Assembly (NCBI GenBank): GCA_002709085.1 | Contig: PAPR01000012.1 | Coordinates: 1 to 43,800 of the forward strand | Origin: Pseudooceanicola sp. | Lineage (GTDB): Bacteria > Pseudomonadota > Alphaproteobacteria > Rhodobacterales > Rhodobacteraceae | Direction: 5' to 3' | Length of the DNA stretch: 43,800 nt | Part shown: piece after piece, positions 1 through 43,800 of the stretch | Position numbering within the stretch: position 1 is the stretch's first letter | How the letters are laid out: the number at the start of each line of letters is the position of its first letter | The notes under the pieces: generated by a model | The model's database searches: none | Told to the model about the DNA's origin: nothing | Seen by the model: only the letters and a program-made list of their open reading frames with translations | Made by a program: the position numbers and the translations under genes

Positions 1-287
1 CCACCCTGCCACAAGTGATCCAGCGCGTCGCGATACTGGGCCAGCCTGTCCGATTGTCGCATCACCGGGCGCGGCCACGACAGCCCGAGCCAGTGCAGAT
101 CGTCAAAGATCTGTGCCTCCCAAGCCGGGCGGGCACGTGTCTGGTCGATATCCTCGATCCTCAGGAGAAAGGTACCATCCGGCCCAGCCCGTTCGGCGGC
201 GACGAGGGCGGAATAGGCGTGCCCAAGGTGCAGCGGCCCAGTTGGGGAGGGGGCGAAACGAGTGATTGGAGGGAGAATTGGCAGCAT
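1..287 (-). CDS. gluQ: glutamyl-Q tRNA(Asp) synthetase, N-terminal part (runs off the left edge)
   Basis: The reverse strand encodes about 95 residues of a short class I glutamyl-tRNA synthetase paralogue without the anticodon-binding domain. GluQ activates glutamate and attaches it to queuosine at position 34 of tRNA-Asp. Seen directly: TRFAPSPTGPLHLGHAYSAL near the N-terminus, which carries the HIGH-type ATP signature (HLGH), then LRIEDIDQTR, which contacts the amino acid. The KMSKS-equivalent region lies outside the window. The start is uncertain. ATG at 287 begins just before the conserved segment, while an in-frame ATG at 344 would add 19 residues; neither has a clear Shine-Dalgarno. A full-length GltX is possible in principle, but the fast entry into the signature and the sequence style favour GluQ. 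Confidence 0.8.
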   Translation of the reverse strand, partial: MLPILPPITRFAPSPTGPLHLGHAYSALVAAERAGPDGTFLLRIEDIDQTRARPAWEAQIFDDLHWLGLSWPRPVMRQSDRLAQYRDALDHLWQG

Positions 288-927
288 GTCAGCGAGATGC
301 GCGAGGGTGGCGCATCGCGTGACAGGCGGGGTCGGGTCGCGCATTCAGATGATTGAGATATGGGGTCAGCATGGGCATGATTTTAGGTTATTTATACTGC
401 GTTGCAACTTGAAGTTAGGGGATGTGCAGAGGTAATATATCATCGGTTATGCATTGATATTGCTAAGTTTTATTTGAGTGCGCGTTGACATCAAAGTCGG
501 CGGGATTTGGAGGTTGGGAATGCTGCCTGGTCAGATGGTCCCGGTTGGGTGACCTGTGATTTGCAGGAGCAACGTCTGCCTTTTTGTTGGGGTTAAGGGA
601 GAGCATAGGGGCCGAGGCGACGGGCGGTCAGCAGGAGCCCATATCCACATAATTGCTTACGCTGTAAGGTCTTGCGGAGGATGTCTGGCCGAGACCTATC
701 AAGGAGGTTCGAACGCGGCATTTGCATACGCTGTAAGTTAAGGGGGCGTATGCACGTTCTTAATCGGCGCAGATTGACTTTAACCTAGGCTTTTGCAAGC
801 GACGGCCGGGACGCGTCAGTCAACCGCGCTCCCCCAGGATTACATCCTGACCCAGGTGAAGGGGCCCCTCCGACCACGACCCCATCTGGTCACAACTTGT
901 GCGACCGGTCTTCTGCTGAAACCCCGC
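288..927. other. 640-base gene-poor interval between gluQ and trmFO
   Basis: No convincing gene is seen on either strand. Open frames here are short (about 60 codons), lack ribosome-binding sites and resemble nothing I recognise. Bases 370-490 are distinctly more AT-rich than the flanks. Bases 650-755 contain a repeated 15-mer and a perfect 9-bp inverted repeat, listed separately. The interval could be a decayed gene or a regulatory region. No function is assigned. Confidence 0.6.
654..754. repeat. repeated TGCwTACGCTGTAAG element plus 9-bp inverted repeat
   Basis: TGCTTACGCTGTAAG at 654-668 recurs as TGCATACGCTGTAAG at 723-737, 69 bases downstream with one mismatch. The first copy is itself an interrupted palindrome (CTTAC-GCT-GTAAG). 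The second copy starts a 9-bp perfect inverted repeat, TGCATACGC (723-731) with GCGTATGCA (746-754). CTTAC-N3-GTAAG symmetry resembles operators of some TetR-family repressors, but no adjacent regulator gene is present, so the role is inferred only. Confidence 0.5.
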
Positions 928-2295
928 TCAAGCTTCCGTCAAACCCGCCTCGGCGGCCGAGAGCCAGTCGGCCCATAGCAACTTGGCCCGGTCGGTATAG
1001 CCCTTGTAGCGGTCCTTGCGGTTGCGCCGCCCGCCGCGCACGCCCTCCAGCGGGGGGAAGAGACCGAAGTTGACATTCATCGGCTGAAAGGTCTTGGCCT
1101 CGGCCCCGCCAGTAATGTGGTGGATCAGCGCGCCCATGGCCGTCTCGGGCGGGGGCGGGGGCAGGTCGCGGCCCATGATTTCCGCGGCGGCCATACGACC
1201 GGCCAGCAGACCCATGGCCGAACTTTCGACGTAGCCCTCGACCCCGGTAATTTGCCCGGCGAAACGGATGTGCGGGCGCGTGCGCAGCCGCATTCGGTCG
1301 TCCAGCAGCGTCGGCGAGTTCAAGAATGTGTTGCGGTGAATTCCGCCCAGCCGGGCGAAACTGGCATTTTCGAGACCGGGGATGCTTTTGAACACCTCGG
1401 TCTGGGCGCCATACTTCATCTTGGTCTGGAACCCGACGATGTTGTAGAGCGTGCCGAGCGCATTGTCGCGGCGCAGTTGGACGACCGCGTAGGGCTTGTC
1501 CTCGGGGCGATGGGCGTTGGTCAGGCCGACGGGCTTCATCGGGCCGTGGCGCAGGGGCTCGCGACCCCGTTCGGCCATCACCTCGATCGGGAGGCAGCCA
1601 TCGAAATAGCCGGCCGTCTCGCCCTCGTGAAACTCGGTCTTTTCGGCGGCCATGAGCGCGTCGATAAAGGCCTCGTAATCTGCCTTGGTCATCGGACAGT
1701 TGAGGTAGGCCTTCTGCTGCTCTTCGGTTTCGCCCTTGTCATAGCGCGACTGCGCCCAGACCGTGTCCATGTCGATGCTGTCGGCATAGACGATGGGCGC
1801 GATGGCGTCGAAAAAGGCCAGCGCTTCGGCGCCGGTCTCCGCCGCGATGGCCTGTCCCAAACCTTGCGACGTCAGCGGTCCGGTGGCGATGATCCAATGA
1901 CCGCTGTCGGGCAGGGCGGTGATCTCGCCGTCCTCGACCCGAATATTCGGATGCGCGCGCAACCGGGCGGTCACGGCAGCGGAAAACGCATCGCGATCCA
2001 CAGCCAGGGCACCACCGGCGGGCAGGGCGTGGGCGTCGGCCATGTCCATGATCAGCCCGTTGGCGTGGCGCATTTCCCAATGCAGCAGCCCGACGGCGTT
2101 CTGTTCACTATCGTCCGAGCGGAAGGAATTGGAGCAGACCATTTCCGCCAGATCGCCGGTCTTGTGAGCAAAGGTGGCGACCTCGGGGCGCATTTCGTGA
2201 ATGACGACGCGCACGCCGGCCTCTGCCGCCTGCCAGGCCGCTTCGGACCCGGCCATGCCGCCGCCGACGATATGGAGTGTTGATGTATCTGACAT
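928..2295 (-). CDS. trmFO: TrmFO, folate/FAD-dependent tRNA m5U54 methyltransferase
   Basis: 455 residues, the usual size. TrmFO makes 5-methyluridine at position 54 of the tRNA T-loop, with methylenetetrahydrofolate as carbon donor and FADH2 as reductant. Seen: the N-terminal dinucleotide-binding motif [12 protein letters not shown] (residues 10-21), the [11 protein letters not shown] segment with Cys54, the [12 protein letters not shown] block, and [15 protein letters not shown] with the second conserved Cys. These match the two functional cysteines known from Bacillus and Thermus enzymes. The C-terminal NFGLFPP and a Gly/Arg-rich stretch are also typical. It lies 41 bases after the cytochrome peroxidase gene on the same strand, so co-transcription is possible. 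Confidence 0.95.
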
Positions 2296-2336
2296 GCTGG
2301 CGATTTAGGCCATCCCACGCGGTTTGGGAAGGGGCG

Positions 2337-3650
2337 CTAACGCAGGGTATCCAAGGGCAGGCCGGAGGGCACCATTGTCGGTGCGCCCAATCGGCCAGTG
2401 ACCGCCGCAGGATCGGTCAGCGCGGCGAGAAAGGCGAGCAAGTCGCGCACCTGCTGATCGCTCAGATCAACCGGCATGATCTCGGTCGCCTCGGCGATGC
2501 GCATCACCTCATCCATGTCGGACATTGCGCCCCAGTCATCTGTATTGAGCGCAACGTCGTGCAGACGCGCTTGATTGCGATCATATTGCGCGAGAGAGCG
2601 GATCGGTCGCAGGTGATGGCGCACCATCGCCTCAAGTTCGGCGTAAGCCCCGTTGTGACCATAGGGCGCGGTGAGCGTGACATTGCGCAGGGAGGGGGTG
2701 CGAAAGCGGTAGCGATCCTCGGGCGCGCCGGTGACGGCGATGCGACCCTTGTCGGCGTAGCTGCCCGCCTCCTTGCCCGGACCGAGTTGCGGCAATCCGA
2801 TGGCGTGGAAAGAATGGTCGGTCTGAAACGGACCCGAGTGGCAGGTGGCGCATTGGCCCTCGCCATAAAACACCTCCAGCCCGGCCTTTTGTGAACGCGT
2901 CAAAGCGTGCTCGTCGCCGCGCAAGTATTCATCGAACGGGCTGTCGATGGACTGAAACTCAAAGGCCTCGAATTCCGCGATGGCGCGGGCGATGTCGGTA
3001 AAATGCAGCTTGCGGTCGGGGCCCAGCAGGGCGGCAAAACGGTCCGCATATTCCGGCACGGCCTCGATCCGCTTGCAGAGCAGGTCCCAGACGCCGCCCT
3101 CACCGGCAAAGTGATTGCGCGCGGCGGCTGCACCGACCGGGTTATCGCCGAGCCCAGCCATTTCATCCGCACTGGTCGGGGGCATCATCGCCTGCGCGGC
3201 GAGTGGGGTCGCGATCGGGCGTTCCAACGCGGCGTTCTCTGGCATACGCATACCGAACCCGGCGTCACGGTCCGCTTCGACACGGCCGTCGTGAAACAGA
3301 ACGCGGAATTCGTAAGCCCCAAGGTTGAAGAGGGCCGGGGCGTTGCGGGGAATGCGATTGCGCGGGCCATCCGCCCCCTCGATCCGCCGGTCGGGGCCAA
3401 GCGCGACCGCGCCCTCCCCAAGCCCAAGTGACATGCCGTCCCCGGACCCGAGGCTGGGGTGGTGACAGGTGGCGCAGGCGATATTGCGATTGCCCGACAG
3501 GATCGGATCAAAGAACAGGTCGCGCCCCAGAAGAACCATGTCGGCATCGGTGGGGGGGAAGTCAGCGTGGGTCACCGGTGGTGGTAGATCGGCGGCCAAA
3601 GAGAGAGAGGCCTGGAGAGACAGAATGCCGACGGTGACCCAAAGACGCAT
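2337..3650 (-). CDS. di-heme cytochrome c peroxidase / MauG-like protein, periplasmic
   Basis: 437 residues beginning with a Sec signal peptide (hydrophobic core about residues 4-19, cleavage near SLA-AD). Two c-type heme motifs are seen: CATCHH (Cys59, Cys62, His63) and CATCHS (Cys267, Cys270, His271), in the spacing of bacterial di-heme peroxidases. The family reduces H2O2 in the periplasm with electrons from small cytochromes; MauG-like members instead oxidise protein side chains. The protein is longer than classical CcpA (about 330 residues), and no methylamine dehydrogenase genes are nearby, so a peroxidase-like role is inferred. An FNR-like site lies about 110 bases upstream. The next gene downstream is trmFO. 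Confidence 0.88.
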   Translation of the reverse strand: MRLWVTVGILSLQASLSLAADLPPPVTHADFPPTDADMVLLGRDLFFDPILSGNRNIACATCHHPSLGSGDGMSLGLGEGAVALGPDRRIEGADGPRNRIPRNAPALFNLGAYEFRVLFHDGRVEADRDAGFGMRMPENAALERPIATPLAAQAMMPPTSADEMAGLGDNPVGAAAARNHFAGEGGVWDLLCKRIEAVPEYADRFAALLGPDRKLHFTDIARAIAEFEAFEFQSIDSPFDEYLRGDEHALTRSQKAGLEVFYGEGQCATCHSGPFQTDHSFHAIGLPQLGPGKEAGSYADKGRIAVTGAPEDRYRFRTPSLRNVTLTAPYGHNGAYAELEAMVRHHLRPIRSLAQYDRNQARLHDVALNTDDWGAMSDMDEVMRIAEATEIMPVDLSDQQVRDLLAFLAALTDPAAVTGRLGAPTMVPSGLPLDTLR

Positions 3651-3759
3651 GACGGTTCGTTCTAAATGACTTGTTACACCCTACGCTGAATAATTGCGGC
3701 AAAAAAATGCCTAATTCGGCACTAATCCTGACCGAATTTGGAAACAAACTGGCAATAAG

Positions 3760-3773
3760 TTGATTTATATAAA
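3760..3773. promoter_or_regulatory. FNR/FnrL-like box upstream of the di-heme peroxidase gene
   Basis: TTGAT-TTAT-ATAAA, one mismatch from the TTGAT-N4-ATCAA consensus, sits about 110 bases before the minus-strand peroxidase start in an AT-rich region. Bacterial di-heme peroxidases are commonly under FNR/Anr control, which fits. It is an inference from one near-consensus site. Confidence 0.4.
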
Positions 3774-3857
3774 CAATAGCAGGGCGTGTTTGGACGTTGC
3801 ACGGGTCGGGCCGCACCAATCTAGGCGCAATCCGGTCAACTTTTACGCCGGCAACGA

Positions 3858-4643
3858 TTAGTCCGGCCAGTCTGGCTCTCGCTTTTCGATGAAGGCGCGA
3901 ATCCCTTCCTCGGTCTCGCTGAGCATGAGGTTCTGCACCATGACGTCGCCGGTGTAGGCGTAGGCCTCCTCAACCGGCATTTCGATCTGGTTATAGAACG
4001 CGGCCTTGCCGATGCGCACGGCGGCCGTGAGTTTGCCTGCCACAGTTTCGGCAAGCGCCATGGCCTCGGCACCCAGATCGTCAGGAGCGACCGCGCGGTT
4101 GATCAACCCGACCTCCATCGCGCGCGCGGTATCGATGAAGGCGCCGGTACTCAGCATCTCAAACGCCTGTTTGCGCGGAATGTTGCGCGACAGGGCGACC
4201 ATGGGGGTCGAACAGAACAGACCGATGTTCACGCCATTCACCCCGAAACGCGTGCCCGTCGCCGCAACCGCCATGTCGCAGGACGCGACCAGCTGGCACC
4301 CCGCGGCAGTGGCGATCCCGTGGACCTGCGCGATGACCGGCTGGGGCAGGGTACGGATGGCGTGCATCACTTGGGTGCAGCGACCAAAGAGGTCCGCGAA
4401 ATACCGTGCGCCGCCGTCCTCTGCCTGGCGACCAGCCTGCATTTCCTTTAGGTTATGCCCGGCACAGAACGCCTTGCCCGCGCCCGAGAGGACCACGGCG
4501 CGAATGTCGCGATCCTCCCGCAAGCTGTCTAGCGCGGATTGCAATTCGGCCAGCATAGCGTCGCTCAGCGCGTTCAGAGTCTCTGGGGACATCATCCGCA
4601 GATGCGCAACGCGTCCGGTATCGTGTCGTTCCAGAATTGCCAT
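3858..4643 (-). CDS. enoyl-CoA hydratase/isomerase family protein, ECHDC3-type
   Basis: 261 residues with the crotonase fold. Seen: the CoA/oxyanion-hole segment AFCAGHNLKEM (from residue 59) and HGIATAAGCQLVASCDMAVA. Compared with rat mitochondrial hydratase, the two catalytic glutamates appear replaced: the Glu144 position is Gln117 and the Glu164 position is Gly137 (FGVNGVNIGLFCSTP). The ATAAGCQLVASCD and GLFCSTP stretches match the ECHDC3 branch, whose reaction is not established. Hydration of enoyl-CoA is therefore doubtful, and the generic name should not be read as function. A GGGAGG ribosome-binding site precedes the start. The gene is divergent from a hotdog thioesterase only 58 bases away, suggesting shared acyl-CoA-related control. 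Confidence 0.85.
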   Translation of the reverse strand: MAILERHDTGRVAHLRMMSPETLNALSDAMLAELQSALDSLREDRDIRAVVLSGAGKAFCAGHNLKEMQAGRQAEDGGARYFADLFGRCTQVMHAIRTLPQPVIAQVHGIATAAGCQLVASCDMAVAATGTRFGVNGVNIGLFCSTPMVALSRNIPRKQAFEMLSTGAFIDTARAMEVGLINRAVAPDDLGAEAMALAETVAGKLTAAVRIGKAAFYNQIEMPVEEAYAYTGDVMVQNLMLSETEEGIRAFIEKREPDWPD

Positions 4644-4658
4644 CTTGTACCTCCCTGC

Positions 4659-4670
4659 GTTTCAAGAAAC
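4659..4670. promoter_or_regulatory. inverted repeat GTTTC-AA-GAAAC in the divergent promoter region
   Basis: A perfect 5+5 bp inverted repeat lies centrally in the 58-base gap between the divergent ECHDC3-type and thioesterase genes. Its position suits an operator controlling both. No cognate regulator is adjacent. Confidence 0.3.
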
Positions 4671-4701
4671 TGTATGCCGCGAAAACAAGGGAGGAAAGAG
4701 C

Positions 4702-5121
4702 ATGCCGGTGATGACAGAACAGGACCTGGATAGTTTTCTGGCGCGGGAATTTCCGATTGTGCACCAGGATATCCGCATCGAGGAAGTGCGCGACATGGGG
4801 GTTCGTGTCCGCCTCGTGGTGGAGGACAGGCACCTGCGTCCGGGCGGCACGGTGTCGGGGCCGACGATGTTCACGCTGGCAGACGTTTCGGTCTACCTCG
4901 CGATTCTGGCGATGATCGGGCCAAAGGGGCTGGCGGTCACGACCGGGTGCTCGCTCGATTTCATGCGCAAACCGGCCGCCAGGACCGATCTCATCGGAGA
5001 ATGCCAGATGTTAAAGGTGGGTCGAGTCCTCGCCGTGGGGGACGTGCTGATCTATTCCGACGGGGAAAAGGCCCCCGTGGCGCGCGCCACGATGACCTAT
5101 TCGATCCCGCCCGAGCGTTAG
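4702..5121 (+). CDS. PaaI-type hotdog-fold thioesterase
   Basis: 139 residues, a single hotdog domain. The pattern RPGGTVSGPTMFTLADVSVYLAILA followed by TTGCSLDFMRKP is that of PaaI/YdiI-type acyl-CoA thioesterases; the Asp in LADVSVY is the residue usually involved in catalysis. Such enzymes hydrolyse CoA thioesters in the cytoplasm, but the substrate cannot be read from sequence. The start is set at the ATG 7 bases after a strong GGGAGGAAAG ribosome-binding site, although the frame stays open upstream. Its divergent neighbour is an ECHDC3-type crotonase. Confidence 0.85.
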   Translation: MPVMTEQDLDSFLAREFPIVHQDIRIEEVRDMGVRVRLVVEDRHLRPGGTVSGPTMFTLADVSVYLAILAMIGPKGLAVTTGCSLDFMRKPAARTDLIGECQMLKVGRVLAVGDVLIYSDGEKAPVARATMTYSIPPER

Positions 5122-5305
5122 GACCCGAGCGTCAGGAGCAGTGGGTCAGGAGGGGCAGGGCGGGTCGCCGCATGCCCCTTCGCCAGATCGGGCAATTCAG
5201 GCAAAGGCACTTGAGAGGTGGGCGCGGAAGCCGGAATGTATGGGGTATATAGATACCTATTTTGTAACCTGCTGTTTGTGCTTGATAATTCCGCTCCGGT
5301 CGCGC
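5122..5305. other. gap between thioesterase and rplM promoter
   Basis: About 180 bases without a supported gene. AT content rises towards the rplM promoter. No clear terminator for the thioesterase gene is seen. Confidence 0.4.
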
Positions 5306-5333
5306 TTGACTGCGTCTCCCCGCCCTGTATAAC
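5306..5333 (+). promoter_or_regulatory. sigma-70-type promoter of rplM-rpsI
   Basis: TTGACT (5306-5311), a 16-base spacer and TATAAC (5328-5333). It is a strong match to the housekeeping consensus, 66 bases upstream of the rplM start, and leaves a short structured leader. Confidence 0.65.
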
Positions 5334-5347
5334 CCGCCCATCAATCC

Positions 5348-5374
5348 GCCCGGTCGGTCAAATTCCGTCCGGGC
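5348..5374 (+). promoter_or_regulatory. stem-loop in the rplM-rpsI 5' leader
   Basis: GCCCGG-T-CGG pairs with CCG-T-CCGGGC around a 7-base loop (6 bp, a T-T mismatch, then 3 bp), between the predicted promoter and the rplM ribosome-binding site. Ribosomal protein operons are often autoregulated through such leaders. Here it is only a structural candidate. Confidence 0.4.
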
Positions 5375-5399
5375 TGCCATTTTCCTAAGGGCACCCGTC

Positions 5400-5864
5400 A
5401 TGAAAACTTTCTCTGCGACCCCGGCAGACATCGACAAGAAATGGATCATCATCGACGCCGAAGGCGTCGTGCTGGGCCGTCTCGCCTCGATCGTTGCCAC
5501 CCGCCTGCGCGGCAAGCACAAGCCATCGTTCACGCCGAACATGGACATGGGCGACAATGTCATCATCATCAACGCCGAAAAGGTGCAGATGACCGGCAAG
5601 AAGCGCACCGACAAGAAATACTACTGGCACACTGGCCATCCGGGCGGCATCAAGCACCGCACCGCAGGTCAACTGCTGGAAGGCGCCTACCCCGAGCGTG
5701 TCGTAACCGCCGCGGTCAAGCGCATGCTGCCGGGCAATCGCCTGTCGCGCAGCATCATGACCAACCTGCGTGTCTACGCCGGTACGGATCATCCGCATGA
5801 AGCCCAGCAGCCCGAAGTGCTGGACGTCAAATCCATGAACTCCAAGAACACGCGGAGCTTGTAA
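5400..5864 (+). CDS. rplM: 50S ribosomal protein L13
   Basis: 154 residues, normal for alphaproteobacteria. L13 is an early assembly protein of the large subunit. Recognised from [18 protein letters not shown], the [24 protein letters not shown] block, [24 protein letters not shown], and [18 protein letters not shown], all conserved L13 signatures. A ribosome-binding AAGG lies about 10 bases before the ATG. The stop codon overlaps the rpsI start (TAATG), so translation of the two is coupled, as in most bacteria. Confidence 0.98.
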
Positions 5865-6364
5865 TGGCCGACCAGATCAATTCGCTCGAAGAGCTGAAGG
5901 GCGCCGTGACCGAAAATATCGGTGGCGTGGCCGCAGCAGCCGAAACCGAAATCTCGCGTGAACCCGTTCGTGACGAACTGGGCCGTGCCTATGCCACGGG
6001 CAAGCGTAAGGATGCCGTCGCCCGCGTGTGGATCAAGCCGGGTTCCGGCAAGGTCACCGTCAACGGCAAAGAGATCAACACTTACTTTGCCCGTCCGGTG
6101 TTGCAGATGATCCTGCGCCAGCCGTTCACGATTGCCGGCGTCGAAGGTGAATTCGACGTCTACGCAACCGTCGCCGGTGGCGGCCTCTCCGGTCAGGCCG
6201 GCGCGGTCAAGCACGGGATTTCCAAGGCGTTGCAGCTTTACGATCCCTCGCTGCGTGGCGCGCTCAAGGCCGCTGGCTTCCTGACCCGCGACAGCCGCGT
6301 GGTGGAACGGAAGAAATACGGTAAGCGCAAGGCGCGCCGGAGCTTCCAGTTCTCCAAGCGCTGA
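5864..6364 (+). CDS. rpsI: 30S ribosomal protein S9
   Basis: 166 residues with the longer N-terminal extension found in alphaproteobacteria (about 40 residues before the S9 core). Core signatures: [31 protein letters not shown], and the C-terminal [20 protein letters not shown], whose tail reaches the P site and contacts tRNA. Its ATG overlaps the rplM stop by one base. A strong intrinsic terminator follows 24 bases after the stop, closing a two-gene operon. Confidence 0.98.
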
Positions 6365-6387
6365 ATCGTTCGGAATATTGCTACGAA

Positions 6388-6414
6388 GGGTCGCCGGTTT
6401 GGCGGCCCCTTTTT
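6388..6414 (+). terminator. intrinsic terminator of rplM-rpsI
   Basis: GGGTCGCC (6388-6395) pairs with GGCGGCCC (6401-6408) as 8 bp with one U-G pair, 5-base loop, followed by C and TTTTT. It sits directly after rpsI. Confidence 0.85.
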
Positions 6415-6574
6415 CGTTTGAGGAGGGTGCGAGGGATGCAGGTGGCCCTGTTGGTGTTAGATGACGACTTATATCGAAACACAGAGGACACAGTTGATCC
6501 GAATGCGCCCAACGGCCAATACTGCGTGTCGTGACCGGGTGATGAGCGGGGACCTAACCCCCCCGGCCCGCGCC

Positions 6575-7195
6575 TCAGTCGTCCTGCCCGATCAACCCAA
6601 GGCCGCGCAAATAGACTCCGATCCCGCTTTCCAGCAGGTCCTCGGGCGGGAAGGGCGAATGCCGCCCCGGCGAATTGCGGGCGAACAATTCAACCACCCC
6701 GTGCGACATCGCCCAGATATGGGCCGAGAACATCGAGGCGGGCGGGCGTTTTCCGGGCGGAATGTGGCGTGAGAGGTCCGCAGCGGCCTGTTCGAACACC
6801 CCGCTCGCCCGGTTTGCCACGGCCGCAAGGTCCGGCGAGCGGTTGATCGAGATGCCGCTTTCGAACATCGCGATATAATGCCCTGGATACTTGCGCGCAA
6901 AGGCGAGGTAGGCGCGCCCTGTCGCCTCCAGCGCGGCGAGGGCCGAGGGCTGGCCGGTGTCGTAGGCGTATTGCATGACGTCGGCGAAAATCTCGTAACC
7001 CTGCCGCGCAGCCTCGGCGATCAGATCCTCGCGGCCCTCGAAATGGCGGTAGACGGCGGCGGGGGTGACGCCGGCCTCTTTCGCGGCTTCGGAGAGTGTG
7101 AAACCGGTCGGGCCCTTGGCCTCGATCAATTGCAACGCCCCGTCGACCAGCGCCTGGCGCAGGTTGCCGTGATGATAGCCGCGCTTCTTAGGCAT
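6575..7195 (-). CDS. TetR/AcrR family transcriptional regulator
   Basis: 206 residues. The N-terminal helix-turn-helix is clear: [20 protein letters not shown]...[20 protein letters not shown] (about residues 15-55). The C-terminal part (from about residue 75) is the all-helical ligand-binding and dimerisation domain, with [16 protein letters not shown] as in the WHG-type subgroup. The start [12 protein letters not shown] fits the family, and its ATG lies inside the last codons of ppk2 (8-base overlap), so the two genes are translationally coupled. Ligand and targets are unknown; polyphosphate-related control is a guess from context. The frame extends further upstream, but that part lies within ppk2. 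Confidence 0.92.
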
Positions 7196-8096
7196 CCCAG
7201 ATGTCCGGTCCACCACAGATCGTGGGGTCGCATTTGCCCACGGCCTTCTCGCACTTGCGGTCGTAATCAAGCGCGGAGAGCACATGCCGGATCGCCTCCA
7301 CGCGCGCGCGGCGCTTGTCGTCCGAACGTACCACCGTCCAGGGCGCGATATCGGTATGGGTCCGGTCCAGCGTCTCACGGATCGCGGCGGAATATTCGTC
7401 CCACTTCTTCAGGCCTTCGACGTCGATCCGGCTCAACTTCCATTGCTTCAATGGGTCGGTCTCGCGGGCAATAAATCGGCGGAGTTGCTCGGCCCGTCCG
7501 ACGTTCAGCCAGAACTTGAACAAGTGGATGCCGTCCTCGACCATCAGTTTTTCGAACACCGGGACCTGATCGAAGAAATGCGCGCGCTGCGCCTCCGTGC
7601 AAAAGCCAAAGACCTTTTCGACCACGCCGCGATTGTACCAACTACGGTCAAAGAACACGATCTCGCCCGCGGTCGGCATATGCTGCACGTAGCGCTGGAA
7701 ATACCATTGCCCGGCCTCGGTTTCCGTGGGTTTGGGCAGGGCGACGACCCGTGCGGCCCGAGGGTTCAGGTTCTCGCGGAACCGCTTGATGGTGCCGCCT
7801 TTTCCGGCGGCGTCGCGCCCCTCAAAGCCGCAGACGACGCGGGCGCCGGTCTCGCGAGCCCAGGCCTGCATCTTGACCAATTCAATCTGCAACGCCTTGA
7901 GGTCCTTTTCATAGGGCTTTTTCTTAAGCTCTTCGGAATAAGGGTAGGAAGGGTTGAGGATATCGTCCTTGTCCGCCCGCGCAATCGCCTCGCGGACTTC
8001 CTTTGGGGCCTCGGATTGATGAAAAATGCTGATTGCTCCGTCAAAGGGCAATTCGGGCGGCTCCTCGGGGTGTGGGTGGTCCGAAGGCAAGTCCAT
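7188..8096 (-). CDS. ppk2: polyphosphate kinase 2 (PPK2 family)
   Basis: 302 residues, a single-domain PPK2. These enzymes transfer phosphate between polyphosphate and nucleoside diphosphates, usually making GTP or ATP from polyP. Seen: Walker [13 protein letters not shown] (residues 90-101), Walker B-like FFDRSWYNR (149-157), the lid region GFCTEAQ...FEKLMVEDG, and [17 protein letters not shown]...DPLKQWKLS. Length and sequence place it with the class I type, but nucleotide preference cannot be read off. The start has an AAGGAT ribosome-binding site. The last 8 bases overlap a TetR regulator in the same operon. Confidence 0.95.
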
Positions 8097-8167
8097 GAGT
8101 GTTCATCCTTTTCCGCAGCGACGCTGGGTGCAATATGGCGTTGCGGGGGCGGGGGTGCAACGTCCCG

Positions 8168-9208
8168 CTAGGGCCGGCGCGGGTTGTCTGCCGCCGGGTC
8201 GCGGCCTTGCGCGGGGTCGGAAGGATCGTTCTCCGGCTGCGCCATAACGCCTGCGCGCTGGGCCGCGCGATCTATTGCGGCGAGGACCTGATCCTCGGCC
8301 ACGTGATGCGGCATGTGGCCGATGCCGGGCAGGGCGGTCAGATGGGCGGAAGGAACATCGCGGGCCAGCGCCTCGGAGTGGATCTCGAGGCTGACGGTGT
8401 CGTCGCCGCTGCCATGCACGATCTCGATTGGCAGGGTCAGGTCGCCGTAGCGTGGGGCGAGGCCTCGCAGCTCTTCGCGCAGGTCGGTGCGCTGCTGGGC
8501 ATTGGCGGTCAGGCTTTGCGGGCGGATGACGAGCGGCGCGCCAATGTACTCGGCGTAGCCAGACGGGGCGTTCTGCGGGGCAAAGACCGCGTCGATCTGC
8601 GCCTTCACGTAGGTCTCGCTGACCCAGGCTGAGGCCACCCAGGCGAGGGCCGGGCCGATCACCGGGCGGGCGAGTGTGGCGTAGAACCCGTTCAGATCGC
8701 CGGGCCAGGGGTAGGTCGCGCCGGAGATGTCGACCACGGCTGCCACCCCCTCCGGATGATGCACGGCCCAGGCCATCGCGACCGCCCCGCCAAAGCTTTG
8801 CCCTGCGACGACCGGGTCGTTAAGGCCCAGTTCGCGCGCGGTCGAAACCAACAGGTCGGCCTGATCCTTGAGCGTGACGCCGCGACGGGCGAGGCGTGGG
8901 GTATAGCCCAGCCCCGGACGGTCGATGACGGTGACGCGATACCGATCAGCCAGCCGATCGACGAGCGAAAAGGTGAAGTCCCGCGTGTTGCCCGACGCCC
9001 CGTGCACCAGCACCAGATCCGGCCCCGTTCCGCGCTGAACGTAATGCACACGATGGTCGCCAACCTCGACGAACTGCCCCTCGGGCGGGAAAGCGGACAT
9101 GCCCACTGCCTGCCGATTGATTGCCCGCCAGCCGGTCGCGGCGCCGAAAATGGCGAGCAGAATCAATAGGGCGATCAGTGCCTTATCCACCAATCGTACC
9201 CGGATCAA
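8168..9208 (-). CDS. membrane-anchored alpha/beta hydrolase
   Basis: 346 residues. An N-terminal transmembrane or signal-anchor segment (about residues 9-27) is followed by an alpha/beta-hydrolase domain. Seen: oxyanion segment [14 protein letters not shown], nucleophile elbow GQSFGG (Ser138), the acid in GSGDD (Asp269/270), and the catalytic His in GIGHMPHH (His298). The C-terminal 35 residues are Pro/Asp/Arg-rich and probably disordered. Substrate unknown. The first 26 bases overlap the end of metA; the start was kept because it places the hydrophobic anchor at the N-terminus. It is probably co-transcribed with metA. Confidence 0.85.
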
Positions 9209-10106
9209 AGGGCGTGGTCTGGTAAATCTCGTTGATCCAGTTGCCGTAGAGCAGATGCGCGTGGCTGCGCCAGCGGTTCAGCGGCGGTTGGGACGGGTCG
9301 TCGGCAGGGTAGTAATTCATCGGAACCTCAATCGGAGTCCCGTTAGACACGTCCCGATCGTATTCCTGTTTCAGCGTATCGCTATCATATTCGAAATGGT
9401 TGAAGACATAGAGCGCGCGGTGCGCATTATCCTCGATCAGGCAAGGCCCGGTCGTATCGTCACCGAGAAGCGTGGTCAGACCGGGGGCGGCGTCGATGTC
9501 AGACTGCCTGTTCTCTGTCCAGCGGCTGACCGGCACGACGCAGAGGTCCGAAAATCCACGCAGGAACGGGGAAGACCGCGCGAGGTTCTTCTGCGGATAA
9601 CAGCCGAACAGTTTCTCGGGCAGGACATGTTTCGGCACATCGTGGAAATGATGGATCATCGCCATCGCGCCCCAACAGACGCCGAAGGTCGAATGCACAT
9701 GGGTCTGGGTCCAGTTCATCACCTCGACCATCTCGTCCCAATAGGTCACGTCCTCGAAGTCCAGATGTTCGATCGGGGCGCCGGTGATGATGAGACCATC
9801 GAATTTCTCACCGCTCGCCTTCACGTCCGAGAACGGGCGATAAAAGCTCTCCATATGTTCGGCGGCGGTGTTTCGGGTCTGGTGCTCGCTCATCCGCAGC
9901 AGCGACAGTTCGATCTGCAGGGGGGTTGCGCCGATCAACCGGGCGAACTGGTTCTCGGTCTGGATCTTCTTGGGCATCAGGTTAAACAGTGCGATGCGCA
10001 GCGGGCGGATGTCCTGCCGGGAGGCCTGATCCTCGGCCAGCACCATGACGCCCTCGCGTTGTAGGACGTCGTAGGCGGGCAGGTCGGACGGAAGCTTGAT
10101 CGGCAT
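9183..10106 (-). CDS. metA: MetA, homoserine O-acyltransferase (predicted acetyl-CoA specific)
   Basis: 307 residues. MetA activates homoserine at its hydroxyl for methionine synthesis in the cytoplasm. Aligned by eye with E. coli MetA (offset +2), the catalytic triad is present: Cys144 in [10 protein letters not shown], His237 and Glu239 in NHFEYD. The residue equivalent to E. coli Gly111 is Glu113 ([12 protein letters not shown]). In characterised MetA proteins Glu at this site goes with acetyl-CoA use and Gly with succinyl-CoA, so O-acetylhomoserine is the predicted product, which would make the usual succinyltransferase label wrong here. An AAGAAGAGG ribosome-binding site precedes the ATG. 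It follows a P-loop ATPase gene by only 42 bases. Confidence 0.95.
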
Positions 10107-10148
10107 GGCGGGCCTCTTCTTGGGTGGAGGTCGAAGATAAGTGTGCGA

Positions 10149-11006
10149 TCAGCGTCGCTCAAGGGCGCGGGCAATCAGCGTGGTGAAATCGCCCTCGCTG
10201 CGGATATTGGTGACCTCGTCGGCGGTGACGGTGACGCCGTGCCGGGCCATCGCCGCATAACGGGGCTGGCGGTGATCCAAGGCGCGCGAATAGGTCCAGC
10301 GGACAAAGGCGTCGGGGTCCACGTCACCCTCGACCGCGCCCGTCTCGGCCAGGTAGTCGTGCCAGGCACCCAGCAGGAAGTCAGCCTGATAATACATCGG
10401 TTTCGGTGCGCGATCAAAGCGTCGGACAAGTTCTGATTTATGCGCCTCGTCGCCTTTGATCCAGACCAGCAAGGCGAGGTCGGACAACGCCGAGAGGACC
10501 GGATCGTCGGGATCGTCCGGGTCCACGACTTCGCAGATCGACCCGCCGCTGTCGCAGACAAAATTCGGATAGCCGTAAAGCTGCACGGCGCGCGCGGCAA
10601 AACGGTCGGTGTCGTGCAGGGCGGCGATCTCGGCCGCCTCGTGCTGGCGTTGGCGCGCGCAATACAGATCGAACGGCAACCCGCCCTTCTCCGCGCTGCC
10701 CGGCTTGCCGAGGTAGGTTGAAAGCGGCGCAAGATTGTCGAACGTGATGTTCGAGCCGATGTAGATCGAATCCGACATCAAGAGGTCGCGCAGAAAGGGC
10801 ACCTGCATGGCATGGGCCTTGGCATTGTCGGCGATCAACTCGCCCATGTAGCGCGTACCGATGCGGTAATCGACCGAGTAGTGAAACCACGATCCGGACT
10901 CGCGCAGCAGGTTCGACACATGGGTCTTGCCCAGCCCCGACATGCCAAACAACACGACCCGCTTATGCGCCGCCTTGGTCCAGTCGTCGGGGGTTTGGTA
11001 GATCAT
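10149..11006 (-). CDS. P-loop ATPase of unknown role
   Basis: 285 residues. The start at 11006 is supported by GGAG about 8 bases upstream; the frame stays open far upstream inside the DMT gene. Walker A is GMSGLGKT (residues 21-28), after a beta strand RVVLF, as in small kinases. Further on, FVCDSGGSICEV, LLVWIKGDEAHKSELVRRF and PKPMYYQADFL suggest a kinase-like or nucleotidase-like fold, and the protein appears soluble. I recognise no assigned function. It lies directly upstream of metA (42 bases) on the same strand, so a link to methionine metabolism is possible but unproven. Confidence 0.8.
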   Translation of the reverse strand: MIYQTPDDWTKAAHKRVVLFGMSGLGKTHVSNLLRESGSWFHYSVDYRIGTRYMGELIADNAKAHAMQVPFLRDLLMSDSIYIGSNITFDNLAPLSTYLGKPGSAEKGGLPFDLYCARQRQHEAAEIAALHDTDRFAARAVQLYGYPNFVCDSGGSICEVVDPDDPDDPVLSALSDLALLVWIKGDEAHKSELVRRFDRAPKPMYYQADFLLGAWHDYLAETGAVEGDVDPDAFVRWTYSRALDHRQPRYAAMARHGVTVTADEVTNIRSEGDFTTLIARALERR

Positions 11007-11059
11007 ATCGTCAGCTCCGCCGCAGTGTCCGGCTTTGCTAAGGGGCGGAATGGACAGGG

Positions 11060-11980
11060 TCAAACCCCAATTCGTCGCCCCCACATCCTGCGCAGGACCC
11101 GCCCGTCCAGCACCACGAGCCCCAAGGCCAGCACAACGAACCCGATCAGGTGACGCGACAGCAGGTCCTCGCCCAGCACGACGTAGCCCAGAGTAATCGC
11201 CACCGGAACTAGCAGCAGCGTCACCAGCATCGCGTTGCCGCTGCCCGCCTTGGCGAGGATCGAATAATAGAGCAGGTAGGCCACCCCGGTCGCCATCAGG
11301 CTGCAATATCCCAGCGCGAGCCAGGTGCGGGGGGCGAGCGCCAGGCTCGGCGGTCCTTCCATCGTCCAGGCCAGTGGCAGCATCACCAGCGTCGAACAGG
11401 TCAGCATCCCCGTCGCCGCGACCATCGGTTTGAGGTGCGTGAGCTTGCTGCGCGCAAAGCTGCCCGCCAGGGCGTAGCACAGGGTGGCCGACAGAACGGA
11501 AAGCTGCGCGAGGGAGCGCAGGTCGATATGCGTCAGCGCGCCAAAGCCCATGGCGATAATCACCCCCAGCAATCCCAGTAGCACGCCCGCTCCCTTGCGC
11601 GCGGTCAGCCGTTCGTCGGCAAACAGCAGTGAGGCCACCACCACGCCGAAGACCGCCGTGCACGAGTTAAAGATCGCGGTCAGCCCGGTTTCAATATGCA
11701 ACTGTCCCCATGCCAGAAATAAAAACGGCAGGACATTGTTCAGCACGCCCATGATCAGGAACGACAGCCAGAGCCATGGGTCGCGCGGCACCCGTTGGCC
11801 GGAGGCCAGCACGACGATCCACAGCAACCCCATGGCCCAGGCGACGCGGTGCAGCACCAGCGTAAAGGGTCCGATTTCGTCAAGCGCGATGCGCGCGCCC
11901 ATAAAGGACGCTCCCCAGATCATCGCCAGCATGATCAGTTGGACCCAGGCGCTCCCGGACATGGATTTTTGTTGTATCAT
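11060..11980 (-). CDS. EamA/DMT-family permease
   Basis: 306 residues with about ten hydrophobic segments arranged as two EamA repeats: residues 15-140 with MIWGASFMGARIAL, and 155-290 with SGNAMLVTLLLVPVAITLGYVVLGEDL. This is the drug/metabolite exporter superfamily; members export amino acids or other small metabolites across the inner membrane. Substrate cannot be predicted. The conserved WGASF and the Pro/Gly-rich end of each repeat are visible. It precedes the P-loop ATPase gene by about 53 bases and follows a second DMT gene, so the two exporters form a tandem pair of diverged paralogues. Confidence 0.9.
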   Translation of the reverse strand: MIQQKSMSGSAWVQLIMLAMIWGASFMGARIALDEIGPFTLVLHRVAWAMGLLWIVVLASGQRVPRDPWLWLSFLIMGVLNNVLPFLFLAWGQLHIETGLTAIFNSCTAVFGVVVASLLFADERLTARKGAGVLLGLLGVIIAMGFGALTHIDLRSLAQLSVLSATLCYALAGSFARSKLTHLKPMVAATGMLTCSTLVMLPLAWTMEGPPSLALAPRTWLALGYCSLMATGVAYLLYYSILAKAGSGNAMLVTLLLVPVAITLGYVVLGEDLLSRHLIGFVVLALGLVVLDGRVLRRMWGRRIGV

Positions 11981-12048
11981 AGTGGCATTAGCCTCGTCGG
12001 AGCATCATGGACCAACCCGGAAGTTGCGCATTGGCCCGGTGCATGGGG

Positions 12049-12990
12049 TCAGATCCGCGCGCGTTTTTCGCCGCGCAAGTTCATGTAGTTGGCGCCAAAG
12101 ATGATGACCGCCCCGATCAGGACAAAGGGATCCAGCGGCTCGGCATATAGAAACAGCCCGAGCACGGCAGCCGAAGGCAAGCGCAGGAAATCCATCGGCG
12201 ACACCACCGAGGCGGGCGCGATCGACAGGGCCGAGGTGACGCAGAAATGCGCGAACAAGCCCGCGAACCCCACGACCACCGCCACCGGCCAGAGTGCTGC
12301 AGAGGGAACCACGAAATCACCGTCGATGCCGGCGCAGATAATTCCGAAGACTGCCTGCAGGACGGTCAGCCAGAACAGGATGCAGATGGTCGGGATATCG
12401 CGCGTGAGCCGCTTGGTCGCGATAATGGTTCCCGCAAAGGCGATAGCGCAGGCGGCAGCCGCGATCAGACCGGGCGAGAGCGTTTGCGTGCCCGGACGTG
12501 AGATCAGCAAAATGCCCGCAAAGCCCACGAGACCAACCAGCATGCGCCGACGGGTCATCGTCTCGCCCAGCAGCAGCGGCGATAGCATCAGCACCCACAG
12601 CGGCGTCGTGAACTCCAGCGCAAAGACCTGGGCCAGCGGAATCACGGTGATGGCGTAAAACCACAGGTTCTGGCCGGTAAAATGCGCGGCATTGCGGAGG
12701 AACTGCAGCTTGAAGCGGTAGGTTGTGATCTGCGACCAGGTTCCGGTCGCCGAAATTACCACGCAGATGATCACGATTCCGGTCACGCTGCGCCAGGTCA
12801 TGATCTCAAAGGTGTCCAGTTCGGGCGACAGAGCGCGGCCTGCCACCGCCATGGTCAGGAAGGACAGGATCGCGCCTATCATCCAAAGCGCGGCGCGCAG
12901 GGTGTTCGAACGGGATGCTGGATCGGTTGAAGGGGCGTCGGTCATCGGGACGGGATCTTGCTGGGGGGCCGGAACGGGTCGTCGCGGCAT
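12049..12990 (-). CDS. EamA/DMT-family permease (second copy)
   Basis: 313 residues with a polar N-terminus of about 30 residues and roughly ten membrane helices in two EamA repeats. Seen: ALWMIGAILSFLTMAVAGRAL, the NLWFYAITVIPLAQVFALEFTTPLWVLMLSPLLLGE segment typical of RhaT/YdcZ-like members with QVFALEF in helix 4, and SALSIAPASVVSPMDFLRLPSAAVLGLFLYAEPLDPF in the second repeat. That pattern is common in alphaproteobacterial DMT proteins of unknown substrate. The ATG at 12945 (MTDAPSTD) is an alternative start that removes 15 residues; neither start has a strong ribosome-binding site. It lies 68 bases upstream of the other DMT gene. Confidence 0.9.
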   Translation of the reverse strand: MPRRPVPAPQQDPVPMTDAPSTDPASRSNTLRAALWMIGAILSFLTMAVAGRALSPELDTFEIMTWRSVTGIVIICVVISATGTWSQITTYRFKLQFLRNAAHFTGQNLWFYAITVIPLAQVFALEFTTPLWVLMLSPLLLGETMTRRRMLVGLVGFAGILLISRPGTQTLSPGLIAAAACAIAFAGTIIATKRLTRDIPTICILFWLTVLQAVFGIICAGIDGDFVVPSAALWPVAVVVGFAGLFAHFCVTSALSIAPASVVSPMDFLRLPSAAVLGLFLYAEPLDPFVLIGAVIIFGANYMNLRGEKRARI

Positions 12991-13065
12991 TCGCGCGACC
13001 CTAGCAGCGCGCGTCTTGGTGTCCAGACGCCGCGAAGGCCAAAGGCACGTAGGTCCGCCTTTGCA

Positions 13066-13095
13066 TTGACATATTCAAATGTTTATTTGCATGAT
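13066..13095 (+). promoter_or_regulatory. possible hemA promoter
   Basis: TTGACA (13066-13071), 18 bases, then CATGAT (13090-13095) in the most AT-rich part of the gap. The -35 is perfect and the -10 weak. It would give a leader of roughly 290 bases. Confidence 0.4.
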
Positions 13096-13098
13096 TGC

Positions 13099-13114
13099 AT
13101 CAAGTGATCTTGAT
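13099..13114. promoter_or_regulatory. perfect palindrome ATCAAG-TGAT-CTTGAT, candidate operator
   Basis: A 6+6 bp inverted repeat with a 4-base centre sits immediately downstream of the predicted hemA promoter. It resembles FNR/CRP-family geometry but has the wrong half-site order for FNR (TTGAT-N4-ATCAA). The regulator is unknown. Confidence 0.4.
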
Positions 13115-13344
13115 AGCCCATGTATTTCGCTTGGACCGGCAGCATGCATTGCCACGGGCAGGCAGACTGAGACGGGAAGAGGCGTGACGCGACGTAATAG
13201 TAGAGGAGGTGTGCGCCAAAGCGGCCGAAAGCTGCGATTTCTAGGATGCAGGACCTGGGGGGCGTCAATTTGTAACCTGCACATGAAGAGCGGGACGACT
13301 TAAAAGAATTCCAATTCTCAACCGACGGTGATAGCACCGGATCG

Positions 13345-13367
13345 CCTGACCCTTGTTCGGGGTCGGG
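13345..13367 (+). promoter_or_regulatory. hairpin just before the hemA ribosome-binding site
   Basis: CCTGACCC (13345-13352) pairs with GGGTCGGG (13360-13367) as 8 bp with one U-G pair, ending about 9 bases before AAGGAGG. It may affect translation initiation or be incidental. Confidence 0.3.
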
Positions 13368-13389
13368 TGAAGATCAAGGAGGGACGCCC

Positions 13390-14613
13390 GTGACTTACGA
13401 GGCACAACTGGATCAGGCACTCGGACAATTGCACGACGAAGGCCGCTACCGGACCTTCATCGACATCGTGCGTCACAATGGTCAATTTCCTCACGCCACG
13501 TGGCGGCGCCCCGATGGATCAGAGCAGCCCGTGACCGTCTGGTGCGGCAATGACTATCTCGGAATGGGTCAGCATCCGGTGGTTCTGGCGGCCATGCATG
13601 AGGCGCTTGACGCAGTGGGCGCGGGCTCCGGCGGAACGCGCAATATCTCCGGCACCACCCTGTATCACAAGGCTTTGGAGGCCGAACTTGCCGATTTGCA
13701 TGGCAAGGAGTCAGCCTTGCTGTTTACCTCGGCCTATATCGCCAATGACGCGACGCTCTCGACCCTGCCCAAGCTCTTCCCCGGCCTGATCATCTATTCG
13801 GACTCCCTTAATCATGCCTCCATGATCGAAGGCGTGCGCCGCAACGGCGGGGCCAAGCGCATTTTCCGTCATAACGATGTCGACCACCTGCGCGAATTGC
13901 TGGCGGCGGACGATCCGGCGGCACCAAAGATTATCGCCTTTGAGTCGGTTTATTCCATGGACGGCGATTTCGGCCCGATCCGCGAGCTTTGCGATCTGGC
14001 GGATGAATTCGGCGCGCTGACCTATATCGACGAGGTGCATGCAGTCGGCATGTACGGCCCGCGCGGCGGTGGTGTCACCGAACGCGACGGATTGGCGGAC
14101 CGCATCGACATCATCAATGGCACCCTGGCCAAGGCCTACGGCGTCATGGGCGGCTATATCGCGGCCTCGGCCAAGATGTGCGACGCGATCCGCTCCTATG
14201 CGCCGGGGTTTATCTTTACCACCTCGCTGCCGCCTGCGGTTGCGGCCGGTGCGGCGGCATCGGTCAAGCATCTGAAATCGGATCAGGCCCTGCGCGACCT
14301 GCACCAGCAACAGGCACGCATCCTCAAGACCCGGCTCAAGGGTCTCGGCCTGCCGCTGATCGACCACGGGAGCCATATCGTCCCGGTGATCGTTGGCAAT
14401 CCGGTCCACACCAAGCTGCTCTCGGATATGCTGTTGGACGACAATGGCATCTACGTGCAGCCGATCAACTTCCCGACCGTGCCGCGCGGGACCGAGCGGT
14501 TGCGCTTTACGCCTTCGCCGGTACATGGCCCCGAAGAGATGGACAGGTTGGTCAAGGCGATGGATTCGCTCTGGTCGCATTGCGCGCTGAACCGCCAAGA
14601 GCTCGCCGGTTAA
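13390..14613 (+). CDS. hemA: 5-aminolevulinate synthase
   Basis: 407 residues starting at GTG, chosen because a perfect AAGGAGG lies at the right distance. ALAS condenses glycine and succinyl-CoA to 5-aminolevulinate, the first step of tetrapyrrole synthesis in alphaproteobacteria (Shemin pathway), using PLP. Seen: [22 protein letters not shown], the PLP pocket with [16 protein letters not shown], and the PLP lysine Lys248 in [14 protein letters not shown], at the same number as in the Rhodobacter capsulatus enzyme. The C-terminal [19 protein letters not shown] is also typical. No bacteriochlorophyll genes occur in the window, so phototrophy cannot be inferred. Confidence 0.97.
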
Positions 14614-14858
14614 GGTCGAGGCGTGACCGGGTAGGGGGGGGCTTCAGCGAGAATCTGCAGCTTGTGGACAAAATTTGGGCAGCCACAACCCCTTGTATGT
14701 AGACCTCTTGGGCAGTTTCAGGCCTAAACCCGCCGTTAATTCCCCGAAACAACCCTTTTGATAGAAAACTCCTTGAATCGTGATAGGCTGTTGTAAACAA
14801 AGAGCCGGACTCGAATCGGGGTGATAACGAGTCGGTATATCGCGGATGGGGCAGCGGG

Positions 14859-16145
14859 ATGATGCGGCGTAAGGCGAAACCGAAGCTGGGTGAAGACGTA
14901 GTCCAGCCCAAGGGATTCGATGATTATGAGCTGAAGCTCGGCGACATGATGCGCGGTGAACGTGCAACCATGGGCAAATCGCTGCTGGATGTTCAGCGCG
15001 AACTTCGGATCAAGGCCACCTATATTTCTGCCATCGAAAACTGTGACCCGGATGCCTTTGAGACGCCCGGTTTCATCGCCGGTTACGTGCGCTCTTACGC
15101 GCGATACCTCGACATCGACCCGGATCGCGCCTTTGGTCAGTTTTGCGGCGAAAGCGGGTTTTCGCCCGTGCACGGCATGTCCGACGCCGCCTCCGGCAGC
15201 AAGGTCGCAAGCTCGCGCAAGGCCTCCGATGCCGACCTGATCAGCCCGCGCAAGAAACCGATTGACCCGCTGGCCTCGGCCACACCGTTCCTTCCGGACC
15301 GCGAAAGTTTTCTGTCGCGGGTCGAGCCCGGCGCGCTCGGCTCTGTCGCTGTTTTGATCGCGTTGATCGGCGCGATCGGGTACGGCGGCTGGTCCGTCCT
15401 GACCGAAGTGCAGCGCGTGCAGTTCGCACCCGTCGAACAGGCGCCGGACGTCCTCAGCGATCTCGACCCGATCAAGGCGGCGCCCGGCAGCACCTTGCCG
15501 ACCGGGCCGGACCTCGTGTCGACGTCGGGTCGCGCCTCGGACGGGCTGGACCGCCTTTACCGCCCCGAAGCGCTGGATGTCCCCGTTCTGGTGGCGCGGG
15601 ACGGTGCGATTTCGACCCTCAATCCGTCCGAGATGGGCACGATGGGGCGTAGGGATATAGCTGATGCCGAACCTGTGGTTCCCGGCTCTGCCGAAGATCG
15701 CGCCGTGGCGATGGCGCTTGCCGGCTTGGGCGATTTCGCCTCGACTGAACCGGGTGAACCGGTCGCGACCGCAACGACACCGCGCGTTACCGAAAATCCC
15801 GGCCCCGGCGTGACGCTGGTGGCCGTGCGCCCGGCCTGGGTGCGGGTCAGCGCCGCGGATGGCACCGTGGTCTTTGAGAAGATCCTCGACGCTGGCGAAG
15901 AATACGAGGTCCCCCTGACCGAAGAGCCGCCGCTGCTGCGCGCAGGCATGTCCGGATCGCTCTACGTCTCTGTTGAGGGCGAATTGCGCGGCCCGCTTGG
16001 TCCCGGCACGTCGACCATCCGCAATGTTGCGCTGGACAGCACGGCGATGAAGGACGGCTACGAGGTCGCGGACCTTGCGGCGGACCCGGTGGCCGAGGAA
16101 GTCATGCTCGCCAAGGCCAAGCAGCTCGACACGCCCACCCGCTGA
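14859..16145 (+). CDS. RodZ-like helix-turn-helix membrane protein (DUF4115-type C-terminus)
   Basis: 428 residues. An N-terminal Cro/CI-like HTH (about residues 36-95: MGKSLLDVQRELRIKATYISAIE) is followed by a polar linker, one transmembrane helix (about 161-183) and a long periplasmic part that ends in a DUF4115-like beta domain (VAVRPAWVRVSAADGTVVFEKILDAGEEYEVP). RodZ couples MreB filaments to the wall-elongation machinery through this architecture; here the periplasmic linker is longer than in E. coli. Two adjacent ATGs are possible starts. A 6-bp inverted repeat GACTCG/CGAGTC (14808-14833) lies in the leader. It lies upstream of ispG, an order also seen elsewhere for rodZ/ispG, which supports the call. 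Confidence 0.85.
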   Translation: MMRRKAKPKLGEDVVQPKGFDDYELKLGDMMRGERATMGKSLLDVQRELRIKATYISAIENCDPDAFETPGFIAGYVRSYARYLDIDPDRAFGQFCGESGFSPVHGMSDAASGSKVASSRKASDADLISPRKKPIDPLASATPFLPDRESFLSRVEPGALGSVAVLIALIGAIGYGGWSVLTEVQRVQFAPVEQAPDVLSDLDPIKAAPGSTLPTGPDLVSTSGRASDGLDRLYRPEALDVPVLVARDGAISTLNPSEMGTMGRRDIADAEPVVPGSAEDRAVAMALAGLGDFASTEPGEPVATATTPRVTENPGPGVTLVAVRPAWVRVSAADGTVVFEKILDAGEEYEVPLTEEPPLLRAGMSGSLYVSVEGELRGPLGPGTSTIRNVALDSTAMKDGYEVADLAADPVAEEVMLAKAKQLDTPTR

Positions 16146-16240
16146 TCCCGTAGCTGTGACCTGATCCGACGGTGCGGCGCATTGCTCCGCCCGGCGTTGC
16201 GCGCTATGGCTGGCCTGATCGCAAAGCCCGCGAGGATCCC

Positions 16241-17368
16241 ATGTCGCACAATCCCATCCGCCCCTGGCGCAACATCGACCGCCGCAAGAGCCGCCAGATC
16301 ATGGTCGGCAGCGTCCCCGTCGGGGGCGATGCGCCGATTTCCGTCCAGACGATGACCAATACCGACAGCGCGGATGTCGCGGCAACCGTGGCGCAGATCC
16401 AGCGTGCGGCAGAGGCGGGGGCCGACATTGTCCGCGTCTCCACCCCCGATCAGGCCGCGACCAAAGCGCTGAAAGATATCGTGCGCGAAAGCCCGGTGCC
16501 GATCGTCGCCGACATCCATTTCCACTACAAGCGCGCGATTGAAGCGGCAGAGGCCGGCGCGGCCTGCCTGCGGATCAACCCCGGCAATATCGGCGATGAA
16601 AAGCGCGTGGCCGAGGTCGTTCGCGCCGCCAAGGACCACGGCTGTTCCATCCGCATCGGGGTCAACGCCGGATCGCTGGAAAAGCACCTGCTGGAGAAAT
16701 ACGGCGAGCCCTGTCCCGCCGCCATGGTGGAAAGCGGCATGGATCACATCCGCATCCTTCAGGACCATGATTTCCATGAGTTCAAGATCAGCGTGAAGGC
16801 CTCCGACGTCTTCATGGCCGCTGCCGCCTACCAGCAGTTGGCGGACGCGACGGATGCGCCGATCCACCTCGGGATTACCGAGGCGGGCGGCCTGACCTCC
16901 GGCACGATCAAGAGCGCGATCGGTATGGGCAACCTTTTGTGGATGGGCATCGGCGACACCCTGCGCGTTTCGCTCTCCGCCGACCCGGTCGAAGAGGTCA
17001 AGGTCGGTTTCGAGATTCTCAAATCGCTTGGCCTGCGCCATCGCGGGGTCAACATCATCTCCTGCCCATCCTGCGCGCGGCAAGGGTTCGACGTCATCAA
17101 GACCGTCGAGGCCCTGGAGCAGCGGTTGGAGCATATCAAGACCCCGATGAGCCTGTCGATCATCGGATGCGTGGTCAATGGACCGGGCGAGGCGCTGATG
17201 ACGGACGTGGGCTTTACCGGCGGCGGCGCTGGCTCTGGCATGGTCTATCTTGCGGGCAAGCAGAGCCACAAGATGAGCAACGATCAGATGGTCGATCACA
17301 TCGTCGAAGCGGTCGAAAAGCGCGCCGAAGAGATCGAGAGGGAAAGCGCCGCGCAGGCGGCTGAGTAG
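16241..17368 (+). CDS. ispG: 4-hydroxy-3-methylbut-2-en-1-yl diphosphate synthase
   Basis: 375 residues. IspG (GcpE) reductively opens MEcPP to HMBPP in the MEP isoprenoid pathway with a [4Fe-4S] cluster. The cluster ligands are visible: Cys275 and Cys278 in [10 protein letters not shown], Cys310 in [11 protein letters not shown], and Glu317, the fourth ligand. The N-terminal TIM-barrel part has [17 protein letters not shown] and LRINPGNIG. It is the compact two-domain bacterial form. The start was placed at MSHNPIRPW because GAGG lies 6 bases upstream and earlier in-frame residues are not conserved. It follows the rodZ-like gene after about 95 bases. Confidence 0.97.
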
Positions 17369-17422
17369 CTCGGCGCGCGATTTGTCGAGGAAACAGACCG
17401 CTCGATCTGCTATGTTCTCGAT

Positions 17423-18139
17423 CTACTCCGAGAGATATTTCTCCAGCACCATCAGCGGCATAGCGCCTTGTAGCATCATGCGCGGCAGGACGTAGGCGGG
17501 CGCGCTGTCCATCTCCAGCGCGGCAAAGGCGGCTGCCTCCTGACGTGGTTCTGCGCGCAGCATCCGATCCGTGGGCCAGCGGTTCTCGTCCAGGATCGCG
17601 GAAAGATCGGCCTCTGTCCCGGCGGCCAACAGCTTGCGATGTGCGTCGTGATAGGCCTGCGCACCTTGGCGGTCGAGCAGCGATAGCAAGGTCTGCGCCG
17701 CCCCGCTTTCTCCGGCGAACCTCGGTTCGACGCGGATGTCGGGGTGCCGCGTGACCAGCGTTTCCAGGTCCGCCCAGGCCGCGCCACAGGAGGCGCAGGG
17801 GTAATCCTCGAAAAATAGAATGGTTATTCCGGGATCGGTCGCGCCGATTCCGCGCGCCGTCGCGACAAACAAATCGGCGTTCTCCTCGAGGCGATCAAGA
17901 TCGGCCTGCACATATTCGCTGTAAAGGCTCGGGGCGGGCGGGTTTATGGCCTTGTCGACCAACTCCGGCTCCGCCAGCAGGAGGGCGCGAACCTCTTCGC
18001 CAAGGGCCGCGCGCTCTTTCGGGGTCAGGTCCAACCCGCTGGCCAGCGTACTGGTCGCAGACAGGCAAAGCGCGGCGGTCGCGCCAAGCCGACGCATCGC
18101 CAGTTCCATGCGCCTGTGCCTCCACCGTGCGACAGTCAT
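17423..18139 (-). CDS. DsbA-family periplasmic thioredoxin-like protein (CASC type)
   Basis: 238 residues with a signal-peptide-like N-terminus (hydrophobic core about residues 18-33, LASG cleavage region). A thioredoxin-like DsbA domain has the redox motif CASC (Cys115, Cys118) after ITILFFEDYP. The expected cis-proline loop before the last strands reads SAPAYVLP rather than the usual GTPTF. Start: ATG at 18139 with GAGGG upstream, 4 bases after the stop of the preceding DsbA-like gene. The two proteins share layout (a leucine-rich PELVDKA/PEVIMEA helix, then the thioredoxin part) and look like tandem paralogues, this one more diverged. A disulfide oxidase, isomerase or reductase role cannot be decided. 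Confidence 0.82.
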   Translation of the reverse strand: MTVARWRHRRMELAMRRLGATAALCLSATSTLASGLDLTPKERAALGEEVRALLLAEPELVDKAINPPAPSLYSEYVQADLDRLEENADLFVATARGIGATDPGITILFFEDYPCASCGAAWADLETLVTRHPDIRVEPRFAGESGAAQTLLSLLDRQGAQAYHDAHRKLLAAGTEADLSAILDENRWPTDRMLRAEPRQEAAAFAALEMDSAPAYVLPRMMLQGAMPLMVLEKYLSE

Positions 18140-18143
18140 GGGA

Positions 18144-18887
18144 TCAACCCTCGCGCTGATCCGAGACGATCTGCTGCATCGCGTCCAGAGGAACATAGCC
18201 CCGGATGAGCTGATCCTCGAAGACAAAGGTCGGGGTGCCGTTGATTTTGAGCTTGGTTGCCAGCTCGTGATTTTCGCGGATGTCGGCGTCGATAGCTGAA
18301 TCCTCCAGCGCGGCGACAATCGGCTCAGGATCGAGACCGAGGCCGGAGGCCAGTCGTGACAGCGCCGCGGGATCGGTCGCGCCGTTGTAATCCATCAGGG
18401 CCTCATGCATCAGCTCATAAGCCTCGCCGCCCGCGACCTTATAGGTCGCGATGGCAAAGCGGGAACTGTCGAGCGAGGCTTGCCCGAGGATCGGGAACTC
18501 CTTGACCACAAGGCGGATATTGCCGTCGGATGAGACCAGCTCCATCACCTCGTCAAAGGCCTTGCGGCAATAGCCACAGCGGTAATCGAGGAATTCGACG
18601 ACTGTGACATCCCCGTCGGGATTGCCACCGACCCAGGAAAATCCATCTTCGAAGATCGCATCGGCATTGTCACGGACAAGCGCCAGATCGTCGGTCTCCT
18701 GGGCGGAGGCGTTGCGCGCTTCCAGCACGCTGACGGCTTCCATGATGACCTCGGGGTTATCCAGCAGGTAGGTGCGGACCTCGTCCCGGAAGGTGTCACG
18801 CTCAGCCTCGGTCATGTCTGTCAGGTCGAAAGCCTGCACAGGGGCGGCGAGCAGTCCCAGCAGGGCAAAGGGGGCGAGGCGTTTCAT
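18144..18887 (-). CDS. DsbA-family thiol:disulfide oxidoreductase (CGYC type)
   Basis: 247 residues with a clear signal peptide (MKRLAPFALLGLLAAPVQA). An N-terminal helical stretch of about 70 residues precedes the thioredoxin/DsbA domain with CGYC (Cys104, Cys107) after VVEFLDYR, and the cis-Pro loop GTPTF near residue 217. This matches the BdbD/Com1-like DsbA group of alphaproteobacteria, whose members form disulfides in exported proteins. An AGGAG ribosome-binding site at the right distance favours the start at 18887. It sits between the M48 protease and the CASC-type paralogue, 26 and 4 bases away, in one operon. Confidence 0.92.
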   Translation of the reverse strand: MKRLAPFALLGLLAAPVQAFDLTDMTEAERDTFRDEVRTYLLDNPEVIMEAVSVLEARNASAQETDDLALVRDNADAIFEDGFSWVGGNPDGDVTVVEFLDYRCGYCRKAFDEVMELVSSDGNIRLVVKEFPILGQASLDSSRFAIATYKVAGGEAYELMHEALMDYNGATDPAALSRLASGLGLDPEPIVAALEDSAIDADIRENHELATKLKINGTPTFVFEDQLIRGYVPLDAMQQIVSDQREG

Positions 18888-18913
18888 ATTAAGGCTCCTG
18901 TTGGGAATAGTCG

Positions 18914-20245
18914 TCATTTCTGGTTCTTCACCGCATTCAACACATCCTGCGCGCGCTGCCAACCGGGCGAGCCGCGCGGTAGCAATCCGGTGGCGCGGGC
19001 GGCAAGAATGTCGGCCTCTTTCATCCGACCACGCAACGCATGACGTTCAGCGGTGACAAGGTTCGCCATCCCGAGATTTCCAAGCTTGGCATAAGCGGTG
19101 CCGAGGTCGCGCAGCGCCATGTCGTTGCGCCAGTCCCGCGCGATGGAGCGTTCCAGATGCGGTACCGCCTGCCGGTAGCGCTCCGGCTCGCCGAGCGCAA
19201 CGAGTGCGCGGCCATAGCCGGCCTGGATAAGTGTGTTCTTCGGCGCGGCTTTCAGTGCCGCTCCATAGGCGTTCACGGCGGCGCCCCAGTTCCGGGTTTC
19301 CAGCAGGATCTGACCACGCAGGTCATTGTAGTAGGGATCGCCGGGTCGCACGGCGCGGGCGCGATCCAGCGCGGCCAGCGCCTTTTTCGTCTGGTTCAGG
19401 CGGTGGTAGGCCACCGCTTCACGCATGGCGCGCACGTCCCCGGCGGGGCTTTCATGGGCGCGCTGGAAGGTCCATTTGGGATTGCGCACAAAGGCCGAAA
19501 GCTTGCCCTTGGCACGGTCAAACCAATACTCCGCCGTCGGGTCCGGCGCATGCGGCTTGCCGTAACTGACGGCCAGCGCCTTGATCTGGCGCAGCCGGTC
19601 GCGCGAAAGGGGGTGGGAGCGGGCGTAAATATCCTGGCGACGCTCCGGCAGGGCCTCTTGCCCCGCGAATAACTCCATCACCGAAACGGCCCCGGCGGTT
19701 TCGACCCCGGCGGCGGCGAGGTAGCGGATGCTCGATTGATCCGCCGCGCTTTCTTCGGCCCGGGTGTGGCCAAAAAACACCCGTCGGGCAGAGGCACCGA
19801 CGCCGAAGGCCACCGCGCCTGCCGCCTCCATCTGCCCCGTGGCCGCGCCCGCCGCGACCGAGAGCGCCGTGCCCAGCAGTGCGACATTGCGCGCCGATTG
19901 CATGTTGGCAGAGCGCTGGATCAGGTGACCATTGGCGATATGCGCAGCCTCATGGGCGATGACGGCCTGTAGTTCAGAGGCTTTCGTGAGGCGCAGGATC
20001 ATGCCGGAGTGAATGTAGATCGCAGTCGGGTCGAGCACGAATGCGTTCATGGCATTGTCCTCGACCACGTAGATCCCAACCCGCGACGGGCTGAGCCCGG
20101 CCGCCCGCAGCACCGGCCCGGACAACTGGCCGAGCGCATGTTCGATGTCGGCGTCCCGGACCAGCGTCGCCGCCTGCACCGCGCGCGGCAGGCTGGCCGC
20201 CAACACAACGCCGAGGGCGAGGACAATCAGGAAAGGGCGGATCAT
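18914..20245 (-). CDS. M48 metalloprotease with TPR region, BepA-like
   Basis: 443 residues with a signal peptide (first about 25 residues). Zinc protease motif HEAAH (His98, Glu99, His102) and downstream ExxAD (Glu165 to Asp169) as the third ligand, typical of M48. The C-terminal half (about residues 270-430) has TPR-like helical repeats (AVAYHRLNQTKKALAALDRA, then RGQILLETRNWGAAVNAYGAAL). The layout equals BepA (YfgC) of E. coli, a periplasmic protease/chaperone that surveys outer-membrane protein assembly. It heads an operon with two DsbA-family genes. GAGG lies 3 bases before the chosen ATG. It is divergent from an aminotransferase gene, with starts 52 bases apart. Confidence 0.9.
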   Translation of the reverse strand: MIRPFLIVLALGVVLAASLPRAVQAATLVRDADIEHALGQLSGPVLRAAGLSPSRVGIYVVEDNAMNAFVLDPTAIYIHSGMILRLTKASELQAVIAHEAAHIANGHLIQRSANMQSARNVALLGTALSVAAGAATGQMEAAGAVAFGVGASARRVFFGHTRAEESAADQSSIRYLAAAGVETAGAVSVMELFAGQEALPERRQDIYARSHPLSRDRLRQIKALAVSYGKPHAPDPTAEYWFDRAKGKLSAFVRNPKWTFQRAHESPAGDVRAMREAVAYHRLNQTKKALAALDRARAVRPGDPYYNDLRGQILLETRNWGAAVNAYGAALKAAPKNTLIQAGYGRALVALGEPERYRQAVPHLERSIARDWRNDMALRDLGTAYAKLGNLGMANLVTAERHALRGRMKEADILAARATGLLPRGSPGWQRAQDVLNAVKNQK

Positions 20246-20297
20246 TGACCTCAAGTCGAACTCCGTTGAAAAGGTGGCGACACTGTCGGAGATGAAT

Positions 20298-21452
20298 ATG
20301 CGGGTTTCAAGCCGGGGCGACGTCGATCCCTTTATTGTGATGAATATACTGAAGATGGCGGCCGACGCCGAAGCGTCCGGGCGCCACGTCATTCACATGG
20401 AAATCGGCCAACCTGGAACGCCCGCGCCCAAGCTGGCGCGTGAGAGGGTGGCGGCGGCGCTGGAGAGCGAACCGCTGGGCTATACCGTCGCGCTCGGTCT
20501 TCCGGCGCTGCGCAAACGCATCGCCGCGCTCTATGATGAGTGGTATGGCGTCGATCTCGACCCGGCGCGGGTGATCGTCACGCCGGGGTCGTCGGGGGGC
20601 TTCCTGCTGAGTTTCACGGCGCTGTTCGACACCGGCGACCGGGTGGGCATCGCTAACCCCGGATACCCGGCCTACCGGCAGATCCTCAAGGCGCAGGGGC
20701 TGGAGACCGTGTTGATCCGCACCGAGATGCAGGACGGTTATCAATTGCGCCCCGATCAGATCACAGGCGCCGGGCTGAACGGTGTTCTTGTCGCATCGCC
20801 CGCCAATCCGACCGGAACGATGTTGAACCGGGACCAGCTGACCGGGCTGATCGATGCCGCGCGTCAAAGCGACACGGCGTTCATCTCGGACGAGATCTAT
20901 CATGGGTTGCACTACGGGGATCGCGGTGTCTCGGCGTTGGAGATTGCCGACGACGCCTTTGTGATCAACTCGTTTTCCAAGTATTTCTCGATGACGGGGT
21001 GGCGCATCGGCTGGATGGTGGTGCCGTCGGCGCAGATATCGCGCATCGAGAAGCTTGCTCAGCATATGTTTATCTGTGCGCCGCACGTCAGTCAGGTCGC
21101 GGCCCTTGGGGCGCTGGAGGCCTCAGGTGAGCTGTCCGAGAACCTGTCGATCTACAGCAACAACCGGCAAATCGTGCTCGACGGGTTGGCGGCTGCGGGG
21201 ATCACCCGGTTTGCGCCGCCGGACGGTGGTTTTTATGTTTACGCCGATATAGCCCATTTGGGGGAGGACAGTCTGACCCTCGCCAAAACGCTGCTGGACG
21301 AAGAGGGGGTGGCCGTCACGCCCGGCTATGATTTCGACGCGGAACGGGGCGGCCATATGTGGCGGCTTTCCTATGCGGGCGGGAGCGATGACATCCGCGA
21401 AGGGATGGAGCGGATCGCGAGATTTGCGGCACGTCGGGGCGGGTTGGACTGA
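20298..21452 (+). CDS. class I/II PLP-dependent aminotransferase
   Basis: 384 residues, fold type I. Seen: HMEIGQPGTPAPKLARE at the N-terminus, GLPALRKRIAALYDEWYG, VTPGSSGGFLLSFTALF (cofactor phosphate cup), SPANPTGTM (the conserved Asn contacting the PLP ring), ISDEIYHGLHYG (Asp to the pyridine nitrogen), and SFSKYFSMTGWRIGW with the Schiff-base Lys. This is the aspartate/aromatic aminotransferase-like group with broad possible substrates. Two ATGs lie 6 bases apart; CGGAG is 7 bases before the second (20298), so that one was chosen. Translation upstream of this lies inside the divergent M48 gene. It is transcribed towards the XRE-type gene. Confidence 0.93.
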   Translation: MRVSSRGDVDPFIVMNILKMAADAEASGRHVIHMEIGQPGTPAPKLARERVAAALESEPLGYTVALGLPALRKRIAALYDEWYGVDLDPARVIVTPGSSGGFLLSFTALFDTGDRVGIANPGYPAYRQILKAQGLETVLIRTEMQDGYQLRPDQITGAGLNGVLVASPANPTGTMLNRDQLTGLIDAARQSDTAFISDEIYHGLHYGDRGVSALEIADDAFVINSFSKYFSMTGWRIGWMVVPSAQISRIEKLAQHMFICAPHVSQVAALGALEASGELSENLSIYSNNRQIVLDGLAAAGITRFAPPDGGFYVYADIAHLGEDSLTLAKTLLDEEGVAVTPGYDFDAERGGHMWRLSYAGGSDDIREGMERIARFAARRGGLD

Positions 21453-21536
21453 GGGTCAGGCGCATGGCGAGGGCGCGCTGAAAGACCCCATCAGCAGGGC
21501 AACAGGGCAGATCCGTTCGCGATGCTCCGGCCCGCC

Positions 21537-22358
21537 TCAGCGGAAGGGTTCATCCATCCGCAGCAAGCGCTGGTGAAATTTCGGCAGTTGGTCATAGGCG
21601 ATAAGCCCGCCTTCTTTCGCGGTCCAGCGAATGGCGGCGCGATTGGTTCCGAGGTGCTCGTAGACCGTGCGTTCCACGCGGCGGCTGCGCACTGTCTCGC
21701 GTACTGATCGCGCCGAATACCCTTCGAGAAAATGCCCGTCCATTGACGGATACCGCGACAGGAACTGGTAGGAACAGGTGATCGAACCCCGCCGCGCAGC
21801 GACATTGGCGACGCCCTCTTCCTGGAGCAGAAAAATTCCGCGAAATTCACGTGTTGGCCCGTCTGTGGCAAGGCCCTGCTGCTCCATCGCATCCTTGGCT
21901 TCGTATCCGCGCAGGAAGGTATAGCCGTCCTCGCGAAACACCAGCAGCATCCCCATGACGGCCAGGGTATCGTCCACAAAAGAGCGGCGCGAGAACCGAT
22001 AGAGGCCAGAGGGAACCACGTCTTCGGGAACCTGGGTGGATTTACGTCCCATGAAGTCGCGGATCGAGGGGTGGTTCAGCAATTCACTGCTACCTTCGGG
22101 CACGCTGTCGACCGGTTCCAGCAAGATGCGGGCATCCTTGCCGAAAAACGCACAGATGCGATGCAACACGTCCGGGCGAGGGAAGCTCTCGCCTGACAGA
22201 TAGCGGTTGAATTGCGTTCGATTTATCCCAAGATCGCGGCAAAGGCTCGCGATGGAGGAATACTCCGCACTCATTTGTCGCAAGTTCGCGCCAAATATAT
22301 TTCTTATTCCAGCCGGGTCAGTTGGCACCTGACTCACATTCTTGGCAGATCGCAACAA
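21537..22358 (-). CDS. XRE/Cro-like helix-turn-helix regulator with unknown C-terminal domain
   Basis: 273 residues. Residues 30-75 form a Cro/CI-type HTH (SIASLCRDLGINRTQFNRYLSGESFPRPDVLHRICAFF). The remaining 190 residues have no motif known to me; they are predicted soluble, with beta-rich segments such as GLYRFSRRSFVDDTLAVMGMLLVF and REFRGIFLLQEEGVANVAARRG, and could sense a ligand. The gene is divergent from a small unknown gene, and the gap between them has three related TGACGYTA half-sites, so self-regulation plus control of the neighbour is plausible. It converges on the aminotransferase gene with 84 bases between. Confidence 0.8.
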   Translation of the reverse strand: MLRSAKNVSQVPTDPAGIRNIFGANLRQMSAEYSSIASLCRDLGINRTQFNRYLSGESFPRPDVLHRICAFFGKDARILLEPVDSVPEGSSELLNHPSIRDFMGRKSTQVPEDVVPSGLYRFSRRSFVDDTLAVMGMLLVFREDGYTFLRGYEAKDAMEQQGLATDGPTREFRGIFLLQEEGVANVAARRGSITCSYQFLSRYPSMDGHFLEGYSARSVRETVRSRRVERTVYEHLGTNRAAIRWTAKEGGLIAYDQLPKFHQRLLRMDEPFR

Positions 22359-22400
22359 AAGTATGAACTCCGCTAGTCTTTTCCTGTTTACCGCCCCATC

Positions 22401-22451
22401 TGACGCTAATTGGAGGCAATTCTAATTTGTAGTGACGTTATTTAGCGTCAC
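22401..22451. promoter_or_regulatory. cluster of three TGACGyTAa-type half-sites in a divergent promoter
   Basis: TGACGCTAAT (22401-22410, plus), TGACGTTATT (22433-22442, plus) and TGACGCTAAA (22441-22450, minus). The last two form an inverted pair GTGACG-N8-CGTCAC (22432-22451). They occupy the promoter of the XRE gene and the region before the small divergent gene, which is where an autoregulator would bind. Confidence 0.5.
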
Positions 22452-22590
22452 GGTGCGAACTCTATAGCGACAGAAAATAATTGCAACGACACATTTTGCA
22501 TAGGGCTTTCACAGGATGGGTCATATGCGGACGCCGATCAATTCCACACAGTGGGGTAAACGGAAACATAATATCCGGAGGGACTGATAC

Positions 22591-23025
22591 ATGTTTGGTG
22601 TCGTATTGTGGAGCAGCCGGAAAGCGAACTCAGCGGTAATCTGGTGCGAAGACCACGGGGATCTCGCCTATCTCGACCTGTCGGAATACTTTTTGGATCA
22701 CGCCGGAGATATGGTGCCCGGCGTCAAGACTCCCCAAGCGGGTGATCTTATTCGCTTTGAAACTCAGTGGGTTGCGGCGGTCAGACGCGCACGTCACGCT
22801 GTTATGGTGTCACCTGAGCATTGCCCCAACCTGTCAGAAGCCCTCTGCGCTGCGCGTGCAAAGGTCACCGGGGATGCGGCGCGGCGAAACGGTCAGGAAA
22901 TTACGGTGTCCGGCGGGCCATCAACAGGACGGCGCGGTGAGGTCATCGCGTTTTCGCAAGCGTCCGCGCCCCGCCACGCACAACTTCAGCGAGCGCCGAG
23001 GACCGCGCATGCCTTACAGGGTTAG
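22591..23025 (+). CDS. small protein of unknown function, divergent from XRE regulator
   Basis: 144 residues, starting at ATG with GGAGG 12 bases upstream. The first 100 residues look like a folded small domain: MFGVVLWSSRKANSAVIWCEDHGDLAYL, then VPGVKTPQAGDLIRFETQWVAAVRRARHAVMVSPEH. Strands and hydrophobic spacing suggest a compact beta-barrel-like fold. The last 40 residues are Arg/Ser/Gln-rich and probably disordered. No membrane segment or signal peptide. I cannot name a family with confidence. The divergent promoter it shares with the XRE gene implies linked regulation. Confidence 0.7.
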   Translation: MFGVVLWSSRKANSAVIWCEDHGDLAYLDLSEYFLDHAGDMVPGVKTPQAGDLIRFETQWVAAVRRARHAVMVSPEHCPNLSEALCAARAKVTGDAARRNGQEITVSGGPSTGRRGEVIAFSQASAPRHAQLQRAPRTAHALQG

Positions 23026-23096
23026 GCTCACGCCGCGCTAGGATCACGCGGCCATGGGATCGGGCGGCGGAGTGTCCCTGCACCAAATGAGCGAGG

Positions 23097-23114
23097 CGCC
23101 GGCGCGCGCCGGCG
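23097..23114. repeat. 18-bp perfect GC palindrome downstream of ilvN
   Basis: CGCCGGCGCGCGCCGGCG equals its own reverse complement. It lies 30 bases after the ilvN stop (minus strand). No U-tract follows, so it is not a classical terminator, but it could stall polymerase or protect the 3' end. Confidence 0.4.
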
Positions 23115-23143
23115 GATTGCGGCAGAGGCCAGCTCCTGCGACT

Positions 23144-23710
23144 TTAGGCCACAGACCCGCGAGATAGGGCGGCCACGCCGGTCCGTGCCATTTCGACCAA
23201 GCCCAGGGGACGCATGAGGTCGGCGAAGGCGTCGACCTTGTCCGAAGCCCCGGTCAGTTCGAATACAAAGCTGTCCAGTGTGCTGTCGACCACATTGGCG
23301 CGGAAGATATCAGCCAGCCGCAACGCCTCGACCCGCTTGTCACCGCTGCCGCTGACCTTCAGCAAGGCCAGCTCGCGCTCTACCGCCGGTCCTTCGACGG
23401 TGAGGTCGTTGACGCGGTGCACCGGGACGATGCGGCCCAGTTGCGCCTTGATCTGCTCGATCACCTGGGGCGTGCCACGGGTCACGATGGTGATGCGGCT
23501 GAGGTGTCCGGTGTGGTCGACCTCGGCCACCGTCAGACTGTCGATGTTGTAACCACGGCCCGAAAACAACCCGATGACGCGGGCCAGCACCCCCGCCTCG
23601 TTGTCCACCAACAGGGCGAGGGTGTGGGTTTCCTCAACATCCGAAAAGGTCGGACGCAGGTTATAGGCCGAATGTTTGTTTGCGCCTTTTTTGATCTGTA
23701 GTGCGGACAT
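23144..23710 (-). CDS. ilvN: acetolactate synthase small (regulatory) subunit
   Basis: 188 residues. IlvN/IlvH binds valine for feedback inhibition and stimulates the catalytic subunit. Seen: the N-terminal ACT domain (about residues 28-100: TLALLVDNEAGVLARVIGLFSGRGYNIDSLTVAEVDHTGHLSRITIVTRG, containing the Gly-rich valine-site loop) and the second ferredoxin-like half (ELALLKVSG...LADIFRANVVDSTLDSFVFELTGASDKVDAFADLMRPLG). It follows ilvB by 56 bases on the same strand, under the attenuator at 25.7 kb. The start MSALQIKKG lies just before the ACT domain. Confidence 0.96.
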   Translation of the reverse strand: MSALQIKKGANKHSAYNLRPTFSDVEETHTLALLVDNEAGVLARVIGLFSGRGYNIDSLTVAEVDHTGHLSRITIVTRGTPQVIEQIKAQLGRIVPVHRVNDLTVEGPAVERELALLKVSGSGDKRVEALRLADIFRANVVDSTLDSFVFELTGASDKVDAFADLMRPLGLVEMARTGVAALSRGSVA

Positions 23711-23766
23711 GTCGATGTCTCCGAATTTCGTGGGGCAGGGGGACGGCGGTCGCGGCCTGGGGCCGG

Positions 23767-25521
23767 TCAGACCATGACCGCCCCGCCTTCCTTGATGGCA
23801 TCCTTGGTAGAGGCGTCGCCCAGCAACATCTTGTTGTGCGGCTCACCGCTCGGGATCATGGGAAAGCAGTTCTCGTGCTTTTCCACGAGGCAGTCAAAGA
23901 CCACCGGCCCGTCATGGTTGATCATCTCCATGATCGCGTCGTCCAGATCGGCCGGATCCTTGCACTGGATACCCTTGGCGCCAAAGGCTTCGGCCAGCTT
24001 GACGAAATCGGGCAAGGATTCAGACCAGGAGTGTGAATATCGCTCACCGTGGAGCAATTCCTGCCACTGGCGCACCATGCCGAGGCGTTCGTTGTTCAGG
24101 ATGAACTGCTTGACCGGCAGGCGGAATTGCATTGCGGTGCCCAGCTCCTGCATGTTCATTAACCACGATGCTTCTCCGGCCACGTTGATGACCAGCGCGT
24201 CGCGATGCGCCATCTGCACCCCGATGGAGGCCGGGAAGCCATAGCCCATGGTGCCGAGCCCACCGGAGGTCATCCAGCGGTTGGGCGCCTCGAACGTCAG
24301 ATATTGCGCGGCCCACATCTGATGCTGGCCCACCTCGGTGGTGATGTAGCGGTCACGCCCCTTGGTCAGCGCTTCGAGCCGTTCAAGCGCGTATTGCGGC
24401 TTGATCACCTTATCGGAGGGTTTGTAGTTGAGGCAGTTGATCGCGCGCCACTCCTCGATCTGTTTCCACCACTTTGCAATCGCTTCACGGTTCATCTTGC
24501 GGCCGCGCGACTTCCAGACCTTGAGCAGGTCCTCCAGCACATGCCCGACGTCCCCGACAATCGGGATGTCGACGCGGATCACCTTGTTGATCGACGACGG
24601 GTCTATGTCGATATGCGCCTTTTTCGAATGCGGGCTGAAGGCATCGAGGCGCCCGGTGATCCGGTCATCGAACCGCGCGCCGATATTGATCATCAGGTCG
24701 CAATCGTGCATCGCCATGTTGGCCTCGTAAAGACCGTGCATCCCGAGCATCCCGAGCCAGCCCTTGCCCGAAGCCGGATAGGCGCCAAGCCCCATGAGGG
24801 TCGAGGTGATGGGCGCGCCGGTCGCATCCACCAATTCGCTCAACAACTGGCTGGCCGCAGTGCCCGAGTTGATGACGCCGCCGCCGGTATAAAAAACCGG
24901 CTTCTTCGCGCTTTCCAGCGCCTCGACCAGTTCGATGATCGAATCCATGTCGCCCTTGACCTGCGGCTGGTAGCGCTGCGCGCTGGCCTTGGCAGGGGGT
25001 GTGTAGGTGCCATTGGCGAATTGCACGTCCTTGGGGATGTCGATCAGGACCGGTCCGGGACGTCCCGCTGTGGCGACGTGAAACGCCTCGTGCAGGGTGT
25101 GGGCGAGGCCCCCGGTATCCTTCACCAGCCAGTTGTGCTTGGTACATGGACGGGTGATGCCGACCGTGTCGGCCTCCTGAAACGCATCCGAGCCGATCAT
25201 GAAGGTCGGGACCTGACCGGTTAGCACCACGATCGGGATGGAATCCAGCAGCGCGTCGGTCGACCCGGTCACCGCATTGGTCGCGCCGGGGCCGGAGGTC
25301 ACCAGAACGACGCCGGGCTTGCCGGTCGAACGCGCGTAGCCCTCGGCCGCATGAACCGCGCCTTGTTCGTGGCGCACCAACACGTGCTGAATATCGTTCT
25401 GCTGGAAAATCTCGTCATAGATCGGCAGTACGGCACCACCCGGATAGCCGAAAATCGTGTCGACGCCCTGATCCTTCAGCGCCTGAACCACCATCCTTGC
25501 TCCAGTCATCTGCCGTGCCAT
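23767..25521 (-). CDS. ilvB: acetolactate synthase large (catalytic) subunit
   Basis: 584 residues. AHAS makes acetolactate or acetohydroxybutyrate, the first common step to valine, leucine and isoleucine, with ThDP, FAD and Mg2+. Seen: N-terminal GYPGGAVLPIYDE and RHEQGAVHAAEGYARSTGKPG (with the conserved ThDP glutamate), GPGATNAVTG, FAD-domain segments MLGMHGLYEANMAMH and INIGARFDDR, and the C-terminal ThDP motif beginning GEASWLMN and running to NNERLGMVRQWQELL. The biosynthetic, feedback-inhibited type is implied by the adjacent ilvN. A long leader with a Leu/Val/Ile leader peptide and terminator precedes it. The ilvI symbol is an equal synonym. Confidence 0.97.
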   Translation of the reverse strand: MARQMTGARMVVQALKDQGVDTIFGYPGGAVLPIYDEIFQQNDIQHVLVRHEQGAVHAAEGYARSTGKPGVVLVTSGPGATNAVTGSTDALLDSIPIVVLTGQVPTFMIGSDAFQEADTVGITRPCTKHNWLVKDTGGLAHTLHEAFHVATAGRPGPVLIDIPKDVQFANGTYTPPAKASAQRYQPQVKGDMDSIIELVEALESAKKPVFYTGGGVINSGTAASQLLSELVDATGAPITSTLMGLGAYPASGKGWLGMLGMHGLYEANMAMHDCDLMINIGARFDDRITGRLDAFSPHSKKAHIDIDPSSINKVIRVDIPIVGDVGHVLEDLLKVWKSRGRKMNREAIAKWWKQIEEWRAINCLNYKPSDKVIKPQYALERLEALTKGRDRYITTEVGQHQMWAAQYLTFEAPNRWMTSGGLGTMGYGFPASIGVQMAHRDALVINVAGEASWLMNMQELGTAMQFRLPVKQFILNNERLGMVRQWQELLHGERYSHSWSESLPDFVKLAEAFGAKGIQCKDPADLDDAIMEMINHDGPVVFDCLVEKHENCFPMIPSGEPHNKMLLGDASTKDAIKEGGAVMV

Positions 25522-25674
25522 TTCGCTTCTCCGTTTTGTGACCCTGCCGGGTCGGTCCGTGCCAGTTGAGGCACCTTCGTTCGCATGATGTCGTCCGCGT
25601 CGTGATCAAGTCGCGATCAAGCCGGGGTCAAGCTGGACATGGTCAGGCTTTGTCTTGTCTGAGCCTTGGCCAAT

Positions 25675-25704
25675 AAAAAAGCCCCCGGTTGGTTTTCCGG
25701 GGGC
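25675..25704 (-). terminator. attenuator terminator upstream of ilvB
   Basis: On the minus strand GCCCCCGG pairs with CCGGGGGC (arms 25697-25704 and 25681-25688) around an 8-base loop, followed by TTTTTT. It lies between the leader peptide and ilvB, not after a gene, so it works as a conditional terminator. A second inverted repeat (GCGCATGGG/CCCATGCGC, 25739-25747 and 25703-25711) overlaps its 5' arm by two bases. Confidence 0.85.
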
Positions 25705-25731
25705 GCATGGGGTCCTGATCAGGTTCCGGTG

Positions 25732-25779
25732 CTACCGGCCCATGCGCCTGTTTCCTACGATGACGACTAGCGTTCTCAT
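25732..25779 (-). CDS. ilvL: ilv operon leader peptide
   Basis: A 15-codon frame encodes MRTLVVIVGNRRMGR then TAG. Codons 4-8 are Leu-Val-Val-Ile-Val, exactly the products of the pathway. AGGAG lies 9 bases before the ATG, and a promoter lies 35 bases upstream. The codons just after the control run (11-14) form one arm of a 9-bp inverted repeat, so ribosome stalling would change the RNA fold, and an intrinsic terminator follows before ilvB. This is the full layout of transcription attenuation as known for ilv operons of enterobacteria. The exact antiterminator pairing could not be settled by eye. Too short for routine gene calling. Confidence 0.85.
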   Translation of the reverse strand: MRTLVVIVGNRRMGR

Positions 25780-25813
25780 GCCCGAAGGCTCCTGTTTCTT
25801 ACGTGCATCTCGA

Positions 25814-25842
25814 GGATTAGGCAGTTGACAGGGTAAGGTCAA
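25814..25842 (-). promoter_or_regulatory. promoter of the ilv leader-ilvBN operon, with overlapping palindrome
   Basis: On the minus strand: TTGACC (25837-25842), 17 bases, TAATCC (25814-25819). The inverted repeat GTTGAC-N8-GTCAAC (25824-25843) overlaps the -35 and spacer and could bind a regulator. The predicted transcript starts near 25807, about 28 bases before the leader peptide. Confidence 0.6.
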
Positions 25843-25843
25843 C

Positions 25844-26112
25844 AGCAATTCGCTGCTAAAAATGTCGCTGAAACCGTATTTTCTTTATGAATATTGCGCA
25901 CTAAGTCAAATTTCTTTGCGAAAGCGCGCTGCGGGCGGAGAATCAGCTTGCCGGAACAGAGCCGGGCGAAGGGCTTGAATGTTGGCGCTGGATGGACCCT
26001 GGCATTAGACGCATGGCGGACCGATCTATCCGTCCACTCCTTCAAACCTGCGAACGTGCATGTTCCCCTGTGCAGCGGGCTGCGGCCTTGGCCCGACAAA
26101 GGCCAATGGTGA
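25844..26112. other. gap upstream of the ilv leader
   Basis: About 270 bases with no supported gene. The AT-rich part at 25855-25910 may contain upstream promoter elements. One minus-strand open frame here shows no family features and no ribosome-binding site. Confidence 0.4.
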
Positions 26113-26316
26113 AGCTGCGGTGAATTCCTGAACCACCTGTCCGCGTGGTTCAGCCGGGGTCTGGGACTAGGTCGGACGGTTCAGCGACAACGACAACGGC
26201 ATGTCCGGCGGGTCATTGACCATGATCACAAGGGCGCCGATGAACTGGCGAGCATGCTGGAAAGCTTTGACGCCGTGACCTCGGGTCAGGCAGATGCCTA
26301 CCATGGCGCGAAGTAA
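26113..26316 (+). pseudogene. degraded coding fragment (about 67 codons, no start codon)
   Basis: An open plus-strand frame between TGA (26110) and TAA (26314) reads like protein: EFLNHLSAWFSRGLGLGR near the start and RRVIDHDHKGADELASMLES then FDAVTSGQADAYHGAK at the end. No usable start codon opens it. An ATG at 26106 with different phase could be the original start if one frameshift occurred nearby. A bidirectional terminator follows 90 bases later. Family not recognised. It could also be a real small gene with an unusual start. Confidence 0.35.
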
Positions 26317-26403
26317 TACGGGGCAGGCCAGCATCCGGCCTGGGTCTATTTTGCCACCGTGCCACCGTGCCGCCGATCACCGCGCGCAAAGCTGGGTAAA
26401 AAG

Positions 26404-26436
26404 AACGCCCGGTCCCGCAAAGGGCCGGGCGTTTTT
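26404..26436. terminator. bidirectional intrinsic terminator
   Basis: AACGCCCGG (26404-26412) pairs perfectly with CCGGGCGTT (26425-26433), with T-runs on both sides (TTTTT on plus, CTTTTT on minus). It ends the bpt operon on the minus strand and any plus-strand transcript from the fragment at 26.1-26.3 kb. Confidence 0.8.
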
Positions 26437-26469
26437 CACGTTTCGATCAAGATGCGATGCGGCGATAGG

Positions 26470-26790
26470 TCAGTCGTCGTGCACAGTGCCTAGGTTGGTC
26501 ATCACCATCTTGGCCACCGACATGTCGCGCAGACCGGAAAGCTGCACATGGCGCGGATCCGCGCGGTAGGCGATCAGCGCATCGGCATCCGGGAATTGCA
26601 CGCGATGGATTTCGTCCGGGCCGTCGGGCGCGTCGGTCTTGGACGGTCGGTCCACGCCGAGGATCTGCCCGCCGTGATCCTGAACGATGCCGAGGATCAG
26701 GTCCTGGAACTTGCGAAAGTCGGCTTCGGCGCCCGGTGCCTCCCAAAGTTCGGCCAAGAGGTTGCAGCTGCGCCCTGTCACACCGATCAA
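26470..26790 (-). CDS. small alpha/beta-barrel-like protein of unknown function
   Basis: 106 residues if the TTG at 26790 is used; that codon overlaps the bpt stop (TTGA). A GTG at 26781 is an alternative. The sequence ([39 protein letters not shown], then [21 protein letters not shown]) resembles the ferredoxin-like dimeric alpha/beta-barrel group (DUF1330/stress-responsive barrel), whose members have varied roles. No catalytic residues can be named. It is the last gene of the bpt operon, followed directly by an intrinsic terminator. Confidence 0.7.
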
Positions 26791-27605
26791 CCGCGCGGTG
26801 ATCTGAGGTCAGGCAGCGAGATATTTGCCACCTGTTCTGCAATCGGGTCGGTCTTGAGCGGGTGGCGTTCACTGTCATAATCGGCGGGGTCGCGCATCCG
26901 TGCCCATTCGCCTCCGACATATAGCTCAACCCCCTTGAATTTTGTCTTATAACCCATCTTGGGCGAGCCGGGGACCCAATAGCCGAGGTAGACATAGGGA
27001 AGCCCGGCTTCTCGCGCGATCTCGATATGATCGAGGATCATGTAGGTGCCCAGACTGTCGCCGGGGTGATCGGGATCGTAGAACGAATAGACCATCGACA
27101 ATCCATCATCCAGCACGTCGGTCAGGGCCACCCCGGTCAACCCGCGATCTGGGTGGGTATATTCGATGACTCGCGACCGGATCGGAGTTTCCTCGACCAT
27201 GGCCGCGAATTCAAAGACGTCCATGTCGGCCATGCCGCCGTCGGCATGGCGATGATCGAGGTAGTCGCGAAACAGTTCGTATTGCTCCTCGGTCGCCCAG
27301 GGCGACGTCGCTCGCCGCTGGACCTGCGCATTGCGGCGCTGCGTCTTGCGCTGGCTCTTGCTCGGGGCAAAGGCCGAGACGTCTATGCGCGCGGAAATGC
27401 AGGCGGCACAATCCGCGCAGGAGGGCCGGTAAAGAACATTCTGCGACCGCCGAAAACCTTGTTTTGACAAGGTGTCATTCAATTGTGACGCCGCGTCCCC
27501 ACTGAGCGAGGTAAACAGCTTCCTCTCCATCCGGCCCTCAAGGTAGGGGCAAGGCTGAGGGGCCGTCACATAGAATTGCGGCGTCAGAGGCAGTGTGTGG
27601 CGCAT
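26787..27605 (-). CDS. bpt: aspartate/glutamate leucyltransferase (N-degron pathway)
   Basis: 272 residues. Bpt attaches leucine from Leu-tRNA to proteins with N-terminal Asp or Glu, marking them for ClpS/ClpAP. Seen: [22 protein letters not shown], with the conserved CPY near the N-terminus, [32 protein letters not shown] (the Cys-rich block shared with ATE1), [36 protein letters not shown], and [24 protein letters not shown]. The N-terminal cysteine layout and 240-280 residue length are those of bacterial Bpt rather than eukaryotic ATE1. Its stop overlaps the next small gene. A TTTGACGGCG direct repeat lies about 130 bases upstream. Confidence 0.95.
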
Positions 27606-27734
27606 TGGTTAATAAAACTGGACTGTTGGGCAGATCGTGCTGATTTCAGGAAACGATACAGAAGGCAGGTGATAAGTCAAAGGTTCAGAGGGGTAACTTC
27701 CTTCGCCATCACAAAGTTGCCTGTACGCCGGGGA

Positions 27735-27765
27735 TTTGACGGCGTTTCCTTCCTGTTTGACGGCG
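27735..27765. repeat. TTTGACGGCG direct repeat, two copies 21 bp apart
   Basis: Identical 10-mers at 27735-27744 and 27756-27765, spaced exactly two helical turns, upstream of bpt (start 27605, minus). The spacing suits binding of a protein on one DNA face; no regulator is identified. Confidence 0.4.
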
Positions 27766-27824
27766 AAAAGTCAACCATGTCACGCCTCGAACGGCGAGCG
27801 CGAGAATGTGCGTCCAAAGACGAG

Positions 27825-27866
27825 ACACCGGCCCGGCGCGCATGACGGGCCGAACCGGTGTTTGTT
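27825..27866. terminator. stem-loop downstream of the RDD gene
   Basis: ACACCGG (27825-27831) pairs with CCGGTGT (27855-27861), with inner CCCG/CGGG pairing. It lies 12 bases after the RDD-gene stop (minus). The T-rich side is on the plus strand, so termination on the minus strand would be weak. Confidence 0.4.
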
Positions 27867-27878
27867 TCGATTCGAGGA

Positions 27879-28328
27879 TCAATGGCCTGCGCGACGATTG
27901 ATTGCCACCGTTCCCAGCACATTGTCCGTCAGGCCTTGCGCCCGCGATCCAGTCAGCATCAACCCAACAGAGACCACCTGCAGCAGTGGAAACGCGACGG
28001 AGACCGAATAACCAAGCGTGTGTAAGAAGGCGGTTCCACCATCCAGCCTGTCGCCGTTGCCATCGCGAAGTTCGATAGCCAAGAGACGCATGCCCCAGGT
28101 TGCCGAGCCCGAAGCCAGCGTGGACCAGCGGTAGAGAAAGCTGATCACGAGGAACATGAGGGGCAGGAAGAACAACCCGATAAAGGCGGTGAAGGGGACC
28201 AGCACCAGAACCAGCGCGCCGATCAGCACGACATCCACCACCCAGGCCATCAACCGCTTGGACGGGACGTCTGCGTAGAATTCAGGTTGCAGGCTCGGGT
28301 CGGGAATGGCCCAGGTTTCGGTGGTCAT
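27879..28328 (-). CDS. RDD-family membrane protein
   Basis: 149 residues. RDD proteins have three or more membrane helices with Arg and Asp residues in the first two; function is mostly unknown, with proposed transport roles. Seen: SKRLMAWVVDVVLIGALVLVLVPFTAFIGLFFLPLMFLVISFLYRW (Arg and Asp in helix 1), then SGSATWGMRLLAIELRDGNG, the diagnostic GKxxxG-like turn, and a final helix around LGYSVSVAFPLLQVVSVGLML. Start 28328 was chosen because GGAG lies 6 bases upstream; an ATG 6 bases earlier overlaps that site. It follows the DUF2852 gene by 99 bases on the same strand. Confidence 0.88.
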   Translation of the reverse strand: MTTETWAIPDPSLQPEFYADVPSKRLMAWVVDVVLIGALVLVLVPFTAFIGLFFLPLMFLVISFLYRWSTLASGSATWGMRLLAIELRDGNGDRLDGGTAFLHTLGYSVSVAFPLLQVVSVGLMLTGSRAQGLTDNVLGTVAINRRAGH

Positions 28329-28380
28329 CGTCATCTCCGTAAGGGGGCGTGCGTGCCGGGGGCATCCGGCCGGATCGCGA

Positions 28381-28397
28381 GGGGCCAATATGGCCCC
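28381..28397. repeat. stem-loop between DUF2852 and RDD genes
   Basis: GGGGCCA-ATA-TGGCCCC, a perfect 7-bp stem with 3-base loop, in the 99-base gap. No U-tract. It may lower expression of the downstream RDD gene or stabilise the upstream mRNA. Confidence 0.35.
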
Positions 28398-28427
28398 CCG
28401 TGGTGTCGTGGGTCAGGTTGGCCTGGA

Positions 28428-28880
28428 TCAGGCGTTTTCGTCTTCACGCACGGTGTCGTCGCGGGTCTTCTTGGCGCGCTCGTTCATGAATTCGTCGAAC
28501 TCGGCCTTGTCCTTGGCTTCGCGCAGACGTTCGAGGAAGCTCTCGAATTGCTCCTGCTCTTCCTCCAGGCGGCGCAGCGTCTCCGACTTGTAGTTGTCAA
28601 AGGCGACGTTGCCGGAGCTTTTCATCGCGGCAAAGCCGGATTTGCGCATGGCGAGGGACGAACCGTTGGTGCTGCGACAGGATTTGCGAAACATTTGCTT
28701 GCTCCAGATCATGTAGAACAGAAGGGCGAGGCCGACAGGCCAGAAGAAGACAAAGCCAAGGACCATTGCGGCGATCCAGGCCCCTTTGCCTTTGCTGTCG
28801 AGCCAGGCCTCCGACTTGGCGAGCCAACCCAAAGGGCGGGCGGCGCGTTCGGTGTAGCTAGTGGCGGCGGCGGGGGTCAT
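28428..28880 (-). CDS. DUF2852 family membrane protein
   Basis: 150 residues, start supported by GGAG 8 bases upstream. One membrane region (about residues 35-58, KGAWIAAMVLGFVFFWPVGLALLFYMIWS) is followed by a cytoplasmic charged, coiled-coil-prone C-terminus (NYKSETLRRLEEEQEQFESFLERLREAKDKAEFDEFMNER, about 95-135). This helix-hairpin plus coiled-coil form is the DUF2852 pattern of alphaproteobacteria; function unknown. Two near-identical 21-base operator-like sites lie 40 and 98 bases upstream of the start, indicating specific regulation. Confidence 0.85.
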   Translation of the reverse strand: MTPAAATSYTERAARPLGWLAKSEAWLDSKGKGAWIAAMVLGFVFFWPVGLALLFYMIWSKQMFRKSCRSTNGSSLAMRKSGFAAMKSSGNVAFDNYKSETLRRLEEEQEQFESFLERLREAKDKAEFDEFMNERAKKTRDDTVREDENA

Positions 28881-28920
28881 GTCAGGTGCTCCGTATTCGT
28901 TACTGCGTTGGTTTGTTATG

Positions 28921-28999
28921 ATGTGAATGCTTTTCACATTACCAAGATTGGGTCTGCGGTACTCACCTGCAAGGGTTTATGTGAATGTTTTTTACATTA
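28921..28999. promoter_or_regulatory. twin 21-base operator-like sites upstream of DUF2852
   Basis: Bases 28921-28941 and 28979-28999 are 19/21 identical and share TGTGAATGyTTTTyACA. The first is a near-perfect palindrome (TGTGAA-N5-TTCACA); the second has one substitution in an arm. They lie 58 bases apart, start to start. The proximal site would fall between -35-like TTGGTA and -10-like sequences of the minus-strand promoter, as for a repressor. Confidence 0.6.
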
Positions 29000-29006
29000 A
29001 GCGACT

Positions 29007-29474
29007 TTATTGAACAAAATCAGCTTGTTGAGATCCGGAAATTCGGAGGAGATCAGCCGGGTTCAGCGCAAAAACGTGATGCGGGGTGCCCGCAGCGGCC
29101 CAGATTCGTTCAAAGGTCAGCAGCTTTGGGTCGGTCCACGCGCGGATCGGGTTCAGATGGCCGAGAGGTGCGACACCGCCGATGGCAAAGCCGGTTTGCG
29201 CCCGGATCAATGCCGCATCCGCCTTGCATAACGGTTCTCCCGCCAGTGCGCTCGCCTTGGCCTGATCCACCATGTTGCCGCCGGCGGTCAGAAACAGCAA
29301 AGCCTCGCCCGAGGTCTCACCGGCAAAGATGATCGACTTGGCGATCTGGTCCAGATGACAGCCGACCCCCTCCGCGGCCTCTTGCGCAGTGCGCGCAGTG
29401 CCGAGTTCGACGATTTCAACTTCGATCCCGGCGTCTGCCAGCGCGCGGGAGACGCGTTTCATGCTCTTGCTCAT
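29007..29474 (-). CDS. YbaK/EbsC family aminoacyl-tRNA deacylase
   Basis: 155 residues. Proteins of the YbaK/ProX fold hydrolyse mischarged aminoacyl-tRNAs (Cys- or Ala-tRNA-Pro and others). Seen: AQEAAEGVGCHLDQIAKSIIFAG with the conserved Lys, LFLTAGGNMVDQAKASALAG, then FAIGGVAPLGHLNPIRAWTDP, the GGVxPxG loop that binds the 3' end. The exact substrate cannot be read. Start: ATG at 29474, with ATG at 29462 as an alternative. It is divergent from glnE, whose likely start is 65 bases away. Confidence 0.88.
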   Translation of the reverse strand: MSKSMKRVSRALADAGIEVEIVELGTARTAQEAAEGVGCHLDQIAKSIIFAGETSGEALLFLTAGGNMVDQAKASALAGEPLCKADAALIRAQTGFAIGGVAPLGHLNPIRAWTDPKLLTFERIWAAAGTPHHVFALNPADLLRISGSQQADFVQ

Positions 29475-29538
29475 GCGGGCGATCCTGTCGCAGAACCGGG
29501 CCATTGACCAGACCCGCCAAGGCAGCGAATGTCGCGCC

Positions 29539-32376
29539 ATGAGCTTTGCCAATCGCCAGACCCGCAGCCCGCGCCCGCATGATCCTGATCGGGCGGCAGA
29601 TGCCCGCGCGCTTCTGCCCTTGTCGGGGGGGCTGGGCGATCTGATCGCCGGGGCAGGCGGGTGCAGCCCCTTCCTGCTGTCCCTGTTGCAAAAGGAAACC
29701 CCTTGGATCGCCGAAGCGCTGGAGGATCCCGAGGCGGCGTTGAGCGATGAGTTCGACCGCCTGCGTGCCATCGAGGTCAGCGCGCCCGAGACGCTGAAGG
29801 CCGCGCTTCGACAGGGTAAACGGCGCGTTGCCTTGCTGATCGCGCTTGCCGACCTCGGCGGCGTCTGGCCACTGGAGGAGGTGACAGGTGCCCTCTCGCG
29901 CTTTGCCGACCTCGCCTGCGATCTGGCCCTGCGTGCGGTGCTGCGCCCCCTGATCGCGCGAGGGAAATTGCCGGGGATGAGTGAGGCCGACATTGAGACT
30001 GGCGCCGGAATGATCATTCTGGCCATGGGAAAGATGGGCGCGGGCGAGTTGAACTATTCATCTGACATTGACCTGATCAGCCTGTTTGACGAAAGCCGCT
30101 ATGACGCCGACACCTATAACGAGGCGCGTCCGATCTATATCCGCGCCACGCGCGCCATCGCCGCGATGCTCTCCGATATAACCGAGGACGGCTACGTCTT
30201 TCGCACGGATCTGCGCTTGCGGCCCGATCCATCTGTCACGCCGGTTTGCCTCTCGACCGAAATGGCAGAACGCTATTACGAGAGCCTCGGGCGAACGTGG
30301 GAGCGCGCCGCCTATATCAAGGCGCGGCCCGCCGCCGGGGACATCGCTGCCGGTGAGACCTTTATCGCCGCGCTGCGCCCCTTTGTCTGGCGGCGCCACC
30401 TCGATTTCGCGGCCATTCAGGACGCCCATGACATGCGGCAGGCGATCCGCGATCACAAGGGGCACCACGGCGCGATCACTCTGCCGGGTCACGACATGAA
30501 GCTGGGGCGCGGCGGCATCCGGGAGGTCGAATTCTTTGCCCAGTTTCACCAGATCATCGCTGGCGGGCGCGACCCCGGTTTGCGGGTCCGTGGCACCGTC
30601 GAGGCGCTCGGCCTGCTGTCGGACCGTCAATGGGCTCCGCTGGACGTGACAGAGAGGCTGGCGTCGCATTACCGCGCCCTGCGTGATGTTGAACACCGCA
30701 TCCAGATGGTGAACGACGCCCAGACCCACGAGCTGCCGCAGTCGGAGGACGGCATCGACAGGATCGCGGCACTGTCGGACATGGATGGGGCGAGCTTCCG
30801 AAAGGACCTCAGGCAACGGCTGGAGGAGGTGCACACCACCTGCGAGACCTTCTTTGCACAAGAATCCTGCCGCATGCCGCCCTCGCCAACCCCCGAGGAT
30901 GCGCCCACCATCTCCCCCGAGTTGATTGAGCGCTGGCGCAGTTATCCCGCCCTGCGTTCAACCCGTGCGCAGGAGATTTTTGCCCGTCTGCGTCCCCGCC
31001 TAATGGATGCCCTGTCACGCGCAACAAAACCTGACGAGGCGCTGGTCGCCTTTGACGGTTTTCTGGCCGGATTGCCTGCAGGCGTACAGTTGTTTTCGCT
31101 GTTCGAGGCGAATCCTCAACTGATCGACCTGCTTGGCGACATCGCCGGGACGGCACCGGACCTTGCGGTCTACCTGTCGCGCAATTCTTCGGTGTTCGAC
31201 GCGGTGATCGGCGGGGCCTTCTTTGCCGAATGGCCCGGTGCGGATAAACTGAGCGAGCGCTTGAGTAGACTTCTGGCAGCAGAGGAGGACTACGAGGCCC
31301 GGCTCGACACCGCGCGGCGCTGGCAGAAGGAATGGCATTTCCGCATCGGGGTGCATCACCTGCGCGGCCTGATCGGGCCGGTCGAGGCGGCCGAGCAATA
31401 TTCCGACCTTGCCGACGCGGTCCTGCGCGGGCTCTGGCCGGTGGTTCAGGATAATTTTGCGCTGCGGCACGGCCCGCCTCCGGGGCGCGGGGCGATTGTG
31501 ATCGGGGCGGGTTCGCTGGGCGCGCGGCGGCTGAATGCGCGCTCTGATCTGGACCTGATCGTGATGTATGACGCCGACGGAGTGGACTCATCCGACGGCA
31601 AGCGTCCGCTCGTCTCGCGCGTCTATTATGCCAAGCTTACCAAGGCTTTGGTGACCTCGTTGTCTGCCCCCACGGCTGAGGGTCGGCTTTACGAGGTGGA
31701 TATGCGGCTGCGTCCTTCTGGCAATCAGGGGCCGGTCGCGACCTCCTGGCCCGCGTTCCGTGCCTATCACGAGACCGAAGCCTGGACCTGGGAGCATCTG
31801 GCCCTTACCTCCGCCCGTCCCGTGGCGGGGCCTCAGTCGTTGCGTGAAGATACCGAAGCCTTTCGCCGCACGGTCCTGGCACAGCCCCGCGATCAGCTGG
31901 GCCTGCGTCGGGACGTCGCCGAAATGCGGGCCCGCATTGCCGCCGCACGCGGCGAGGCGCGCGATTGGGACATGAAGCTGGGGCGCGGTCGCACGCAGGA
32001 GATCGAGTTGCTGGCGCAGGCGGGGATCCTCGCGATCGGGACCGGCGAGTCGGACATCCACGCCGGGTTGGACGCCGCCGCACAGATCGGCTGGATCACT
32101 GCCGATCAGGCCAGCGACCTCGATCAGGCCTGGGCGCAATTCTGGGCGTTCAGCCTCACGACCAAGCTCTTGACGTCCCGACCTCTCGATCCCGCCGCCT
32201 TGGGTCGCGGGGGGTGGGAGTTGTTGCTACGTGACACCGGTTCGGATAGCTGGTCAGAGCTTCGGGATCATCTCGAAGAGCTGCGTGCGCGCGCCGCGAA
32301 GGCGGTGGATGCTGCCTTGGCCGTCGATCCCGAGGAGGCACGCGGCGGGGCAAATGTGGATGAAGAGGACCGCTAG
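29539..32376 (+). CDS. glnE: bifunctional glutamine synthetase adenylyltransferase/deadenylase
   Basis: 945 residues from MSFANRQTR; the frame stays open upstream, but only this start fits the family length and lies after the divergent ybaK start. GlnE adenylylates and deadenylylates a tyrosine of glutamine synthetase in answer to PII. Two nucleotidyltransferase domains are visible: ELNYSSDIDLISLFDE (about residue 170, deadenylylation domain) and RRLNARSDLDLIVMYDAD (about residue 663, adenylylation domain), each with the paired aspartates for Mg2+. Both are followed by DMKLGRGGIREVEFFAQ or DMKLGRGRTQEIELLAQ. No strong ribosome-binding site is seen at the start. Confidence 0.95.
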   Translation: MSFANRQTRSPRPHDPDRAADARALLPLSGGLGDLIAGAGGCSPFLLSLLQKETPWIAEALEDPEAALSDEFDRLRAIEVSAPETLKAALRQGKRRVALLIALADLGGVWPLEEVTGALSRFADLACDLALRAVLRPLIARGKLPGMSEADIETGAGMIILAMGKMGAGELNYSSDIDLISLFDESRYDADTYNEARPIYIRATRAIAAMLSDITEDGYVFRTDLRLRPDPSVTPVCLSTEMAERYYESLGRTWERAAYIKARPAAGDIAAGETFIAALRPFVWRRHLDFAAIQDAHDMRQAIRDHKGHHGAITLPGHDMKLGRGGIREVEFFAQFHQIIAGGRDPGLRVRGTVEALGLLSDRQWAPLDVTERLASHYRALRDVEHRIQMVNDAQTHELPQSEDGIDRIAALSDMDGASFRKDLRQRLEEVHTTCETFFAQESCRMPPSPTPEDAPTISPELIERWRSYPALRSTRAQEIFARLRPRLMDALSRATKPDEALVAFDGFLAGLPAGVQLFSLFEANPQLIDLLGDIAGTAPDLAVYLSRNSSVFDAVIGGAFFAEWPGADKLSERLSRLLAAEEDYEARLDTARRWQKEWHFRIGVHHLRGLIGPVEAAEQYSDLADAVLRGLWPVVQDNFALRHGPPPGRGAIVIGAGSLGARRLNARSDLDLIVMYDADGVDSSDGKRPLVSRVYYAKLTKALVTSLSAPTAEGRLYEVDMRLRPSGNQGPVATSWPAFRAYHETEAWTWEHLALTSARPVAGPQSLREDTEAFRRTVLAQPRDQLGLRRDVAEMRARIAAARGEARDWDMKLGRGRTQEIELLAQAGILAIGTGESDIHAGLDAAAQIGWITADQASDLDQAWAQFWAFSLTTKLLTSRPLDPAALGRGGWELLLRDTGSDSWSELRDHLEELRARAAKAVDAALAVDPEEARGGANVDEEDR

Positions 32377-32379
32377 ATC

Positions 32380-32655
32380 ATGTCGGAAGACCTAGACGTA
32401 AACGATCCAAAGGGGTTGATCCGTGAAAGCTACCGGATCGATGGTTTGGGCGAGGCAGAGTGCCGCTCCATCCTCATCGATTGGGCCTTGAGCCTGCCGG
32501 ACTCTGTCGCGCAGAAGGATGCGCTGAGCGCGCTGATCGCCCGGCACGCCGATCAGGCGCATGATCATCCAATGACGCGCTTGATGTCCGAGGGGCTGCA
32601 TACGTTCCCCGTCACAGGACGCCGTGGCGGTTGGGCGGCACGGCGCAAGCACTAA
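32380..32655 (+). CDS. small conserved-looking protein of unknown function
   Basis: 91 residues, starting 3 bases after the glnE stop, so translation is probably coupled. The sequence (DPKGLIRESYRIDGLGEAECRSILIDWALSLPDSVAQKDALSALIARHADQAHDHPMTRLMSEGLHTF) looks like a helical cytoplasmic protein with an acidic first half and a basic tail (GRRGGWAARRKH). I do not recognise a family. The tight linkage to glnE suggests co-expression, possibly with a nitrogen-related role, but this is inference. Confidence 0.72.
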   Translation: MSEDLDVNDPKGLIRESYRIDGLGEAECRSILIDWALSLPDSVAQKDALSALIARHADQAHDHPMTRLMSEGLHTFPVTGRRGGWAARRKH

Positions 32656-33116
32656 GGGTGCTGGGCGGTGCTTATGCGGGCGATTTGGGGCCTGGGTGCG
32701 CCAAGGCGTTCACCATCCCCGTGCCTCGGCTGGATGCGGCGAACCGATCCCCTGCGCCCAGTCGTCCCGGTCCAGTCCGTCACGGCCCGATCCAACGCGA
32801 CCAGATCAGCGCCGCCTCATCGCGGAATAATAGGTTGGCGGGCCCGCACGCGACCGTTTGGTAGACGCATTCCCGAGGACCTGTTCATACAGGTGGGCGC
32901 CGGGTAACCGAACCACGGTCCGGACAGAGCCAGCTCCCTCGGATTTGCTTAAGGCCACCGGAATGTTACCGTTCACGAGAAGGGCAGCACCCGCCACGGA
33001 TTGAGATAGTCGGTCCACCGGTCCCCGACAAGGGCCTAGGCGAAATGGCGGCGAGGTTTGTCGTGAGGGCGAGCCTATGGCCGAGCGTGTCGGTCAACCC
33101 CGTGCGCGTTCGACGA
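32656..33116. other. 461-base interval without a supported gene
   Basis: Several frames of 65-80 codons overlap here on both strands, but none has a ribosome-binding site, family motif or normal composition (they are Arg/Pro/Ser-rich). No clear terminator or repeat was found. It may hold a decayed gene between glnE's operon and the convergent ClpP-like gene. Confidence 0.5.
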
Positions 33117-33854
33117 TCAATCCGTCACCATTCCATACTCCGCCAATTCCTCTTCGGTCAGGATGTAGATGGAGTTTGGTGGCGTCGACAGGCCGTGCGT
33201 CATCATCATCGGATCGATGCCCATCTCGTCGAGGTAGCGCATCACCTCGCCCTGACCGCGCTGGATGTCCTGCACGGCGAGAAACGCCGGGAGGAAGGTG
33301 TTCTCTCCGAAAAAATGCTGGTGCACGCCGACGCGGCCTCCGCTCTCGACCACCCGTTCTGTCCCGGCGGCGAGCATGTAGGGGCAGGCGGACAGGCAGA
33401 CGTCGCGCGCACGCACGGTGGTGGTCTTTCCGGCGTCGCGCAGCGCGCGCCCGATGCTCAGCGCATCCGTGACGGACCCGCCCGGCGAATGCAGCACGAT
33501 CTGACTGGCGGAGGAGGTGGCGATCTGCGTCACGATCCGCTCGCCGTCGCCCGCCTCGATGCGCCCGGTCAGGAGGGCGCGATTCCCGTCCAGCGGCTGC
33601 AGAACCAACCGGTCGGGCATCGGCCCGTCAATCTCGGTTCCCGGCGACGCGGGCATCGTCGGATCATAGCGCCGCGTCTGATCGCCGGGCCGGGTCGGCT
33701 GATCGAAAGCAGGGGCGGCGGGGCCGCCGCCCGGCCAAACGAAATCACGCCCGAGATCACCGAGGAAGAGCACAAGCGCCAGCACCAGCTGGAAGACCAG
33801 AACGCCTGTCAGCATGCGACGCACGGGGCGCAGCTTTTCCTGATCGCTCATCAT
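33117..33854 (-). CDS. membrane-anchored ClpP-like serine protease
   Basis: 245 residues. One N-terminal membrane segment (about residues 15-33), a Pro-rich linker (40-80), then a ClpP/crotonase-fold domain. Seen: IVLHSPGGSVTDALSIGRALRD (residues 119-140), the ClpP oxyanion-type SPGGSV; the nucleophile region RDVCLSACPYMLAAG with Ser155; and GVHQHFF with the candidate catalytic His178. The domain probably faces the periplasm. It lacks Clp-ATPase docking features known to me, so it may degrade or process membrane or envelope proteins independently of ATP, like SppA-type enzymes. Its start overlaps the stop of the upstream membrane-protein gene (ATGA), so the two are translationally coupled. 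Confidence 0.85.
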   Translation of the reverse strand: MMSDQEKLRPVRRMLTGVLVFQLVLALVLFLGDLGRDFVWPGGGPAAPAFDQPTRPGDQTRRYDPTMPASPGTEIDGPMPDRLVLQPLDGNRALLTGRIEAGDGERIVTQIATSSASQIVLHSPGGSVTDALSIGRALRDAGKTTTVRARDVCLSACPYMLAAGTERVVESGGRVGVHQHFFGENTFLPAFLAVQDIQRGQGEVMRYLDEMGIDPMMMTHGLSTPPNSIYILTEEELAEYGMVTD

Positions 33855-35197
33855 GATGAGGGTTTGTCCTCGGTGTCCGTTTCCGATGCCAAAGGTGACG
33901 AGACGGGTTCCGCCGCGGGAGGCGCGGACGGGGGCACCGGGTCAGGCGGCGCAGCGCCGGCTGGACCAAATGGCGTGGGCGGCGGTGACGCGAAATAGGC
34001 GCGATCCACGTCACGTGCCGCGTGCAGGGCGGCACGCAACTCGGCGATGGTCATGGTGTCCTCGATGGCGGCGCCCTCGCGCCCTTCGCGGATCAGCCCT
34101 TGGGTGATTGCCACGATCAGTACCAGCACGCCGGGCAGGAGGTCGATGGCAATCGCGCCGGCCCAAGAGGGGATGAAGTTGCGGGCATAAAGGATCACCG
34201 CATCGGCAGCGGAGATCGGGGTGTAGGTGGACTCCGGCGGGGGCGGGATCGCAATGACCTCAGCCGCCGCGCGCTCCAACGTCTCGGCGCGCTGCTGCAA
34301 CACCTCCAGCACCGACGAAATCGTTGCAGACTGATCGTTCCGATCCTCTGCCGTGCGCCCGTCGAGTTCCGGCAGCACGACTGAGGCAGCAAGGTCCTGC
34401 GCCGCCCTTTGCACCAGCGGCGCCACGGACAATTGCCTGAGCTGGGTGATCAACCCCGCCAGCTGCACCGCCTGTTCGGAAAACTCGACCGAGCGCGCCT
34501 CGACCGGGCCGGGTTCAACCGTCAGCGCGCGCATCCGGGACAAGAGCGCGTTGCCTTCGGCAAAGGCCGAGGTGACGAGAGGCGCCTGCGAGGCGATCTG
34601 TGTTTCCAGCCCGGCAAGCTCCGCCGATTTCTGCCGCAACACCCGGAACACCGCACCGCGCCCGGCCATGCCCGAAAGCGTGCCGGCAGCTTCCTGTTCC
34701 GAGAGATCCTCGAACGACTGGCGCACTCGCGCGACGTCCCGCTCCAACCCTTGGGCGGAAATCGCGATTTCGTTCGTCCGCTCCAGCGTTCCCTGATAGC
34801 TTTGCACCGTGACGGCGAGGTGTTGTTCCACCGCCGCCGCGCCGGCCAGCGCCGCCGCGTTCAGCCAGGATGACATCGCGATGATCGCGAGCGACCCCAA
34901 GCCCATGGCCCCCAGAAGGCCCGTTCTGGACTTGGCGGTTCGCATCGCCGGAAACAGCCGCATCATATAGGACCAGAAGACAAAAATGCCGGTTGAAACG
35001 GCGATGGAATAGGCGATGGCGGCAAAGGCCTTCATTGCGCCGTCACCGTCGAGCAGGGTCGACACGCCCAGGTAGGTGTAGATCCCCGAGGCCACCGCCA
35101 GCACGCCAAGCGCCGCGCCGGTAAAGCTGTCGAGCCAGCCAAGGTGGCCCTCAAGCTCGCGCGCCATGCGCGTGCCGCGATCGGTCGGTCTGCTCAT
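33851..35197 (-). CDS. multi-pass membrane protein with predicted coiled-coil-like region, partner of ClpP-like protease
   Basis: 448 residues. Three N-terminal membrane helices (about residues 20-45, 55-80 and 90-115), a long helical stretch (about 120-330) rich in Glu/Gln/Ala with heptad-like spacing (LERDVARVRQSFEDLSEQEA, VLEVLQQRAETLERAAAEVI), a fourth membrane helix (about 350-375), and a Pro/Ala-rich cytoplasmic tail. No family recognised. It could be a scaffold or adaptor for the ClpP-like protease encoded immediately after it (4-base ATGA overlap). Start MSRPTDRG was chosen over an upstream ATG because the extra residues look non-conserved and GGGGACAG precedes it. Confidence 0.75.
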   Translation of the reverse strand: MSRPTDRGTRMARELEGHLGWLDSFTGAALGVLAVASGIYTYLGVSTLLDGDGAMKAFAAIAYSIAVSTGIFVFWSYMMRLFPAMRTAKSRTGLLGAMGLGSLAIIAMSSWLNAAALAGAAAVEQHLAVTVQSYQGTLERTNEIAISAQGLERDVARVRQSFEDLSEQEAAGTLSGMAGRGAVFRVLRQKSAELAGLETQIASQAPLVTSAFAEGNALLSRMRALTVEPGPVEARSVEFSEQAVQLAGLITQLRQLSVAPLVQRAAQDLAASVVLPELDGRTAEDRNDQSATISSVLEVLQQRAETLERAAAEVIAIPPPPESTYTPISAADAVILYARNFIPSWAGAIAIDLLPGVLVLIVAITQGLIREGREGAAIEDTMTIAELRAALHAARDVDRAYFASPPPTPFGPAGAAPPDPVPPSAPPAAEPVSSPLASETDTEDKPSS

Positions 35198-35300
35198 CTG
35201 CTGTCCCCGGTCATTCCGTGGACCCAAAAGTGAGCCCACGGTTGGAAAAGTAGGGCGGAGCAGGGGGTTATACCAGTCAATCAGCCCCGGTCTTGTATTT

Positions 35301-35315
35301 GTTCACGAATTGTTC
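35301..35315 (+). promoter_or_regulatory. LexA operator (SOS box) of mmcB
   Basis: GTTC-ACGAATT-GTTC, an exact match to the alphaproteobacterial LexA site GTTC-N7-GTTC, 12 bases before the mmcB start. It falls within the 17-base spacer between -35-like TTGTAT (35293-35298) and -10-like ATGATT (35316-35321), the position expected for repression. Confidence 0.85.
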
Positions 35316-35326
35316 ATGATTTACGC

Positions 35327-35803
35327 ATGACAGAGACCCCGCCCGAAACCGCCTTTGACCCGACCCTACTGCAACCCGGCCAACTGATCGCGCGTGGCGT
35401 CGCGCGTCTGCTGGCCAGCCATGATTACTGGGGGTTGGAAGAGTTTGTGCCCGCCCGTGGCCTGCGCGTCGATGTCATGGCCATCGGCCCGAAAGGTGAG
35501 CTGTGGTGCATTGAATGCAAGTCGAGCCGGGCGGACTACCTGAGCGATGCGAAATGGCAGGGCTACTTACCCTATTGCGACCGGTTCTTCTGGGCCGTGG
35601 GACCCGATTTCCCGGTGGAACTGCTACCCGAAGAGAGCGGATTGATCATTGCCGACGCCTGGGGCGGCGAGATTGTCCGCATGCCCGATGAGGACAGGCT
35701 GAGCGGCGCGCGACGCAAGGCCATGACGCAGAAACTGGCCCGCGATACGGCGCGGCGGCTGGCCTGCGCCCGCGACCCGCACGCGCCTGGTGGGATGATC
35801 TAG
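35327..35803 (+). CDS. mmcB: MmcB-family DNA damage repair protein (restriction-endonuclease-like fold)
   Basis: 158 residues, formerly DUF1052. In Caulobacter MmcB is a LexA-regulated protein needed for normal resistance to DNA damage. The sequence shows a PD-(D/E)XK-like core: EEFVPARGLRVDVMAIGPKGELWCIECKSSRADYLSDAKWQGYLPYCDRFFWAV, with Asp in RVDV and the ECK motif as candidate metal ligands. Direct support for SOS control is the GTTC-N7-GTTC site 12 bases upstream. It converges on a small DUF6324-like gene, and the 3' ends overlap by 4 bases. Confidence 0.93.
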   Translation: MTETPPETAFDPTLLQPGQLIARGVARLLASHDYWGLEEFVPARGLRVDVMAIGPKGELWCIECKSSRADYLSDAKWQGYLPYCDRFFWAVGPDFPVELLPEESGLIIADAWGGEIVRMPDEDRLSGARRKAMTQKLARDTARRLACARDPHAPGGMI

Positions 35804-35997
35804 CGGCGCTTGCGGCCCATGCCTTCGGCGGCCTGCGCGGCGGCCATGATCTCTTCGGCGATCTCGCGGGCCTCGTCGGGTTCGAAATCCATCGGGATCT
35901 CCAGGGTGCCCGCGTCGATGAACAGGCGCACCATCCCCTTGTCGGTCGGTCCGATCTGAAGATTCGCTTCGATGTCTCGTTCGGTGTCGATGCCCAT
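35800..35997 (-). CDS. small acidic protein, DUF6324-like
   Basis: 65 residues: MGIDTERDIEANLQIGPTDKG start, then MVRLFIDAGTLEIPMDFEPDEAREIAEEIMAAAQAAEG and a basic end GRKRR. This pattern (a short strand pair, then a helix with DEAREIAEEI) resembles small conserved proteins of Rhodobacterales that I associate with DUF6324; the family call is from memory and tentative. No catalytic motif. The last 4 bases overlap the mmcB stop on the opposite strand. Confidence 0.75.
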   Translation of the reverse strand: MGIDTERDIEANLQIGPTDKGMVRLFIDAGTLEIPMDFEPDEAREIAEEIMAAAQAAEGMGRKRR

Positions 35998-36210
35998 TGC
36001 GGCCTCCGGTCTGCAGGTGCGTTTGGCTAGCGCAGGGGGGGTGAAACTGCAAGGGCGCTGCGCAGGCCGTGGCGCGACGCGGCCTGACGAAGCTGGCTCT
36101 GCGCATATTGGGCGGATGAAGGACGGCTCGGCAAGTTATCAAAAATGGAAACTTTCCTGAACTCACGGTCTTGCATTCGTGCGACGAGAACTGTAATTGC
36201 GCCAGCACGT

Positions 36211-36287
36211 GCCGCCTTAGCTCAGTTGGTTAGAGCACTGGTTTGTGGAACCAGGGGTCCCCCGTTCGAGCCGGGGAGGCGGTACCA
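36211..36287 (+). tRNA. tRNA-His (anticodon GTG), no encoded G-1, A73
   Basis: The full cloverleaf can be drawn: acceptor GCCGCCT/AGGCGGT, anticodon stem CTGGT/ACCAG with loop TTGTGGA (anticodon GTG), T-arm CCCCG/CGGGG with TTCGAGC, and an encoded CCA at 36285-36287. The base before G1 is T, so the usual tRNA-His extra G at -1 is not encoded. The discriminator is A73 rather than C73, and G1 faces U72. This matches the aberrant tRNA-His known from a subgroup of alphaproteobacteria (Rhodobacterales, Rhizobiales and Caulobacterales) with a matching divergent HisRS. Confidence 0.95.
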
Positions 36288-36393
36288 TTTCCCCATTTTT
36301 AGACTGCTGGTGTATCGGGCGCGCCTCGCACCAGAGATCTGGCAGATGTCGGAAGCCTAGGTTTGACCCAAAGGGGCTGATCGATCAAAGACG

Positions 36394-36717
36394 TCAGTCC
36401 GGCAACACCAGTTGGGTGCCCGAAACCTCGGTTCCGTCCGTACGGTAGACCAATGCGCGGCCTGTCTCTGTGACGATCATATACCAGCCTTTGCCTGCAG
36501 TGACCGCCTGAACCTCGACCCCTTCGGGCAGGGTGATCGCCGCGGGCAGGTCGGGAAACACCGTACTGACGGGATCTTCGCGGAAACGGATGACAATCAA
36601 CACGATCAGGACTAGAAGCCCGACGATCATCACCCCCGCAAGGACCGACACCAGCACCCGCAGGAAGCGAAGCTGGGGAATGTCCTGATCGTCGACGTTA
36701 GGAGTGTTCGTGTCCAC
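36394..36717 (-). CDS. single-pass membrane protein, DUF6476-like
   Basis: 107 residues from GTG 36717; an ATG at 36732 would add 5. One membrane helix (about residues 14-35, LRFLRVLVSVLAGVMIVGLLVLIVLIVIRF) precedes a small C-terminal domain (LPAAITLPEGVEVQAVTAGKGWYMIVTETGRALVYRTDGTEV) that is probably periplasmic. It resembles small alphaproteobacterial proteins that I associate with DUF6476; function unknown. Its 5' end overlaps the start of the divergent rluD-like gene, so each promoter must lie inside the other gene. Confidence 0.8.
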   Translation of the reverse strand: MDTNTPNVDDQDIPQLRFLRVLVSVLAGVMIVGLLVLIVLIVIRFREDPVSTVFPDLPAAITLPEGVEVQAVTAGKGWYMIVTETGRALVYRTDGTEVSGTQLVLPD

Positions 36718-37732
36718 AGAGCGCCTGTCCATTCGTATCGGGGCCAATCCGCCCGCCCGCTTTGATAAGGCCTTGGCGCGCGATGTACCAGAGGCCGCCG
36801 CCCTGTCACGCACCCGCCTTGCGCGGTTGATCGGTGAGGGCGCGGTCACGCGCGGCGGCGTGCCCGTCACAGACCCCAAGGCCAAAGTGGCCGAAGGCGA
36901 CGTCATCGAGATCGCGCTGCAACCGGCCGAAGAGGTCGATACCATCGCCGAGGACATCCCCCTCACGGTGGTCTACGAGGACGCTGCGCTGATCGTGATC
37001 GACAAGCCCGCCGGAATGGTCGTGCATCCTGCGCCCGGCTCGCCGAAGGGTACGCTGGTCAATGCCTTGCTGCACCATTGCGGTGATAGCCTCTCGGGGA
37101 TCGGCGGTGAAAAACGCCCTGGCATCGTGCACCGGATCGACAAGGAGACGAGCGGCCTGCTCGTCGTCGCCAAATCCGACAAGGCGCATCACGCGCTGGC
37201 CGCGCAGTTCGAGAAACACTCGGCCGAACGTGCCTATCTGGCGGTCTGCCACGGCGCGCCCGATCCCGGCGATGCGCGCCTGCGCGGCGTCCGGGGGGCA
37301 AGCTTTGAGGCCGGCGGGGTGCTGAAACTGACCACCGGGCTGGGCCGTCACCGCACCGATCGGCAGCGTCAGGCCGTGACCTTTGAGGGCGGGCGGCACG
37401 CAATCACCCGTGCGCGCATCCTTGAGAGTTTCGGGCAGGGCGCGGCGGCGCTGATCGAGTGTCGCCTGGAAACCGGGCGCACCCATCAGATCCGCGTGCA
37501 TATGGCCCATGCCGGCCACGCGCTGGTAGGGGATCCCGTCTACGGCGGGCGGCGTCGCGCCGGGGCGGCGTCCCTGGGCGAGGTCGCGGCGCGTGCGATC
37601 AACGGCTTTCCCCGGCAGGCACTGCACGCCGCTGTGCTGGGGTTCAACCATCCCGACGACGGCCGCGCACTGCGCTTTGAGGCCGCGCTGCCGGCGGACA
37701 TGCAGGCCCTGCTCGACGTGCTGCGAGGGTGA
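36710..37732 (+). CDS. RluD-like RluA-family 23S rRNA pseudouridine synthase
   Basis: 340 residues from GTG 36710, chosen because AGGAG lies 5 bases upstream; an earlier GTG at 36704 overlaps that site. Domains: N-terminal S4 RNA-binding (LSRTRLARLIGEGAVTRGGVPVTDPKAKVAEGDVIEIAL, about residues 30-75) and the RluA catalytic domain with HRIDKETSGLLVVAKS (catalytic Asp in the HRID motif, about residue 143), GRTHQIRVHMAHAGHALVGDPVYGG later on. RluD isomerises U1911, U1915 and U1917 of helix 69; the S4 domain favours RluD or RluC over RluA. It lies upstream of rpoH in the common alphaproteobacterial order. Confidence 0.9.
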   Translation: MSTERLSIRIGANPPARFDKALARDVPEAAALSRTRLARLIGEGAVTRGGVPVTDPKAKVAEGDVIEIALQPAEEVDTIAEDIPLTVVYEDAALIVIDKPAGMVVHPAPGSPKGTLVNALLHHCGDSLSGIGGEKRPGIVHRIDKETSGLLVVAKSDKAHHALAAQFEKHSAERAYLAVCHGAPDPGDARLRGVRGASFEAGGVLKLTTGLGRHRTDRQRQAVTFEGGRHAITRARILESFGQGAAALIECRLETGRTHQIRVHMAHAGHALVGDPVYGGRRRAGAASLGEVAARAINGFPRQALHAAVLGFNHPDDGRALRFEAALPADMQALLDVLRG

Positions 37733-37875
37733 GGGGCCCCCGCATCTGCGCACGAGGGCCGCAGGCGGGACCGCCGCACACCGGTGACACACACATCCGC
37801 GTGAAATCGCCGAAATGTGGCCGGCCATGCGACGGAAACCGCTTCATCATGCGTTAATATTTCAGACGTATCGAT

Positions 37876-37904
37876 CTTGAACGCGATGCGACACGTCCCT
37901 AGAT
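37876..37904 (+). promoter_or_regulatory. heat-shock (sigma-32-type) promoter of rpoH
   Basis: CTTGAA (37876-37881), 15 bases, CCCTAGAT (37897-37904), close to the sigma-32 consensus CTTGAA-N13-17-CCCCATNT. About 50 bases before the rpoH start, it implies positive autoregulation. Confidence 0.6.
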
Positions 37905-37955
37905 GCCATGTTAATCCCCTAAACATTGGGGTTCGGAAAAACGAAGGACAGGGTT

Positions 37956-38855
37956 ATGGCCAATTACGCAAATCTCCCCGCACCGACGCCGGAAGGCGGG
38001 ATGAACCGCTATCTTCAGGAGATCCGGAAGTTTCCGCTGCTGGAACCCGAAGAGGAATACATGCTCGCCAAGAGGTGGGTCGAGGAACAGGACACCGAAG
38101 CCGCGCACCGGATGGTGACCTCGCACCTGCGTCTCGCCGCCAAGATCGCCATGGGCTATCGCGGCTATGGGTTGCCGCAATCCGAGGTGATCTCCGAAGC
38201 CAACGTCGGCCTGATGCAGGCGGTCAAACGCTTTGACCCCGAAAAGGGCTTTCGCCTCGCGACCTACGCGATGTGGTGGATCCGCGCCTCGATCCAGGAA
38301 TACGTCCTGCGGTCCTGGTCGATGGTGAAGCTCGGCACGACCTCCGCCCAGAAGAAGCTGTTCTTTAACCTGCGCAAGGCAAAGGCGCGGATCGGCGCGC
38401 TGGAAGACGGTGACATGCGTCCCGAGAACGTCGCGCAGATCGCCCATGATCTCGGCGTAACGGAGGCTGAGGTGATCTCCATGAACCGGCGGATGTCGGG
38501 CGGGGATGCCTCCCTCAACGCGACCGTGGGGGCCGAGGGCGAGGGCACGATGCAGTGGCAGGACTGGCTGGAGGACGAAAGCGCCGACCAGGCCGGCGAC
38601 TACGCCGAGCGAGACGAAATGGACACCCGCCGCGAACTGCTGGGCGAGGCGATGAGCGTGCTGAACGAGCGCGAGCGCGATATCCTGACGCAACGCCGCC
38701 TGAGCGAAGAGACCATCACGCTGGAGGACCTCTCCACCCAATACGGCGTCAGCCGCGAACGCATCCGCCAGATCGAGGTGCGCGCGTTCGAAAAGCTGCA
38801 ACTGCAGATGCGTGAATTGGCGCAGGAGAAGGGGATGCTGGCCTCGGCGGAGTGA
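37956..38855 (+). CDS. rpoH: RNA polymerase sigma factor RpoH (sigma-32)
   Basis: 299 residues. RpoH directs heat-shock transcription. Seen: region 1.2/2.1 YLQEIRKFPLLEPEEEYMLAKRW, region 2.2-2.4 SHLRLAAKIAMGYRGYGLPQSEVISEANVGLMQAVKRFDPEKGFRLATYAMWWIRASIQEYVLRSWSMVKLG, the RpoH box QKKLFFNLRKAK, and region 4.2 with GVSRERIRQIEVRAFEKL. The AAGGACAGGGTT before the ATG serves as ribosome-binding site. Many Rhodobacterales have two rpoH genes; which of the two this is cannot be decided. A heat-shock-type promoter precedes it. Confidence 0.97.
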   Translation: MANYANLPAPTPEGGMNRYLQEIRKFPLLEPEEEYMLAKRWVEEQDTEAAHRMVTSHLRLAAKIAMGYRGYGLPQSEVISEANVGLMQAVKRFDPEKGFRLATYAMWWIRASIQEYVLRSWSMVKLGTTSAQKKLFFNLRKAKARIGALEDGDMRPENVAQIAHDLGVTEAEVISMNRRMSGGDASLNATVGAEGEGTMQWQDWLEDESADQAGDYAERDEMDTRRELLGEAMSVLNERERDILTQRRLSEETITLEDLSTQYGVSRERIRQIEVRAFEKLQLQMRELAQEKGMLASAE

Positions 38856-39293
38856 GTTTGTCGTCGGGTAAATTTGGGATTGGGGTAGGACCTGCCGGGG
38901 AGGTGGGCCATTACCTCGCGCAGCCGAGATAGAGTTACATCAATGGCATACTTGGAATAGCGATCATCGTGATCGTAGGATTGTCGAGCGGCGGGTTCAC
39001 GACTCCGGGATCGTTGACGCCACTATGCGCTTCGTCGTCGCCAAAAACCTCTCCTCCCCGAATGACGATGTCAGACGCCGCCAATCTACAAATCGTCGAC
39101 CTTGAGGCTTTCGGTTTCCAGTTTCTCGATCAACCTGCCAAATCGGTTTTCGCGTGCATGAAGGATGGTGCGTTTCGTCACGCAGAGCGATCCGGCTTCC
39201 TCAGACATGTGTCATCGGGACGGATACCCGATCGGGCAGCCGCAGTCACCATTCAGCGCCCGACATCATCGCCCCTTAATCCGGGGCGATTTT
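38856..39293. other. 438-base region after rpoH
   Basis: Contains a short minus-strand ORF (39086-39208) and a hairpin at its end (39268-39294), listed separately. Otherwise no supported gene. An sRNA ending at the plus-oriented terminator is possible, but no promoter is evident. Confidence 0.4.
39086..39208 (-). CDS. short ORF (40 residues), possible gene or remnant
   Basis: It reads MSEEAGSLCVTKRTILHARE followed by NRFGRLIEKLETESLKVDDL and TAG. Codon use and the amphipathic helix (RENRFGRLIEKLE) look like real coding, but there is no ribosome-binding site and no recognised family. It could be the C-terminal remnant of a larger protein or a small regulator. Too short for routine gene calling. 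Confidence 0.4.
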   Translation of the reverse strand: MSEEAGSLCVTKRTILHARENRFGRLIEKLETESLKVDDL

Positions 39294-39294
39294 T
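39268..39294 (+). terminator. intrinsic terminator-like hairpin between rpoH and the 39.3-40.2 kb gene
   Basis: ATCGCCCC (39268-39275) pairs with GGGGCGAT (39283-39290), 7-base loop, then TTTT on the plus strand. Orientation fits a plus-strand transcript (rpoH read-through or an unknown RNA). Its U-tract touches the stop codon of the convergent gene. Confidence 0.7.
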
Positions 39295-40169
39295 CACGGG
39301 GTCAGCAGCGTGACGCCCTCGATACCGGCAATGTCTTCGGCGTCTTCCTCGTAGGCGTCGGTGAGGTATTCAAAGACCTCGGAGGGCCAGGCGGGCAGGT
39401 CGAGGTCTTCTTCCACCGCTTCGGGAATCGCGTATTTGTCGAGAAAGACGGTCATCGCGCGCCGCTTCTGGCTTTCCGTCATGGTCGGATTATCGGCGAA
39501 ATAGGTGCGGAAACGTTTCATGCCCTCGACCGACATGATCTCGGAGAGCAGCTCAAAGGCTCCGCGGATCTTCGCGCCTTCCGGCAAGCCGGACATGATG
39601 CGAATAATTTCGCCATAGATCAGCGGGCTGTCCTCGTTGCTCCAGACGGTGATCGGCATTTCGGGCGCTATGGTGCGCATTCGGCGGATCAGGTCCGACC
39701 AGCGCAGGGTGCCGGGGTCGGTGTTGTTGAGGATATGCTCAAGCCGCACGCCGGTTGTAGCGGTGTGCAGGGCGGGGATGAACGTGCCGGGATCGCGCAG
39801 GGCCAGAAAGAGCTCGATCTCGCATCCCGGGAATAATTGCCGCAGGTCGGCCAGACGCTGCTCTGCCATCGGATAGAACTGCCCCTCCTTGATCGCCATG
39901 CGTGGGGTGCCAAAGAAGTTGTCATTGAGAAGCACCATGTGGTCCGCCTCATCCGCCTGCAGGATCGCGTCCAGCAAGACGTCTTTCGCCTCGGGCGAGG
40001 GGGTCCCCTCATCCAGCGCGTGGATCGCTTCGCGCAACAAAATACGGTAGTTGGCTTGCGGCGGAACAGAAACCCGTTGCGCCAGCAGGTCGTCACGGTT
40101 GCGCGCCAGGGTTTTGGCCAGGCGGCCTTCATCGGTGCAATGTGCGCCGACATGCAGGGCAATCTTCAT
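39294..40169 (-). CDS. conserved-looking protein of unknown function, sulfotransferase-like segment
   Basis: 291 residues, cytoplasmic. It opens with a strand MKIALHVGAHCTDEGRLAKTL. The middle section IELFLALRDPGTFIPALHTATTG resembles the phosphosulfate-binding strand-loop-helix of sulfotransferases and related fucosyl/sulfo-type proteins (RDP), but the N-terminal P-loop-like GxxxxGT is not clear. The C-terminal 60 residues are acidic (EEDLDLPAWPSEVFEYLTDAYEEDAEDI). I assign no activity. It is divergent from the ABC permease gene, with 144 bases between starts. Confidence 0.75.
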   Translation of the reverse strand: MKIALHVGAHCTDEGRLAKTLARNRDDLLAQRVSVPPQANYRILLREAIHALDEGTPSPEAKDVLLDAILQADEADHMVLLNDNFFGTPRMAIKEGQFYPMAEQRLADLRQLFPGCEIELFLALRDPGTFIPALHTATTGVRLEHILNNTDPGTLRWSDLIRRMRTIAPEMPITVWSNEDSPLIYGEIIRIMSGLPEGAKIRGAFELLSEIMSVEGMKRFRTYFADNPTMTESQKRRAMTVFLDKYAIPEAVEEDLDLPAWPSEVFEYLTDAYEEDAEDIAGIEGVTLLTP

Positions 40170-40313
40170 GCGCGCGTGTCTCCTTTGTCCGACATGGGGC
40201 CTTGGGCTGCGTCCTGCGCCGCGACCGTCGTCGGGGGGTTAGCCGAAATGGGGCAGGGTCGGAATATAGCGCATCGGCTGGACAGTAAAACACGTTTCGG
40301 GCAACAGACGGGC

Positions 40314-41987
40314 ATGGACGCGCTCTCTTCTTCTTCATCCGGTCGGGATCGGCTGCGCTGGCCGGACCTCTGGTCGCTCGGCGCCGCGGGCATTGCGCTG
40401 GTTGTCGTGGCCCCGATCCTCGCCGTTGTCTGGATCGCCCTCGCGCCTCTGGTAGGGGGGGGCGACGCGCCGTCGGTCTGGGGGCATCTCTGGGCGACAA
40501 CTCTGCCGCGCTACCTGCGCACGACGCTGATCCTGATGTTCGGAGTCGGGGCGCTGACCGCGACGGTCGGGACAGGTGCCGCCTGGCTGGTTGCGCGCTA
40601 CCGCTTTCCGGGCGTGCGTTGGATCGAGTGGGCGCTGTTGATGCCACTGGCTGTTCCGGCTTACGTCGGCGCCTATGCGCTGGTTGATTTTCTGGAATAC
40701 GCCGGTCCGGTGCAGGGGATGCTGCGCGACCTCATGGGCTGGCAATCGGCGCGGGACTACTGGTTTCCCGAGATACGCTCGCTCGGCGCGGCGATCCTCG
40801 TGTTGTCGGCGGCGCTATACCCTTACGTCTATTTGTTGACGCGCGCGGCGCTGCGCGAGCAATCCGGCGGCGGCGAAGAGGTCGCCATGTCGCTCGGCGT
40901 CGGCCCCTTCGCGCGGTTCCGCCGGGTCGGCCTGCCACTGGCGCGTCCCGCGATCGCCGCAGGGGTGGCGATCGTGATGATGGAATCGATCAACGATTTC
41001 GGGACGGTGGATTATTTCGCGGTGCAGACGCTGACCACGGGCATCTTTACCACATGGCTGGAGAGCAATTCCGCCGCCGGGGCGGCGCAGATCGCCTGCG
41101 TTGTGCTCGCCCTCGTCGTCGCATTGGTCCTGCTGGAGAAATTTTCCCGCCGCCGGTCCCAATTCTACACGCTCTCGAGCCGCCATCGTCCCGTCGCGCA
41201 GCGCCATCTGCGCGGGCCATCGGGGATTGCGGCGATGGTCTTGTGCCTGATCCCGATCCTCTTCGGCTTCGTCTTACCGGCAGGCGTTATCGCGTCCCAT
41301 GCGCTGGGCCGGGTGGGGGAGTGGGTCGATCCGGCGTTGCTGCTGGCATTGTGGCATACGGTCTTTGTCGGCGGCTTGGCGGCTGTCGGTACGGTGTCCG
41401 CGGCAGTTTTCCTGGTTTACGGCGTGCGATTGTCGGGCCGGATGCTACCCCGTCGACTGATGCCGATCACGACCATCGGCTACGCGGCGCCGGGCGCGGT
41501 GCTGGGGGTCGGTATCCTCATCCCGCTGGCGCGTATGGATCACTGGATAGCCGACGGTGTCGAATCCCTGAGCGGCGTAGATATTGGGTTGATCTTGACC
41601 GGGTCATCCTTTGCCCTGGTGCTGGCCTATGGTGTGCGGTTTTTTGCGATCGCGCAGGGCGCGGCGGACGGAGCCTTTGGCCGCGTGTCGCCGTCACTGC
41701 CCATGGCCGCGCGCTCCCTCGGGCGGACACGCGGTGGGGTCTTGCGTGCGATTTACGCGCCGCTGGTGCGCGGATCGCTCGCCTCGGCCTTGCTGTTGGT
41801 TTTTGTGGATTGCGTCAAAGAGCTGCCGGCCACGCTTCTGCTGCGTCCCTTCAACTACGACACCTTGGCGACGCGGGTGCACGATCAGGCCAGCCTGGAG
41901 CAGCTGGGCGCCGCAGCCCCCGGCGCCATCCTCATCATGCTGGTCGGCCTCATCGCCGTTGGGTTCCTTGCCCGCGCGAACCGTTGA
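40314..41987 (+). CDS. fused two-domain ABC transporter permease, Fe3+ (FbpB/SfuB) type
   Basis: 557 residues with about 12 membrane helices in two permease halves. Each half carries an EAA-loop: EVAMSLGVGPFARFRRVGLPLARPAI and AARSLGRTRGGVLRAIYAPLVRGSL. This fused arrangement is that of FbpB/SfuB ferric iron permeases. Fe3+ binding protein and ATPase genes are not next to it, so it relies on subunits encoded elsewhere, or is an orphan. Start MDALSSSSSG has no strong ribosome-binding site; an ATG at 40248 is in frame but would add 22 non-typical residues. Confidence 0.9.
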   Translation: MDALSSSSSGRDRLRWPDLWSLGAAGIALVVVAPILAVVWIALAPLVGGGDAPSVWGHLWATTLPRYLRTTLILMFGVGALTATVGTGAAWLVARYRFPGVRWIEWALLMPLAVPAYVGAYALVDFLEYAGPVQGMLRDLMGWQSARDYWFPEIRSLGAAILVLSAALYPYVYLLTRAALREQSGGGEEVAMSLGVGPFARFRRVGLPLARPAIAAGVAIVMMESINDFGTVDYFAVQTLTTGIFTTWLESNSAAGAAQIACVVLALVVALVLLEKFSRRRSQFYTLSSRHRPVAQRHLRGPSGIAAMVLCLIPILFGFVLPAGVIASHALGRVGEWVDPALLLALWHTVFVGGLAAVGTVSAAVFLVYGVRLSGRMLPRRLMPITTIGYAAPGAVLGVGILIPLARMDHWIADGVESLSGVDIGLILTGSSFALVLAYGVRFFAIAQGAADGAFGRVSPSLPMAARSLGRTRGGVLRAIYAPLVRGSLASALLLVFVDCVKELPATLLLRPFNYDTLATRVHDQASLEQLGAAAPGAILIMLVGLIAVGFLARANR

Positions 41988-42341
41988 TCTGGGGGTAGCG
42001 GGATGAGGTTGTGCGGTGGTGGTTCGATCTTTGTTGCAGGGCGTGGCGACAGGTGTCTTCACTATACATTGCCGTTTCCAAGAGGGGCGAATTGGCTAAC
42101 GCTGGGTTCGTCGTCCGATTGACTATGCCTGGCAGCAATGTGCTGGTCAAAATCGCAATACATCGCAAATCTGTCTTGAAGGGCGCGCGTGTTGCGTTTA
42201 GACGGACGGTCGCGTGACCTGATAGCTTGTGCAGTCCTATCGTAAACGGTGGAGCGACCCATGCAAGCAGCACGAAACCAGTCGCATCCGTGCGGCAAAT
42301 GTTAACTAGCAAGGCCGACTTGGGCCGCGATAGAGAAAAAC
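41988..42341. other. 354-base interval before tRNA-Thr
   Basis: No supported gene on either strand and no clear terminator after the permease gene. The short frames present have no ribosome-binding site or family pattern. The tRNA-Thr promoter probably lies in the last 60 bases, but no clear -35/-10 pair was identified. Confidence 0.45.
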
Positions 42342-42417
42342 GCCGCACTAGCTCAGCTGGTAGAGCATCGCATTCGTAATGCGGAGGTCAGGGGTTCGAA
42401 TCCCTTGTGCGGCACCA
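42342..42417 (+). tRNA. tRNA-Thr (anticodon CGT)
   Basis: 76 bases including an encoded CCA. Acceptor GCCGCAC/GTGCGGC, D-arm GCTC/GAGC, anticodon stem TCGCA/TGCGG with loop TTCGTAA (anticodon CGT, reads ACG), T-arm AGGGG/CCCTT-type with TTCGAAT. Insertion-sequence fragments begin within about 270 bases downstream. Confidence 0.95.
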
Positions 42418-42688
42418 TTTCATTTTTCCCATCTCAAACGCATCTAACGATGGCTGTGGTCATATGAAACGGGACATCAGAGCGGCTTGAGCCATGTAGG
42501 CGCTGTTTCGCTTGAGTATTTGATTATCCCGCTTGTGTTTGATACTGAAAGCGGCGCTGTCGGATAGTCATTTCCTTGACCTGCTCTTTTTCTCTCAGAA
42601 TGTCTTTATTGAGCTAATGGGATGAACTGCCTTCCCACCGAGACGCAGCTATTGTTGCGAGGAATGGTGGAGAAGAAGGAGCATTCTG
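42418..42688. other. region between tRNA-Thr and the IS110-type frame
   Basis: 271 bases, more AT-rich than the chromosome average, with no gene. In IS110-group elements the left end holds a non-coding region that encodes the bridge RNA guiding recombination; a remnant of it may lie in the last part of this stretch. No boundary or RNA fold could be fixed by eye. Confidence 0.4.
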
Positions 42689-42957
42689 ATGGATACCGCG
42701 GTTCTTGGGATTGATTTGGGCAAAACGGTTTGCAGCCTTGCGGGGCTGACGGCGCGGTCGTTTTCCGCAAACGTATCCAACCATTCCTTCTGTTGGGTTT
42801 CCGCGCGAATTTGGGGCCGTGTCTCGTTGGGATGGAGGCATGCGGCGACGCGCATCATGTCGGTCGCTTTTGCATGCAATACGGTCATGAGCCGCGCCTG
42901 ATGTCTCCCCTTTACCTCCGGCCCTACGTGCAGGTGCATAGGAACGATGATCGGGAA
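42689..42957 (+). pseudogene. IS110-family transposase, N-terminal fragment, frameshifted and truncated
   Basis: ATG with AAGGAG upstream. It reads MDTAVLGIDLGKTVCSLAGL, the start of an IS110 DEDD recombinase (first catalytic Asp in GIDLGK). Near 42748 one base is missing; the adjacent frame then continues GAVVFRKRIQPFLLLGFRANLGPCLVGMEACGDAHH to VHRNDDRE. At about 42955-42962 similarity ends abruptly where an IS3-type orfB fragment begins in the other orientation. Intact members have over 300 residues, so only about the first quarter remains and it cannot function. Confidence 0.85.
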
Positions 42958-43338
42958 AGGGCCGGAACTGGCGATTGATCTTGTCCAGCGGACATTGATC
43001 GGCAGGCTGACGATGGGTGGCTTTGATCTTCTTGCCCCGCCGAACGCCTTGAATGCCAAGCTGGCCTATCAAACGCTCGACGGTGCATCGGGCGATATCA
43101 ACCTTCTCGCGCTTCATTGCATGCCACAGCTTGCGCGCGCCGTAGACAGACCGGTTCTTCGTCCAAACATTCTTCATCTCCTTGCGAAGATACACATCTC
43201 GCTTGGCCCGATCCGATGCCCGGTCAGGATCACGCTCGATGGCAAGGCGTTCATAGAAAGTCGAGGGGCGATTTGCAGCACTCGGCAGATCGGCTCGACC
43301 CTATGCTCTGCGCGATGGTCCTTTATGAAGGCAATCAT
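42955..43338 (-). pseudogene. IS3-family transposase orfB, frameshifted and truncated
   Basis: The ATG at 43338 overlaps the orfA stop (ATGA). First frame: MIAFIKDHRAEHRVEPICRV then LQIAP. One base is missing near 43265; the next frame continues STFYERLAIERDPDRASDRA, then RKEMKNVWTKNRSVYGARKL, then GQLGIQGVRRGKKIKATHRQ and CPLDKINRQF. This is the N-terminal HTH_21 part of IS3 orfB. The DDE catalytic core (rve domain) is absent because the sequence breaks near 42960. Function lost. Confidence 0.85.
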
Positions 43339-43652
43339 TTGCGGAATGGGCGGTCGAGCTCCGTCCCGCTGCCCGGAAGGGCTTTGCGGAGCAAGGTTCC
43401 GAGAGGGGCAAAATAAGCAGATGCCTTCTTGAGGATCTCGTTGGCCTGACGAAGCTGCCGGTTCTCGCGTTCAAGCTCCTTGATGCGATCACGCTCTGCC
43501 GTGGTCAGGCCGTCGCGCTTACCAGTATCCGTCTCATGCTGCTTGACCCAGATGCGTAAGCTGTCTCTGCTGCATCCAACCTTCTGAGAGATCGACAAGA
43601 TTGCTGCTGATCTGCTCGCGTATTCGCCCTCGTGATCCAATACCATCCGCAC
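43335..43652 (-). pseudogene. IS3-family transposase orfA (start codon lost)
   Basis: About 105 codons from GTG 43652. Family similarity continues upstream for some 20 codons (KTKNETRNPEELRARA) to 43718 without any usable start codon. HTH: SAAILSISQKVGCSRDSLRIWVKQHE. A leucine-zipper-like ending (RIKELERENRQLRQANEILKKASAYFA) is as in IS3 orfA. After YFA a stretch of about 14 codons (PLGTLLRKALPGSG, 43361-43406) appears inserted before ELDRPFRK; I know related copies without it. In-frame with the IS66 tail, separated by one TGA. Confidence 0.8.
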
Positions 43653-43718
43653 CGCTCGGGCGCGCAGTTCCTCTGGATTACGTGTTTCGTTTTTCGTCTT
43701 TCGTAAGCGGTGCGCGGT

Positions 43719-43800
43719 TCACACGTGATTGACGTAGTTCCAGGGCAGGAGCAGGTTGATATCGGTCTGTTTGTGCCCGCGAGCAATGGCTGTCAGGACA
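43719..43800 (-). pseudogene. IS66-family transposase C-terminal tail (partial, runs off the right edge)
   Basis: The minus-strand frame reads VLTAIARGHKQTDINLLLPW then NYVNHV and TGA. DINLLLPWNY resembles the C-terminal end of IS66-family TnpC proteins (LLPW signature). The final codons and TGA come from the adjacent IS3 end, suggesting that the IS3 element inserted in or right after this gene. The rest is outside the window, so whether the IS66 copy is otherwise intact is unknown. Confidence 0.6.

Follow-up and report, generated by a model that had tools for sequence, protein, structure and literature searches.

In the amino acid attenuators of enterobacteria, alternative hairpins overlap extensively. 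Those of ilvGMEDA, ilvBN, leu and trp, listed in a passage of PMC1183508, resemble the element described here in that a ribosome on regulatory codons acts as the sensor and the terminator is intrinsic. They differ from it in that, in ours, the terminator and the candidate antiterminator have 3 nt in common. Closer counterparts are found in the Alphaproteobacteria. An ilvB leader peptide of this class was named as already described, with reference to Vitreschak et al. 2004, in a passage of PMC1273637 (2005); an ilvIH cis-regulatory element of Sinorhizobium meliloti, taken from Vitreschak et al. 2004, appears in a passage of PMC2573895 (2008); and the Caulobacter ilvBN leader is described in a passage of PMC4117421, where attenuation is credited to Tarleton et al. 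1994. As far as these citing passages tell, the alphaproteobacterial ilvB and ilvIH attenuators share with ours the branched-chain leader frame, the terminator, the operon and the taxonomic class. The ilvBNC attenuator of Corynebacterium also has a leader frame and hairpins 5′ of ilvB (PMC11857589 and PMC10272879), but it belongs to another phylum, and it is likened to ours here by description and not by comparison of sequences. The present element belongs to this kind already in print, and its novelty outside the classical enterobacterial examples was overstated in the sequence-only reading from which this work started, since passages of PMC1273637 and PMC4117421 already cite alphaproteobacterial ilvB or ilvBN attenuation. 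Two aspects treated below were not found in the open-licence literature searched, namely a transporter branch of these leaders and the nature of the Atu_C8 RNA family. PMC1273637 is presumably the paper of Corbino et al., and PMC2573895 that of Valverde et al.

The window, by which we mean the whole stretch of 43,800 nucleotides that was analysed, is taken from contig C12 in a draft genome of 3.0 Mb that is 77% complete, and the closest relatives of its ilvB gene are from Rhodobacterales. It carries the following features:

25837 to 25842, minus strand: −35 box TTGACC, read in the sequence; TTGAC recurs upstream in relatives
25814 to 25819, minus strand: −10 box TAATCC, separated from the −35 box by a 17-nt spacer, read in the sequence; poor match to the consensus
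25732 to 25779, minus strand: leader frame MRTLVVIVGNRRMGR plus stop codon, 15 codons; alignable together with the terminator in 63 of 80 other ilvB loci
25739 to 25748, minus strand: 5′ arm of the inverted repeat P1, GGCGCATGGG, inside codons 11–14, from sequence and alignment
25726 to 25738, minus strand: P2, hairpin around the stop codon; CCG-GTAA-CGG in most relatives
25714 to 25723, minus strand: P3, small hairpin CCT-GATC-AGG, from the fold; poorly conserved as aligned
25702 to 25711, minus strand: 3′ arm of P1, CCCATGCGCC, whose last 3 nt (25704–25702) double as the base of the terminator stem
25681 to 25704, minus strand: intrinsic terminator stem-loop with 8 pairs and an 8-nt loop, from a terminator search
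25675 to 25680, minus strand: T6 tract of the terminator, read in the sequence
23767 to 25521, minus strand: ilvB, acetolactate synthase large subunit, the putative regulated gene (NF006581, 1137 bits, above cut-off)
23144 to 23710, minus strand: ilvN, acetolactate synthase small subunit, the next gene (NF008864 and TIGR00119, above cut-off)

Promoter words, leader, repeat, terminator and ilvB stand on the minus strand in the order that had been claimed, each where it had been located, and a GGAG motif that may serve as ribosome-binding site lies 5′ of the leader ATG. The leader reads ATG AGA ACG CTA GTC GTC ATC GTA GGA AAC AGG CGC ATG GGC CGG TAG (25779–25732), and thus has the expected 15 residues, with Leu-Val-Val-Ile-Val encoded by the run CTA GTC GTC ATC GTA at codons 4–8. 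The inverted repeat does start within the last codons (11–14), but is 10 bp long and not 9 bp; the terminator stem (25704–25681) with its TTTTTT (25680–25675) lies ahead of ilvB as proposed. The proposed promoter fared less evenly: TTGACC-N17-TAATCC is present, but its −10 word is far from the consensus and a strict consensus scan of 25400–26200 retrieved no promoter. This candidate gains support from relatives, since all 64 aligned loci have TTGAC within the 150 nt that precede the leader start, where single-base shuffling would lead one to expect 7.6; TAATGT is the best-matching −10 hexamer in 24 of these 64. The stretch between terminator and ilvB (25674–25522) measures 153 nt in the window and holds repeated CTTGA(T/C)C words, against 29–82 nt from the end of the model match to ilvB at the other Rhodobacteraceae ilvB loci compared.

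Both genes behind the leader, ilvB and ilvN, score above their NCBIfam cut-offs and belong to branched-chain amino acid synthesis. Judged from sequence, the best reading of the locus is that ilvBN is very probably controlled by ribosome-mediated transcription attenuation in response to branched-chain amino acids. The earlier proposal of a leader-peptide attenuator for ilvBN is upheld by the conserved codon run, the terminator and the two downstream genes. At 15 residues, the leader peptide is too short for usual gene calling.

We compared the 300 nt 5′ of ilvB in the window and in 79 of 80 fetched loci (L009 being too short), counting loci with a terminator, those that also have an I/L/V-rich frame before it, and those in which, in addition, the two are linked by an inverted repeat that is perfect over 8 nt or more. 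These counts were 70, 64 and 54 of 80, the window passing all three, against means of 1.4, 0.0 and 0.0 in 20 sets of dinucleotide shuffles. Under a stricter terminator rule, which misses the window, they fell to 32, 29 and 25 of 80. The alignment built from these loci (A1) comprises the window and 63 of the 80 others, including L064, L066 and L078, whose terminators were missed by the script and recognized by eye. The 17 loci left outside are L009, which lies at a contig end; L045, L057 and L059, which are from Paracoccus and have no leader; L069, L072–L077, L079 and L082, in which no such leader was recognized; and L071, L080, L081 and L083, in which a more divergent leader is present.

We searched 198 genomes of the window's family, representing 197 genera, with a covariance model built from A1 (R1). 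It matches 171 of them, and the 30 strongest of these 171 matches, for which the loci were fetched, all lie just upstream of ilvB. Such control of the synthesis of branched-chain amino acids is well supported and appears to extend across the family. The attenuator nevertheless appears dispensable: 27 of the 198 genomes have no match, and the Paracoccus loci (3/3 among the 80) show no recognizable leader or terminator while keeping a TTGACC word 5′ of ilvB, so that ilvB can do without it. In these three loci the attenuator has likely been lost. The window's own genome contains a single strong copy, at this locus, the next match having an E value of 0.15. Eight second matches were detected within the family, one before ilvB (L158), one before a gene for a transporter of the MFS type (L159) and six before neither (L160–L165). 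The first of these belongs to a genome (G440) in which ilvB is present twice, both times preceded by an attenuator (L149 on contig C49 and L158 on contig C24; 95.8 and 74.3 bits), and the second copy may be a real duplicate or contamination, which is estimated at 2%.

The expectation that the branched-chain codons and the terminator would be conserved among relatives was borne out. The peptides of 64 loci (the window and 63 relatives) were aligned by their stop codons. A block of five adjacent positions holds isoleucine, leucine or valine in 89, 98, 94, 91 and 91% of them, against 12–19% at the two positions before and 3–14% at the three after; these percentages are inflated, since the loci were chosen for having a leader and a terminator (L064, L066 and L078 by eye) and their relatedness was left uncorrected. 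A Shine-Dalgarno-like motif, loosely defined, precedes the leader in 57 of the 64 loci. The choice of codons is equally distinctive, within the weight that the relatedness of the loci allows to such figures. Compared with ilvB itself at these loci, GTA makes up 46% of leader valine codons (n = 174) against 4.3% (n = 2799), CTA 37% of leader leucine codons (n = 86) against 1.6% (n = 2990) and ATA 10% of leader isoleucine codons (n = 69) against 1.2% (n = 2261), whereas CTG accounts for 5% of leucine codons in the leaders and 60% in ilvB. Such a bias towards rare codons is expected if the frame serves as a sensor rather than as a protein. Strong codon bias is described for attenuation leaders, CUA being a codon of the leu attenuator of S. 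typhimurium (passage of PMC1183508). Three leaders from Rubellimicrobium and Roseicyclus (L066, L078 and L056) have retained P1 and a hairpin resembling a terminator, but contain fewer branched-chain codons, as in MDCFVDDVGKKRMGR; they are possibly decaying sensors.

Covariation was counted over the 64 aligned sequences against 500 shuffles, whose counts are not probabilities since the sequences are related. Changes on both sides occur in 12 of 20 pairs against 4.1 in shuffles, none of the 500 reaching this value. P1 and the terminator are the best kept helices: P1 is paired in 95.7% of cells, with changes on both sides at four of its nine counted pairs, and the five counted inner pairs of the terminator are formed in 100%. 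The consensus pairs of P2 are formed in 92.2% of cells. For P3 the figure is 39.1% over the 64 sequences, and the search for covariation was unproductive there. This last value bears on the idea that the leader is a metabolite-binding riboswitch containing a fortuitous small frame, which could be suggested by the three-way-junction-like fold of P1, P2 and P3, by a GNRA-type loop in most relatives and by the biosynthetic operon downstream. Besides the poor pairing of P3, the strong synonymous-codon bias and the fixed register of the I/L/V codons argue against it, and a search of Rfam retrieved no riboswitch or T-box at the leader at gathering score, and none up to E 10 in 25600–25900. We consider such a riboswitch very improbable.

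The last four residues of the leader are nearly always RMGR in the 64 peptides, likely because the 5′ arm of P1 is read as protein in codons 11–14. The sequence of P1 itself is nearly invariant across the aligned leaders, beyond what pairing would need, which could also be explained if the terminated leader acted chiefly in trans, as a small RNA or a small peptide, with P1 and RMGR kept for that purpose. There is a precedent in the trp attenuator RNA rnTrpL of Sinorhizobium and its peptide peTrpL (passage of PMC10117765), and the related Atu_C8 is classed as an sRNA in Rfam. However, the RMGR residues change at some divergent loci while the pairing of P1 is kept, as also seen in its two-sided changes, so that the end of the peptide seems to follow the RNA. 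Moreover, the place of the leader just upstream of ilvB is constant in the 30 family loci examined, and a function in trans would account neither for the I/L/V codons nor for the use of rare synonyms among them. A role chiefly in trans thus seems unlikely to us, and we retain attenuation in cis as the preferred reading.

Atu_C8 (RF02502) is described in Rfam as a 'Rhizobiales sRNA' and typed as an sRNA gene, with a gathering score of 50 bits; it is listed among benchmark sRNA families (passage of PMC5913331). The window scores 26.8 bits against this family (E 0.002, or 0.00098 in a shorter stretch), which is below membership. A Mesorhizobium locus (L083) reaches 100.9 bits at 2298–2419, directly upstream of an ilvB match that begins at 2501, and matches below the cut-off (32–39 bits) lie 5′ of ilvB in L077, L071, L081, L086 and L085. 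RF02502 was unmatched at the further loci L072, L073, L079, L080, L082, L009, L045, L046, L057, L059, L069 and L074–L076. Among 36 genomes of one other family, seven have a match, above the cut-off in six, and these six loci all lie upstream of a Bcr/CflA-type MFS gene; their leaders contain a valine-containing frame whose ATG seemingly comes right after the promoter. A class search retrieved matches in 5 of 289 genomes, above the cut-off in one.

Atu_C8 resembles the window's element in its leader frame (which ends like GRRMGKA in several cases), its P1 (GCGCAUGGG/CCCAUGCGC), its stop-codon hairpin and its terminator, all in the same order. It differs in that the terminator is separate from P1 by about 8 nt, and in that an MFS transporter gene instead of ilvB follows at the six full-score loci outside Mesorhizobium. 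R1 gives 17–23 bits (E 0.002–0.05) on the Atu_C8-type loci L083, L084 and L090–L094, and RF02502 gives no match up to E 0.1 on the MFS-type loci L101–L111 and L159 described below or on L096 and L097. These weak scores in both directions, together with the shared order of parts, are the basis of the link between Atu_C8 and the window's kind. We had considered Atu_C8 to be a chance look-alike, as L084 adjoins an MFS gene and not ilvB; this idea was undone by the frame of L084, MRMMQVSVVVGRRMGKAA, and by the 100.9-bit match at L083. The family may be mis-typed as sRNA. In the open-licence literature searched, no treatment of Atu_C8 as an attenuator was found, and its accession turned up in the benchmark list alone; if our suggestion is true, a benchmark family that Rfam types as sRNA would be an attenuator leader.

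Similar leaders precede transporter genes well beyond the Atu_C8-type loci. In a class sample of 385 genomes, R1 matched 30 at E ≤ 0.01, five from the window's family and 25 others. The 11 strong matches outside the family (42–72 bits, L101–L111, from ten families) all precede an MFS gene. The MFS protein of L084, which scores above the TIGR00710 cut-off (Bcr/CflA family efflux), was compared with these loci by tblastn, and its matches, at 45–60% identity, begin 27–130 nt 3′ of the leaders. Another 14 weak matches (L112–L125, E ≥ 6e-5) were rejected as members, tblastn revealing neither ilvB nor an MFS gene behind them. A second model (R2) was built from 12 MFS-type leaders, namely L101–L111 and L159, the latter from the window's family. 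R2 matches 167 of the 198 genomes of that family and 17 of the 385 genomes of the class sample, which are the five family genomes and the 11 strong genomes of R1 plus one weak match. Leaders of the ilvB type and of the MFS type thus recognize each other. One genome (G500) has both kinds, one before ilvB and the other (L159) before an MFS gene.

These leaders also occur on plasmids. In a set of 12 plasmid-borne MFS relatives, hand-picked from 30 listed among at least 5000 records, R2 has a match 5′ of the gene in eight. Four of these are strong (66–73 bits; Roseobacter denitrificans OCh 114 pTB1, Phaeobacter piscinae, Leisingera caerulea and Burkholderia arboris) and four weak (17–26 bits; Rhizobium etli, Phyllobacterium, Rhizobium sp. 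007 and Rhizobium lusitanum). No R2 match was detected 5′ of the plasmid MFS gene in Agrobacterium tumefaciens, Pseudorhodobacter turbinis, Mesorhizobium mediterraneum and Paracoccus pantotrophus (4/12). Altogether, MFS-leader loci are L101–L111, L159, L084, L090–L094, L186–L188 and L196, with L190, L193, L195 and L197 as weaker cases.

The two kinds of leaders differ in composition, the run before MFS genes being mostly valine. The richest five-residue stretch of 25 MFS-type peptides (Atu_C8-type included) contains 76 V, 10 I and 7 L in total, against 166 V, 58 I and 76 L in 64 ilvB-type peptides, and leucine is found in this stretch in 7 of the 25 against 59 of the 64. Covariation among the 12 MFS-type sequences was not clearly above shuffles, the score being reached in 28 of 500 and the number of paired cells in 194 of 500. 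This is unconvincing, and the predicted MFS-type structure therefore rests mainly on its likeness to the ilvB type.

It is thus tempting to suggest that one leader-RNA module is used before both ilvBN and Bcr/CflA-type MFS genes, with the Atu_C8 'sRNA' as one of its branches. This module would consist of a short frame with Val/Ile/Leu codons, P1 spanning the end of that frame, the stop-codon hairpin and the terminator. It would serve ilvBN in Rhodobacteraceae and Mesorhizobium, and MFS genes in other alphaproteobacteria and on at least one plasmid of Burkholderia. Charging of valine-tRNA would in that case govern a transporter that is annotated as multidrug efflux, and the predicted substrate is valine or a valine-linked compound. 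We consider this two-target reading probable, and hold it with less confidence because the cross-scores of RF02502 and R1 are weak. No report of a valine-codon attenuator before a Bcr/CflA gene was found in the open-licence literature searched. If the reading is true, a Bcr/CflA group annotated as drug efflux would be tied to valine, with a substrate that can be tested.

At the ilvBN locus, the leader, its codon run, P1, P2 and the terminator, as well as their conservation and paired changes, are read directly in the aligned loci. Under ribosome-mediated attenuation, RNA polymerase would start at the promoter and a ribosome would translate the 15-codon leader. If Leu-, Val- and Ile-tRNA are charged, the ribosome would reach the stop codon and cover both the 5′ arm of P1 (codons 11–14) and P2, and the terminator would form ahead of ilvB. 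If Leu-, Val- or Ile-tRNA is uncharged, the ribosome would wait at codons 4–8, upstream of P1, whose 5′ arm would stay free for the most part or entirely; P1 (with P2) would then form before the terminator is transcribed and hold its basal pairs, and the polymerase would read through into ilvBN more often. From the arrangement of these parts we infer translation, stalling and a response of read-through, and also that the 3-nt overlap is sufficient to spoil termination, the latter being the weak step of the mechanism. By eye, P1 and the terminator overlap by 2–4 nt in Rhodobacterales and MFS-type leaders, the window having 3 nt. Since termination depends sensitively on the final base pairs that close the stem beside the U tract, this small overlap might suffice.

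Folding did not reveal the mutually exclusive structures that had been predicted for this leader. With the ribosome modelled as a 12-nt footprint, and taking means over 64 leaders, the inner terminator pairs had a pairing probability of 0.94 when the ribosome was on the last branched-chain codon and 0.97 when it was at the stop codon, so that the core of the terminator forms in both states. The outer two pairs came out at 0.92 and 0.98, respectively, and at 0.66 without a ribosome. When the whole P1 arm was free, these outer pairs dropped to 0.73 against 0.97, being below 0.5 in 11 of the 64 leaders and lower by more than 0.2 in 21. Availability of P1 weakened the terminator, as judged by the free energy released when its stem is completed, by 5.0 kcal/mol on average, against 4.6 kcal/mol with the 5′ arm of P1 scrambled, which indicates that hardly any of this weakening is owed to P1. 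The weakening amounts to 7.4 kcal/mol in the window itself (the scrambled control being a mean of the 64 leaders only), 5.9 kcal/mol in the 12 MFS-type leaders and 2.6 kcal/mol in five of the six Atu_C8-type MFS leaders (L092 was skipped). In the RNA lacking the 3′ half of the terminator, 2.7 bases of the terminator arm are already paired on average and 5 in the window, which speaks for attenuation. In the fold of the bare 132-nt leader the ribosome-binding region pairs with the terminator 3′ half (z −2.4), which speaks against a two-state switch. A strong thermodynamic switch was rejected, as P1 and the terminator share 3 nt and P1 does not exclude the terminator at equilibrium.

Our best guess is that P1 acts as antiterminator through the few shared nucleotides because it forms earlier in time, a guess about as likely to be right as wrong. 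Alternatively, P1 could be a pause and coupling hairpin that holds the polymerase until the ribosome arrives, the decision then being taken by another structure or by kinetics. The compatibility of P1 and terminator at equilibrium would fit such a role, as would the distance of about 8 nt between them in Atu_C8-type leaders, where the overlap cannot be the mechanism, and so cannot be universal, even though P1 is, with the terminator, the best kept helix. On the other hand, neither inspection by eye nor the folds revealed another conserved segment competing with the terminator arms in Rhodobacterales leaders, and P1 does touch the terminator base there and in MFS-type leaders. We regard the pause hairpin as possible, though less likely than not. 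If the attenuation reading is true, a conserved attenuator with a barely overlapping repeat and terminator would offer a system for finding how few basal pairs need to be held to stop termination.

Two other elements of the window were noticed. On the minus strand, 5′ of the ilv leader, 26787–27605 encodes a protein with arginine-tRNA-protein transferase domains (Pfam ATE_N and ATE_C). Further away, 43264–43370 on the minus strand matches the Rfam ALIL pseudoknot at 65.1 bits, which we take to be an element of IS3-type transposase frameshifting, and which points to an insertion sequence near the end of the contig.
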